A DNA stretch of 47,863 bases from Nitrospirota bacterium (lineage in GTDB: Bacteria > Nitrospirota > Thermodesulfovibrionia > Thermodesulfovibrionales > Dissulfurispiraceae), in the NCBI GenBank assembly GCA_021792185.1, contig JAJYVD010000016.1, positions 1 through 47,863 of the forward strand, read 5' to 3'. A program made the translations under genes and the position numbers. This document shows, piece by piece, positions 1 to 47,863 of this stretch. Under the pieces are notes generated by a model. It had not been told where the DNA came from. It worked only from the letters and a program-made list of their open reading frames with translations, and made no database searches. Numbering within the stretch: position 1 is the stretch's first letter; every line of letters begins with the position of its first letter.

Positions 1-35
1 TTCTGCCTTACCATGATGATGTCCTCTCCTGCCAT
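1..35 (-). CDS. Start of a transposase gene (truncated by window edge)
   Basis: The first 11 codons read MAGEDIIMVRQ and run off the left edge. They are preceded by a strong ribosome binding site (AAGGGGAGG, plus positions 41-49). The ATG lies about 90 bp inside a terminus built of two 22-bp repeats, which is how the first gene of IS21-like or ISNCY-like elements usually sits. The N-terminal wording resembles transposases of that kind as I remember them, but eleven residues cannot fix the family. Confidence 0.45.
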   Translation of the reverse strand, partial: MAGEDIIMVRQ

Positions 36-126
36 CCTGTCCTCCCCTTAAATCAGACAGTTTAGCAGTCTCTTTATAGGACATTTCTATTTTGGCTATA
101 TAGGACATTATCATTTTGGCGTTACA
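36..126 (-). mobile_element. Terminal repeats of an insertion sequence
   Basis: Two direct repeats of 22 bp lie at 75-96 and 99-120; they share TATAGGACATT and TTTTGGC and differ at 3 positions. The outer copy ends in GGCGTTACA at 126, so the element reads inward from TGTAACGCC. Ends starting with TGT and carrying repeated transposase-binding units are typical of IS21-type elements. The element would lie to the left, with its first gene starting at 35. The 90 bp between 127 and bactofilin show nothing recognisable. Confidence 0.5.
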
Positions 127-216
127 GATTAAAATGGATGACGAATGGACGTTTATTATCTGAAAAGCATGAATAAATCAGTTAAGAGATAGCTGAACTA
201 TAACAAAAAATTATCG

Positions 217-597
217 CTATTTTACTACAGCCTCTTTGTTGGGAAAGTCTATTACTTTAGTCTCATCCTTATGCACAAGAGAACGTCCTTCAAATACCCC
301 GCCTTCGGCAACGGCCAGTTTCCTCGTGTGTATATCTCCATACAATTTACCTGCCGGTTTTATCTCAACAAGTTCATCGGACGTAATATTGCCGTCAAGC
401 CTGCCGCCGATTACAGCACACCGGGCCTTTATATCTCCGGTAACTGTCGCTGCCTCCCCGAGAATAACCGAATCGGCAACTATATTGCCGATTATTTTTC
501 CGTCTATACGAAGGGTTCCTTGAGCGGTTATGTCTCCCTTAAACTCTGTATTAGGACCTACCAATGCCTCAAGTTTGTTATTCTTATTTAGAAACAT
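217..597 (-). CDS. Bactofilin (polymer-forming cytoskeletal protein)
   Basis: This 126-residue protein has the short right-handed beta-helix core of bactofilins. Regularly spaced hydrophobic and glycine positions run from about residue 15 to 110 (GTLRIDGKIIGNI, GDIKARCAVIGGRLDGNI, IKPAGKLYGDI). Bactofilins polymerise without nucleotide at the inner membrane and act as scaffolds for cell-wall enzymes. The gene follows an M23 peptidase (25 bp gap), a pairing known from morphology systems such as CcmA with Csd enzymes. The ATG at 597 has an ideal AAGGAGG site. It is the last gene before the insertion sequence end. Confidence 0.9.
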   Translation of the reverse strand: MFLNKNNKLEALVGPNTEFKGDITAQGTLRIDGKIIGNIVADSVILGEAATVTGDIKARCAVIGGRLDGNITSDELVEIKPAGKLYGDIHTRKLAVAEGGVFEGRSLVHKDETKVIDFPNKEAVVK

Positions 598-622
598 TTA
601 TTTCCTCCTTAGGAAACCCCTC

Positions 623-1480
623 TTAACTTTTTTCTTTTATATTTTTTACAAAAGCAATAGGATTTACAGGCTTGCCGTGCTGCCATACCTCGTAATGGAG
701 ATGCGGCCCGGTGGTATTGCCGGTAGAACCTATGTATGCTACGAGACTACCCCTCTTTACCCTCTGCCCTACGCTCACGGCATTGGAACTGTTGTGGGCA
801 TAGAATGTCGAATATCCGAACCCATGCTCTATAACGACTAAATTTCCATTACCCGCGCTCCACCCCGAAAAACTCACAATACCGTCCGCGGTAGCCTTAA
901 TAGGACTTCCTGCAGAAGCCGCTATGTCGAGCGCCGAATGAAACTCTATGACTCCATTTTTGGGGTTTTGTCTATTACCGAAATCCGAAGTTATCCTTCC
1001 CATCACAGGCCATCCCTTCGGCGTAGCCATATAGACGTCTTTCTGTTCCTTTAAAAAATCCTTTATGGCCGATACCCTCTCTATAGTATTTTTTATCTGA
1101 TCCTTCAATAGATCGATGTCAACGGAGCCTGCGTCATGAATGCCTACCTTTGCATCCACGTTTTCGAGTATCTTATCCTTGCTGCCGAAAGATAAAAGCC
1201 TTTTAAACTCGGCTTCCGCCTTTTTAAGGGTAGATATTGTCGACTTCATCTCTACGAATTCCCTCGTATAGAAATTCACTTTGCTCTTCATGCTGTAGTA
1301 TTCGACCGTATCTATAGCTATGGAAACGACATAAACGGAACCTACCAACCATAATAAAGCGGAACTAAATACGCCTATTGATGGAAGTTTTATGTTTATT
1401 GTCCGCTTGCTGTCATGGGGGATCATCATTATGGTGACGGGGGTAAAAAGCTTCTTAAAAAATCTCTTGACCTTATACAT
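623..1480 (-). CDS. Membrane-anchored M23 (LytM-type) peptidoglycan endopeptidase
   Basis: The 285-residue protein has a basic N-terminus, one membrane segment at about residues 38-58, a coiled-coil stretch (about 70-140) and a C-terminal M23 domain. Zinc ligands are visible as the H and D of FHSALD, with a histidine in FYAHNSS and the HLH of GPHLHYEVW. It probably cleaves peptide cross-links in the periplasm. The start codon lies inside the end of purM (8 bp overlap), and bactofilin follows, which suggests bactofilin localises this enzyme for cell shape or polar structures. That partnership is inference from adjacency and from known bactofilin-M23 pairs. Confidence 0.88.
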   Translation of the reverse strand: MYKVKRFFKKLFTPVTIMMIPHDSKRTINIKLPSIGVFSSALLWLVGSVYVVSIAIDTVEYYSMKSKVNFYTREFVEMKSTISTLKKAEAEFKRLLSFGSKDKILENVDAKVGIHDAGSVDIDLLKDQIKNTIERVSAIKDFLKEQKDVYMATPKGWPVMGRITSDFGNRQNPKNGVIEFHSALDIAASAGSPIKATADGIVSFSGWSAGNGNLVVIEHGFGYSTFYAHNSSNAVSVGQRVKRGSLVAYIGSTGNTTGPHLHYEVWQHGKPVNPIAFVKNIKEKS

Positions 1481-2507
1481 AGCGTATCTTTTCTTTGCCT
1501 CCTTTTTCTATAAATCCAATATGGTAAGCGTCAAACCCATATTGTTTTAAAGCGGAGATGGAAAAGCCGGAATCTTTTTCCGGTAATACTATAACATATC
1601 CTACGCCCATATTGAAGGTTTTTTTCATGTCATCATCAGGGACATTGCCCAGCTTTTTGATCAGGCTGAACACGGGAGGCACAGGCCACGAGTTTTCGCC
1701 GATTGCCGCCGTCAGTCCGTCTTGAATGACCCTCGGCAGATTGCCTGTAATGCCGCCGCCTGTTATATGCGCCATACCGTTAATGACTGCCTTTCCCCTC
1801 AAGGCATTTAACGCCTTTACATATATTCTGGTAGGCTTCAGGAGTTCTTCCCCAAGGGTAGTATCCAGTTCCGGCACGTATTTGTCAAGACCGAATTTCG
1901 CCGCATCTAAAAAAACTTTTCTTGCAAGCGAATAGCCGTTGCTGTGCAGCCCGCTCGACGCTATGCCTATAACGGCATCTCCCTCTTTTATTTTTGAACC
2001 GTTGATGATTTCGTTTTTATCCACTACACCCACAGCGAATCCCGCCATATCGTATTCGCCTTCCTGATAGAAACCCGGCATCTCCGCCGTCTCACCGCCT
2101 ATAAGGGCGCATCCGGCCTCGCTGCATCCTTCCGCTATGCCTTTTACTACATTGCTGTGTTTTTCAGCGTCAAGTTTGCCTGTTGCGAAATAATCGAGGA
2201 AAAAAAGCGGCTCAGCGCCGAGCGTAAGGATGTCATTAACGCACATTGCAACCAGATCGATGCCCACAGTGTCGTGTCTACCGGTCATAAAAGCTATTTT
2301 CAGCTTGGTTCCCACGCCGTCTGTTCCGCTTACGAGCACAGGCTCTTTGTATTTTTTGATATCGAGCTTGAATAATGCGCCGAATGAGCCGATGTCCATC
2401 ATCACCTCAGGCCTGAAGGTTTTTTTTGCCATCGGCGAAATGAGGCTTACAAACCTGTCGCCTTCGTCTATATCTACGCCTGCTTTCTTATATGTCAGTT
2501 CTTCCAT
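1473..2507 (-). CDS. purM: Phosphoribosylformylglycinamidine cyclo-ligase (AIR synthetase)
   Basis: This 344-residue protein, the usual length, carries the AIR synthetase signatures SGTDGVGTKLKIA, MCVNDILTLGAEP and GGETAEMPGFY. It catalyses ATP-dependent closure of FGAM to aminoimidazole ribonucleotide, the fifth step of purine synthesis in the cytosol. It starts 7 bp after nadC and overlaps the M23 gene, so it sits in a compact nadC-purM-M23-bactofilin run. The Shine-Dalgarno before ATG 2507 is weak (AGAGATGAT), consistent with coupling to nadC translation. Confidence 0.96.
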   Translation of the reverse strand: MEELTYKKAGVDIDEGDRFVSLISPMAKKTFRPEVMMDIGSFGALFKLDIKKYKEPVLVSGTDGVGTKLKIAFMTGRHDTVGIDLVAMCVNDILTLGAEPLFFLDYFATGKLDAEKHSNVVKGIAEGCSEAGCALIGGETAEMPGFYQEGEYDMAGFAVGVVDKNEIINGSKIKEGDAVIGIASSGLHSNGYSLARKVFLDAAKFGLDKYVPELDTTLGEELLKPTRIYVKALNALRGKAVINGMAHITGGGITGNLPRVIQDGLTAAIGENSWPVPPVFSLIKKLGNVPDDDMKKTFNMGVGYVIVLPEKDSGFSISALKQYGFDAYHIGFIEKGGKEKIRYV

Positions 2508-2514
2508 ATCATCT

Positions 2515-3342
2515 CTATATGATTTTCATGCTTATATCCGCAGCCCTCGCGGAATGCGTCAGCGCGCCGATTGATATAATATCCACTCCCGTTTCTGCGA
2601 TGCTCCTGATATTTTCAAGGTTTACATTTCCGGATGCCTCGATTACAGCCCTGCCTTTTACGATATTTACAGCCTCCTTCGTGTCATCGACCGACATGTT
2701 ATCGAGCATTATCACATCCGCTCCGGCATTCAACGCCTCTTTTAATTCACCGAGATTTTTTACTTCCACCTCGATCTTCAGAAGATGATGGGCTTCCTTT
2801 GCAAGCCCGACTGCCCTCCCTACGCCCCCAGCCATCTTTATATGATTATCTTTAATCAGAATGCCGTCGTAAAGCCCGAACCTGTGATTAACGCCTCCGC
2901 CGATCCTGACGCCGTATTTCTCCATAAAACGCATGCCCGGTGTCGTCTTTCTCGTATCTGCAATCTTAACAGGCAGCCCGGAAACCTTTCCGGCATATGC
3001 CCTTGTCATAGTTGCGATCCCGGATATCCGTTGAAGTATGTTCAACGCAATCCTCTCTCCTGCGAGAAGGCTTCTCGCATTGCCGGAGATCTCAGCTATG
3101 ACCTCTCCTTTTTTAACGGCAGTCCCCTCCGGAATAAATGCCTGAACGGCAATAGCGGTATCTATCGCATCTAAAACTTCCTTTACAAACGGCATGCCCG
3201 CAAGGACAAAATCTTCCTTTGCAGTAATCCTGGCTTTCGCCTCCGAATCTTCAGGAACGACTAAAAGCGATGTTATATCGCCGTGCCCGATATCCTCAAG
3301 CATCGCAAGGCGGATTGTTTCTTTCAGGAGTTCGCTATTCAT
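2515..3342 (-). CDS. nadC: Nicotinate-nucleotide pyrophosphorylase (quinolinate phosphoribosyltransferase)
   Basis: The 275-residue protein has the QPRTase hallmarks: ALNILQRISGIAT, DTRKTTPGMR (active-site basic residues), GGVNHRFGLYDGILIKDNH and a C-terminal barrel strand with SIGALTHSA. It converts quinolinate and PRPP to nicotinate mononucleotide, CO2 and pyrophosphate in de novo NAD synthesis. It leads a tight run with purM 7 bp downstream. Length and motifs are standard and nothing looks unusual. Confidence 0.96.
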   Translation of the reverse strand: MNSELLKETIRLAMLEDIGHGDITSLLVVPEDSEAKARITAKEDFVLAGMPFVKEVLDAIDTAIAVQAFIPEGTAVKKGEVIAEISGNARSLLAGERIALNILQRISGIATMTRAYAGKVSGLPVKIADTRKTTPGMRFMEKYGVRIGGGVNHRFGLYDGILIKDNHIKMAGGVGRAVGLAKEAHHLLKIEVEVKNLGELKEALNAGADVIMLDNMSVDDTKEAVNIVKGRAVIEASGNVNLENIRSIAETGVDIISIGALTHSARAADISMKII

Positions 3343-3372
3343 AAATTCATTTCACTTCCCATTGCTCCATCC

Positions 3373-3858
3373 CTATTTACCTTTCCTGAACAGAGAAAAA
3401 AGACCTAAAACCCCTCCTGCAACGGCTCCGAGCGCAAGTGCTGAACGCCAGTCGAGGAGCGTTGTCACATTGCCGTTTACGTTCCTGCCTATCATCAGGA
3501 TCGACGTGCTGTTATTGGAGTTTATTTCCTTCGCAGCCATAATCCCTACCGCGCTTTTATTCACAACCGATTCATCGGCGGACACGGAGACAGGAGAAAA
3601 TGAAAAGTTAAGATTTGTGGTATTCCCGGCCGCAAGAATGCTTATGCTCTGATTTAAAGAAATGTTTGCTCCTCTCATTAAAACGGCGGCTCCCTGCGTA
3701 ACCTCGATGCGTTCGCCGTCAATGCTCAGCGCGCCTACCTGCTGCAATTCTATATGGCCGCCCTCCGCAGACCTGATGGTGCTCTGCCTTATGTTCATAA
3801 ACTCGGCCTCGACCATGTCGAGGTCTTTGCCTTCGATCTCTATAACTTCCTTTTCCAT
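3373..3858 (-). CDS. Uncharacterised repeat protein with C-terminal membrane segment
   Basis: I do not recognise a named family. The 161 residues alternate short beta-like strands rich in I, V, S, N and G (for example VGALSIDGERIEVTQGAAVL, then SISILAAGNTTNL), suggesting a small solenoid. A conserved-looking stretch follows (TLLDWRSALALGAVAGG), then one hydrophobic segment near residues 140-157 and a basic tail (FRKGK), so it probably sits in the inner membrane with the solenoid outside or as a scaffold. It lies 30 bp upstream of nadC and after valS. A link to the bactofilin two genes on is possible but unproven. Confidence 0.7.
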   Translation of the reverse strand: MEKEVIEIEGKDLDMVEAEFMNIRQSTIRSAEGGHIELQQVGALSIDGERIEVTQGAAVLMRGANISLNQSISILAAGNTTNLNFSFSPVSVSADESVVNKSAVGIMAAKEINSNNSTSILMIGRNVNGNVTTLLDWRSALALGAVAGGVLGLFSLFRKGK

Positions 3859-3876
3859 TGTCTTACCCCCTTTTCA

Positions 3877-3966
3877 GTGTTATTGCGTTATAGCGTTTAT
3901 CGAGTTATAGCGTTATGGTTCTTTACTTCTTTTACGCTATAACGCTCACCGCAATAAACGCTATAT
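3877..3966. repeat. Period-8 GTTATAGC hairpin between valS and the next gene
   Basis: Both arms are built from degenerate copies of TTATAGCG. The outer 12-bp arms pair perfectly (TATAGCGTTTAT at 3889-3900 with ATAAACGCTATA at 3953-3964), and an inner pair (GTTATAGCGT with ACGCTATAAC) nests inside. On the minus strand the repeat supplies the valS stop codon (TAG of ATATAGCG). It is a member of a family seen at 7861, 26312, 33780, 40918, 42825 and 44525. Confidence 0.85.
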
Positions 3967-6792
3967 CACCGCGTTTAATATTTTTATATTCTCCTCTATC
4001 TTCTCTTTTCTACGATTAAGGTCGTCGAATTTCGCCCTCTCCTTTTCAACTATGGCCTTAGGTGCATTTTTCAAAAAATCTTCATTCGAGAGTTTTTTAT
4101 TGAGCATTGCCATCCCGTCGTCTATCTTCGATTTCTCTTTCTGAAGCCTGTCTATTTCGGATTTTACATCGAGCAGGCCTTCTATGGGAATATATATCTC
4201 CATCTTATCCTTAACGGAAACCGCAGAACCTTTCAGCCTTTTAATGTCAGATCCTATATTTATATCCCTGCATCGCGTCAATTTCATTATAGCGGTCAGG
4301 TTGCCTTTCAGAATATCCTCCACATCCTTTGCTGATGTTTTTATGTCGGCTTTAATTTCGAGAGACGGGGCGATATTCAATTCACCGCGTATGCTCCTTA
4401 TGCCGGTAACCGCATTTATTATATAGTCCATTTTTTCTTCGGCGTCCGGATATTCCGGCAATTCCGAAGGATACGGTGATATCATGATGCTTTCGCTATA
4501 GCCGAATACGCTGTTCCATAATTCCTCTGTGACATGCGGGATAAACGGATGGAGGAGTTGAATTGTCTTTTCGAGGACAAAAAATAAACAATTTATAACC
4601 TTTGCCTTTTCCTCATCGTCTCCGTGATATAGCACCGGCTTTGTAAATTCTATATACCAATCGCAAAATTCATGCCACACGAAATGATATATGCTGTTTG
4701 CCGCATCGTTGAATCTGTAGTTTTCAAGGTTCCTGTTCACCTCATCGGCAGTAAAGGCGAGCCTGCTCAATATCCATCTGCTTGCGAGGTCCAAGCTCTC
4801 GATCTCAGGCCGCTGTCTTTCGCCAGATTCGCTGTTACTCAATATGAATTTCGTCGCATTCCACAACTTATTTATAAAATGCCTGTATCCTTCAACCCTC
4901 TCCTCTGAAAATCTCACATCCCTTCCCTGAGCGGCGAACGCTGCAAGGGTGAACCTGAACGCGTCCGCCCCGTATTTGTCTATCATCAATAAGGGGTCTA
5001 TCACATTGCCCTTGGATTTGCTCATCTTCTGCCCCTTTGAATCCCGTACAAGGGCGTGGATATAAACATCCCTGAAAGGAGCCTCATCCATGAATTTAAG
5101 CCCCATCATGATCATGCGGGCGACCCAGAAAAATAGTATATCGAATCCCGTAACGAGAACGCTTGTAGGGTAAAATGTCTTTAAATCATCTGTTTTTTCG
5201 GGCCATCCGAGGGTGGAAAACGGCCACAGTGCCGATGAAAACCATGTGTCGAGGACATCCGGATCCCGGATTATATTCCTACTGCCGCACTCGGGGCATT
5301 CCTTTAAATCATCTCTCAGGCAAACAGGCTTAACTCTTTTCGCTATCCTTATGATCTTTGAATTCTTGATTATCTCTTCGTGGCTCAACCCCGATTTTTT
5401 CAGTTCCGAGTATACCCCTCCCGTAATCTCCCTGCCGTCCTTAAGCATTACGGGTTCAAAGAATATGTGTTCGATCAATTCACCCTGCGGGGGAGTGCCG
5501 TTGTCACCCTTACAATCGGGACAGTACCATACGGGTATCCGGTGTCCCCACCATATCTGGCGGGAGATGCACCAATCCTTTATGTCTCTCATCCACGCAA
5601 AATAGTTGTTTTCCCATGACTCCGGTATTAATCTTATCCTTTTGTCCTGCACTGCCTTGACGGCCTCGGATGCAAGAGGCTCTATCCTCACATACCACTG
5701 GATAGTAAGCAGCGGCTCGATTATGGTTTTACATCTGTAACAATGGCCGACAGAATGTTTATATTTTTCATCGCCTTGCATTAAACCGAGTTCATTCAAG
5801 TCATCTATTATTTTTTTCCTGCAATGATACCTATCGAGACCGCTGTAACGCTCGCCCGCATCGGCGGACATGCGGCCGTCTTCTAAAATTATGCTGACCG
5901 ATCTGAGATTGTGACGTTTACCTATCGCTTCATCGTTGAAATCGTGCGCCGGAGTTACTTTAACCGCGCCGGTTCCGAACGCCGGGTCCACTGCGTCGTC
6001 GGCAATAACGGATATCTCCCTTTCCGTCAGCGGCAAAGCGAGCGCCCTGCCGATAATGTTTTTATATCTATCATCCTCGGGATGAACAGCAACCGCCGTA
6101 TCGCCGAGCATCGTTTCCGGCCTCGTAGTGGCAACGACTATAAAGTTTGGAGTTTGGAATTTGGAGTTTGGAGTTAATGGATATTTAATATGATATAGCC
6201 TTCCTTCTGTTTCTTCGTATTCCACCTCGAGGTCGGACAGCGCCGTATGACACCTGGGACACCAGTTGATTAAGCGATTGTCCCTATAAATAAGCCCTTG
6301 TTCATAAAGAATTACAAAAACCTCCCTTACCGCCTTTGATAAGCCTTCATCAAGCGTGAACCTTTCCCTTGACCAGTCGCACGATGATCCCAATTTCTTG
6401 AGCTGGTGTATTATCCTGCCGCCGTATTCGGCCTTCCATTTCCAGACCCTTTCGATAAACGCATCCCTGCCCAGTTTATGCCTGTCGATTCCCTCTTTAG
6501 CGAGTTCTCTTTCCACTACATTCTGCGTAGCGATACCCGCGTGATCCGTTCCGGGAAGCCATAATACTTTAAAACCCGACATCCTCTTCCATCGTGACAG
6601 GATATCCTGAATTGCGGCATTGAGCGCATGTCCCATGTGGAGGGAACCCGTAATATTGGGCGGAGGTATGACTATGCAGAAAGGCTCTCCGGCTGCTTTA
6701 GGGTCAGGCATGAAATATCCGCCCTTCTCCCAAAAAGCATACCACTTGTCCTCTATGTCTTCCGGACTATAACTTTTTTTTAATTCAATCAT
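3961..6792 (-). CDS. valS: Valyl-tRNA synthetase
   Basis: The 943-residue class I synthetase has the HIGH motif as HMGH in ITGSLHMGHALN (about residue 50), the editing-domain signature VATTRPETMLGD, KMSKS in GQKMSKSKGN (about 560), an anticodon-binding domain and the C-terminal coiled-coil arm. It charges tRNA-Val and edits mischarged threonine. Two oddities come from repeats. The loop just before VATTRPE reads TPNSKFQTPNF, encoded by a 7-bp-period repeat at 6145-6175. The last codons and the stop are part of the period-8 hairpin at the 3' end. Confidence 0.98.
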   Translation of the reverse strand: MIELKKSYSPEDIEDKWYAFWEKGGYFMPDPKAAGEPFCIVIPPPNITGSLHMGHALNAAIQDILSRWKRMSGFKVLWLPGTDHAGIATQNVVERELAKEGIDRHKLGRDAFIERVWKWKAEYGGRIIHQLKKLGSSCDWSRERFTLDEGLSKAVREVFVILYEQGLIYRDNRLINWCPRCHTALSDLEVEYEETEGRLYHIKYPLTPNSKFQTPNFIVVATTRPETMLGDTAVAVHPEDDRYKNIIGRALALPLTEREISVIADDAVDPAFGTGAVKVTPAHDFNDEAIGKRHNLRSVSIILEDGRMSADAGERYSGLDRYHCRKKIIDDLNELGLMQGDEKYKHSVGHCYRCKTIIEPLLTIQWYVRIEPLASEAVKAVQDKRIRLIPESWENNYFAWMRDIKDWCISRQIWWGHRIPVWYCPDCKGDNGTPPQGELIEHIFFEPVMLKDGREITGGVYSELKKSGLSHEEIIKNSKIIRIAKRVKPVCLRDDLKECPECGSRNIIRDPDVLDTWFSSALWPFSTLGWPEKTDDLKTFYPTSVLVTGFDILFFWVARMIMMGLKFMDEAPFRDVYIHALVRDSKGQKMSKSKGNVIDPLLMIDKYGADAFRFTLAAFAAQGRDVRFSEERVEGYRHFINKLWNATKFILSNSESGERQRPEIESLDLASRWILSRLAFTADEVNRNLENYRFNDAANSIYHFVWHEFCDWYIEFTKPVLYHGDDEEKAKVINCLFFVLEKTIQLLHPFIPHVTEELWNSVFGYSESIMISPYPSELPEYPDAEEKMDYIINAVTGIRSIRGELNIAPSLEIKADIKTSAKDVEDILKGNLTAIMKLTRCRDINIGSDIKRLKGSAVSVKDKMEIYIPIEGLLDVKSEIDRLQKEKSKIDDGMAMLNKKLSNEDFLKNAPKAIVEKERAKFDDLNRRKEKIEENIKILNAVI
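6145..6175. repeat. Period-7 AGTTTGG repeat inserted in frame in valS
   Basis: The plus strand reads GTTTGGA four times in a row with one change, then GTT. On the coding strand this gives TPNSKFQTPN in a variable surface loop of the editing domain. The same repeat sentence recurs in pyrD (21905-21945) and twice in flgJ (29940-29970 and 30185-30223). Confidence 0.85.
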
Positions 6793-6886
6793 GATTTGGT
6801 TGATGGGTTGATGAGTAAATGGACAAATGGGTAAATGAGTAAAAAACTCATACTCATCTACTCATCCACACATCAACTCATTTACT
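6793..6886. repeat. Period-8 TCATCTAC / GTAAATGA hairpin before valS
   Basis: The left half has units like GATGAGTA and AATGGGTA. The right half has ACTCATAC, TCATCTAC, TCATCCAC and ACATCAAC. The halves pair around an A-rich loop (ATGAGT-AAAAA-ACTCAT). The right end flows into the stop codon of the response regulator (6885-6887). It differs in sequence from the GTTATAGC family but is built in the same way. Confidence 0.8.
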
Positions 6887-7850
6887 AATTTATTTCTGAG
6901 GTAATTTTTTCTATCTCTTTCTTTATAATAGTTTCGGCAACCTCTGGAACTATTCTCTTGATCGCAATATCGATCTCGCCCCTCAAAGACTGAAGCAGAT
7001 CTTTGACCAATTCCCTTGTGACATTTTCGATAATTTCAGGCGCAATACCCGATACCGCAGCCTCGACGGAATTCTTTATCGCCAATGAAATATCCGGAAC
7101 CGGTTCGCCCGTTATCTTCTCCGGCATAACGGCGATTTCTTCTCTATGAGTCAAGTCTACGATCGGCTGAGGCATCTCCAAAGGCGTACCTGCTGTTTCC
7201 TGCAAAGGCTCTTCCTCCTTCTTTATCGCCTCTGCAAGTTCTCCCTCAAAATCCTTTACGTCAGGAGACAAGGCTGTTTTAGCCTCATATTCCTCATCAA
7301 CTGCAGCCTGTTCTTCGGGTTTTTCCTCTGCAGGCGGTATTTCTTCATCCCACTTTAATTCCTCGGCGGCAACGGGAGATTCAGGAACGGCTTCCACAGC
7401 GGCCTCCGGTACTTCCCCGGCAGATGCCTGTTCCTCTTCTTCGTATACGATTTCTTCGCTCTCTTCTTTTTTTGACGGCTCAAACCCGACAAGCAACGCC
7501 TTTACCTTACTTATAAGTTCCTGAGATTCAAAGGGCTTGATGATAAAATCATCGGCAAAAACAGACTTTGCGTATTCCTCATCAAACGGCTCAAACGCGC
7601 CCGCAAGAAGAATTACAGGGGTTTCGGCGGTCGCCATGTTGTTTTTGATTTTTTCGCAAAGTTGATAGCCGTTAAGCTTCGGCATCTCGATATCCGCAAG
7701 CACTATATTCGGAGCAAAAGATTCCATCGCCCGAAGGGCCTGATCCCCGTCGCCGAAGGCCATTATTTCAAAACCTTCCGGCGTCAGGACAAGCTCGACA
7801 ACCTTCTGAATGGTAAGGCTGTCGTCGGCTAATAAAAGCTTATAGGACAT
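6885..7850 (-). CDS. Response regulator with acidic linker and C-terminal helical domain
   Basis: A receiver domain (residues 1-122) has the acidic pair LADDS, phospho-Asp about D53 in LADIEMP and the lysine in IIKPFES. The usual Thr/Ser of strand 4 is replaced (VILLAGAFE), so switching may differ from CheY. Residues 125-235 are rich in Glu, Pro and Ala, and the last 75 residues form amphipathic helices. No DNA-binding domain is seen, so it probably acts through protein contacts, perhaps in motility or polarity. I chose ATG 7850 because AGGTGG lies just upstream; GTG 7856 is also open. Confidence 0.85.
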   Translation of the reverse strand: MSYKLLLADDSLTIQKVVELVLTPEGFEIMAFGDGDQALRAMESFAPNIVLADIEMPKLNGYQLCEKIKNNMATAETPVILLAGAFEPFDEEYAKSVFADDFIIKPFESQELISKVKALLVGFEPSKKEESEEIVYEEEEQASAGEVPEAAVEAVPESPVAAEELKWDEEIPPAEEKPEEQAAVDEEYEAKTALSPDVKDFEGELAEAIKKEEEPLQETAGTPLEMPQPIVDLTHREEIAVMPEKITGEPVPDISLAIKNSVEAAVSGIAPEIIENVTRELVKDLLQSLRGEIDIAIKRIVPEVAETIIKKEIEKITSEIN

Positions 7851-7860
7851 AGCCACCTCG

Positions 7861-7946
7861 TTATAGCGTTTATTGCGCTGAGCATTATAGCGTTACGGAT
7901 TATAGAAATTCTTTTGCTCTATAACGCTATAAACTCTATAACGTAA
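7861..7946. repeat. Period-8 GTTATAGC hairpin upstream of the response regulator
   Basis: TTATAGCG-type units on the left (TTATAGCGTTTA, ATTATAGCGTTACG) face CTATAACG-type units on the right (CTATAACGCTATAAACTC, TATAACGTAAC). It ends 10 bp before the 43-bp direct repeat that marks the left border of the accessory island. Confidence 0.8.
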
Positions 7947-7955
7947 CAACGCCGC

Positions 7956-7998
7956 TTGTCAAGATTTTTTCTTGCTCCTGTAATCCTCAACGGCCTTT
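7956..7998 (-). repeat. Left copy of a 43-bp direct repeat (duplicated iscU 3' end; putative attachment site)
   Basis: This stretch matches 13402-13444 in the same orientation with a single mismatch over 43 bp. In the right copy it encodes the last codons of iscU (KAVEDYRNKKKS and stop). Here the same frame reads KAVEDYRSKKKS and stop but has no gene in front of it. Similarity stops abruptly on both sides. This is the pattern left when an element integrates into the 3' end of a gene, restoring the gene at one border and leaving a fragment at the other. No integrase is visible, so the attachment role is inference. Confidence 0.75.
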
Positions 7999-8032
7999 GC
8001 ACTGCCGGACAGAGATCTGGCCTCTCAAATAA

Positions 8033-8257
8033 TTATGCGAAGGCGTATGATTTCTTCGGCTCAGGCAGTTCCTTCCCTTGTTTCAGGAGAGCTTCTCGAT
8101 GGCAGTTAAATGCCTCTTTAGCATTTTTTATAGCTTCGTCAATAGAACCGCCGCCGGTGAGGATTTCAGGAATGTCAGGAAACCGCACATAGAGCCAATG
8201 CTCATCTTTTTCGTGAGACGGCACTATCACAATCTCATAATCTTCTATTGTAAGCAT
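8033..8257 (-). CDS. HicB-like antitoxin domain protein
   Basis: The 74-residue protein fits the HicB fold: an N-terminal strand pair (YEIVIVPS), WLYVRFPDIPEILTGGGSIDEAIKNA (the conserved aspartate/glycine turn and following helix), then a helix ending in a charged tail. There is no C-terminal DNA-binding domain. A good ribosome binding site (AAAGGAGG) precedes ATG 8257. No hicA partner is seen on either side, so it is an orphan or a remnant, or pairs with the tiny reading frame upstream. It is the last gene inside the island bordered by the 43-bp repeats. Confidence 0.75.
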   Translation of the reverse strand: MLTIEDYEIVIVPSHEKDEHWLYVRFPDIPEILTGGGSIDEAIKNAKEAFNCHREALLKQGKELPEPKKSYAFA

Positions 8258-8328
8258 CGTCTTATGACCTCCTTTACATCAAGCACATGACAAAACTTCC
8301 TGCCTCCGTGCGGTTTGATAATTGTCAT
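8245..8328 (-). CDS. Very short reading frame overlapping hicB
   Basis: A 27-codon frame starting MTIIKPHGGRKFCHV and ending at 8245 overlaps the start of the HicB-like gene by 13 bp and contains its ribosome binding site. I do not recognise it as HicA, which is larger. It could be a leader peptide that couples translation to hicB, or a remnant. There is no clear ribosome binding site of its own. Confidence 0.3.
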   Translation of the reverse strand: MTIIKPHGGRKFCHVLDVKEVIRRCLQ

Positions 8329-8365
8329 TGTTGCTCAAAATTTCTCTCCCTCTTTTTAAAGCCTT

Positions 8366-8393
8366 ATTATAACAAAATCAAAAGCAGTTACAA
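8366..8393 (-). promoter_or_regulatory. Possible sigma-70 promoter for the HicB-like gene
   Basis: On the minus strand TTGTAA (8388-8393) is followed by 16 bp and TATAAT (8366-8371). It overlaps the 3' end of the reverse transcriptase remnant and lies about 110 bp upstream of the HicB start. Only sequence match supports it. Confidence 0.45.
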
Positions 8394-8641
8394 ACTTCAA
8401 ATATCTTCCTTCTCAATCCCCAGCTATCAGCATGTTTCGCGTGGCCGAGCCAGCTTTGAACGGAGGAGTTGAGTTTTTCAAAAGGTATCCGCCTCTGTCT
8501 GAAAAGCCGCATCAGCATTTTGAACTTACGCGCAAACCGCAGGCTGTTGTCTTTTCGCAAAAGCCTGTGCGTTGGAAATATCCGATAACCGATATGGTCA
8601 ATGCCTATATGCGTCGGGGCAATGAATGTCTTATCAGGTTT
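8378..8641 (-). pseudogene. C-terminal remnant of a DGR-type reverse transcriptase
   Basis: An 87-codon open stretch follows a stop at 8642-8644. It reads KPDKTFIAP, then GIDHIGYRIFPTHRLLRKDN, then helices, then SVQSWLGHAKHADSWGLRR before the stop. These are hallmarks of the region after the catalytic palm (the PKT/GYR stretch and thumb) in DGR reverse transcriptases. Everything before it is absent: fingers, palm and the YxDD catalytic motif. It follows directly on the template repeat at 8668-8754, where a full RT gene normally starts. A deletion of most of the gene between 8641 and about 8668 explains this best. Confidence 0.85.
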
Positions 8642-8667
8642 TCAAAAGAGATTATCTGAGAGAAAAG

Positions 8668-8754
8668 ATTGTCGTTCCGTTTCGTTGGCTCGTTCCTGTT
8701 CCGGTTTGAGGCGCGTATGTTCTGCGGTTTATTGTTCCATGAGCCGCCGCGAAG
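8668..8754 (-). other. DGR template repeat (TR)
   Basis: Read on the minus strand this noncoding stretch is adenine-rich at first and second codon positions. It translates in phase with the variable repeat as GGSWNNKPQN, IRASNRNRNE, PTKRNDN, the Asn-rich wording typical of DGR templates for C-type-lectin-fold targets. It shares CTTCGCGGCGG with the start of the variable repeat and aligns to it without gaps for 87 positions. It lies between avd and the RT remnant, the usual TR place. The usual Gly-Phe-Arg end and matching 3' initiation sequence seem to be lost at the deletion junction. Confidence 0.85.
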
Positions 8755-8773
8755 CGCCTTCTGCCCATGCCCT

Positions 8774-9109
8774 TTACTGCGCCTTTTTAATCCATCCTCC
8801 CAAAAGCCTTCCTATTTCGACAATCTCTTTTGACGAGTATTCATATTGCCTGATGTTCAGGATATTTAAGTCCTTGCATAGTCTCAGGTAATGTTTCAGC
8901 CTTTCCAGTTCAAAACTCGCATCGTTCAAAATGCTTTTTCTATCTTTGTCATTTTTCACTGCAAGAAGGAGTATGTCGTAAAAGTTCAATGCCGCTTCTT
9001 CTATCCTTTTTGCCATTACAAACCTCTGGCTCTTGGGAAATTTGATCGTATGCTCAAGAAGCCATTTCGTAAAGTCATAGGTCTTAACAAATATAGGCGA
9101 TTCCTTCAT
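8774..9109 (-). CDS. avd: Avd-like DGR accessory protein (four-helix bundle)
   Basis: This 111-residue, basic, all-helical protein (VKTYDFTKWLLEHTIKFPKSQRF, shown in parts: FTKWLLEHT, FPKSQRFVMAKRIEEAALNFY, split by helices) matches the four-helix-bundle accessory proteins that form a pentamer with DGR reverse transcriptases and bind the template RNA. It has full length, a start at ATG 9109 and a purine-rich site upstream (AGGGGGAAAGAGA). It lies 81 bp behind the target gene and 14-20 bp ahead of the template repeat, the standard DGR order. Related 23S rRNA intervening-sequence proteins share this fold, but the context makes avd the better call. Confidence 0.85.
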   Translation of the reverse strand: MKESPIFVKTYDFTKWLLEHTIKFPKSQRFVMAKRIEEAALNFYDILLLAVKNDKDRKSILNDASFELERLKHYLRLCKDLNILNIRQYEYSSKEIVEIGRLLGGWIKKAQ

Positions 9110-9136
9110 ATGTCTCTTTCCCCCTAAAAATGCTGC

Positions 9137-9159
9137 GGGCAGACGCTCCGCGTCTGCCC
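9137..9159. other. GC-rich hairpin downstream of the variable repeat
   Basis: GGGCAGACGC and GCGTCTGCCC pair perfectly (10 bp) around a 3-nt loop, 32 bp after the target stop codon. DGRs such as the Bordetella phage element need a short GC-rich hairpin or cruciform just past the variable repeat for efficient retrohoming, so this is a candidate. It is not followed directly by a T-run, so it is a poor terminator. Between it and the stop lies a small 7-8 bp period repeat (TTTTCTG, AATTCTG). Confidence 0.6.
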
Positions 9160-9190
9160 AGAAAACAGAAATCCAGAATTCAGAAAATAA

Positions 9191-10249
9191 CTACCGCGCG
9201 GGGAGAGCCAAGCGGAAGCCGATGAGGTAGCCCCGGTCGCCCGGACTGAACCAGCCGCGACCAGCTGCCCGCATACTCCCCGCAACATCGACCCACCTAC
9301 CGCCGCGAAGAACGCGGTACAAGCCGCTGTTTGATCCCGTAGGGTTATTCCTCGGACTGTTTCTGTAATAATTCTTATCATACCGGTCATTAACCCATTC
9401 CCATACATTACCGCTCATGTCGTATATCCCAAGTCCATTAGGCTGCTTTGTTCCTACAGGATGTGTTTTATTTCCTGAGTTTGAATCATACCATGCTACG
9501 CTACCAGCATCGTTTCCGCCCGAATACTTTTCGCTCTTGCCTCCGCTCCTTGCAGCATATTCCCACTCTGCCTCTGTGGGAAGGCGGTAACCCCCTTTTA
9601 TTCCCCCCTTAGATAAGGGGGGATTGAGGGGGGTTAGCTTTTCATTCAGTTTCCGTATGAATTCTTGAGCATCATTCCAACTGACATTCTCTACAGGACA
9701 GTCGTCGCAGCCATTGAATTCTGATGGATTGTTTCCCATGATTGCTGTCCACTGCTTCTGAGTTACTTCATTCTTCCCCATGTAATAATCATCCACGCAG
9801 ACTTCATGAACGGGCTTTTCATCAGATTCTCCGTCTCCAAATGTATCTCCCATCTGATAACAGCCGCCTTTGACAAAAACAAGTTCCATGCCGGTTGCGG
9901 GGTCTTTGACGAGCCTGCCTCCGCCTGCACTCAAGTCCCACTCTACCCTCGTTGAAAGCCCTCTCGGAAAGTCCTGAAGCACATTCCAGTATATCTTCTT
10001 GCCTTTGCCTGTCTTTGTCTTTCCAAAGTCGCCTTCAAGGTGCAGCTTGTCTGCAGGATATGTTTTGCCTTTGATGGTAAGGGTAAGATTCACTTCCGTA
10101 TCTTCGTTAGGCTCGCCTGCTACATCAAACTCAAAAAGCACCCTGTTGCCGACCTGCCGGACATTTGAGTTTTTAACCTCGGCGGCAAAGGAAAGGCCAG
10201 ACAGAAAGCATATAAAAAGTAAAAACATTGAAATAGTTTTAATGGTCAC
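9191..10249 (-). CDS. Exported FGE/SUMF1-fold protein; DGR target
   Basis: The 352-residue protein has a signal peptide (about residues 1-22, ending LSFA), a beta-sandwich-like domain (25-115) and a formylglycine-generating-enzyme-type domain (GMELVFVKGGCYQMGD, YRLPTEAEWEYAARSGG, MSGNVWEWV, GFRLA). Such C-type-lectin-like folds are the commonest DGR targets. The last 30-40 residues are the variable repeat: aromatic and small residues replace the Asn-rich template positions. It probably acts as a displayed or periplasmic binding protein. It starts inside the toxin stop (ATGA overlap). A 47-bp palindromic repeat adds LTPLNPPLSKGG before YRLPTEAEW. Confidence 0.88.
   Translation of the reverse strand: MTIKTISMFLLFICFLSGLSFAAEVKNSNVRQVGNRVLFEFDVAGEPNEDTEVNLTLTIKGKTYPADKLHLEGDFGKTKTGKGKKIYWNVLQDFPRGLSTRVEWDLSAGGGRLVKDPATGMELVFVKGGCYQMGDTFGDGESDEKPVHEVCVDDYYMGKNEVTQKQWTAIMGNNPSEFNGCDDCPVENVSWNDAQEFIRKLNEKLTPLNPPLSKGGIKGGYRLPTEAEWEYAARSGGKSEKYSGGNDAGSVAWYDSNSGNKTHPVGTKQPNGLGIYDMSGNVWEWVNDRYDKNYYRNSPRNNPTGSNSGLYRVLRGGRWVDVAGSMRAAGRGWFSPGDRGYLIGFRLALPAR
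9224..9310 (-). other. DGR variable repeat (VR) at the 3' end of the target gene
   Basis: The ungapped alignment to the template repeat runs from CTTCGCGGCGG for 87 positions. By hand count, after the shared 11 bp, 27 of 32 template adenines differ in this copy, against 17 of 44 other positions. Adenine-directed change is the signature of DGR mutagenesis. The excess of non-adenine differences means that this template is not the exact parent, or that both copies have drifted. Encoded residues include GGRWVDVAGSMRAAGRGW, ending in GFRLALPAR. Confidence 0.82.
9591..9637. repeat. Palindromic CCCCCTTTTATTCCCCCC-type repeat in the DGR target
   Basis: Polypyrimidine and polypurine arms (TTCCCCCCTTA with TAAGGGGGGATTGAGGGGGG) form an inverted repeat. 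It is in frame and encodes LTPLNPPLSKGGIKGG between LNEK and YRLPTEAEW, where the family has no insertion. This PLNPPLSKGG wording is a common dispersed repeat in several bacterial genomes. Confidence 0.8.
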
Positions 10250-10524
10250 TTATACGCCCCTCCCCGATAATCTATCTCATAAACAAAAATCTCTCCGGCA
10301 GTACGGTCTATTCTGAAGATGACCCTGATACCACCGATTTTCATTCGCATAAAGCCCTTCCACTCACCTTCGAGAGACTTTATCTGAAGCTCTTTGAAAG
10401 GTATGATCCCCTGTTCGCCTGCTGACAGCACAAGCCTTTTGATCTTCATCCTGATTTTTTCGCGGGTCGCGTCAGTCGAATTGAAAAGGAATTTTTCGGC
10501 CTGCTTGCTGACTCTGAGTCTCAC
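10246..10524 (-). CDS. RelE/ParE-type toxin
   Basis: The 92-residue protein has the RelE fold pattern: an N-terminal strand-helix (MRLRVSKQAEKFLFN), a long basic helix, then LEGEWKGFMRMKIGGIRVIFRID and a final strand VYEIDYRGGAYK. The GxxRxxFRI arginine typical of the group is present. Most members cleave mRNA at the ribosome. The start overlaps the upstream antitoxin by 4 bp and the stop overlaps the DGR target by 4 bp, so all three should be translated together. Confidence 0.85.
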   Translation of the reverse strand: MRLRVSKQAEKFLFNSTDATREKIRMKIKRLVLSAGEQGIIPFKELQIKSLEGEWKGFMRMKIGGIRVIFRIDRTAGEIFVYEIDYRGGAYK

Positions 10525-10787
10525 TTTATCACCCAGTCAGTCATGTCTTTAAACTCTGACCTTTTGCAGCGGGATGGAGAGCCGTATTTGCGCTCAATCT
10601 CTTTCATCTCCTTTGTTGATACCGCGGGAACGAGTATCTCATAAAGGCCCAGCCGTTCTTCATGTATCGCGTCCCGAACGCTCTCCCTGATGATTTTTCT
10701 TAATGCCTTCTCAGCAACTGTCATTTTATAGCCTCCTTTATAAAACCTACCCTGTTCCGCCTTTGAAAAATCATATTCTTTTCCCAT
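10521..10787 (-). CDS. Antitoxin partner of the RelE-type toxin
   Basis: The 88-residue, charged protein begins GKEYDFSKAEQGRFYKGG, an opening often seen in antitoxins next to RelE-type toxins, and is otherwise mostly helical (VAEKALRKIIRESVRDAIHE). I cannot place it in a named DNA-binding class. It starts 3 bp after the caspase stop and overlaps the toxin by 4 bp, giving the classic antitoxin-then-toxin order. It may also autoregulate the operon. Confidence 0.75.
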   Translation of the reverse strand: MGKEYDFSKAEQGRFYKGGYKMTVAEKALRKIIRESVRDAIHEERLGLYEILVPAVSTKEMKEIERKYGSPSRCKRSEFKDMTDWVIK

Positions 10788-10790
10788 ATC

Positions 10791-12488
10791 CTATTTTTTC
10801 AGCGTTACAAGCACATCCGCGTCATTGCCGGTGATTACCGGATGCTGGGCTGTGCCTGTCAGCCTTTGCGCCTTGTAAGGCACATTCTCCTTGAGATATT
10901 CCTTCATTTCTCCGATGGTTATCCTTTTGTCCTTGTTTATGTCAGCCTCGCCCTGTATTCCCTTGAGAAAATAGTATGTGAAGAGCGAGTGTTTCTTTTC
11001 ATGATACCATGTTGACACCTGATCAACTGCCGCGCTCGTTATGATAGTGGCGTTGGCAGGCCCCTGATATTCCTTTTTGACCTTAACCAGAGAAGGGCTT
11101 ATGTCCTTAAAGAGCAATCCCTTTTCAGAATTGCCTGAAAAGCATGAGTCTAAAACTATGGTTATCTTCTTTGCGGGTATCTTTGAAAGATTGTTGTAGA
11201 ATGTCTGAAGCATATAGCCGTTGGTCTTTATGAACTTAGGGTTGGCGTCAACAGGCACAAAGTAGGCCTCGTTAGAGTCGAGGTCCGGCGCGCCGTGGCC
11301 TACATAGTAGATAAAGACCTTTGATTTGCCTGGCTTGACGAACTGAAAAAGCCTGCCCCTATGGTCTCTTTCAGAGCCGAAGACTTCATTAAATTTTGCA
11401 AACCCCGCGTCTTCCACATATATGATGTTTTCCGCGTCAAAGCCGAAGGTCTTTACAAGATACTCTTTCATTATCCTCGCGTCTCTGTCCGCGTATTCTA
11501 TGTCCGGGGAGCCCGATGCCGAGTAATGCTTGTTGCCGATTATTACGGCCACGTCAAATTTACCCGCCTTTTCGCCTTCAGGCACATTCATGTCAACATC
11601 TATGCTAAGGCCTGTTGCAAGCTGTATGTCGGGCTTGCTGTCGGTATCTCTGCCTTTGACTATTACTTCTTCGGCCTTTCTCTGAGGCGCGTTCATGGCG
11701 AGGGCAAGGGGTTTGGATACGCTGAATTTCGGCCTTCTCTCTTTGATGTCTATATTTATGGGTATCTGCTCTCCGTTTTTGATGCGGTTGTTGGTATAAA
11801 ACATGAATTTAATGTCTTTGAACTTTCCGGCAGGTATGCCGCCCAAGTCGAAGTTTGTGCCGCTGTCTCCGGCAACAAATACATTATCCCCAAACTGCAC
11901 ATTGGCGGTTACATTACGGGCGTCGCCATGCCCCATGTTCTGTATCCTTGCGGTTATCTCGACTATTTCCATAGGCTCGACTTTATAGTTTTTGTTCTGG
12001 TCTTCTATGCCGATGTCCGCCACTACAAGCTTGGGCGGCTCAAACGCTTTTGTCCTGAAGGCTATTTTTAAGGGTTGAGCGTCAAAACCGTTGGCCTCTT
12101 TGACTTCAATATTAAAGCCGAGGCTCTCGGTCGGCATGTCTTCGGATGCCCTGAGTTCGATTTCTTTGGATATACTGCCGCCTGCCGGTATCGTGCCGAT
12201 CAAGGCGTTTCTGTCGTAAGAAAGGCTGTCAAGCCTTTTGTTGGCGCTTATTACAGCGCTTACATCAAAGGCGTCGCCTTTGCCGTTATTCTGAATATTG
12301 ATAATGATCTTGCCGGTTTCGTCGGCGTCGAGAATGTTGTTGCCCGAAGGCTCATAAAACTGCACGGACGCGGAAAGAGCCGGAGGCAGAGGGAATACAT
12401 TGACCTTGACCGCACCTTGCTCGGCAAAGGCAATGCCTGCCGTAAAGATTATTATCAGCAATAAAAAAACAAACCTATATTGCAGCAT
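10791..12488 (-). CDS. Exported caspase-like peptidase (C14) with CARDB-like domains
   Basis: The 565-residue protein has a signal peptide (1-22), two CARDB-like beta-sandwich domains (about 35-150 and 155-265, each with PKLV or SVQFYEPSGNN plus ARIQNMGHGDARNV-type wording) and a C-terminal caspase fold. The catalytic His is in YYVGHG (about residue 398) and the Cys in DSCFSG (about 449). An EF-hand-like segment (DINKDKRITIGEMKEY) follows. It is likely a periplasmic or surface protease. Genetically it is followed at 3 bp by the antitoxin, the toxin and the DGR target, so a caspase and a hypervariable protein are co-expressed. Both catalytic residues are intact. Confidence 0.9.
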   Translation of the reverse strand: MLQYRFVFLLLIIIFTAGIAFAEQGAVKVNVFPLPPALSASVQFYEPSGNNILDADETGKIIINIQNNGKGDAFDVSAVISANKRLDSLSYDRNALIGTIPAGGSISKEIELRASEDMPTESLGFNIEVKEANGFDAQPLKIAFRTKAFEPPKLVVADIGIEDQNKNYKVEPMEIVEITARIQNMGHGDARNVTANVQFGDNVFVAGDSGTNFDLGGIPAGKFKDIKFMFYTNNRIKNGEQIPINIDIKERRPKFSVSKPLALAMNAPQRKAEEVIVKGRDTDSKPDIQLATGLSIDVDMNVPEGEKAGKFDVAVIIGNKHYSASGSPDIEYADRDARIMKEYLVKTFGFDAENIIYVEDAGFAKFNEVFGSERDHRGRLFQFVKPGKSKVFIYYVGHGAPDLDSNEAYFVPVDANPKFIKTNGYMLQTFYNNLSKIPAKKITIVLDSCFSGNSEKGLLFKDISPSLVKVKKEYQGPANATIITSAAVDQVSTWYHEKKHSLFTYYFLKGIQGEADINKDKRITIGEMKEYLKENVPYKAQRLTGTAQHPVITGNDADVLVTLKK

Positions 12489-12500
12489 AAGACACCTCCC

Positions 12501-13316
12501 CTATTTGTCTTTCGGGTTTACTACTTCATATACCAGCATTACATCTTCTGCATAATCCGCTATGTCCGAAAATTTCTTAAAAAATGAACTGAAGCTCATA
12601 GGCTCAAGCGGCATGAGAATATCGGTGAAGTCCTTTGTATATTCATTGTCCAGCGCCGCTATAAGGAATGCCTCTGTGTCCCTTTGATGGCCTTCCAATG
12701 TCTGCATGACAAGCTCTGTCTTTGTGTTTTTATCCGGGAATATGAGCCTTCCCTTTCCAGAAAGCCTGTTGTCTTTATCATGGTCGTTCGGAAAAACCAT
12801 TACAACTTTATCGTCTGCGGTTATGTTGAAGATCGCTATTTTGACGCTTCTGATAGAACTTGCTTCTATAACGGCCTTATCTCCGTTTTTATAGACGATG
12901 CTGTTTGTCTTTGCCTTTAAGCCGAGAGGTTTTATTTTGGGCTCAGGCACTCTGACGTCGGCGACTATTTTGACCCTGTATTCGGGGATGGGCGGAGTTT
13001 TAGAATCTTTCTGATACTGGCCGAGCGGCAGCCATTGCGCTTTTTCATTTATGACGAATCCTTTTGAATAGGTCTTTATAAAATCGGCTGTGAGCGCCAT
13101 GTTGGTTACAAGGGTGCTTGAGGCTACGGACATTCCGGCGGCCTGCTCTATCGCCATAGCCCTCGCCCTCTGTAATGCTATAAGCTGGCACTGCTCGGCG
13201 CTCATGCCTACTATAGCGCAGGAGCCTTCGGCTGTGATGTTTTTGACTGTTTCAGCCCTGACAGACTGAGACAGAAGCAAAAAGACTGAAAGCATCAATG
13301 CTGCAATCTTCCCCAC
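12501..13316 (-). CDS. Exported LPP20-like/DUF4384 protein
   Basis: The 271-residue protein has a signal peptide (1-21). Next comes an LPP20/FlgT-N-like region (ITAEGSCAIVGMSAEQCQLIALQRARAMA, here in parts: GMSAEQCQLIALQRARAMAI). Residues about 135-200 match the DUF4384 pattern (YKNGDKAVIEASSIRSVKIA, then VVMVFPNDHDKDN). DUF4384 proteins commonly accompany bacterial caspases. It heads the accessory operon, 12 bp before the caspase. The start is GTG 13316 behind GAGAGGG. A weak sigma-70-like promoter (TTGATT, 17 bp, TATCTT) lies upstream near 13340-13375. Confidence 0.8.
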   Translation of the reverse strand: MGKIAALMLSVFLLLSQSVRAETVKNITAEGSCAIVGMSAEQCQLIALQRARAMAIEQAAGMSVASSTLVTNMALTADFIKTYSKGFVINEKAQWLPLGQYQKDSKTPPIPEYRVKIVADVRVPEPKIKPLGLKAKTNSIVYKNGDKAVIEASSIRSVKIAIFNITADDKVVMVFPNDHDKDNRLSGKGRLIFPDKNTKTELVMQTLEGHQRDTEAFLIAALDNEYTKDFTDILMPLEPMSFSSFFKKFSDIADYAEDVMLVYEVVNPKDK

Positions 13317-13401
13317 TCATCCCTCTCAACAAAAAAGTATTATAAAGAAGATACGATAAACCGATATAGAAATCAAGGTAATTTTCACATCCTGACCACC
13401 T

Positions 13402-13444
13402 TTGTCAAGATTTTTTCTTGTTCCTGTAATCCTCAACGGCCTTT
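13402..13444 (-). repeat. Right copy of the 43-bp direct repeat (native iscU 3' end)
   Basis: This copy contains the last 12 codons and the stop of iscU plus 3 bp beyond it. One mismatch separates it from 7956-7998. Together the copies bracket the HicB, DGR, toxin-antitoxin, caspase and DUF4384 genes. Confidence 0.75.
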
Positions 13445-13776
13445 CTAAGCGCATCGGCTCCCAGATTCGAGCAGTGCATCTTCTGCGGAGGCAGTCCTCC
13501 GAGTTCATTGGCAACCGCCTCCTTTGAGATGGTCAATGCCTCGTCAAGAGTCTTGCCCTTTACCATCTCGGTTATCATGCTGCTTACGGCAATAGCCGCG
13601 CCGCACCCGAACGTCCTGAATTTTGCGTCGACTATTACGTCATTTTCGACCTTTATGAACAACTGCATGGCATCTCCGCAGGTCGGATTGCCTTCCATGC
13701 CCATGCCGTCGGCATCCTGAATTTCTCCGACATTTCTCGGGTTCATAAAGTGGTCCATCACTTTAGGGGAATACAT
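13405..13776 (-). CDS. iscU: Iron-sulfur cluster scaffold protein IscU
   Basis: The 123-residue scaffold keeps the three cluster cysteines: PTCGD with its assisting Asp (about 34-36), FGCGAAIA (about 60) and MHCSNLG (about 104). It receives persulfide sulfur and iron to build [2Fe-2S] clusters. I start at ATG 13776 (MYSPKVMDHFMNPRNVG), with GGAGG 9-14 bp upstream. A GTG at 13785 is also open but lies inside that ribosome binding site. The gene follows iscS by 93 bp. Its 3' end carries the direct repeat that borders the island. Confidence 0.95.
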   Translation of the reverse strand: MYSPKVMDHFMNPRNVGEIQDADGMGMEGNPTCGDAMQLFIKVENDVIVDAKFRTFGCGAAIAVSSMITEMVKGKTLDEALTISKEAVANELGGLPPQKMHCSNLGADALRKAVEDYRNKKKS

Positions 13777-13805
13777 ATAACCCACCTCCTTATCTCTTTG
13801 CTCTA

Positions 13806-13869
13806 TTGTAAAATTCAGATTGAAATTTTTAAATTTGAAATTTTCAATCTCAAATCTTCAATTTCTAAC
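13806..13869. repeat. AAATTTGA period-7 hairpin between iscS and iscU
   Basis: Units such as AAATTTGAAATTTTCAATC and GATTGAAATTTTTAAA face each other, giving an AT-rich stem (GATTGAAA with TTTCAATC). The repeat begins directly after the iscS stop. A relative is inserted in frame in pyrK (22143-22180). Confidence 0.7.
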
Positions 13870-15066
13870 TCATCCTGTATAACACTTCTCTCCCTCGGTA
13901 CCTTCTCCCCATCCCTTTGCAAACGGAGACATCTCCCTCAATCTGTTAATTATCTGCGGAAATTCTCCAAGCAGGTAATCCACGTCTTCCCGTGCATTAC
14001 CTGCCCCGAGGCTGAATACTATAGAACCCTGCGCAAGGGCCGTAGGAACTCCGAGCGACAATAAGACCGGAGAAGATTTCAGCGCTTTAGATGAACAAGC
14101 CGACCCGCTTGCCGCGTATATGCCTTTCATCGAAAGCATCAACAGCATTGCCTCTCCTTCTATGAATTCGACAACAAAGCTCGCATGATGGGGCAATCTC
14201 TTTTCGGGATGTCCGGTAAGATATACGTTTGGGATTTTCAATGCGCCCTCTATTATTCTGTCCCTCAGTTTTTTACAGTTATCCATTCTCTTGTCCAACT
14301 CGCTCTTTGCGATTTCCGCAGCCTTTCCCATGCCGGCTATAGCGGGAACATTTTCGGTGCCGGCCCTTCTGCCTCCTTCCTGAATGCCCCCGTAAATAAG
14401 AGGTACTATCCTCAGCCCCTCCCTCACATAGAGGGCGCCTGCGCCTTTAGGACCGTAAAACTGGTGCGCTGCCATGCTCAAAAGATCGACGCCGAGATCA
14501 TTAACGTCAACCGGAATATTCCCGACCGTTGCAACACCGTCCGCGTGAAATACGATATTATTTTGTTTCGCTATTTTTGCTATTTCTTTTATGGGCTCTA
14601 TCGTTCCGATCTCGCTGCTCGCGTGGGTTATGGAGATAAGAACGGTCTCTTTTGTAATAGAGTTCTTAACCGTATCGGGATCGACAAGTCCGTGTTTATC
14701 GACAGGCAGATACGTTACGACAAAACCGTTTTTTTCAAGGAACCGGGCGGAATTGAGGATGGAGTGATGCTCTACCTTGGATACGATCACGTGCTTGCCC
14801 TGATTCTGTTTTGCGAGGGCTATTCCTCTGAGGGCAAAGTTATTCGCTTCCGCGCCGCTTGCGGTAAAAACGACTGCGGATGGTTTCGCGTTGATCAGGG
14901 AGGCGACTTCCGATCTCGCCTTTTCAATTGCGTCACGCGCCCTCATTCCCAAGTCATATACGCTCAAGGGATTGCCGAAATCTTCCTTAAAATACGGCAT
15001 CATTGCGCTCAGCACTTCCGGATTAAGCGGATTAGTTGCAACGTGGTCAAAATAACATTTACTCAT
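13870..15066 (-). CDS. iscS: IscS-like cysteine desulfurase homologue lacking the PLP lysine
   Basis: The 398-residue protein is an IscS/NifS homologue: the mobile-loop cysteine (SGSACSS), the histidine EHHSILN and the PLP-contacting Asp in HADG are present. The lysine that normally forms the Schiff base (GHKxYGPKG) is Gln202 (AAHQFYGPKG, codon CAG), and the glutamine of HVDxxQ is Ala. This matches the Lys-less IscS described structurally from Archaeoglobus fulgidus. It may therefore not desulfurate cysteine in the usual way and could serve in assembly with free sulfide. It lies between a tusA-like gene and iscU. Confidence 0.88.
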   Translation of the reverse strand: MSKCYFDHVATNPLNPEVLSAMMPYFKEDFGNPLSVYDLGMRARDAIEKARSEVASLINAKPSAVVFTASGAEANNFALRGIALAKQNQGKHVIVSKVEHHSILNSARFLEKNGFVVTYLPVDKHGLVDPDTVKNSITKETVLISITHASSEIGTIEPIKEIAKIAKQNNIVFHADGVATVGNIPVDVNDLGVDLLSMAAHQFYGPKGAGALYVREGLRIVPLIYGGIQEGGRRAGTENVPAIAGMGKAAEIAKSELDKRMDNCKKLRDRIIEGALKIPNVYLTGHPEKRLPHHASFVVEFIEGEAMLLMLSMKGIYAASGSACSSKALKSSPVLLSLGVPTALAQGSIVFSLGAGNAREDVDYLLGEFPQIINRLREMSPFAKGWGEGTEGEKCYTG

Positions 15067-15082
15067 ACTGTCTCCTTAAAAT

Positions 15083-15160
15083 TAGGCGATAGGTAATAGG
15101 CTATAGGCCATAGGTTTTTGTTTCTACTTATTGCCTATCATCTATTGCCCATTGCCTGCC
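15083..15160. repeat. ATAGGC / GCCTAT period repeat hairpin
   Basis: Left units (GGCGATAGG, TAATAGGCTATAGGCCATAGG) face right units (TTGCCTATC, ATCTATTGCCCATTGCC). The right arm encodes the C-terminal GNGQ and stop of the tusA-like gene. A related repeat encodes the N-terminus of FlgA at 32937-32975. Confidence 0.75.
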
Positions 15161-15399
15161 TTTCTTACATAAAATTTGTAATAATCCTCGTCTTCGTCCA
15201 TCCCGATAAATTCATTCCCTGTCCTTACGCACCACTGAGGTATATCTTCAAGAGCGCCGTCGTAATCGGTCAGTATCTCGAGCACCTGCCCCTTTTCAAG
15301 CCCCTTTATCATCTCGTCGAGTTTCAGCAGATGCATAGGGCACATCATATACACGATATCGGCAGTAACGTCCGCCTTCACGCCGTGAATGAATTTCAT
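15142..15399 (-). CDS. TusA/SirA-like sulfur-carrier protein
   Basis: The 85-residue protein has the TusA fold pattern: strand ADVTADIVYMMCP, a helix (MHLLKLDEMIKGLEKG), then EILTDYDGALEDIPQWC. The motif is CPMH rather than CPxP, with the sulfur-carrying cysteine kept (C20). TusA proteins pass persulfide between desulfurases and acceptors. Between iscR and iscS, it may supply sulfur to the Lys-less IscS/IscU pair; this is inference. The final residues and stop come from a repeat. Confidence 0.8.
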   Translation of the reverse strand: MKFIHGVKADVTADIVYMMCPMHLLKLDEMIKGLEKGQVLEILTDYDGALEDIPQWCVRTGNEFIGMDEDEDYYKFYVRKAGNGQ

Positions 15400-15407
15400 A
15401 AAAATAA

Positions 15408-15537
15408 CAGGTTGAGGTTGAGGAAAAAAGACAAGTTTAGGTTTAGGTTAAGAGAAAGAGGAATATTATTCCTTAACCTTAGCCTTAGCCTATCCTTTTA
15501 AACCTTGACCTTATCCTTAACCTTGACCTCCTGACTG
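15408..15537. repeat. Period-6 AGGTTG / CAACCT hairpin at the end of iscR
   Basis: Left units (AGGTTGAGGTTGAGG, GTTTAGGTTTAGGTTAAG) face right units (CCTTAACCTTAGCCTTAGCC, TTGACCTTATCCTTAACC). The right part is coding: on the minus strand it gives VKVKDKVKV and stop, the tail of IscR. Relatives are at 34728-34793 and in cheA at 42237-42375. Confidence 0.8.
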
Positions 15538-15947
15538 TAAAAGTCTCCTGCCATTAAATTCTTAAGTGTTATGGTTTTAAGAAATGCCTCTACCTGCTCT
15601 CCCAATGCCTTCCACAGCAAATGGGTTACGCAGCTATCGACACGCACGCATCCGCCTTCGGGATCAAGGCACGATGTAAGTGCGACAGGGCCCTCCAGTT
15701 CGTTTAAAATAGAAGCTATGCTTATTTTATCGGCGCTCCGGTTCAGTATATAGCCTCCGCCGGGCCCTTTTATGCTTTTGATTAATCCTGCCTTCCTGAG
15801 CTTATTAAGTATCTGTTCAAGGTAGGCGACAGAGACATCCTGCCTTTCGGAAATCTCTTTGATAGTTACAGGCGTTTCAGGATACCCTCTCGCAATTTCG
15901 TACATGGCCCTTACGCCGTATTGTCCTTTTGTCGATAACCTCAGCAT
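15498..15947 (-). CDS. iscR: Rrf2-family iron-sulfur regulator IscR
   Basis: The 149-residue protein has an Rrf2 winged helix (RLSTKGQYGVRAMYEIA, VSVAYLEQILNKLRKAGL, KGPGGGYIL) and three cluster cysteines in SCLDPEGGCVRVDSC (spacing 6 and 5; classic IscR has 5 and 5). It should sense [2Fe-2S] supply and repress the iscR-tusA-iscS-iscU run. A near-consensus IscR type 1 operator lies on its own promoter. Nine C-terminal residues are encoded by a low-complexity repeat. The ATG is only about 7 bp from the -10 box, so the message may be leaderless. Confidence 0.93.
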   Translation of the reverse strand: MLRLSTKGQYGVRAMYEIARGYPETPVTIKEISERQDVSVAYLEQILNKLRKAGLIKSIKGPGGGYILNRSADKISIASILNELEGPVALTSCLDPEGGCVRVDSCVTHLLWKALGEQVEAFLKTITLKNLMAGDFYSQEVKVKDKVKV

Positions 15948-15953
15948 GCTTAA

Positions 15954-15986
15954 ATACTAAAATACCCTACTGTTTTTGTCAAGTAT
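15954..15986 (-). promoter_or_regulatory. iscR promoter with IscR type 1 operator
   Basis: On the minus strand TTGACA (15977-15982), 17 bp and TAGTAT (15954-15959) form a promoter. Overlapping the -35 box, positions 15962-15986 match the 25-bp IscR type 1 consensus (ATASYYGACTRWWWYAGTCRRSTAT in pieces) at 23 of 25 positions by hand count; the two mismatches are the T after GAC and the C after AGT. Binding would block RNA polymerase, giving negative feedback. The predicted start point falls on or next to the iscR ATG. Confidence 0.8.
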
Positions 15987-15990
15987 TATT

Positions 15991-16025
15991 GCAAAAAACA
16001 GGCGGCAGATAAAACCTGCCGCCTG
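15991..16025 (-). terminator. Rho-independent terminator of the mla operon
   Basis: On the minus strand CAGGCGGCAG, a 7-nt loop and CTGCCGCCTG are followed by TTTTTT. The stem is 10 bp without mismatch. It lies 15 bp after mlaC, and ends the mlaEFD-tolC-mlaC transcript before iscR. Confidence 0.92.
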
Positions 16026-16039
16026 CAGCCTCTACTCCT

Positions 16040-16666
16040 CTACTTTGCCTTTTCTTCGAACAACTCTTCTTCCTGTTTGTTTTTCATCCTCTTGACGAGC
16101 TCTTCATACGAATCGGTGCGGATGATTTTATTGAACTGCGTCCTGTAGTTATTGACAAGGCTTACGCCCTCTATCACTACATCGTAGACCTCCCACTTCC
16201 CGTCTTTCTTAAGAAGCCTGTATTCTACCGGTATCTCCACATTCCTCTTAGTGACAATCTTAGTATTAACCTCGGAATATCCGCCATCCACCTTTTCTGC
16301 AACATACAGTATTTTTTCATCAGTATAGGTTTCTATCTTTTTAATATACGACCTTTCAATGAGATCTGAGAATAAGGGGACAAATTCTTTCCTCTCATCC
16401 GGCGTTCTTTTTCGCCAGTGGAGGCCAAGCGACCTCTTTCCCATCTCCTCAAAATCGAATCTCTCCGAAACTATCTTGCGTATTGCCGTCCTTCTCTCTT
16501 TTGTCTTTGCCGGTTTTTTCAGTTCCTTATCTTTCAAAATATCGAGCACTTTATCTACCGTATGCCTTACCTGATCCATCGGCTCTCCCGCATACGCGGC
16601 ATAAGAATTCCCTGCCATAAACGCAAAAATAAAAAATACCGCAAAAAACGACCTTACGCCTCTCAT
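16040..16666 (-). CDS. mlaC: MlaC/Ttg2D-family periplasmic phospholipid-binding protein
   Basis: The 208-residue protein has a signal peptide (1-24) and the MlaC pattern: MDQVRHTVDKVLDILKD, the helix pair MGKRSLGLHWRKRTPDERKE (with the conserved W and R), FVPLFSDLIERSY, and KIVTKRNVEIPVEYRLLK in the beta-sheet, ending VYDVVIEGVSLVNNYR. It carries phospholipids between the outer membrane and the MlaFED transporter. It is the last gene of the operon, followed by a strong terminator. Confidence 0.92.
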   Translation of the reverse strand: MRGVRSFFAVFFIFAFMAGNSYAAYAGEPMDQVRHTVDKVLDILKDKELKKPAKTKERRTAIRKIVSERFDFEEMGKRSLGLHWRKRTPDERKEFVPLFSDLIERSYIKKIETYTDEKILYVAEKVDGGYSEVNTKIVTKRNVEIPVEYRLLKKDGKWEVYDVVIEGVSLVNNYRTQFNKIIRTDSYEELVKRMKNKQEEELFEEKAK

Positions 16667-16690
16667 AAAACTTAAAACCTCCTTGATTAA

Positions 16691-18097
16691 TTACTTTATT
16701 TCCTTGATATCCATCCCCGCTGCATATAAAAGATTTGCAAACGACATCCTGTGATTATATATTGAACGCAGATTATTCGCCTTCATCTGCGCATATGCCA
16801 CGGCAGCGTCCGCTATATCCTTAGCGTCACCGATACCGAGGTCGAAATTAGCTACCGCCACTACAAGCCATTTCCGTGCATTTCTATATGCCTTCTCCGT
16901 TTCAACGATATTTTTCTTCGCCTCTTCCATATCGAGATATACCTTTCTCACCTGAAACGGGATAGCCTCATCGGCAAACTTCTTTTTCTCCACTAATTTG
17001 TGGTGCTCTGCCTGCGCCTCTTTGACCCTTCCCTCCGTTATTCCGAAATCGAGGGACCACTTAAGCCCCATAAACGCTGCGCCGTAGGAGTGATTAAAGA
17101 AGTCGTAAAGATACGGATTATCCACTTTGTCCCTGTTTGTCGCTCCGGCAACCGATGCCTTCAGCCCTAAAAAAAGGTGGGGATAAAAATTGCTTTTCTC
17201 GGCATTAACGAGCGAGTTCCGGGCATTCAGTCCTTCTTTAAGCTGAATGAACTCGGACCTGAGTTCTACGGCATTTTTCATGTAATTCTGCAATTCTTCC
17301 GGAATTCTACTCTCCGGAGTCAATGACGTGTCTGCAACATCGAAGTCCGCTTCCTGCGGAAGTCCCATGCTTGTAATAAGGCCGTCTTTTGCCACGGCTA
17401 TGCCTTTTTCCGTCTCGTTGATATTTCTATCTATCTCTCCCAGAAACGCCCGCAGTTTAAACAGATTTGCCTCATCCGCCCACGGAGAGCCTATCGCTAT
17501 CTGTTTCTCAGCCTTTTTTATGGATTCAACGAGTTCGTCCTTTACTTCCAACACAAGGTTTCTCATGTCTCTCGCAAGGATCAGCCCGTAATAAAGCTCT
17601 TTTGTCCTTAAGATTATATCCGACGTCTTTTTGCCCACGCCTGCCTTTGCCACCTTTATGCCGCTCTCGGCAGCCTCTCTATAACTGCTTATCTTGCCGA
17701 AGGTGTAGAGAGGCTGGATCAAGGTCGCGTCGGCGCTTCCGAATATGCCGTTAATGGTCGTTCCGACGGATGTATTAACCGTGGGGCTTATCTGTTCTTT
17801 TTTCGCCCTCGGTGACGGCCCTGTCAATGCAAACACCTCTATCTGAGGATAGCCCGCCGAGTCGGCCTGCATCTTTTTCGACTTATAGACCTCTTCCTCG
17901 TAACGAGATTCCCCTATCTCCGGGCTGATTTCCACGGCTTTTTTAATGCATTGTTCGAGCGTTAAAACAATTTTCCGGTTAGTATCCTGTCCATATGCAG
18001 GCAGAGCATATAAAAAAACAACAAGCAGGAGTAATGGAGTGATCCAATACTCCTGCTCTAACCTCTGAATCCTGAGACTTGACTCCTGAGTTGACAT
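16691..18097 (-). CDS. TolC-family outer-membrane efflux protein
   Basis: The 468-residue protein has two outer-membrane efflux protein repeats: long coiled-coil helices (about 60-250 and 265-460) with LIQPLYTFGKISSYREAAESG and KWSLDFGITEGRVKEAQAEH as strand regions. It probably forms a trimeric channel across the outer membrane. Its place inside an mla operon suggests it works with that MCE system or with lipid or solvent export. The first 20 residues before the hydrophobic signal segment (YWITPLLLLVVFLYALPAYG) are encoded by a CAGGAGT-type low-complexity repeat. The start follows GGAGGAG, 2 bp after mlaD. Confidence 0.88.
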   Translation of the reverse strand: MSTQESSLRIQRLEQEYWITPLLLLVVFLYALPAYGQDTNRKIVLTLEQCIKKAVEISPEIGESRYEEEVYKSKKMQADSAGYPQIEVFALTGPSPRAKKEQISPTVNTSVGTTINGIFGSADATLIQPLYTFGKISSYREAAESGIKVAKAGVGKKTSDIILRTKELYYGLILARDMRNLVLEVKDELVESIKKAEKQIAIGSPWADEANLFKLRAFLGEIDRNINETEKGIAVAKDGLITSMGLPQEADFDVADTSLTPESRIPEELQNYMKNAVELRSEFIQLKEGLNARNSLVNAEKSNFYPHLFLGLKASVAGATNRDKVDNPYLYDFFNHSYGAAFMGLKWSLDFGITEGRVKEAQAEHHKLVEKKKFADEAIPFQVRKVYLDMEEAKKNIVETEKAYRNARKWLVVAVANFDLGIGDAKDIADAAVAYAQMKANNLRSIYNHRMSFANLLYAAGMDIKEIK

Positions 18098-18099
18098 CG

Positions 18100-18552
18100 C
18101 TATACTCCTCCGAATACATACTTTGATATCAATTCTTCCAAATCAACCGCGGACTCGGTTTCCCTCAGCCGTTCGCCGTTCGCAATAATTTTCTCGGAGC
18201 CTCCCGGTGTTATCTGAATGTATTTCTCTCCTATAAGCCCCTTTGTTTTTACCGAAACTATCGAATCTTCCTGTATCTTCACGTCATTATTCAGCATAAT
18301 TTCCACCCGCGCCTGGTAGTCTTTATTAAGCACTACGGACTTTACCTTCCCGACATGAACCCCTGCTATTTCCACGTCGGAACCCGGTTTTATGCCGCCT
18401 GATTTTTCAAATTCCGCATATACAGTATATCCCTTGCCGCCTATAACTTCAAGTTTACCCATTTTTATGGATATATATCCGAGCGCCAAAATACCGATCA
18501 AGAGAAAAAAACCGACTGCCAGTTCAATGTCAAATTTCTTTTTAATATTCAT
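18100..18552 (-). CDS. mlaD: MlaD, MCE-domain lipid transport subunit
   Basis: The 150-residue protein has an N-terminal membrane anchor (residues 9-30) and one MCE domain (YTVYAEFEKSGGIKPGSDVE, IAGVHVGKVKSVVLN, KGLIGEKYIQITPGG). MlaD hexamers sit on the MlaFE transporter in the periplasm and form the lipid channel. The gene lies 2 bp after mlaF and 2 bp before tolC. Length and motifs are usual. Confidence 0.95.
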   Translation of the reverse strand: MNIKKKFDIELAVGFFLLIGILALGYISIKMGKLEVIGGKGYTVYAEFEKSGGIKPGSDVEIAGVHVGKVKSVVLNKDYQARVEIMLNNDVKIQEDSIVSVKTKGLIGEKYIQITPGGSEKIIANGERLRETESAVDLEELISKYVFGGV

Positions 18553-18554
18553 AA

Positions 18555-19322
18555 TTACCTCCTCGTTTCCTTTTCACACAGCAGTTCCACAGGGCCTTCA
18601 GAGCTTCCGGTTAAAAACTGCCTCACCATCGGATTCGATGACCTTTTTATTTCATCGGGCGTGCCGACCTCTTCAATGGCTCCTCTGTATAAAAAAGCTA
18701 CCTTGTCCGAAATATCAAATATCTCCGGTATCTCATGGCTTATCACAATGCCTGTAAATCCGTGCGTTTCGTGGGTGCATCTTATCAGTTTATGAGTGGA
18801 ATTTAAAAGTATCGGGTCGAGTCCTGTTGTAGGCTCATCGAACAAGACTATCCGAGGTTCTGTTATCAATGTTCTCGCGAGCGCAACCCTTTTTCTCATT
18901 CCTCCGCTCATTTCCGACGGATATTTATCCTCCATACCTTTCAGACCGACATCTTCCAGAGCCTTCGACACCTTTTCCTGCAGTGCCTTTTTACCGATTT
19001 TTATCTTTTCCTTTAATGGAAATGCTACATTTTCATAGGCGGTCATCGAATCAAAAAGCGCTCCTCCCTGAAAAAGCACTCCGAGTTTTTGCCTTGTCTT
19101 ATCCATCTCTCTGCCGCGAAGTTTTGTAATATCAACTCCGTCAATTATTATGCTTCCCTTGTCCGGCTTTAAAATTCCTATAATATTTTTCAGAAGGACG
19201 CTCTTCCCTCCGCCGCTTCTCCCTATTACGGCCATAATCTCGCCATGTTCTATTCTGAGATTAATGCCGTTCAAAACCTTCTGTCCGTTAAACGATTTTT
19301 CAAGTCCTATAATCTCTATCAT
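18555..19322 (-). CDS. mlaF: MlaF, ABC transporter ATPase
   Basis: The 255-residue ATPase has Walker A GRSGGGKS, signature [14 protein letters not shown], Walker [14 protein letters not shown] and the switch histidine in VISHE. It powers phospholipid transfer through MlaE. It lies 10 bp after mlaE and 2 bp before mlaD. The C-terminal extension after about 225 is as usual for MlaF. Confidence 0.96.
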
Positions 19323-19332
19323 AACCGCCCTT

Positions 19333-20112
19333 CTATAATAAAACCGAACCGAGAAAATAATCCCATATGAGAATCAATACCGAAGACATAACAACCGCAT
19401 CTGTTGTTGACCTGCTTACCCCTTCGGCTCCAAAACCCGTCTCTTCCGTAAAATAACCCTTATAACATGATATCCATGAAACAATAATGCCGAAGCTTAT
19501 TGATTTGTATAAACCTATTTTTACGTCTTTCCATTCCACGAAGATGTCTATCTGTGAAAAATATGTGCCTTCGCTCAAACCTAAAAGTTTTACCGCTATA
19601 ATATATCCGCCGTAAATCCCTATAACATCAAAAATTGCCGCGAGCAGAGGGAATACAATAATAGCAGCTATAATATTCGGTACAATAAGATACCTCATCG
19701 GATTTAAAGCCATTGAAACAAGAGCGTCTATCTGCTCCGAGATACGCATTATGCCTATCTCTGCGGTCAGGGCGGAGCCTGCCCTTCCCGTAACCATCAA
19801 AGCGGAAAGAACCGGTCCAAGTTCCCTTATAAGACTTAGAGCCACCGCAGGACCGAGCAGTGCCTCCGAACCGAATTTATTTAAGGTATGATAAATCTGA
19901 AGGGCCATAACCATGCCTGTAAACGACCCGGTAAGAAGTATCACTATCATTGACTTGTTTCCGAAAAACCTTATCTGCTTTAAAAGCAATCTAAATTTAA
20001 ACGGAGGCACGAATGTGTAGTATATCGAATTCAATAAAAACATAAGCATATGCCCCATTCTTTTTAGAAAGGATAATGCCCGGCTGCCTAATCTTCTTAA
20101 CAAGTTTATCAT
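19333..20112 (-). CDS. mlaE: MlaE, ABC transporter permease
   Basis: The 259-residue permease has an N-terminal interface helix and about five membrane helices. It carries the family signatures [20 protein letters not shown] and [20 protein letters not shown], and a C-terminal [16 protein letters not shown]. It forms the inner-membrane core of the MlaFED complex. It is the first gene of the operon, about 50 bp behind a clear promoter. Confidence 0.96.
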
Positions 20113-20168
20113 CCTCTATCTTAACATATGATTTATCTTAATTTTTCATTGAGTTATTAAGGTCTTTA

Positions 20169-20197
20169 ATAATAAAAAAAGTCCGGCCGATTGTCAA
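20169..20197 (-). promoter_or_regulatory. Sigma-70 promoter of the mla operon
   Basis: On the minus strand TTGACA (20192-20197), a 17-bp spacer and TATTAT (20169-20174) match consensus closely. The predicted start is near 20161, about 50 bp before mlaE. The same stretch holds TCCGG/CCGGA and a T7 run that could terminate the upstream SAM hydrolase transcript, so the promoter seems built on a terminator. Confidence 0.75.
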
Positions 20198-20207
20198 TTG
20201 AAGATTG

Positions 20208-21053
20208 TTATCCGGAATATTTTGGGGATAGGGCTGTAACTTTGTCGCCCTTTTTGATATTAAACAAACGCGATGCGCTTGCCGTATTAACAAAGATCTC
20301 CATATGACCCGAGCTATTGATCAGGCAATGAAGGCTCTTATCGACAGCCTGAGAATAATGTCTTACAGACCGGACTGCTTTCCCTTTTATTTCGGCGTAA
20401 TATTGTTCTCCCGATTCTTCGCCGAGCCTAAAAATATCGTCTTTTCTAATATTGGTAATGACATTACCGAACCTGTCGATATAAATAACCTCCCCTAAAA
20501 TACTATCCTTTTTGACTTCCGGCGCCGGTATCTCAAATTTCCTGTAATCATCGATTTTACTGCCGAATTTTCCCAATTCAATGCCTCCGGACAACCATGC
20601 CGCTGCCGGCGCAAAAACATCTCTTCCCTGAAAGGTAGCGCTTGTTTTGGATAGCATATATTTTTCCTCGGTGATATTTATAACTTTAACTTCTAATGCG
20701 CGGGCAAGCACATAGGAAAATATGCCGTTGTCTGGCCCTACAAAATAATGTCCGTCCGCCTCTACGATTATCGCCCTTCTCTCCGAACCGACGCCGGGAT
20801 CTACGACCGCAATATGAACGGTTCCATCAGGAAAATAACGATAACTTGAACCTGCTGCAAAAGCCGCTTCTTCTATGTTATAAGGCTCTATCCCGTGGGT
20901 TATATCGATAATATTCGCCGACGGGTTTATAGATAAAATAACCCCTTTCATCTCTCCGACAAAGGGGTCTTTATATCCGAAATCCGTGGTAAGAGTTATG
21001 ATTTTACGTTCTGAGGCTGCCGATGATTTCATTAATATCGAGAATACCCTCAT
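20208..21053 (-). CDS. SAM hydrolase (DUF62, S-adenosylmethionine hydroxide adenosyltransferase)
   Basis: The protein shows the DUF62 signatures ITLTTDFGYKDPFVGEMKG (split), VVDPGVGSERRAI, FVGPDNGIFSYV, GRDVFAPAAAWL and IDRFGNVITNI. Members split SAM to adenosine and methionine with an activated water. The open frame begins at 21053 inside pyrD; ATG 21032 (MKSSAASERK) is an equally good start and both overlap pyrD (50 or 29 bp). Neither has a strong ribosome binding site, so translation is probably coupled to pyrD. It ends the greA-pyrK-pyrD run. Confidence 0.9.
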   Translation of the reverse strand: MRVFSILMKSSAASERKIITLTTDFGYKDPFVGEMKGVILSINPSANIIDITHGIEPYNIEEAAFAAGSSYRYFPDGTVHIAVVDPGVGSERRAIIVEADGHYFVGPDNGIFSYVLARALEVKVINITEEKYMLSKTSATFQGRDVFAPAAAWLSGGIELGKFGSKIDDYRKFEIPAPEVKKDSILGEVIYIDRFGNVITNIRKDDIFRLGEESGEQYYAEIKGKAVRSVRHYSQAVDKSLHCLINSSGHMEIFVNTASASRLFNIKKGDKVTALSPKYSG

Positions 21054-21945
21054 CAGCCAAAAATCTTTCTATGCCGTCGATTATATCGATTGTGGCTGTG
21101 GGATTTATAAAATTTGCGGTGCCTACAGCAACAGCCCTTGCCCCTGCTATCAGGAATTCAAGGGCGTCTCCGGCAGTCGTTATTCCGCCCATGCCGATAA
21201 TGGGTATCTTAACGGCCTTAAATACCTCCCATACCATTCTTACGGCAATCGGCCGAACAGCAGGGCCGGACAACCCGCCCGTATTATTTGCAAGCACAGG
21301 CCTTCGCCTCTTAACATCCACAACCATTCCGGTTATGGTATTTATCAATGAGACCGCATCAGCGCCGCAATTTTCGGCAACCCTTGCCATAATGCCTATA
21401 TCGGTGACATTGGGAGACAGCTTGACTATCAGAGGTAGTTTCGTTTCCTTTCTCACAGCCGTAACGACCTGCTCCATTATTTTAGGATCGGTGCCAAAGA
21501 CTATCCACCCGGCATGTTTGTTCGGGCAGGATATGTTCATCTCTAACGCATGGACGCCGTCTGCGCCGCTTAATTCAACCGCAGCCTGAACATACTCATC
21601 AATGCTGTCCCCGAAAAAATTTGCTATAACGGGAATATCGAACTTCCTCAAAAACGGCAACTTTTCTTTTATAAATACCTTAACTCCTATGTTCTGAAGG
21701 CCGATGGCGTTAAGCATTCCGGCAGGAGTTTCGACAATGCGGGGCGTAGGATTGCCTTGTCTCGGCGTTGCCGAAAGTCCTTTTGCTATAATTGCGCCGA
21801 GCCTGTTCAAATCCATGAATTCAGAATATTCCTCGCCGTACCCGAATGTGCCTGATGCCGTCATTACCGGATTTTTAAGCCTTAATCCCGCAATATCTAC
21901 CGATAAGTTCGGAGTTTGGAGTTCGGAGTTTGGAGTTATTCCCAT
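21004..21945 (-). CDS. pyrD: Dihydroorotate dehydrogenase, class 1B catalytic subunit
   Basis: The 313-residue FMN enzyme has NPVMTASGTFGYG, the catalytic loop cysteine in NISCPNKHAG (class 1B uses Cys), KLSPNVTDI, INTITGM and GMGGITTAGDALEF. It oxidises dihydroorotate to orotate and hands electrons to PyrK and NAD+. Its ATG overlaps the end of pyrK by 10 bp. The first 13 residues (MGITPNSELQTPN) are encoded by the AGTTTGG repeat, so the native N-terminus begins near LSVDIAGLRLKNP. Confidence 0.95.
   Translation of the reverse strand: MGITPNSELQTPNLSVDIAGLRLKNPVMTASGTFGYGEEYSEFMDLNRLGAIIAKGLSATPRQGNPTPRIVETPAGMLNAIGLQNIGVKVFIKEKLPFLRKFDIPVIANFFGDSIDEYVQAAVELSGADGVHALEMNISCPNKHAGWIVFGTDPKIMEQVVTAVRKETKLPLIVKLSPNVTDIGIMARVAENCGADAVSLINTITGMVVDVKRRRPVLANNTGGLSGPAVRPIAVRMVWEVFKAVKIPIIGMGGITTAGDALEFLIAGARAVAVGTANFINPTATIDIIDGIERFLADEGILDINEIIGSLRT
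21905..21945. repeat. Period-7 AGTTTGG repeat at the 5' end of pyrD
   Basis: The plus strand reads AGTTCGGAGTTTGGAGTTCGG AGTTTGGAGTT (broken here for length), five 7-bp units. It supplies the pyrD start region. Sister copies are in valS and flgJ. Confidence 0.85.
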
Positions 21946-22721
21946 ACAATATCCTTTATGTCAAATACTGGCCCTTCTTTGCAAACCCTTCTGTAGCCCG
22001 AAACGGTTTTGACAACGCATCCAAGACATGCTCCGACCCCGCATGCCATATGTTCCTCGAGGGAGACATAACATTTCATTCCGCTCGCGTGCGCGATTTC
22101 AGAGAGTTCCTTCAGCATCGGCTTAGGCCCGCAAGCGTAGATTGGTAATTTGAAATTTGAAATCTCAGATTTCAAATTATTGAGGAAACTCTTTAATAAT
22201 TCGGTTATCACTCCCTTCCTGCCTTCGGAACCGTCATCAGTAGCGACAAACACTTCTTTTGATAAAGCCCCGGCTTCGCTCAGCATTACCAACTCGTCTT
22301 TGCTCCTCGCGCCGTAAAATAGATAACCGGTGTTCTTGCATATATCGAGGAGCGGCAGCAATGAAGCGATTCCCACTCCACCGGCAATCGCAATAAAATC
22401 CCCTTCGGGTTCGGGATAACTATTGCCGAGCGGCCCGATTACCTCAATTATGTCACCGTCTCTAAGATTTGAAAGACAAATGGTTCCCTTGCCCCTTATT
22501 CTGTAAAGAAATTTCAGGCTGTTATCTTCGTGCTTAAAAATGCTGAACGGCCTTTTTAAAAGAGGATCGTAGGTGCTGTTTGAATGAAGCATATAGAATT
22601 GACCGGGAGCAGGTATGCATTGAGCGTTGAGCGTTGAGCGTCCGGCGTCAATGGTTAACAATCTGAAATGTTTATTTAAAGCAGTATTTTCTAAAACTGT
22701 TGCCTTAAAGTATCTAGTCAT
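21936..22721 (-). CDS. pyrK: Dihydroorotate dehydrogenase electron-transfer subunit
   Basis: The 261-residue protein has an FAD domain (KRPFSI, with RGKGT), an NAD-binding domain (GGVGIASLLPLL, YACGPKPML) and a [2Fe-2S] site in CGVGACLGC with a fourth Cys 11 residues on (RRVC). It passes electrons from PyrD to NAD+. Two repeats are inserted in frame: AGRSTLNAQC from an ACGCTCA repeat (22617-22650) and NNLKSEISNFK from an ATTTCAA palindrome (22143-22180), just before YACGP. Confidence 0.95.
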   Translation of the reverse strand: MTRYFKATVLENTALNKHFRLLTIDAGRSTLNAQCIPAPGQFYMLHSNSTYDPLLKRPFSIFKHEDNSLKFLYRIRGKGTICLSNLRDGDIIEVIGPLGNSYPEPEGDFIAIAGGVGIASLLPLLDICKNTGYLFYGARSKDELVMLSEAGALSKEVFVATDDGSEGRKGVITELLKSFLNNLKSEISNFKLPIYACGPKPMLKELSEIAHASGMKCYVSLEEHMACGVGACLGCVVKTVSGYRRVCKEGPVFDIKDIVWE

Positions 22722-22757
22722 TATTTACGCTCAACGCTTAACGCTCAATGTTTGACA
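22617..22757. repeat. GAGCGTT period-7 repeats around the pyrK start
   Basis: TTGAGCGTTGAGCGTTGAGCG at 22619-22641 lies inside pyrK, and the complementary units ACGCTCAACGCTTAACGCTC at 22727-22750 lie just upstream of its start. The two arms could pair and enclose the pyrK ribosome binding site and start codon (22721). A translational effect is possible but only inferred. Confidence 0.7.
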
Positions 22758-22764
22758 TTGTCTT

Positions 22765-23238
22765 TTAGACAAAGTTTATCTCTACAATTTCATATTCTAT
22801 GGTTCTTGCCGGCGCCTTCACCACCGCGGCATCTCCAACTTCTTTTCCTATTAACGCCCTTCCTACAGGCGACGTTATGGATATTTTGCCGCTTTTGACA
22901 TCCGTTTCGTCAGGCCCCACAAGGGTAAATTCATACTCTTCATCGGCCTCTATATCAACAACCTTTACCTTTGCTCCAAAAGCAATTTTAGACTGGTTTA
23001 TCTTTGCGGTATCTATCACATCGGCAAGCGCCAGCTTGGCCTGAAGCTCTTGAATGCGTCCCTCGATAAAGGACTGCCGCTCTCTTGCGGCATGATACTC
23101 CGCATTCTCGGACAGATCCCCGTGAGCCCTCGCCTCGGCTATATCCTGTATATTTTTAGGCCTCTCTACCTTCAAGAGCTTATCGAGCTCTTCCTTCAGT
23201 TTCTGATACCCGTCGGGCGTCATCGGAACACGTTTCAC
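22765..23238 (-). CDS. greA: Transcription elongation factor GreA
   Basis: The protein has the GreA N-terminal coiled coil ([30 protein letters not shown] with the acidic tip residues D and E) and the C-terminal FKBP-like domain ([18 protein letters not shown]). It binds in the RNA polymerase secondary channel and stimulates cleavage of backtracked transcripts. I start at GTG 23238 ([10 protein letters not shown]), giving 157 residues, the family length, with GGAGG 13 bp upstream. An in-frame ATG at 23307 would add 23 residues that lie in a structured repeat and match nothing in GreA. Confidence 0.93.
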
Positions 23239-23283
23239 GACTCTTACGCAACCTCCTTTTGAATTAGTCTGCATATTCTTATT

Positions 23284-23405
23284 AAAGACAAAATATCTCC
23301 ACTTCATTCTCGGAAGGCATCCTGCCTTCCTCCGAAGCTACGCCAGCCCGCTTAAACATCCATGTTACGTTTGGGCTGCCGAAGTCGCTCCGATACATTG
23401 TCTTT
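23284..23405 (-). repeat. Structured repeat, copy 1
   Basis: Terminal arms AAAGACAA and TTGTCTTT pair. Inside, on the minus strand, the block GGAGCGACTTCGGCAGCCC leads to a second block, GAGAATGAAGTGGAGATAT, which is preceded by a hairpin GAAGGC-AGGAT-GCCTTC. Copies 2 (34673-34838) and 3 (47547-47677) share the blocks but have different, still complementary, stem sequences. Function unknown. It lies between fliW and greA. Confidence 0.75.
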
Positions 23406-23490
23406 AATATCCACAAACGCGAAACTTTTAATTAAGATAACATTTTAAAGCTGATTTTTTCAAAAAAATGAATGATGTATCTGAGAGTTT

Positions 23491-23928
23491 CTATTTAGTG
23501 CTGTTTTCTTCCTGCGGCAGCGCAGGCAAGGGCTCGCGAAATGCGTACCGCTCATCATCGAGAAGTATCTGCACTCCTTTCAGAGTTGAAGAATTAATAA
23601 TTATCGGCGCTTTAAGGTTTGCGTGCAAGGCATTATCCGCAACGATTAAAATCACAATGATTGCCGCATCCGCGGGTTTATTTATCTCCAGAAAGGTTTC
23701 TACGTCATCCTTCATCGCAAATGAGTAATCAGGAAAAAATGGGAACGGGCTTGCTGTTATAAATGCAGTGTCCGGATCGTCAACCGCGTGCAGCCATTTT
23801 ATGGGGTCCTTGTAATCTATCAAAAAATACCGCTTCAAATCCGGAAAACCTGGAATGCCGAGCGGAAAATGAATAATTTTATTATCGTCTATCTCGACCT
23901 CTCCGAACCGCGTTGTGTTTATCTTCAT
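23491..23928 (-). CDS. fliW: Flagellar assembly factor FliW
   Basis: The 145-residue protein matches FliW: FGEVEIDDNKIIHFPLGIPGFP, shown in part as HFPLGIPGFPDLKRY, plus ASPFPFFPDYSF, LIVADNALHANLKAPIIIN and QILLDDERYAFREPLP. FliW binds CsrA allosterically and also flagellin, linking flagellin translation to secretion. It lies 2 bp after csrA, the common csrA-fliW pair at the end of the flgMNKL run. Confidence 0.95.
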   Translation of the reverse strand: MKINTTRFGEVEIDDNKIIHFPLGIPGFPDLKRYFLIDYKDPIKWLHAVDDPDTAFITASPFPFFPDYSFAMKDDVETFLEINKPADAAIIVILIVADNALHANLKAPIIINSSTLKGVQILLDDERYAFREPLPALPQEENSTK

Positions 23929-23930
23929 TT

Positions 23931-24155
23931 TTACTCCTTCAATCCCAAGAAATCCTTCAGTTTGCCCATATCGAGCTTCGCAGCTTCCTGATTCAGTTGT
24001 TTGAGCTTTTCATAGAGTTCTTCCCTGTATATCGGCATTTCACGCGGAGCTTCAATGCCGAGTTTGACATAACCGTTGCCTATCTCGACGATCTTAATGC
24101 GGATGTCGTCGCCGATGTTTACCGTTTGGTTGGCCTTACGGGTTAGAACAAGCAT
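23931..24155 (-). CDS. csrA: Translational regulator CsrA
   Basis: The 74-residue protein has the full CsrA core (MLVLTRKANQTVNIGDDI, VKLGIEAPREMPIYREELY) including the C-terminal RNA-binding arginine, and a C-terminal extension of the kind found in CsrA proteins controlled by FliW. It binds GGA motifs in mRNA leaders. It lies between flgL (16 bp) and fliW (2 bp). Confidence 0.97.
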   Translation of the reverse strand: MLVLTRKANQTVNIGDDIRIKIVEIGNGYVKLGIEAPREMPIYREELYEKLKQLNQEAAKLDMGKLKDFLGLKE

Positions 24156-24171
24156 TTTATATTATGTTTCC

Positions 24172-26295
24172 TCATCGTATGAAATCGAAAAGACTTGTTC
24201 TTAAAACGTTCGAAGAAAGCCCTCTCAATCCTTCCAATGCCGTTTCCCTCTGAGTCATTTCGGTTATAGCCTTTGCGACGTCGGTGTCCTGCTCGTTTGA
24301 CATGTATGTTGTGATCTCAAACTCCCTGTCAACATGATATGTCTCTTCTGTTTCAAGTTTATTAATTCTCGATCCTACGTCCGCCTGTATCTGGAAAAGC
24401 CTGTCGGATGTTTTAGTCAAATAGTCTATCGCTTTCTGAACTCTCCCTGCATCGTTATTCTCCAGCGAAACCTTTAAAAAATTAAGCGCCCTCAATATGT
24501 TTGTCTCATTCGGGTAGTTATTGTTAAAGCTGTAATAGTTATTGTTTGACGGATTGGTAATATAATTGTAGTTCGTGATGTCCGTCCCGAGCGTCTGGTT
24601 TTGAACGCTGTAAGTCAAGGCATTGTCACTCGTTGCAGAACTGCCAACATTGATCGCAGTATGGTCGGTAGATGTAAACCCGAACACGGTCTCTGCTGTA
24701 GTATTCGCATGCTCCCATAATATATCAATGGCATTAGCAGGGCCATTATTTATAATCTTAAACTTCTTATTCGTAGAGTCATAGGCAATGGTATAAGTGT
24801 CGGCGCTGCCGTTAGCGACTTCCATCGCCCTCTTAATCTCCCTCGCAAGCGTATCCGCACTATACGTGCCTGACGTTAATGTTGCTGTGCGGTCCGCGCC
24901 GTCATTAAACATAATAGTATTATTTGTGCTATTAATGGTAATAACATCTGCCGTGGACATATATACAAGAGTGTGAAGCCCAGTGCCTGCCGCATCGTCG
25001 GATGTTGCGGTTATCCTCACATCTCCGGGCCTGCCTGCGGGATTCGAAGCCACAACTATTCTGTAGTCGGGATTTGCCGTCGTGCCTATGTTTACGAGTT
25101 CGGCCTTAACTCCCGCATTAGCGTTATTAATGGCGTTTCGGACATCCGCAAGCGTCGCATTAGCAGAGATTGAAACATTTACAGGCGTGCTGTCATCATC
25201 TCCGACTTTGATTGTTAACGTGCCGCCGGATGTTGAAAATGTATTTGTAGAAGCGGTAAACCCTCCGCCGGTAACAGCATTATCGCTCGTATCGGAACTG
25301 CCGTTAGTAAGACGGGTAGTTATTGTATCGAATCCCAACAACCTTGTTGCTGTCGTATTTGTAGTATCAGCCCATAACAACTGGCGTGTTAGACCTGTAT
25401 TATTTGTTATTGTGATTTTTTTTGTCGTTTGATTATATGCAACAGTATAATTAAGACTGCTATCTGCGGCCTCCAGCCTGCTTTCTATTTCTGCTGCTAA
25501 TTGTTCTCCTGTGTATGTGCCGCTGCTTAATGTGGCAATAACATCGGTGCCACCATTATAAACTCCATTATCATTTACATCTATAGCAATCTGGTCATTT
25601 ACACCGGTTCTCACCACAAACCTATCCGTATGCAGTGCGCCATTAGGATCCGCATCTTCATAAACTTCATCCGTGGATGCATAGGCTCCTGTTTTATCGA
25701 CGTTATAAGAAGGCAGAACCAGATTTGCCGAATCCGAGGGATTAACACGCTTAAAACTGAATAAATCGCTCGCCGAAACATTAATTTTAATCTCTGTATT
25801 CGCACTGATGCTCAGACTAATCGGATTAGAGTCTCCTACAAACTCACCCGTATTCTTATCTATAGGAGCGGTATCGCTCTTGTATCCCGAAAAAATATAC
25901 CTGTCTCCGACTTTAGTATTGGCTATATCTATCGCATGTTCTAATAATGTTCCGATCTCTTTAGCTATTATTGCTCTGTCGCCGCTCGTTGCGCTGGCAT
26001 CGGCTCCCTCCAATCCGAGTTCCCGAGCCCTGTTCAAAGTATCATTCAAACTCAACAATACCTTATCGAGCGATCCGACCATACTATTGGCGGTGGTAAT
26101 CGACCTCTTATATTCCCCTATCTGGCTTATCTGTGTTTTATATGCAGTGATCTTCGACAGCGCTGCCGGATCGTCCGACGGCCGGTTAACCCTCTTTCCG
26201 GACGAAATCTGTTCCTGAGCTTTTAAAATAGCTTCCATATTGCTTTGAAAGCCCGAGAGGAACTGATCAAAAAACATCTGTGTAGTGATTCTCAT
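24172..26295 (-). CDS. flgL: Hook-filament junction protein FlgL with expanded variable region
   Basis: The ends are standard FlgL: an N-terminal helix (ILKAQEQISSGKRVNRPSDD) and a C-terminal helix (RETALEGLRGLSSNVLRTSL). At 707 residues it is about twice the usual length. The extra part includes two copies of a roughly 105-residue module (about 225-337 and 443-553) with a DxIxIxxNN start, SGTYT/S, a helix with AxEI, a TKKxxIxNN strand and a final GF...TSDN. Between them is a segment resembling the flagellin IN motif. FlgK carries the same module twice. FlgL joins FlgK to flagellin, so the module is probably surface exposed. Confidence 0.93.
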   Translation of the reverse strand: MRITTQMFFDQFLSGFQSNMEAILKAQEQISSGKRVNRPSDDPAALSKITAYKTQISQIGEYKRSITTANSMVGSLDKVLLSLNDTLNRARELGLEGADASATSGDRAIIAKEIGTLLEHAIDIANTKVGDRYIFSGYKSDTAPIDKNTGEFVGDSNPISLSISANTEIKINVSASDLFSFKRVNPSDSANLVLPSYNVDKTGAYASTDEVYEDADPNGALHTDRFVVRTGVNDQIAIDVNDNGVYNGGTDVIATLSSGTYTGEQLAAEIESRLEAADSSLNYTVAYNQTTKKITITNNTGLTRQLLWADTTNTTATRLLGFDTITTRLTNGSSDTSDNAVTGGGFTASTNTFSTSGGTLTIKVGDDDSTPVNVSISANATLADVRNAINNANAGVKAELVNIGTTANPDYRIVVASNPAGRPGDVRITATSDDAAGTGLHTLVYMSTADVITINSTNNTIMFNDGADRTATLTSGTYSADTLAREIKRAMEVANGSADTYTIAYDSTNKKFKIINNGPANAIDILWEHANTTAETVFGFTSTDHTAINVGSSATSDNALTYSVQNQTLGTDITNYNYITNPSNNNYYSFNNNYPNETNILRALNFLKVSLENNDAGRVQKAIDYLTKTSDRLFQIQADVGSRINKLETEETYHVDREFEITTYMSNEQDTDVAKAITEMTQRETALEGLRGLSSNVLRTSLFDFIR

Positions 26296-26311
26296 AATTA
26301 CACCTCCATAA

Positions 26312-26348
26312 TGCTATAACGCTCAACGCTTAACGCCATAACGCTATT
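26312..26348. repeat. GTTATAGC-family repeat between flgK and flgL
   Basis: ATGCTATAACGCTCAACGC then TTAACGCCATAACGCTATTA; the last units reach the flgK stop codon (TAA within GGTAATAGCG on the minus strand). It is a single-arm member of the family. Confidence 0.75.
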
Positions 26349-28761
26349 ACCTCCCTACCATGCCGATAAGAGTTTCAAGCAACTCGTCTGCCACGTTTAT
26401 CATCTTTGCGGCAGCCTCAAAGGATTTCTGATATTTAATTAAATTCGCAGCTTCTTCATCCAGGCTCACGCCGGAAAATTCCTGCCTCTTCCTCTCCAAC
26501 TCGTCTACGAGCGCATCGTAGAACTTCACGCTTGTCTTTGCCAAAGATGCCTCTATACCGACATCGGAAGCCATACCCCTGTAAAAATCGGAAGGGGTTT
26601 TGGCGCTGATAAAGGTCTTGTTTGCAAGGTCTGCGATTATCCGGGCATTGGTATTGTCGCCCGGAAGGATCGGATATACCGAAGAATCGCTTATGTCATT
26701 GCTACCGGAAGAAATAACAGAGTTTGAGCTGAAACCGAATATCCCTTCAGCAGTGGTAGAGGAATGAGTCCAGTCTAAAATAATGGCAGACGGATTGGTG
26801 CTCGTACCGCTATTTGTAATGGTGTACTGTTTTGTTGTGGTGCTGTATGACGCGCTATAATTGTAACTTGTGCCTGTGCCGGCATCTTCAAGTGCCTTTT
26901 TAAGAACCTCTGCCATCTCTCTTCTTGTGTATGTGCCTAATGGAATGGTAGCTGTTACATATGTAGCCCCATTGTCTTCACTGAAACGTATCGCGTTGTT
27001 CGAACTGTCGATTATAACGGTTCCGGCCTTTACTTCGAGATCGCTCGTGTCAAAGCCGTTCTGGGGGATGATTGAATCGGCATTAAATCCGAAAATATCC
27101 TCTAAAGTTGTTGTTGTATCCGTCCAGTTCAGTGTAATATTAGCCGCATCATTATTGATAATTTTAAATTTATTGTTTTGTGCATCAAAGGTGGCGGTAA
27201 CATTAAACCCTGCAAGATTTGTCACCCTCTGGAGTTCTGTCGCAAGACCGAATCGCGTATATGTTCCTGCAGCCAGGGTTACATTCGTCGCTCCGTTAAT
27301 ACGGATTACATCATTTTGTCCGGCAGTAATGGTAAACTGGGTATCGAGGTCGCCTGATGCGGCGGCTACTTTTTGCGGATCGGTGATTTTAACCGCCATC
27401 TCAAGCGCGGCATTGTTGTTAAACTTTATATCAAATTGCTCGGTACTCGTTAAATTACCCTGATCTCCGTTTATCTGTACCCGTATGCCTCCAAATTCAA
27501 GTGTTCTATAATCAGGAGATGATGCGGTGTTAACTACCAGTATAACCTTTGATGTATCGACAGTACTCCATGTAGTTCCATCAGTCGATTCCTGAACGCG
27601 CCAGTAAATGTCTGTAGCACCAGCTTCTTCTGCCTGATAATCGCTTCCAGGAGAAGCAGTAGCAGCAACGTAATCAATCTTATACCGCTTTTCGAAATTA
27701 ACAAGATTGAGATCCCTTATCTCCATTGTCGAGACGCTTCCGCCGGATGACGGCTTGGAATCGGCTGAAAAGAATACATTGCTTACTTCCTTAAAAAACT
27801 GGTTGCCGGTAGAACCGTCAAGCCCGTATCCTGTCTCATGGTATGAGTTTATGGTTAAACTCATATCAAGGGCAAAGGCATTCAGCTTATTTATAAAACC
27901 GGCAATCTTTGTATCCCTCAAATCGAGGTTGGCTTTAAGTTCTCCGCCCGATACAAAATTGGTAATATCGGTAAGTGAAGATTGTCCCAAATCCACCTTA
28001 AAATGCATTGTATTGCTTGAATCTATCTCAGCGCTCATCTTGTAGACCCTCCCTGCGTCTACAAGAGGGGTTCCTGTTGCAAGCACAGTATATCTGCCTA
28101 TATTATCTTCAAAGGTAGTAACCTTAAGTATCTGGTTTAACCGCTCAACAAGACTGTCTCTCTGGTCTTTCAGGTCAAGGGCGTCGGGCGCTGAGACAAT
28201 CTTTTCGTTTAAATCCGCAATGCGCGATGTGATTACATTTACCTCATTTGCAAGGGTCTGACTGCTTCTGAATATCTCCGTCCGTTCATCATTAAGCGAC
28301 GTATACGCCCTGTTTATTCTTGAAGCTAAATATTCGGCGTTCTTAATAAGCGCTGTCCGCTGCGCATATCCTTCAGGGTTTTGCGCAAGTTCCTGCCAAG
28401 CGTTAAAAAAGTCATTAATCGCTGTGCCTACTCCGGTATCCGACGCCTCATTAAAGATATTCTCCAGCTTGACGGTTCCATCTCCATACGCCTCCCAATA
28501 AGAAAGATTCGAGTTTTCGGTTCTAAGCTGGAGACTGGTAAAGGAATCATACATCCTTTTTATTTCGGAAATTCCAACGCCTCTGCCTGATGTAGTTGCA
28601 GTAGTACCGGTCGTTGCCCCAGACAGGTTTTGTAAAATAACATCCTGTCTGCTGTAACCCGGCGTAGAGACGTTGGCAACATTATGCGCTGTTGCATCCA
28701 AAGCCCTTCTGGTAGTGATTAATGCAGTCTTTCCAATATCGAATAAACCGAGGATAGACAT
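26347..28761 (-). CDS. flgK: Hook-filament junction protein FlgK with inserted modules
   Basis: The 804-residue protein has the conserved FlgK start (ALDATAHNVANVSTPGYSRQ) and end (ANLIKYQKSFEAAAKMINVADELLETLI). Most FlgK are 450-650 residues; the excess is two tandem copies (about 465-570 and 570-690) of the module also found in FlgL (GTYTR, then NNKFKIINND or TTKQYTITNS, then IFGF). Secretion without a signal peptide through the flagellar export apparatus is expected, with FlgN as chaperone, encoded 4 bp upstream. Confidence 0.94.
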   Translation of the reverse strand: MSILGLFDIGKTALITTRRALDATAHNVANVSTPGYSRQDVILQNLSGATTGTTATTSGRGVGISEIKRMYDSFTSLQLRTENSNLSYWEAYGDGTVKLENIFNEASDTGVGTAINDFFNAWQELAQNPEGYAQRTALIKNAEYLASRINRAYTSLNDERTEIFRSSQTLANEVNVITSRIADLNEKIVSAPDALDLKDQRDSLVERLNQILKVTTFEDNIGRYTVLATGTPLVDAGRVYKMSAEIDSSNTMHFKVDLGQSSLTDITNFVSGGELKANLDLRDTKIAGFINKLNAFALDMSLTINSYHETGYGLDGSTGNQFFKEVSNVFFSADSKPSSGGSVSTMEIRDLNLVNFEKRYKIDYVAATASPGSDYQAEEAGATDIYWRVQESTDGTTWSTVDTSKVILVVNTASSPDYRTLEFGGIRVQINGDQGNLTSTEQFDIKFNNNAALEMAVKITDPQKVAAASGDLDTQFTITAGQNDVIRINGATNVTLAAGTYTRFGLATELQRVTNLAGFNVTATFDAQNNKFKIINNDAANITLNWTDTTTTLEDIFGFNADSIIPQNGFDTSDLEVKAGTVIIDSSNNAIRFSEDNGATYVTATIPLGTYTRREMAEVLKKALEDAGTGTSYNYSASYSTTTKQYTITNSGTSTNPSAIILDWTHSSTTAEGIFGFSSNSVISSGSNDISDSSVYPILPGDNTNARIIADLANKTFISAKTPSDFYRGMASDVGIEASLAKTSVKFYDALVDELERKRQEFSGVSLDEEAANLIKYQKSFEAAAKMINVADELLETLIGMVGR

Positions 28762-28765
28762 TTAT

Positions 28766-29203
28766 TTATGCCTCCACCGATATTTTCTGGTGTGCAGCCA
28801 CGTCAAATGTATTTAAAAAGTTATATGAAGTTTTTATATAATACAGGGATTTTTCTATTAATACGCTGTTAAACCTGTTCAGTTCCGATATGCTGTGGAT
28901 TATTGCCGTAAACTTGGATGCTATGGAGGATAATCTCTCCCTAAAACCAAGCGCTGCAATATCGGCAACCTCGGATATGGTTTTATTTTCAAAACCGAGG
29001 GCATCGAGAATCCTTTCCCGAGCCTCGTCGCACAGCTTTATCTCAACGGTTATCGCTTCCTTGTCTTTAAGCAGCGCCTCAAGAGCCGCCGGATCAAGGC
29101 TTACTATTACATCCTTCTCCCTTTGCAGGAGTTCGACCAATTGCGTGCATAAGGAAAACTCCTTTTCCAGCACATCGATAAGGTCTTCATATAAGTGAGT
29201 CAA
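28766..29203 (-). CDS. flgN: FlgN-type chaperone
   Basis: The 145-residue, all-helical protein has the FlgN pattern (LIDVLEKEFSLCTQLVELLQ, REKDVIVSLDPAALEALLKDKEAI split). It should escort FlgK and FlgL to the export gate. It overlaps flgM by 17 bp at its start and precedes flgK by 4 bp, the standard flgM-flgN-flgK-flgL order. Confidence 0.88.
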   Translation of the reverse strand: MTHLYEDLIDVLEKEFSLCTQLVELLQREKDVIVSLDPAALEALLKDKEAITVEIKLCDEARERILDALGFENKTISEVADIAALGFRERLSSIASKFTAIIHSISELNRFNSVLIEKSLYYIKTSYNFLNTFDVAAHQKISVEA

Positions 29204-29480
29204 TTATAGCCTCCTCTAACAGTTTCCCGGCCACCGCCGAGCCTTTCACTTCGTAGGTTCCGGCATTTATGGCATTTTTTACTTCTTCCACCCGGTCGGT
29301 TCTTACTTCGGGCAGTTTGCTGACTTCCAGTTGGAGCCTTCCTATCTCCTTTGCCCTTTCGGAGACCGTTACCTGATCCTTGGATGCAACATCTTCGGCC
29401 TTTTCGACTGTTGCCTTTTCCTTTACCTTCTCGCTCTTTTGTACGTTCCCTACTACCTCGACTCTGTCTGTAATTCTCAT
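29187..29480 (-). CDS. flgM: Anti-sigma-28 factor FlgM
   Basis: The 97-residue protein has a disordered, charged N-terminus and the C-terminal sigma-binding helices (VRTDRVEEVKNAINAGTYEV, VAGKLLEEAIIDSLI). It holds FliA until the hook is finished and FlgM is exported. FliA is encoded at 46574-47299 in this window. A good ribosome binding site (AAGGAGG) precedes ATG 29480. Confidence 0.92.
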   Translation of the reverse strand: MRITDRVEVVGNVQKSEKVKEKATVEKAEDVASKDQVTVSERAKEIGRLQLEVSKLPEVRTDRVEEVKNAINAGTYEVKGSAVAGKLLEEAIIDSLI

Positions 29481-29542
29481 TTGCCCGTCCTCCTTATCTT
29501 GTTCTTATAGGTCCTATAAGTCATATAAGACCTATATCTATT

Positions 29543-29568
29543 ATATCGGAGGATACGGCCAAAAATTA
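29543..29568 (-). promoter_or_regulatory. Possible sigma-28 promoter for flgMNKL
   Basis: On the minus strand TAAT (29565-29568), 14 bp and TCCGATAT (29543-29550) resemble the FliA consensus TAAA-N15-GCCGATAA. It straddles the flgJ stop codon and is about 65 bp upstream of flgM. A period-8 TATAGGTC/CTTATAAG repeat (29503-29540) lies between. Support is sequence match and context only. Confidence 0.4.
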
Positions 29569-30288
29569 ACCTATAAACCGGGCCGGATCGACAGGCGCCC
29601 CGTCTTTCCGCACCTCGAAATGTAGGTGCGGTCCGGTGGATCTGCCGGTTGAGCCTGACAGGGCAATGGTTTTCCCCTTGTCTACGATATCACCTGCCTT
29701 TACAAGATTTAAGGAGTTATGGGCATAAAGGCTTGTCAAGCCGTTCTCATGCTCCATTATTATGCAATTACCGTACCCGGATGAATATCCGCTGAAAACA
29801 ACCTTTCCGGATTCGGCTGATGTGACAGAACTTCCCTCCGGGACAGCGATATCTATCCCATTGTGATGCCGGACTTTTCCATCAATAGGGTCATGCCTTA
29901 ACCCGTACTGCGAACTCACCTTCCCTTTGACGGGATGACCCAATTTTAGTTCAGAGTTCGGAGTTTGGGAACTCTTAGCCCTTAATGCATCGCTGCCTTT
30001 TAGGAAAAATTCGCCTATGCCTATTCCTCTATTATCGGCTATATCTTTAGCTATTTCGGCTGTTATATAAGGCATATATGTGGAAATAACCCTGTCTTTG
30101 CCGAATGACGTCTGCTCCATCATGACCTTCAGAAATTCGTTCAAAAAAACATTTTCCACTTGTTTTGCAATGACTTTGGGGTCACTTGAGTTTGGAGTTT
30201 GGAGTTTAGAGTTTGGAGTTAAAAGATCAGAGGCAATGCCCTGTGCCCTCAATTCTAAATTTTTATTATTCAACAGATCATAACTCAT
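29566..30288 (-). CDS. flgJ: FlgJ rod-binding domain fused to an M23 peptidase
   Basis: Residues 35-100 match the FlgJ N-terminal rod-cap domain (KQVENVFLNEFLKVMMEQTS). Residues 120-240 form an M23 peptidase with zinc ligands in RHHNGIDIAV and GPHLHFEV. Typical FlgJ has a glucosaminidase domain instead, so this version would open peptidoglycan by cutting peptides. Two AGTTTGG-type repeats are inserted in frame at linkers: LTPNSKLQTPNSS near residue 25 and SQTPNSELK near 115. Confidence 0.9.
   Translation of the reverse strand: MSYDLLNNKNLELRAQGIASDLLTPNSKLQTPNSSDPKVIAKQVENVFLNEFLKVMMEQTSFGKDRVISTYMPYITAEIAKDIADNRGIGIGEFFLKGSDALRAKSSQTPNSELKLGHPVKGKVSSQYGLRHDPIDGKVRHHNGIDIAVPEGSSVTSAESGKVVFSGYSSGYGNCIIMEHENGLTSLYAHNSLNLVKAGDIVDKGKTIALSGSTGRSTGPHLHFEVRKDGAPVDPARFIG
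30185..30223. repeat. Period-7 AGTTTGG repeat in flgJ (second copy at 29940-29970)
   Basis: GAGTTTGGAGTTTGGAGTTT followed by AGAGTTTGGAGTT encodes TPNSKLQTPNS between the N-terminal helix and the rod-binding domain. The shorter copy TTCAGAGTTCGGAGTTTGGG at 29949-29968 lies in the linker before the peptidase domain. Both keep the reading frame. Confidence 0.85.
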
Positions 30289-30313
30289 AACTCTTATCTC
30301 CTAACTCTTATTA

Positions 30314-31441
30314 TCACATTATCACCAGATCTGCCTTTAAACTTCCCGCGGTCTTAATCGCCTGCAATATCGCAACCATATCTTTGGGTGTAACCCCGAG
30401 GGCATTCAAGGCTTTCACCAGTTGGCCTATAGTCGTCCCTTTAACCTCTGTAAGCGCAGCCCTTTTCTCTTCAGCTTTAACCTCTTTTTGAGGAACTACT
30501 ACAGTTTCAGCCCCTACAGGCGCAAGAGGCAAAGGCTGTGAAACCTGATATTCTGTCTTTATCTCAACCGTCAGTCCGCCATGTGCGAGGGCTACGGGAC
30601 TGATAACTACATTTTCGCCTACTACAATCGTACCGGTTCTTTCATTTACAACGACCCTCGCCGGCATATCCACATGCACATTTATAAGCTCGATTACCGA
30701 CATAAGTTCGACTACCCTGTTAGCAAAAGAATCCGGCACCGCTACCGAAACCACCGATGGGCCTTCAGCTTGCGCAAAAGCCCCGCCGAGCCTGCCGTTT
30801 ATCTTTTCAGCTACCCTTTTGGCTGTGGTAATATCCTGAGCCATCAATAAAATATCCAACCTGTTCTTGTTGTTCAACTGAACCGGAACCTCCCTTTCCA
30901 CGATGGCGCCGTTAGGAATTGTGCCCACATTAGGATGATTTTTAATCGCCTGGGCTCCGGCGCCGCCTGCTACAAAACCGCCGATAGACACGGCTCCCTG
31001 CGCTACCGCGTATGTATTATTGTCAGGCCCTACCAGAGGTGTCATTAACAATGTGCCCCCCTGAAGGCTCTTCGCATCTCCTATCGAGGATACCTGCACA
31101 TCGACCTTTGAACCCGGTCTCACCATTGTCGGAAGTTTCGCGGTAACTATAACGGCGGCTATATTCTTTGTCTTTCCTTTTACATCTGCAGGATTAATGC
31201 TGACCCCCATTCGGGTAAGCATATTGGCAAACGGCTGGAATATGTATGTCCCATCCTTGTCGCCGGTTCCGTTAAGCCCCACCACTATACCATACCCTAT
31301 AAGCTCGTTTTCTCTTACGCCCGAGAAGGTAGCTATATCCTTTATTCTCTCGGCAAATGCGGTAATGCGTAATGCGTGAAGCGTCAAGAGTGAAAGAAAA
31401 ATAACAAAGAATAAATAACTAATAAGACTTTTTACCTTCAT
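30314..31441 (-). CDS. flgI: Flagellar P-ring protein FlgI
   Basis: The 375-residue protein has IKDIATFSGVRENELIGYGI (in part: GVRENELIGYGIVVGLNGTG), VSSIGDAKSLQGGTLLMTPL and VNERTGTIVVGENV, followed by LVKALNALGVTPKDMVAILQ. It assembles the periplasmic P-ring. The signal-peptide core (LTLHALRITAFA) is encoded by an ACGCATT period-7 repeat (about 31355-31385), so the repeat has been used as the hydrophobic segment. Confidence 0.97.
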   Translation of the reverse strand: MKVKSLISYLFFVIFLSLLTLHALRITAFAERIKDIATFSGVRENELIGYGIVVGLNGTGDKDGTYIFQPFANMLTRMGVSINPADVKGKTKNIAAVIVTAKLPTMVRPGSKVDVQVSSIGDAKSLQGGTLLMTPLVGPDNNTYAVAQGAVSIGGFVAGGAGAQAIKNHPNVGTIPNGAIVEREVPVQLNNKNRLDILLMAQDITTAKRVAEKINGRLGGAFAQAEGPSVVSVAVPDSFANRVVELMSVIELINVHVDMPARVVVNERTGTIVVGENVVISPVALAHGGLTVEIKTEYQVSQPLPLAPVGAETVVVPQKEVKAEEKRAALTEVKGTTIGQLVKALNALGVTPKDMVAILQAIKTAGSLKADLVIM

Positions 31442-31485
31442 CGAGCTTCCTCCTCTTACTTAATATCACATTACTCATTACGATA

Positions 31486-32214
31486 TTAAAACGGCCATAC
31501 TTTATCTAAAAATCTCACAAGCCATCCCGGCGACTGTTTATCGTCCAGCACTCCGTCGCCTACAAGATATATCTGAGCGTCTGCAACATATTGCGACAGC
31601 ACCGTATTAGTCGGCGATACATCATCCGGTCTTATAATCCCGCTGAATACGAGTATCTCTTTTTCATTGTTGACCAGTATCTCTTTCCTCGATTCTATTA
31701 CGAGATTGGAATTCGGCAAAACCTCGACAATCTTGGCGGTAATCGTTGCCGTCAATCTCCCTTCCCTTGTGGTATCGCCCTTTCCCTCAAATTCCGACTT
31801 GCCGATTCCCTTAGCTGATGGAGAAAATACATTGGTCCCTTTATAAAATCCATTTCCTAAAGGCAGTTTCTGAAGACCGAAATCGGTATTCATTCCGAAA
31901 AACTTCGTCATATCGTAATTTCCCGACGAATCTCTGTCGGCAGTTGTACTCGCTTTTTTGGATGCCGCCGACCTCTCATTAATCAATACTGTTACAAGAT
32001 CGTTTACCCTTTTTGCCTTTCTATCTTCGAATAGCGAAGCGCTGTTATGCCACAATGATCCTTCGGTCGAATAAACGTCCTTCCCCTTTGTCTCTATATA
32101 TCTGGGCGGCATAGGAGCTTCTTTTATATCACGCGCCTCCTGCAGGCCGGAAGCGCAACCGAAAAGAAAAGTGAAAAGTGAAACGTAAACTGTGAACAGT
32201 ATTAGATTTTTCAT
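31486..32214 (-). CDS. flgH: Flagellar L-ring lipoprotein FlgH
   Basis: The 242-residue protein has a lipobox (FLFGC, Cys 20), SLWHNSASLFEDRKAKRVND, LVTVLINERSAASKKAST and the C-terminal GIIRPDDVSPTNTVLSQYVA signatures. It builds the outer-membrane L-ring. The signal peptide is encoded largely by a TTTCACTTTTCACTTTTC repeat (32165-32200). It overlaps flgA by 4 bp. Confidence 0.96.
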   Translation of the reverse strand: MKNLILFTVYVSLFTFLFGCASGLQEARDIKEAPMPPRYIETKGKDVYSTEGSLWHNSASLFEDRKAKRVNDLVTVLINERSAASKKASTTADRDSSGNYDMTKFFGMNTDFGLQKLPLGNGFYKGTNVFSPSAKGIGKSEFEGKGDTTREGRLTATITAKIVEVLPNSNLVIESRKEILVNNEKEILVFSGIIRPDDVSPTNTVLSQYVADAQIYLVGDGVLDDKQSPGWLVRFLDKVWPF

Positions 32215-32975
32215 ATTTTCACCCTCACTGTATTTGGAGATACCAATATGCCGTTAACTTCTTTCTTCGACACATCGCAAAAAACCTTTGCGGCGCCGCC
32301 GACAACGGCATCGTTTCTGAGCATGCCTTGTGTTGCGACAGATACATTGTCCCCTTCTACCACAACATTCACTTTCTGCCCTCTTTTAATGCTCATCCTG
32401 TCGGTCATATAGTCGCCGCGTAAAATAACCCCCTGTCCGACATTAGATCTGAGCATTTTGCCCTCTATATCTTTTTTATTCAGAACCGCTCCTGCAGGAA
32501 GTCTCGAACTTTTCTGTTTTACCGTGTAAAAATCATCTCCGGTCAATACCGCCCCAACGGCAAGAGGCCGGGAAGCAATAAAAACATCCACAATTATGTC
32601 ATACGACGCCTCCACAACTACGTTGTGGACAGCTTTTTTATCCGCAAGAGAAACCGAATAAAAAACCCTGTTTTTTCCGTTGTAACCGTTCATAGCCGCG
32701 TCTTTAACCGTATAGTCGCCTTCGCTGCCGATAATGTCCATACCCTTCACAATTCTAATTCCCGTAAGCTCTACATTTTCTGAAAACGAATTAACCAAGT
32801 CCTTGAGAACGGCCTGCTTCACCTTATCCAGCAAATGTCCTTTTGGCACAGCCCCGGCAGTGGTAACAATAAGAATTGCTGTTAACAACAGCAAACACCC
32901 GACAGCCGACAGAACATAATTTATATGCTTGGAATCTTGCCTATCGCCTATTGCCCTTTGCCTATTGCCTTTCAT
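32211..32975 (-). CDS. flgA: P-ring assembly chaperone FlgA
   Basis: The 254-residue protein has a membrane or signal segment (about 22-42) and a C-terminal SAF domain (SRPLAVGAVLTGDDFYTVKQ, VGQGVILRGDYMTDR, KRGQKVNVVVEGDNVSV). It helps FlgI polymerise. The N-terminal basic stretch MKGNRQRAIGDRQ is encoded by a GCAATAGG-type repeat (32937-32975) ahead of the hydrophobic segment. It is 3 bp from flgG. Confidence 0.93.
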   Translation of the reverse strand: MKGNRQRAIGDRQDSKHINYVLSAVGCLLLLTAILIVTTAGAVPKGHLLDKVKQAVLKDLVNSFSENVELTGIRIVKGMDIIGSEGDYTVKDAAMNGYNGKNRVFYSVSLADKKAVHNVVVEASYDIIVDVFIASRPLAVGAVLTGDDFYTVKQKSSRLPAGAVLNKKDIEGKMLRSNVGQGVILRGDYMTDRMSIKRGQKVNVVVEGDNVSVATQGMLRNDAVVGGAAKVFCDVSKKEVNGILVSPNTVRVKI

Positions 32976-32978
32976 TTA

Positions 32979-33767
32979 TTACCTCCTCAGCGCACTGACT
33001 GTCTGAAGCATTTCATCCGATGCCTGAACCGCTCTCGAATTAAGATCGAATGCCCTTTGGGCAATTATAAGACCGGCCAGTTCTTCAACCACGTTGACAT
33101 TAGAATTTTCGAGGAACCCCTGATTTATAGTGCCGCGACCTTCGGTGCCCGGCGTGCCGGTGGTAGCCTCTCCTGATGCATCCGTAACAGCGAATAAATT
33201 CTTGCCTATTGAGCGAAGTCCGGCTGGATTTATAAACCGGGCTGTTTGGATTGTGCCGATTTCCGTAGGAGTGGTGCTGCCGGCCTGCAGAACAGTAACC
33301 TTACCATCGGAGCCTATGGTAATGCTTATAGTATTGGTAGGTATCGAAATGGCAGGCTCTAATGGATAACCATCCGAGTTAACAATCCTTCCATCCTTGT
33401 CGAGTTTGAACGCGCCTGCTCTTGTGTATGCAATGGTACCATCCGGTCTCGTAATCTGGAAAAAACCGTCGCCCTCTATTACCAGATCGAGTTGGTTGCC
33501 GGTACTGATAAAATCGCCCTGACTGAATATCTTTTGAACGGCAACAGGCTTAACGCCGAGACCTACCTGTATTCCCGATGGTATCTGAACGCCTTCCGCG
33601 GACGGCGCTCCGGGATCCCTCAATGTCTGATATAACAAGTCCTGAAAATCCGCTCTGCTCCTCTTAAAGCCTACGGTGTTGACATTGGCAAGGTTGTTGG
33701 ATATTACATCCACGTTTAGGGATTGCGCCTGCATCCCTGTTGCTGCCGTAAAAAGAGACCTTATCAT
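32979..33767 (-). CDS. flgG: Distal rod protein FlgG
   Basis: The 262-residue protein has the classical FlgG ends: [35 protein letters not shown] and [20 protein letters not shown] with a C-terminal helix. The central D1 domain with [16 protein letters not shown] is standard. It forms the distal rod. It begins after a GTTATAGC-family repeat separating it from flgF. Confidence 0.97.
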
Positions 33768-33777
33768 AAAACCTCCG

Positions 33778-33845
33778 TTTTAGCGTTATTGTGTTGTTTT
33801 ATTTTTGCTATAACGCTATAACTCTCCACGCTATAACGCATTTAT
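33778..33845. repeat. GTTATAGC-family hairpin between flgF and flgG
   Basis: TTTTAGCGTTATTGTGTTG on the left faces GCTATAACGCTATAACTC and CACGCTATAACGCATTTATA on the right. It starts within 1 bp of the flgF stop codon. It is intra-operonic, so a role in message processing or stability is possible. Confidence 0.8.
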
Positions 33846-34564
33846 ACCTTCGCAATCTCCGACACAGCCCTCTGTGACAGGTCCTCAAAGCCTTTAATCA
33901 CCTTCTGGGCAGTGTCGTATTGCCTTAATGCGGTTATTATGCCTACCAATTCCAAAACAGGGTTAACATTAGACATTTCTATATTCCCTTGCATTACCTC
34001 GCCTTTTGACGCGCCTGCTTCGTCTCCGGAAAACAACGATTCTCCGACATGCCGCACATTATCTATTTTAACGACCTTGAGCTTCGCTGCCGCGTTTCCG
34101 TCCACATATATATTCCCGTCAGGCCATATGCTCACTCCTGCTCCTCCATTAAGACGGATCGGCTTATTAGCAGTGTCCAGAACCTTTTGCCCGCTCATTG
34201 TCGTCAAAAAACCTTCTTTATCTCTGCTGAAGGAACCGTTTCTGGTGTAATACGTCTTGCCTTTGCTTTCAACGGCAAAAAATCCGTCGCCTTGAACGGC
34301 AGCATCGAGCGGGTTGCCTGTTGTCTTTATATTTCCGTTAGAGGTATCGATGCTGTATTTTCCCCAATGTGTCATTGCCCTGGCATCGGGATAAACGGAA
34401 TCCTGAGTTTTTGAGATGCCTTCCAATATCGGATAAAAGCGCGATGAGAATCCGGTTTTTTTATAGCCCGCAGTGCTGGCATTCGCCAAATTATTGGCGA
34501 CATTGTCCAGTTCTTGACTCCTCAGCACCGCCCCGCTCATTGCTACGTATATGCCTTTGTACAT
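33842..34564 (-). CDS. flgF: Proximal rod protein FlgF
   Basis: The 240-residue protein is FlgF/FlgG-like: MYKGIYVAMSGAVLRSQELD, NNLANASTAGYKKTGF, GNPLDAAVQGDGFFAV and VNPVLELVGIITALRQYDTA. The shorter central part and its place before flgG make FlgF the better call than a second FlgG. It is the first gene of the flagellar run, 36 bp behind a sigma-54-type promoter. Confidence 0.93.
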   Translation of the reverse strand: MYKGIYVAMSGAVLRSQELDNVANNLANASTAGYKKTGFSSRFYPILEGISKTQDSVYPDARAMTHWGKYSIDTSNGNIKTTGNPLDAAVQGDGFFAVESKGKTYYTRNGSFSRDKEGFLTTMSGQKVLDTANKPIRLNGGAGVSIWPDGNIYVDGNAAAKLKVVKIDNVRHVGESLFSGDEAGASKGEVMQGNIEMSNVNPVLELVGIITALRQYDTAQKVIKGFEDLSQRAVSEIAKV

Positions 34565-34599
34565 TAAACCGTCCTTTTCTTTTGATTTTCATATAGTGA

Positions 34600-34616
34600 T
34601 GCAATATCGATGCCAG
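34600..34616 (-). promoter_or_regulatory. Sigma-54 promoter for the flgF operon
   Basis: On the minus strand CTGGCATCGATATTGCA matches the -24/-12 consensus (TGGCAC-N5-TTGCA) with the invariant GG and GC 10 bp apart. The predicted start is near 34589, about 25 bp before the flgF ATG. Sigma-54 control of rod and hook genes is common. No activator gene is present in the window. Confidence 0.75.
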
Positions 34617-34672
34617 AATTGCTTATGTCGGAAAAACTGCCACTGACAATCATTATTTACAGGCTTTGTTAT

Positions 34673-34838
34673 GATGGAAGGTAAAGCATTTCCGCTTCAT
34701 TCTCGAAAGGCATCCGGCCTTTCAACGACAGGTTAAGGCTAAGGTTGAGGCTGAGTTTTTCTTTCTTAACCTTAACCTCAACCTTAACCTGTGTTACGCT
34801 TGGGCTGTCGAAGTCGCTCCAATACCTTACCTTCCATC
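34673..34838 (-). repeat. Structured repeat, copy 2, with a nested period-6 hairpin
   Basis: Outer arms GATGGAAGGTAA and TTACCTTCCATC are perfectly complementary. Inside are the shared blocks TTGGAGCGACTTCGACAGCC and GAGAATGAAGCGGAAATGC (minus strand), with the hairpin AAAGGC-CGGA-TGCCTTT. Where copies 1 and 3 have other small stems, this copy contains an AAGGTTGAGGCTG / CAACCTTAACC hairpin (34728-34793), so one repeat type is nested in another. It lies in the 620-bp gap between flgF and the 61-residue gene. Confidence 0.75.
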
Positions 34839-34930
34839 TTGATTGTCGCACTTTATGAAAAATGCGATTTGTAAAGGCTTTTTCAGCACGCCTCACATCC
34901 CGGAACTTGCAATCAAATATTTGAAAATTC

Positions 34931-35105
34931 AACACAAAGCGCGGGTTCGCTTCAATGACTTTATCGACGAAACTTTCTAATCACATTCTCTTATACCCAT
35001 CATCCGCATCGGCGGCGTCTATTTTTGATAAAACATACAGCATCTTTGCTTTGTCCAAGAAACAACACTTATAAAGGCGTTGAAGCGGATTTGCGCTTTG
35101 TGTTA
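34931..35105. repeat. Long imperfect inverted repeat (MITE-like)
   Basis: Arms of about 34 bp begin AACACAAAGCGC (34931) and end GCGCTTTGTGTT (35105); they also share CGCTTCAA and CTTTAT at matching distances. About 105 bp lie between and contain no reading frame I trust. This could be a small non-autonomous mobile element or a large transcribed hairpin. The rest of the gap 34839-34930 and 35106-35184 shows nothing else. Confidence 0.6.
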
Positions 35106-35184
35106 TGCAAGGCTTTGTAGCCGTGCCTTCCATGCCTTGTTGTGCTTCACGTCAAAAGTGGGAAATTTTTTCCCGGCGGGAAAA

Positions 35185-35370
35185 TTATGCCTCGATGTCT
35201 ACGAGGTGTGACGACCCTTCTTCTTTACGCTTTCCTGGAAATTCCTTTTCTTCCTCGATATGCTTCTTTGCCTTTTTGGTAACGCGGGTCTTGGGGAAGA
35301 CATAGGCGGTTCCTATGCCTCGTATGCCTAATACTTTGTAAGGTTCTCTTATGCCTTCTTCATCCGCCAT
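35185..35370 (-). CDS. Small uncharacterised protein (61 residues)
   Basis: A short, very charged frame: IREPYKVLGIRGIGTAYVFP, then KTRVTKKAKKHIEEEKEFPG, ending HLVDIEA. The composition looks coding (ordered acidic and basic blocks, no low-complexity repeat), and it follows the HDOD gene by 49 bp in the same direction at the end of the chemotaxis run. I recognise no domain. The ribosome binding site is poor, so its expression is uncertain. Confidence 0.55.
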   Translation of the reverse strand: MADEEGIREPYKVLGIRGIGTAYVFPKTRVTKKAKKHIEEEKEFPGKRKEEGSSHLVDIEA

Positions 35371-35419
35371 CTTGCTTTTTTATCGGCGTAAACGGCAACT
35401 TCTTGAGTTTTATATCTTT

Positions 35420-36262
35420 TTATTCGAGGAGTTTCGATTTCTGCTCTGTATATGTTTTTAGTATCTTCTCCCGGAGTTCGTCAAACTTCTTCTCCCCCAG
35501 CCCGATCCTGTCTATTCCGATATCCGCAGGGTTCACATCTCTCTTCATGCCTATGCCGAGTTCCAGGCAGACTGCATCGGCTACCTGTACTGTCTGGCAG
35601 AGGGCTTCATAATTATTGTCTTCAAAATCGGGGAATGTCGCGGCATGGTGATATTCTATAACCACCTCAAGATTTTTAGGTATCTTCCATTTTCTCGCGA
35701 TAAGGCCTCCGACATTGCAGTGGTTAAAACCGAATATTTCATTCTCAACGTCTACAAAAGCCGCACCCTCTTCATAAACTTTTTCAATAATAAGCGAATA
35801 CTTCTCAGGCACGCTGTTATTAAGCACGGTCTTGCCTACGTCATGTATCAGCCCCGCAACCATCGCTTCTTCCGGAACAACCATCTTCGTCTCAGCGGCA
35901 AGAATAGAAGCGGCAATAGATACGCCGAGACTGTGCTCCCACAGCTTCTGCTCGAAAAGACCGAACTTCCTGTGTATATCCTTCAACGAGGCCGCCACCA
36001 CAAGGTTCTTCATGGTATTGAACCCGACAAGGATTATCGCGGTAGAGATGGTGTCTATGCTTCTGCCCCTGCCGTAATAAGGAGAATTGGCGATCCTCAA
36101 AATCCTCGTCGAAAATGCCTGGTCATTGCCTATAATCTTTTCGAGTTCGTTGATGGAGGAATAGTCGTCGTTCATGATCTGTAAGACCTTCATAGCCACC
36201 TGAGGAAGGCTCGGGATGTCCACGGTCTCCATAATTATTTTTTCTAAAAGTTCTTCTCTCAT
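35420..36262 (-). CDS. HDOD-domain signalling protein
   Basis: The 280-residue protein has an HDOD domain from about residue 12 to 210 (PSLPQVAMKVLQIMND, STRILRIANSPYYG, TAIILVGFNTMKNLV, HDVGKTVLNN). HDOD proteins resemble HD phosphohydrolases but usually lack the metal site and act in signalling. Here it lies 9 bp after a CheY-like regulator, in the chemotaxis run. GAGG 8 bp upstream supports ATG 36262. Confidence 0.9.
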   Translation of the reverse strand: MREELLEKIIMETVDIPSLPQVAMKVLQIMNDDYSSINELEKIIGNDQAFSTRILRIANSPYYGRGRSIDTISTAIILVGFNTMKNLVVAASLKDIHRKFGLFEQKLWEHSLGVSIAASILAAETKMVVPEEAMVAGLIHDVGKTVLNNSVPEKYSLIIEKVYEEGAAFVDVENEIFGFNHCNVGGLIARKWKIPKNLEVVIEYHHAATFPDFEDNNYEALCQTVQVADAVCLELGIGMKRDVNPADIGIDRIGLGEKKFDELREKILKTYTEQKSKLLE

Positions 36263-36271
36263 GCCGGCGCC

Positions 36272-36637
36272 TCAAGCCGTTTCAAACTCATCGATGATAT
36301 TTTTAATTACATCCAGCTTGAACGGCTTGTTTATAACCCTAACATACTCCTTACTGACAAACTCGTCAAGCCTTTCGTTCAGCACCGCTCCGGTAATCAT
36401 CACAAACCGTTTGGCGAGTTCGCTGTCTATCTCTCTTATCTTATAAAATATCTTATCTCCGGTAGTCCACGGCATCATATAATCGCAGAATACCATCCAG
36501 TATTTATTTTTCTTCACCGCGTCTATGGATTCTTCGCATGACAAAAAGACATCGGCCTCATAACCCATGCTGTCGACAAAAATCTTAATCAGTTCGGCCA
36601 CGTCCGGCTCGTCGTCCACTACAAGTATCTTCTTCAT
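36272..36637 (-). CDS. Single-domain response regulator (CheY-like)
   Basis: The 121-residue receiver has the acidic pair VVDDEPD, phospho-Asp in VFCDYMMP, Thr in VMITGA and Lys in INKPF. I start at ATG 36637 (MKKILVVDDE) with AAGGCGG upstream, rather than the open ATG at 36667 inside the chemoreceptor gene. The first codons overlap nothing but sit 13 bp after the receptor stop. It pairs with the HDOD gene and may control it. Confidence 0.9.
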   Translation of the reverse strand: MKKILVVDDEPDVAELIKIFVDSMGYEADVFLSCEESIDAVKKNKYWMVFCDYMMPWTTGDKIFYKIREIDSELAKRFVMITGAVLNERLDEFVSKEYVRVINKPFKLDVIKNIIDEFETA

Positions 36638-36650
36638 CTTATCCGCCTTA

Positions 36651-38627
36651 TCAAAATTGAGACTCAAGTTTTTCCAGAATCAAAATTATCTCATCGACAA
36701 TTTTGACTATTTCCATTATATACTGTTTTACCGATTCCTTATTTCCCCCTTTTGCCGATTCATAAGCCTTAAATCCGAGTTCGTGCAGCCTTTTGTGAGG
36801 ATCCTCAAGCTCTTTAAAAGAGCCGAGGCTGCCGAATAATTCTCTGCCGTCGCCGTAATACCATCTGCCCATCCTCGACTTATCGGCCTGCAATTCGTCG
36901 GGCGAATACATGGACGCTTCTTTCTCATCCATAAATTCCATGACCCTGTGAACCCATAAAACATAGTCTGCCTTAAGAATGCCTATCCTCATTCTCGGAT
37001 CATTAAAATTATTTAAAATGCTCAGAAACTCTTTTGCGCTTATACTGAATCTGTTAAAAGATAAAGCCATATCTTTTACGATATGCGAACTCTCCTTTGC
37101 ATCGCCGGCTATGCTGCTCAAATTATGGGATATTTCCGTAGCGGTTGCGGACTGCTCTTCCGTGGCTGTGACCACCTGATGCACCATGTCGGAAACCTTC
37201 TCGAAATTGTCGTAGATTTCCCTGAACGCGCCTTCAAGACGACGCGCTGTATCGCCGGTCTTTTTCACTTTTTCGACGGCGATATCCATTATATCGGTTG
37301 CGTCCAGCGTCCCGGCGTGAATCGAGCCTAAAATATTGTTTATCTCCGATGTGGCATTTGCAGTCCTTTGCGCGAGTTTTCTCACCTCATCGGCCACAAC
37401 CGCAAATCCCCTTCCCTGCTCCCCGGCCCTTGCCGCCTCAATTGCGGCATTCAGGGCAAGCAGGTTCGTCTGATCAGCTATATCCTTTATCATATCCACT
37501 ATCTCGTCTATCTTCTTTGAAAACTCTGACAGATCCTTTACCTTGCCGGAGGCCTTTTCTATCTGAACATTCACCTCGCCTATGGAAGATACCGTCTGAT
37601 CGATCATATCCTTGCCTTGAGAAGATGCCGTTTTTGCGCGCTCCGCCGCCTGAGATGCGACATTTATATTGCGCGCTATATCGCCCACGGTAGAAGACAT
37701 TTCCTCCGTCGAGGCTGCAGCGGTAGTTGTGCGCTCGAGATCCTTATCCACTCTTAGAGCTACATCTTTGCCGAAAAGAGACAGGTGAGCCGTCTCCTTA
37801 AGTATATTTACCGTCCTGCTCGATATATCGCCTAAAACGGTCTGCATTGTCTTTATTATTTTGCCTACATCGGCCGCAAGTTCGCCGAACTCGTCACCGG
37901 TCTTTGCCTCGACCTTAACGGTGAGGTCTCCGCCGGCGACCTTTTCCGCCGATGAACTTATGCCGTGAAGCACGCCGATTATATACCTGTTTATAAACCA
38001 GAAGGAAAATGCAAATGCCGCTGAAAATGAAACCGCAATAATAATAATCACCATTGTCATCGTGGCTTTAATCTCACTGTTTATTGTCTTCATTCCCTGA
38101 ACGAATTCTTTCCTCGAAGACTCTATTATTTCGTTGGCGATGCCGATAAAAATCTTTGACCGCTCCGACTGAACAGTCCCGAGAATCTTCATTGCATCGT
38201 TGACCTTGCCTTCCTTAACAAACGGTATTAATTCTTTTAAAATCGTGTCTTTAAAAGGGTTCAATGCCTTTTCCATCTCGCCTATCTTTTCCTTGAAAAT
38301 CCCCTTTTTCAAATTCGCTATATTCTCGTCTATCGCTTCTGAGATCGAAGCGATAACGCTCTCCTGGTTTTCCCATACATCCGGATCTTTTGACATCGCC
38401 AATCTCAGAAAGGACGCCCTTATTCCGTTTATATCCGCTTTAAGCGTCAAGATGAGTTGTATATCATTGCTTGTAGCATTTATCAAATCATATTTAGTTT
38501 TTACACGAAAGAAGTTTACCGCTATCAGTGCGAGTATGCCGAAAATCAAAAGGGTCATAAAGATATAGCCCATCAGCACCTTTTTCTTGAGGCCTATAGA
38601 CAATAAGCGCTCTATCACCATCCTCAT
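36651..38627 (-). CDS. Methyl-accepting chemotaxis protein with degenerate CZB-like tail
   Basis: The 658-residue receptor has two membrane helices (about 18-40 and 195-217) around a helical periplasmic sensor. After it come a HAMP domain (to about 270) and a signalling domain with the tip [20 protein letters not shown]. The last roughly 95 residues resemble the chemoreceptor zinc-binding (CZB) domain ([31 protein letters not shown]). Two usual zinc ligands look changed: Tyr where the first His is expected, and Ser for Cys before RMGRW. It is the only receptor here and lies 12 bp after cheB. Confidence 0.92.
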
Positions 38628-38639
38628 TCTTCTCTCCCC

Positions 38640-39698
38640 TTATACCGAATTTATTATTTCGCCTGCCATCTCTTCGAGATACAAAACCTTATCGGCTATG
38701 CCTGCGTCCACAACCGCCTTCGGCATTCCGTATACTACGCAGGATTCTTCGTTCTGCGCGAATATCCTGCCGCCCGTCCTTTTAACTTCGATAAGTCCTT
38801 TGCATCCGTCGTTGCCCATTCCGGTCAAGATCACGCCCAGAGCCCTGCCGGGGAAAAATTCCGCTATGGAGAGCATCAGGGCATCGACAGAGGGACGGTA
38901 TATGAATTCCTCTTTATTTTCGGAAATAGTCACCACGGTTTCTATTCCCCTCGGTCTTTTTACCCTCATATGTCCTCTGCCCGGGGCTATCAAAGCAACT
39001 CCGTTTCTTAGCGGCTCTCCATCCTCGGCCTCCTTCACGGTAATCTGGCTGAGCTGGTTAAGGCGTTCCGCGAAAGGACCGGTGAAGTTCGGAGGCATAT
39101 GCTGGGCTATTACTATAGGGGCAGGAAAGTCCTTCGGCAATCTCGGTATTATCTCCTGAAGCGCCTTGGGCCCCCCTGTGGAAGTCCCTATTGCCACTAC
39201 ACCGACCCTTCTTTCGCCTGTCGTCCTTACAGGCATGGATTTCGGAATCTCAATCTGTCTTGCAGGAGCAGTTGACGGCCTGACACGCTTTTTAACTATC
39301 CCTTTTCTTGCTATCTGCTTGATCTTATCAATGAGGATTTCCCGTATTTTGACAATGTTTATTGAAAGTTCCGAAAGATTTTTGGGGATAAAATCAACAG
39401 CGCCAAGTTCTAAAGCATCAAGCGTCGTCTTTGCTCCTTCAATGGTAATTGAACTGACCATAATCACCGGAAGGGGGTTACTTTCCATTATATGTTTCAA
39501 TGCCGCAATGCCGTCCATCCTCGGCATTTCAACGTCCATCGTTACGATGTCAGGTCTTAATTTTTCTACAAGCTCTATTGCCTCAAGTCCATCCCTTGCC
39601 TTGCCGACAATCTGGATTTCAGGGTCGGAAGAAAGCATGTTGGACAATGCGTTCCTCATGAATGCGGAATCGTCAACAATTAGAACTTTTACAGTCAT
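38640..39698 (-). CDS. cheB: Chemotaxis methylesterase/glutamine deamidase CheB
   Basis: The 352-residue protein has a receiver (VDDSAFMRN, phospho-Asp 55 in TMDVEMPRMDG, Lys in IPKNL) and a methylesterase domain with the catalytic Ser in GTSTGGPKAL, His in AQHMPPNF and Asp in TGMGNDGCKG. It demethylates receptor glutamates for adaptation, opposite CheR (43692-44522). It is 29 bp after the CheW-CheZ fusion. Confidence 0.97.
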   Translation of the reverse strand: MTVKVLIVDDSAFMRNALSNMLSSDPEIQIVGKARDGLEAIELVEKLRPDIVTMDVEMPRMDGIAALKHIMESNPLPVIMVSSITIEGAKTTLDALELGAVDFIPKNLSELSINIVKIREILIDKIKQIARKGIVKKRVRPSTAPARQIEIPKSMPVRTTGERRVGVVAIGTSTGGPKALQEIIPRLPKDFPAPIVIAQHMPPNFTGPFAERLNQLSQITVKEAEDGEPLRNGVALIAPGRGHMRVKRPRGIETVVTISENKEEFIYRPSVDALMLSIAEFFPGRALGVILTGMGNDGCKGLIEVKRTGGRIFAQNEESCVVYGMPKAVVDAGIADKVLYLEEMAGEIINSV

Positions 39699-39727
39699 AT
39701 CCTCTCCAAATCGTAGCGGCAGGTACT

Positions 39728-40915
39728 TTAGAAGCCGAAGTCCTTCAAAAGGTCGTCTACGCCCGACTGGGACACCTCTTCCGGAGCCGCGGCCTCGGCC
39801 TTTGCCCCGTGTTCTATCTTCACGCCGAAGGTTGCTATAAGTTTTACAAGCTCCTCTTCTATATCTCCGACAAGTTTGATCACCTTCTTTATTGTCTGTC
39901 CGGTAAGATCCTGAAAGGATTGAGTCGTAAGTATCTCAGTCAGATCGTCTTCGAGCCCTCCCTTAAACTGTTTTAAATAATTCACCGATTCTTCCGGCTC
40001 CTTGAGATTCCTTATATGGGAGGCAAGTTCGTCCATTCCCAGTATATATTTTTCGACTATACCCATTGTTTTGTTGGCCGCCTCTTCTGTTTTTTCTATG
40101 ACAAACTGGAGCTTATCGACCGCATTGGGCATATCGGTTACCGCCATATCCTTAAGCCTCGGGTCTAAGGCTTCTTTAAAGCTCCTTATCGAGTCGTGGA
40201 GCTTTCTGGTAACCTTTCCAACCTCTTTGAAGAGGTCGCTCTGGCCTTTATTCATTATTTTCTGTATGGCATCGTCCGCTTTTTCGTAATCCTGCCCTGC
40301 GACTGCGTTCATAAAACCGACCATATCGTCAAAAAGGGCGTATTTCGGGTCGTTTGCGCCTATGCCTTTTTTCTCAAAAAAATCTTTCGCATCCATAACC
40401 TCTTTGACCCTCATTTCTCCGCCCATTCCCTCTATCTTTTTTATCACCTCGACCTTGTCGCCGGATTCCTTCACCTCGAAAACCTCTTCTTCAAAAATGC
40501 TCATATCCTCCATTGGGATAAGCTTTTTCGTATCTAAAATCGTAATCAGCCTGTCATTCACCTTTGCGACACCGGATACCTGTTCTATGTTGGCCTTCAT
40601 TATGTTCTCCGTAGGCTCTATTTCCGAATCCTCTATATCGACGACGCCGGTTATGCCGTCCACCAAAACGCCGAAAGTAACGCGTCCGCTCGTCACGACT
40701 ATTACCTTTTCTCCTGCGGAATCCCCGCCATTCAGCCTCACCAGTCTTTTAAGATTGACTATCGGTATTATCCTTCCCCTCAGATTGGTAATGCCTTCTA
40801 TATAATTCGGCGACTGAGGCATTTTTGTAACCTGCGGCAAATTTATAATCTCCTGAACCTTCAAAATAGGTATAGTGTATTCATTTTTGTTCATAATAAA
40901 ACCTATATATTGCAT
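39728..40915 (-). CDS. CheW-CheZ fusion: coupling domain joined to CheY phosphatase
   Basis: Residues 1-145 are a CheW domain (VQEIINLPQVTKMP, EGITNLRGRIIPIVNLK, FGVLVDGITGVVDI). After a linker, residues about 190-395 are CheZ: long helices, the catalytic segment FQDLTGQTIKKV with the D and Q used in CheY dephosphorylation, and the C-terminal CheY-binding peptide GVDDLLKDFGF. No separate cheW or cheZ is in the run. The fusion would place the phosphatase in the receptor-CheA array, as CheA-short does for CheZ in enterics. AGGAGG lies 4 bp before ATG 40915. Confidence 0.93.
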   Translation of the reverse strand: MQYIGFIMNKNEYTIPILKVQEIINLPQVTKMPQSPNYIEGITNLRGRIIPIVNLKRLVRLNGGDSAGEKVIVVTSGRVTFGVLVDGITGVVDIEDSEIEPTENIMKANIEQVSGVAKVNDRLITILDTKKLIPMEDMSIFEEEVFEVKESGDKVEVIKKIEGMGGEMRVKEVMDAKDFFEKKGIGANDPKYALFDDMVGFMNAVAGQDYEKADDAIQKIMNKGQSDLFKEVGKVTRKLHDSIRSFKEALDPRLKDMAVTDMPNAVDKLQFVIEKTEEAANKTMGIVEKYILGMDELASHIRNLKEPEESVNYLKQFKGGLEDDLTEILTTQSFQDLTGQTIKKVIKLVGDIEEELVKLIATFGVKIEHGAKAEAAAPEEVSQSGVDDLLKDFGF

Positions 40916-40917
40916 AT

Positions 40918-41007
40918 ATCCTCCTCTTATAGTTATAGCGTTGTGCGTTATAGAGTTATAGGGTTATTGCTTCGCTATAACGCTCCACGCTATAACACTA
41001 TAACTTT
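40918..41007. repeat. GTTATAGC-family hairpin between cheA and cheW-cheZ
   Basis: AGTTATAGCGTTGTGCGTTATAGAG and TTATAGGGTTATTG on the left face GCTATAACGC, CACGCTATAACAC and TATAACTTTT on the right. The right end touches the cheA stop codon (41008). Confidence 0.82.
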
Positions 41008-42801
41008 TTATTTACCGCTCGTTCTAAATATTCCCCTCGATATCACGGCAAAATCAAGGATTAATACGACCCTGCCGTCGCCGGTTATCGTAGCCCCCAG
41101 TATGCCGCATTCCTCGGACTCTATGCCGTTGATGGTCTTTATGACGACTTCTTCCTGCCCCAGGAGCTCGTCCACCGATATGCAGAATCTCTTGTCTCCG
41201 ACCACGGCCACAAGCACATAACTGTTGCCGAAATCCGCCTCTTTACCCTGTTTCCTTACCCCTAATACTTCCGACATATCGAACATAGGCAAAACCTTGC
41301 CTCTTATCGTCAATACCTTCTGGCCGGTTACGTCCTTTATATCGATCTTCTTTACCCTCAGCGTCTCTTCTATCATTGTCTGGGGTATAGCGTAATACTC
41401 TCCGCCTATCTTCACCATCATGGCTTGCAGTATGGCGAGAGTCAAGGGCAGGCTTATCCTGAATGTGCTTCCTATGTCCTTCTTTGTTATTACTTCGACA
41501 TAGCCGTTGAGTTTAGCGACATTGGTTTTCACAACGTCCATTCCTACCCCGCGGCCGCTCAGTTCGGTGGATTTTTCTTTTGTCGAAAAGCCGGGCAGGA
41601 AGATGAGATTTACGGCGGCTTCGTCGGTCATTTTCTGGGCCTCTTCTTCGGTGATGAGGCTTTTGCTCAGCGCCTTTCTTTTTACCGCCTCCACATCTAT
41701 GCCCTTTCCGTCATCGCTGACTTCTATGACTATCAGCGTGCCTTTCTGGTAGGCGCTCATTATGATTCGTCCCTTTTTCGGCTTGCCTTTGGCCAAACGC
41801 TCTTCTGCAAACTCTATTGCGTGGTCTATGGAGTTCCTTATGATGTGGACAAGCGGGTCTCCGATGTTCTCTATAACGGTTTTGTCGACTTCGGTGTCTT
41901 CGCCGAACATCTCGAGGTCAATGTCTTTGCCCAGAGATCTGGACATATCCCTCACCATCCTCGGGAATTTGCCGAAAACCTTATGGATGGGCTGCATTCT
42001 CATTTTCATGACGGCAAGCTGCAAGTCTGATGTAACCCTGTCAAGAAAACCGGTAGTCTCCAGAAGGCCTTCTACATTGTGGTCACCCGAGTAGCTCATC
42101 TCGAGCTTTGCGGCAAGATTGAGCAGCCTGTTTCTTACAAGGACTATTTCTCCGGCAAGGTCCATTACTTTGTCTATTCTGGTTACATCCACCCTCAAGG
42201 TGGAAACTACTTCCTTTTCTTTTGTTATCTGTTCAACCGAAGGCTGAGGTTCAGGTTTAGGTTGAGAAATGGCAGCTTCTTTTTTCCTTTCCTCAGCCTC
42301 AACCTCAACCTTAACCTTCTCTTCTGCCTTTTCTTCATGCTTTTCTTCTTCCTGAACCTTAGCCTCAACCTGTTGTTCCCCGGTCTTAACTTGCGGTTGT
42401 GTTCCGGCCCCGGACATTGTTTCCAGCTCATTGTCGAGTTCCGTCAAGAGTTCAGATATGTCTTCTTCTGCGCCGTCTTTCAGCTTTATGTGATATATCA
42501 GCAGCTTTAAGGCATCGACACTTTTCAGTATCACGTCCATAAGGTCTTTCGTCAAGGCCGCTTCGCCTTCCCGGAGTCTCTTCATTATGCTCTCCGCCCT
42601 GTGCGCTACGTCCACTATCTGCTGAAACCCTAAAAATCCGGCCGCTCCCTTAAGCGTATGCATCCCCCTGAATATCTCGTTCAGTATCTCCTTATCCTCA
42701 CCTCGCGTCTCAAGCTCCACGAACATGGGGTCTATTTTTTCAAGGGTCTCTTCCGCCTCTGTCACGAATTCGCTTACTATTTCATCCATCTCGTCGGCCA
42801 T
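41008..42801 (-). CDS. cheA: Chemotaxis histidine kinase CheA
   Basis: The 597-residue kinase has P1 with the phosphorylated His 48 (GMHTLKGAAGF), dimerisation P3 (TRIDKVMDLAGEIVLVRNRL), ATP-binding P4 (HIIRNSIDHAIE, DDGKGID, GRGVGMDVV) and a CheW-like P5. I see no P2 domain. Between P1 and P3 lies a charged linker (about 130-205) rich in Lys, Glu and Val, partly encoded by the AGGTTG-type repeat at 42237-42375. CheY may then dock only on P1/P4 or through the CheZ part of the fusion. The gene is upstream of cheW-cheZ and cheB. Confidence 0.96.
   Translation of the reverse strand: MADEMDEIVSEFVTEAEETLEKIDPMFVELETRGEDKEILNEIFRGMHTLKGAAGFLGFQQIVDVAHRAESIMKRLREGEAALTKDLMDVILKSVDALKLLIYHIKLKDGAEEDISELLTELDNELETMSGAGTQPQVKTGEQQVEAKVQEEEKHEEKAEEKVKVEVEAEERKKEAAISQPKPEPQPSVEQITKEKEVVSTLRVDVTRIDKVMDLAGEIVLVRNRLLNLAAKLEMSYSGDHNVEGLLETTGFLDRVTSDLQLAVMKMRMQPIHKVFGKFPRMVRDMSRSLGKDIDLEMFGEDTEVDKTVIENIGDPLVHIIRNSIDHAIEFAEERLAKGKPKKGRIIMSAYQKGTLIVIEVSDDGKGIDVEAVKRKALSKSLITEEEAQKMTDEAAVNLIFLPGFSTKEKSTELSGRGVGMDVVKTNVAKLNGYVEVITKKDIGSTFRISLPLTLAILQAMMVKIGGEYYAIPQTMIEETLRVKKIDIKDVTGQKVLTIRGKVLPMFDMSEVLGVRKQGKEADFGNSYVLVAVVGDKRFCISVDELLGQEEVVIKTINGIESEECGILGATITGDGRVVLILDFAVISRGIFRTSGK
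42237..42375. repeat. Period-6 AGGTTG repeat coding the CheA linker
   Basis: AGGCTGAGGTTCAGGTTTAG at the left and CCTCAGCCTCAACCTCAACC with CCTGAACCTTAGCCTCAACC at the right form complementary arms. On the coding strand they read as QPKPEPQPS and as VKVEVEAEE. Related to 15408-15537 and 34728-34793. Confidence 0.8.
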
Positions 42802-42821
42802 TGTTATCCTCCATACTGCGT

Positions 42822-42856
42822 TATAGCGTGAAGCGTTGAGCGTTATAGCGCATATT
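42822..42856. repeat. GTTATAGC-family repeat before cheA
   Basis: GCGTTATAGCGTGAAGCG then TTGAGCGTTATAGCGCAT; single-arm member 21-56 bp upstream of the cheA start and 30 bp from the cheY stop. Confidence 0.75.
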
Positions 42857-42885
42857 TAGCTCACAGTTCATATTTTTTAAAACTA

Positions 42886-43287
42886 TCAGCCCTTCAGGGA
42901 TGTCTTCTTATCGGCTATTTTTTCGAGTTTCTCCTTTAAGACCTCTGCCGTAAACGGTTTAACTATATAATTGTCCACGCCGGCTTTTATCGCCTCGATT
43001 ACTTTCTCCTTTTCAGCCTCGGCAGTTACCATGAGAAACGGTATATTTTTCAGCGGTTCGGGCTCCTGCCTTATATTCCTTAAAAGGTCTATGCCTTCCA
43101 TATTAGGCATATTCCAATCCGAAACAATAAGTCCGTAGTTGCCGCTTTTCAATTTGTTCAACGCCTGGACCCCGTCCTCGGCCTCGTCTATATTCTCAAA
43201 GCCTATCTGTTTGAGCAGATTCTTTACTATCCTTCTCATCGTAGGGAAATCATCAACCACCAATACCTTAAGCCCAAAATTAAACAC
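42886..43287 (-). CDS. cheY: Chemotaxis response regulator CheY
   Basis: The receiver closely follows classical Che[21 protein letters not shown], phospho-Asp in [11 protein letters not shown], Thr in MVTAEA and Lys in VKPFTAE. It should bind the motor switch FliM when phosphorylated by CheA and be reset by the CheZ domain. I choose GTG 43287 (MFNFGLKVL), with AGGAGG 8 bp upstream. A GTG at 43296 overlaps that ribosome binding site. It overlaps the preceding gene by 8 bp. Confidence 0.93.
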
Positions 43288-43669
43288 CGGCGCCACCTCC
43301 TTTAAAAATCTTCTTTAATATCTTTATGACAGCCTCGGTGACTTGTTCCGCATTTACAGGTTTCACAAGATACTCGTCAACCCCTGCCTTAAACGCCCTT
43401 TCCCTTTCATCCTCGTCCGCTTCTGTGGTAACCATTACTATAGGGATACTTTTTAATGCAGGATCGGACTTTATATTTTTCGTAAATTCTATGCCGTCCA
43501 TATAAGGCATGTTCATATCGGTAAGAATAAAATTAACGCTTTCCGTGCCTACCTTTTCTATCGCATCCAGCCCGTTTTCAGCGGTTACCACCTCGTAGCC
43601 CTTCCCCTTGAGATATAAACTTAACAGCTTTCTCGTCGTCTTGTCGTCATCCACCACCAGTATCTTCAT
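43280..43669 (-). CDS. Second CheY-like response regulator
   Basis: The 129-residue receiver has [12 protein letters not shown], phospho-Asp in [11 protein letters not shown], Thr in MVTTEADE and Lys in LVKPVNAE. It is less like classical CheY than its neighbour (no FPTMRR, and Gly-rich tail GGGAGV), so it may act as a phosphate sink or on another target. It overlaps cheY by 8 bp and follows cheR by 22 bp. Confidence 0.93.
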
Positions 43670-43691
43670 AAGCAGTCCTCCAAATAAAAAA

Positions 43692-44522
43692 CTACACCTT
43701 CTGATAAACGATAACTTTATTAATAACTATAGGCTTGAATGCCCTTGTCACATTATGAAGGCTCTCGGACGTTCCGATAAACAGATAACCGTTAGGTCTT
43801 AGGGCGTCATACAGGTTTGAAACCGCTTTCTGCTTGGCCTTATCGTCGAAATATATAAGGACGTTCCTGCAGAATATAACGTCGACTCCGCGAATCGCCT
43901 TAGTATCCTTATCATCCATGAGATTTACCTTCATAAATTTGGTTAAGGACTTTATGCCGCGGGTTAAAGAATACTGCTGGTTCGTATTATTGAAGTATTT
44001 TTTTAAATATGCGTCAGGCACGTTCCTGATGGAATAGGAACCATACACCCCGGCGCGGGCAGAGCTGAGAACCGCCTCGCTTATATCCGAGGCATATATC
44101 TCTTTTTTAAGCGCCTGCGCTTCAGGCTTTTCGAGGAGTATCATTGCAAGCGTGTAAGGCTCCTCTCCCGTCGATGAGGCTGCCGACCATATCCTTATAT
44201 CCTTCCGGCCTGACTTCGCGTTTTCATCCGTTATGCGCTTAAAAAGTTCGCCGCTGAAAACATCGAACTGCTGCGGCTCCCTGAAGAAAAAGGTCTCGTT
44301 TGTGGTGATTAAATTAAACAGCCCGTTAAGCTCGTTTTTATCCGAGCCGTATTTAATAATATACAGGTAGTCTTCGTATCCCTTCAGGTTTTTTTCCTGC
44401 ACTTTCCTGCCGAGCCTGTTTTCGAGAAAATATTTTTTGTTGTCGGGGATGAAAATGCCGCTTTTCTCGTATATGAAGTCCCTTAATTGTTTAAAAACAT
44501 CGTCGGTCATTACAAGGCTCAT
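43692..44522 (-). CDS. cheR: Chemotaxis receptor methyltransferase CheR
   Basis: The 276-residue protein has the N-terminal helical domain (FIYEKSGIFIPDNKKYFLEN), TTNETFFFREPQQF, the SAM-binding WSAASSTGEEPYTLAM and VIFCRNVLIYFD. It methylates receptor glutamates. The open frame starts at ATG 44522; ATG 44510 (MTDDVFKQL) is also possible, and neither has a clear ribosome binding site. A repeat separates it from the HEAT gene. Confidence 0.96.
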   Translation of the reverse strand: MSLVMTDDVFKQLRDFIYEKSGIFIPDNKKYFLENRLGRKVQEKNLKGYEDYLYIIKYGSDKNELNGLFNLITTNETFFFREPQQFDVFSGELFKRITDENAKSGRKDIRIWSAASSTGEEPYTLAMILLEKPEAQALKKEIYASDISEAVLSSARAGVYGSYSIRNVPDAYLKKYFNNTNQQYSLTRGIKSLTKFMKVNLMDDKDTKAIRGVDVIFCRNVLIYFDDKAKQKAVSNLYDALRPNGYLFIGTSESLHNVTRAFKPIVINKVIVYQKV

Positions 44523-44524
44523 AG

Positions 44525-44617
44525 TTGTGTTTACAGAGTTATAGAGTTATAGGGTTATAGAGTTATAGCGTTCGGAATATTTTACGCCATAACGCTCAAC
44601 GATTCACGCTATAACGC
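44525..44617. repeat. GTTATAGC-family hairpin between the HEAT gene and cheR
   Basis: Left: AGAGTTATAGAGTTATAGGG then TTATAGAGTTATAGCG, period 8. Right: ACGCCATAACGCTCAACG and CACGCTATAACGCCAT. On the minus strand the right arm supplies the final Met-Ala-Leu codons and the TAG stop of the HEAT gene. Confidence 0.85.
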
Positions 44618-46456
44618 CATTAGTGCCTCCTTTATCTTGTCCCTGACATCGAAATTAGGATGCTCCTCGTAAATAGAGAGCGCCTCATACGCCTCACTGC
44701 CTCCTATTTCCTTAATAGCGTCTATAGCCGACATAACGACCGGGATGAATTCGTCGTTGAGCATGGAGCTTATCATATTTATGGCCTTCTCCCGCTCGCA
44801 TGAGAAGGAAACCGCCTTAATGGTATAAAACCTTACCCACGGGTCGCTGTCATGCAAGGCGTCAAACAACTCAGGCGGGCAATAGTGCGTCTCGCCGAGC
44901 GCCACCACCGCCGCTTTCCTTATATCGGAATCGCCGTCTCCCAAAAAACCTATAAGGCGTGCAGTGGCATCATCGGTTGCGGCGCGGCCCAGTCCGTATA
45001 TAGCCGCAAGCCTTACCTTCTTGTTATTATCCTCAGATAGTTTTAAAAGTATGCCTACATTAAAGACGGTCTTCGCTATGACTTCACGCACATTATCTCG
45101 GTAATGGGAGATATCCGATAAAAACGACTCCGCGTCTATTTTTATCAGCGCCTCAACTATCCTTTCTATAACGTCATAATACTTTTCTACCTCCAGCAGA
45201 TCCATCAAGGGTTTAAACGCGTCCTTTGTCTGTATATTGCCGAGCGCCTCGATGGCCGAGCGCCTTACGTGCGCGTCCACGTCCTTAAGGGACGCCTCAA
45301 GCAGATACTCTGTGGATTGCTGCCCTCCGATCTCGCCGAGCGCCTCCGCAGAAGCCCTTCTTAAGTCCCTCCTCACGTCATCCAGATAATCGATCAGCCG
45401 TGAAACCGCCTTTTTGCTGCGTGTAGCCCCTAAGATTTCAATAGCAAAGGATTTCCCCTTATATTTAATCTCTGCGGCCTCCAGCAGCCTCAGCAATTCT
45501 TCTTCGGAATCTATGGAACTGATCGAATCCCTTAACAATGAAATCCTTTCGTCATTGCCGGGCAAAGAGGAATCTAAAGAACCCGCGATATCCACAATCA
45601 CCGGTACGGCCTCCCTGCAATTCAGCGATATGATACCCTTAAGCGCTATCTCCTTTTCCTCCCAGTCCCCCTCTTTAAGCATTTTTATAAGGTATCCGGA
45701 TATGTCGCCCATCTCAGGGGTAATCCCTATCTGAATTAAACTCTTTATGATCTCATTCTTCTCATCCTCCGATACAATCGGCAGATACCTTAAAAGCGCT
45801 TCCCTTCCCCGCTCGGAGCCGATCCTTCCGAGCGTTTCTACCGCGGAAAAACGGACGGCCATAGAAGGGCTTTTAAGGAGTTCCGCTATGCTCTCGACAG
45901 CGGAATCGACCTTCAACTCCGCCAGGGCCTCGATCGCTGAAAAACAAACCCATTCCTCGTCTTTAAGGGCTTCTACCAGTTCGGGAATTGCCTCTTTATA
46001 TTCAAGAATACCGAGGGCCTTTGCCGCTGATGCCCGAACATTAGGATTAGGGTCTTTAAGATAAGGGACAATCTTCGACGGATCGACGATCTTTTTAATC
46101 TCGATAAAAAGATCTATTGCAAACTTCCTGATATCATCGTCCTTGTCTTTCAAAAGAGCATAAAGGAAAGGGACGGACACATCGCCCAGTTCCTTTAAAA
46201 TAATCATGGCCGTATTCCTGATAAGGGTCTCTTCCCTCAATAAAGGCAAAACCATATATGCCGTAACTTCCCCTCCTATGGCGATAAGCGCCCTCATTGC
46301 CGCGTCCTGGACACCCGCGTTTTCGTCTCCGAGGGCCTTAATAAGAGGGTATACGGCGCGTTCATCCCCTTCCGATAAATCCTCCGCCGCCTTTCTTCTG
46401 GCGGAAGGGTCATTGTCGCCGAGTTTCTGTATGAGCTTTTTTATGTTTTTGACCAT
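44609..46456 (-). CDS. HEAT-repeat protein in the chemotaxis cluster
   Basis: The 615-residue protein consists of about 18-19 HEAT/PBS-lyase-type repeats. Typical units contain DPNPNVRASAAKALGILEYK, VRFSAVETLGRIGS and DSDIRKAAVVALGETH, each about 31-32 residues. No catalytic domain, signal peptide or membrane segment is visible, so it is probably a cytoplasmic scaffold. Its position between fliA and cheR suggests a role in motility or signalling assembly. I start at ATG 46456 (MVKNIKKLIQ) behind GGGGGTG; a TTG at 46471 is also open. The C-terminal three residues come from a repeat. Confidence 0.9.
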   Translation of the reverse strand: MVKNIKKLIQKLGDNDPSARRKAAEDLSEGDERAVYPLIKALGDENAGVQDAAMRALIAIGGEVTAYMVLPLLREETLIRNTAMIILKELGDVSVPFLYALLKDKDDDIRKFAIDLFIEIKKIVDPSKIVPYLKDPNPNVRASAAKALGILEYKEAIPELVEALKDEEWVCFSAIEALAELKVDSAVESIAELLKSPSMAVRFSAVETLGRIGSERGREALLRYLPIVSEDEKNEIIKSLIQIGITPEMGDISGYLIKMLKEGDWEEKEIALKGIISLNCREAVPVIVDIAGSLDSSLPGNDERISLLRDSISSIDSEEELLRLLEAAEIKYKGKSFAIEILGATRSKKAVSRLIDYLDDVRRDLRRASAEALGEIGGQQSTEYLLEASLKDVDAHVRRSAIEALGNIQTKDAFKPLMDLLEVEKYYDVIERIVEALIKIDAESFLSDISHYRDNVREVIAKTVFNVGILLKLSEDNNKKVRLAAIYGLGRAATDDATARLIGFLGDGDSDIRKAAVVALGETHYCPPELFDALHDSDPWVRFYTIKAVSFSCEREKAINMISSMLNDEFIPVVMSAIDAIKEIGGSEAYEALSIYEEHPNFDVRDKIKEALMAL

Positions 46457-46573
46457 CGAGAACACCCCCAAACAAGTTCATAGCGCGTGGTTTACAGCAA
46501 AAACAATAACTATAAACTATGGCTTATAGGTTATAGTATTTCTTCTATATAATTCAAGCGAGAGATGATAAGA

Positions 46574-47299
46574 CTATCTGTTCTTAAACTCCTCCATCTT
46601 GCCTTTCAGTTTAACGAGAACCCGCCCGTGCAACTGGCATACCCTCGATTCGCTTATGTCCAGAACCTTTCCGATCTCTTTCATTGTAAGCTCCTCAAAA
46701 TAGTAAAGGGTTACGACAAGCCGTTCCTTCTCAGGAAGCCCGTCTATAGCCTTGCCGAGTACATTTTTTAATTCTTTAAGGTGCAGTTCATCGAGCATAT
46801 CCTTTTCGCCCTCTTTCGATATGCACTCCAGTATATCGAGGGATTCTCCTTCCCTGCCCGCTCCCAAATCATCCAGATTCAACATATTCATGGTATTGGC
46901 TGTTGAAAGCGTCTTGTACAATTCATCGAGGGTTATATTCATTCTCTGAGCGACCTCCTCGTCGGTAGCGCTCCTGTTGAGATTCCTTTCAAGCGCGGCA
47001 TAAATGTTCCTAACCTCTTCGAGCCTTTTCCGCGCGTCCTTAGAGGCCCACTGCATGGAACGGATCTCGTCGATTATGGCTCCCCTGATCCTGAAATCCG
47101 CGAAGGTGCTGAGGGTCGCATTCATCGAAGGGTCGTAGCGTTTTATCGCTTCTAAAAGCCCGACTATTCCTGCGGATACCAGATCTTCGACGCTCAATTC
47201 CGGAGGAAGGGCTATAGCGTATTTGTTCGCGTAATATTTCACCCTCGGCAAGAACTGTTCGACGATCTTTTCTTTTTGTTTTTGAGATACCTTCCCCAT
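46574..47299 (-). CDS. fliA: Flagellar sigma factor 28 (FliA)
   Basis: The 241-residue sigma factor has region 2 (LVSAGIVGLLEAIKRYDPS, FADFRIRGAIIDEIRSMQW), region 3 (ATDEEVAQRMNITLDEL) and region 4 (LPEKERLVVTLYYFEELTMK, ISESRVCQLHGRVLVKLK). The RSMDW-like wording at the end of region 2 marks FliA/WhiG. It directs late flagellar and chemotaxis genes and is held by FlgM, which is also in this window. No Shine-Dalgarno is evident before ATG 47299. Confidence 0.95.
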   Translation of the reverse strand: MGKVSQKQKEKIVEQFLPRVKYYANKYAIALPPELSVEDLVSAGIVGLLEAIKRYDPSMNATLSTFADFRIRGAIIDEIRSMQWASKDARKRLEEVRNIYAALERNLNRSATDEEVAQRMNITLDELYKTLSTANTMNMLNLDDLGAGREGESLDILECISKEGEKDMLDELHLKELKNVLGKAIDGLPEKERLVVTLYYFEELTMKEIGKVLDISESRVCQLHGRVLVKLKGKMEEFKNR

Positions 47300-47365
47300 C
47301 GTGATAATAATATATCATAATTGAACGGGCGTTGTTCTGAATAAAACCATAAGCCGTAATCATTA

Positions 47366-47524
47366 GATTGGAGGTATTCCTCAAAGCCTTTAATAATGCG
47401 ACGAGAAACCGTATTGCCTGTTTTTCTATCGAATGTAATAGGTAATACTGAAATTGCCCTTAAACGGCGGGAGGGTTCGGCTTTAAGGTGTCGCTATTAA
47501 AGGCTTTTCAGAACATCTCCAATC
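47366..47524. repeat. Long imperfect inverted repeat (MITE-like) upstream of fliA
   Basis: Arms of about 35-40 bp begin GATTGGAGGTATTCCTCAAAG and end (complement) with GATTGGAGATGTTCTGAAAAG; both continue GCCTTTAATA and GCGAC. About 85 bp lie between. TAAAGGCTTTTTCAGCAC near 34872 shares the inner part of the arm. It could be a non-autonomous mobile element. The rest of the 560-bp gap upstream of fliA holds structured repeat copy 3 and, from 47678 to the end, nothing I recognise. Confidence 0.6.
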
Positions 47525-47546
47525 CATATCAAAAAATTTATAGTTA

Positions 47547-47677
47547 TAGAAGGCAGGGCATTGTATTGAAGCGGTTTCAGCAGCTCGAAGTTTTGCCTTG
47601 ATGGCAAAACCGAGCGAATCGGAGTCCCGCAAGGATGTGGGACGAGAATGAGCGGAAATACTATGCCCTGCCTTCTA
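47547..47677 (+). repeat. Structured repeat, copy 3 (opposite orientation)
   Basis: Outer arms TAGAAGGCAGGGCAT and ATGCCCTGCCTTCTA are perfectly complementary (15 bp). Inside on the plus strand are TTGAAGCGGTTTCAGCAGCTC, matching the first block of copies 1 and 2, a hairpin GTTTTGCC-TTGAT-GGCAAAAC, the hairpin TCCCGCA-AGGA-TGTGGGA and GAGAATGAGCGGAAATACT. Stem sequences differ from the other copies while pairing is kept. Confidence 0.75.
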
Positions 47678-47863
47678 TGTTAGACAGAAATATTTGTAGA
47701 AATCGTAAACAGGCTGATATAATAACGAATTCAATAAAGGTAATGTCAAAAGTTTCATGAAAAAAGAGACGGATTTATGAAAACAGAATGTGATAGGATT
47801 CCGTCGGCGTAAGAGAGGGCGGTTAAGAAGTCAGAAGTGGTGGACGCCGACGGCTCTGAGAGA

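Follow-up and report, generated by a model that had tools for sequence, protein, structure and literature searches.

With the exception of SMS, every Fe-S assembly system covered in reviews includes a cysteine desulfurase (e.g. PMC11559095), and MisS of the minimal isc system MIS (MisS-MisU) is also termed a cysteine desulfurase (PMC11559095). In E. coli IscS, Arg354 holds the substrate carboxylate and Gln183 contacts the PLP phenolate oxygen; mutants at His104, Asp180, Gln183, Lys206, or Cys328 are inactive, and the K206A variant still makes PLP-cysteine intermediates at a very low rate (PMC9978102). Lys-less IscS proteins are already known from Archaeoglobus fulgidus and Methanosarcina acetivorans. 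The A. fulgidus protein is inactive as a desulfurase and supplies a cysteine that ligates the IscU-bound cluster (PMC7585200; PMC9769115). Its structures (IscS2; PDB 4eb5, 4eb7, and 4hvk, with the D199K mutant as 4r5f) include a complex with IscU, and the protein is drawn with PLP. The M. acetivorans genome has both IscS1 (MA0808), a paralogue that lacks the catalytic Lys and is encoded next to iscU, and a canonical IscS (PMC7585200). For their Fe-S clusters, methanogens such as M. maripaludis draw on sulfide (PMC10500019).

A Lys-less IscS homologue in an isc operon

We analyzed a 47,863-nucleotide stretch of a Nitrospirota genome (contig JAJYVD010000016.1), hereafter the window. The gene at 13870–15066 (minus strand) encodes a 398-residue Lys-less IscS homologue, a putative pseudo-cysteine desulfurase. 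Its class V aminotransferase fold and full-length sequence similarity place it with the group I desulfurases (IscS/NifS), and PF00266 scores 264.9 bits against a cut-off of 21.5, while the NCBIfam equivalog cut-offs are missed for both IscS (TIGR02006, 380 vs 643.2) and NifS (TIGR03402, 490.8 vs 530.75). An AF2 model built from a 59-sequence alignment has a mean pLDDT of 92.2 and is uncertain only at the cysteine loop (residues 323–328) and the C-terminal tail. The best solved structure by Foldseek is A. fulgidus IscS (4hvk, E = 3.2e-47, rmsd 1.2), with E. coli IscS at E = 1e-44; by VIA-align, human NFS1, E. coli IscS, and A. fulgidus IscS are about tied (Z = 55–57).

Residues 198–208 read M-A-A-H-Q-F-Y-G-P-K-G. 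In an alignment with E. coli IscS (a reference sequence verified against PDB 1p3w, with one difference near the C-terminus), Gln202 (codon CAG, 14461–14463) occupies the position of the PLP-binding Lys206, and Ala179 (14530–14532, computed from the ORF start) occupies that of Gln183. Asp176 and the loop cysteine Cys324 (14095–14097) correspond to Asp180 and Cys328. The first-pass annotation had proposed all of this, namely Gln for the PLP lysine, Ala for the Gln of the HVDxxQ motif, and retention of the sulfur-carrying Cys and the Asp contact. The losses go beyond what it described: Val350 (14017–14019) replaces Arg354, the substrate carboxylate ligand, Ser150/Ser151 replace Asn154/Asn155, Ala72 lies at Thr76, a phosphate contact, and Ala199 lies at Ser203. 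We also considered whether another lysine might fill the PLP site, and none aligns there; Lys207 of the GPKG segment is near-invariant in canonical enzymes as well, and Lys327 and Lys330 beside the loop cysteine are enriched in this clade and lie outside the PLP position. Codons 327–330 (14077–14088) place Lys at Cys+3 in 93% and at Cys+6 in 100% of the Gln-type clade, against 0% and 20% in canonical enzymes. The internal PLP aldimine cannot form because Lys206 is missing, and judged from its residues the window protein is very unlikely to carry out standard PLP-lysine desulfuration.

The resemblance to A. fulgidus IscS that had been suggested from the sequence is borne out. In both proteins Lys206 is replaced, Gln183 is Ala, and Arg354 is a hydrophobic residue, while His104, Asp180, and the loop Cys are kept and IscU is encoded next door. 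The archaeal protein (46% identity; reference verified against 4eb5) differs in having Asp rather than Gln at the Lys site and Asn for His205, and in keeping Asn154/155, Thr76, and Ser203. M. acetivorans IscS1 differs in forming inclusion bodies and in not being the sole isc unit of its genome. E. coli IscS, including its complexes with TusA and IscU (1p3w, 3lvj, 3lvl), is alike in fold, cysteine loop, and partner set (PMC2854127), but it is an active PLP enzyme with Lys206, Gln183, and Arg354, and E. coli TusA is a sulfur acceptor, not a donor.

Gene order and family profiles confirm that the gene lies in the iscR-tusA-iscS-iscU run previously read at this locus, so that iscR, iscS, and iscU, the genes that define an ISC operon, stand together on the minus strand. 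Downstream, iscU (13405–13785; NifU_N, PF01592 2.2e-51, TIGR03419 above cut-off) encodes a scaffold with ligands equivalent to C37, D39, C63, H105, and C106. The tusA-like gene (15142–15399; PF01206 4.1e-19) encodes a sulfurtransferase with a Cys-Pro motif (C20-P21) and a second conserved cysteine (C57), although it misses the NCBIfam TusA equivalog cut-off (37.8 vs 78). The Fe-S ligand region of the iscR-like Rrf2 regulator (15498–15947; PF02082 1.9e-39) contains three cysteines and one His; the best NCBIfam match of this protein is IscR (TIGR02010), below cut-off. Upstream of iscR, the minus-strand, IscR-box-like site ATACTTGACAAAAACAGTAGGGTAT (15962–15986) overlaps a TTGACA hexamer and presumably resembles the IscR type 1 motif. 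Its core pattern recurs in 80 of 88 homologous upstream regions, vs 0.01 expected in shuffles, with the hexamer forming part of that signal.

The partners are equally intact at related loci, with cluster ligands complete in 96/96 adjoining IscU proteins and both cysteines present in 102/102 adjoining TusA proteins. At 101 of 105 loci lacking Arg354, tusA is found on the same strand no more than 2 kb away, as opposed to 1 of 50 canonical loci; several of these loci come from the same genomes, and the tree gives a single independent contrast and no power, leaving the association between tusA and Lys-less iscS suggestive. Within the class tusA precedes iscS, and in other families it follows it, an indication that the linkage matters. 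At one locus of another family (f34, L166), translations reveal hscA-, fdx-, and iscX-like genes immediately upstream.

Elsewhere in the window, a Mla-type lipid transport cluster (16040–20112, minus) lies just upstream of iscR and comprises a MlaC/HpnM-like protein, an outer-membrane-efflux-like protein, MlaD, an ABC ATPase, and a permease. On the other side, a minus-strand gene (10791–12488) encodes a protein that combines a caspase-like Peptidase_C14 domain and a CARDB domain; its neighbor (12501–13316) encodes a DUF4384 protein.

Conservation within and beyond the class

A sequencing error at codon 202 was ruled out by the orthologues, and the chance that we are dealing with an error or a decaying pseudogene is practically negligible. 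All 26 same-family orthologues have Gln at the PLP-lysine position, and so do 79 of the 80 named Nitrospirota loci, the remaining one having Met (query not counted). The contig scan covered the best 80 of 328 relatives, within Nitrospirota. Across the same 80 loci, His100, Asp176, and Cys324 are each invariant, as are the replacement residues Val350 and Ser150; Ala179 is found in 77, Thr76 has become Ala in 77, and Ser203 is mostly Ala. We found the exact HQFYGPKG codon pattern in 86/296 sampled Nitrospirota genomes and 54/135 genera, and in no sampled genome of one family (f27). Comparison with two congeners gives dN/dS values of 0.051 and 0.057, no higher than those of canonical NifS paralogues from the same genome pairs (0.066–0.137). 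The Lys-less iscS gene is therefore not decaying, and this purifying selection upholds the first-pass view that it is likely functional.

More distant Nitrospirota homologues form a larger group that has lost Gln183 and Arg354 throughout, with Q, E, L, I, R, M, N, P, S, or T at the Lys site. Lys is retained only in families f21 and f18 and in one f14 row. None of 53 aligned Arg354-less rows, A. fulgidus included, has Gln183 or Arg354, while His104, Asp180, and Cys328 are invariant in them. Canonical comparison rows keep Lys206, Gln183, and Arg354 in 61/61; 40 of these, every one with the three residues, are paralogues from genomes of the class, the majority of which encode the Lys-less form too. 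By alignment, then, an Arg/Gln-less, mostly Lys-less IscS is conserved in most sampled families of the class and in several other families of the phylum.

In a maximum-likelihood tree, the Gln-type clade of the class is a single branch (100/100). Parsimony on the best tree needs two changes for loss of Arg354 and four for loss of Lys, which on that tree speaks against a single origin of the Lys loss. Constraining all Arg354-less rows, A. fulgidus among them, to one clade raises the likelihood by 2.5, and the test does not reject it (p-AU 0.578). With the root unplaced and the deep branches weak, these patterns fit an order in which substrate binding was lost first and the Lys was released afterwards. 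PDB 9wep, which has canonical residues and high similarity to the window protein, is placed on the window protein's side of the tree, a position that is poorly supported. Together with 9wfe, 9wfy, and relatives, it belongs to a set of 2026 cysteine desulfurase entries that are apparently variants of one enzyme; some of these variants carry Arg354→Val and Gln183→Pro, at sites also lost in the Nitrospirota form.

We found no paper on a Lys-less IscS in Nitrospirota in the open-licence literature. As far as that literature shows, the fixation of such a protein across a bacterial class and neighboring families is new, as are the joint loss of Arg354 and Gln183, the linkage to tusA, and its standing beside the sole scaffold in some species. 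A lone Lys-less archaeal IscS could be dismissed as an oddity; here the form extends over most sampled families of a bacterial class and accompanies the only IscU-type scaffold in some species. Its carriers are a large group of mostly sulfur-metabolizing anaerobic bacteria, in which the sulfur source of anaerobes for Fe-S clusters becomes directly testable. These findings also suggest caution in reading an 'iscS' annotation as cysteine desulfurase activity.

Other desulfurases and scaffolds in the genomes

A second, Lys-containing desulfurase, which the first-pass annotation had recommended looking for, is present in the source genome (99.4% complete). Two group I paralogues have the Lys/Gln/Arg set intact, a NifS beside NifU on contig C71 and a lone NifS on C83, and a SufS-like protein on C33 falls under all cut-offs. 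The C71 NifS shares the group I desulfurase fold and a paired scaffold with the window protein, but differs in its intact residues and in its TIGR03402 score (628 against the cut-off of 530.75, where the window protein reaches 490.8). The genome's two NifU_N scaffolds are the window iscU and the NifU on C71. SufB/D were not detected in it, and we accordingly discarded SUF as its alternative machinery. A gene for a YedF selenium-metabolism protein (L039:10674–11261) is convergent with the canonical NifS on C71.

SufB/D were not found in G000, G002 (99% complete), or G006 (100%). In G002 and G006, the sole NifU_N scaffold is encoded next to the Lys-less IscS or some 2.3 kb away from it, and one lone canonical desulfurase is encoded elsewhere. 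G008 and G009, the latter a single contig, also have one NifU_N scaffold each, beside or near the Lys-less IscS. G008 (98% complete; C85, C54) encodes the Lys-less IscS with its IscU, plus a SufB-like protein; we found no Lys-containing desulfurase there, a gene for which may sit in the missing 2%. Nearly all genomes of the class with a Lys-less IscS carry at least one further strong PF00266 protein, and those fetched keep the Lys/Gln/Arg set; cysteine may thus stay the ultimate sulfur source.

We also considered sulfidogenesis as a sufficient explanation. The dsrA gene is near-universal in the class (113 of 120 genomes, the source genome included), and family f5 has dsrA and no Lys-less IscS; sulfide availability alone therefore does not explain the Lys-less form.

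Possible roles and sulfur routes

The residues and operon context make a function in Fe-S assembly likely for the window protein. Because core machinery is lost while the protein is strictly conserved, sulfur is probably fed into cluster assembly by another route, and a different sulfur route in these cells is plausible. On balance, we regard it as probable that the protein is a PLP-lysine-independent pseudo-desulfurase that no longer performs standard L-cysteine desulfuration and has been preserved as the platform for an ISC-type Fe-S assembly unit. It would retain the fold, the flexible cysteine loop, and the neighboring IscU, with Arg354 for the cysteine carboxylate and Gln183 for the PLP phenolate oxygen gone. 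We infer that it would lack desulfurase activity and that IscU would dock on it. Cys324 could then take a persulfide from another protein and hand it to IscU, or it could transiently coordinate the nascent [2Fe-2S] cluster, the role that Cys321 has when A. fulgidus IscS is bound to IscU. For the former, the adjacent two-cysteine TusA would be the best candidate and the obvious carrier, loaded in turn by sulfide, by polysulfide, or by a canonical NifS; that it would donate sulfur is something we infer, since E. coli TusA acts as an acceptor. The invariance of His104 and Asp180, both PLP contacts, leaves room for a cofactor, and the Lys-less IscS may bind PLP or PMP non-covalently. A bolder version, which we advance tentatively and consider somewhat doubtful, is a lineage-wide bacterial ISC machine independent of the PLP lysine, in which sulfur from sulfide or polysulfide would pass from TusA to Cys324 to IscU, cysteine would not be the Fe-S sulfur source, and this would be the only IscU-type route in some species.

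The further PF00266 proteins of the class, and the C71 NifU-NifS pair and lone C83 NifS of the source genome, are what a pseudo-subunit fed by a canonical desulfurase would need. A NifS persulfide would reach Cys324 through TusA or by direct contact and go on to IscU, making the protein an acceptor or adaptor with no sulfide route. We think this unlikely, as the canonical genes are unlinked to the Lys-less operon, the C71 NifS has its own NifU, and G008 yielded no other desulfurase.

Two other explanations would keep chemistry in the pocket. A cryptic desulfurase, using His104 or another residue as base with non-covalent PLP for slow cysteine desulfuration, would draw on the invariant His104 and Asp180, the residual intermediates of E. 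coli K206A (PMC9978102), and the new conserved Lys327/330 near the loop. It is decidedly improbable given that Arg354 and Gln183 are lost too, along with Asn154 and Thr76 in the window lineage, that ten different non-Lys residues occupy the Lys site across families, and that A. fulgidus IscS is inactive. That free variation at the Lys position, together with an operon context of Fe-S assembly, also speaks against a PLP/PMP enzyme with a new substrate or reaction in a remodeled pocket, which we consider more improbable still, even though the PLP-ring contacts His104 and Asp180 are kept and pocket residues such as Ser150 and Val350 are re-fixed within the clade rather than randomized.

Away from the platform role that we favor, related iscS-like genes occur in a different setting in families f33, f36, and f37 (L163, L165, L167, L171, L173). 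Their Lys site is P, S, or Q, and His205 is replaced by Gln. They have no iscU nearby and directly adjoin tusA, overlapping it in some loci, with a desaturase-like gene adjacent in the two loci read. It is possible that this pair constitutes a sulfur relay without IscU.
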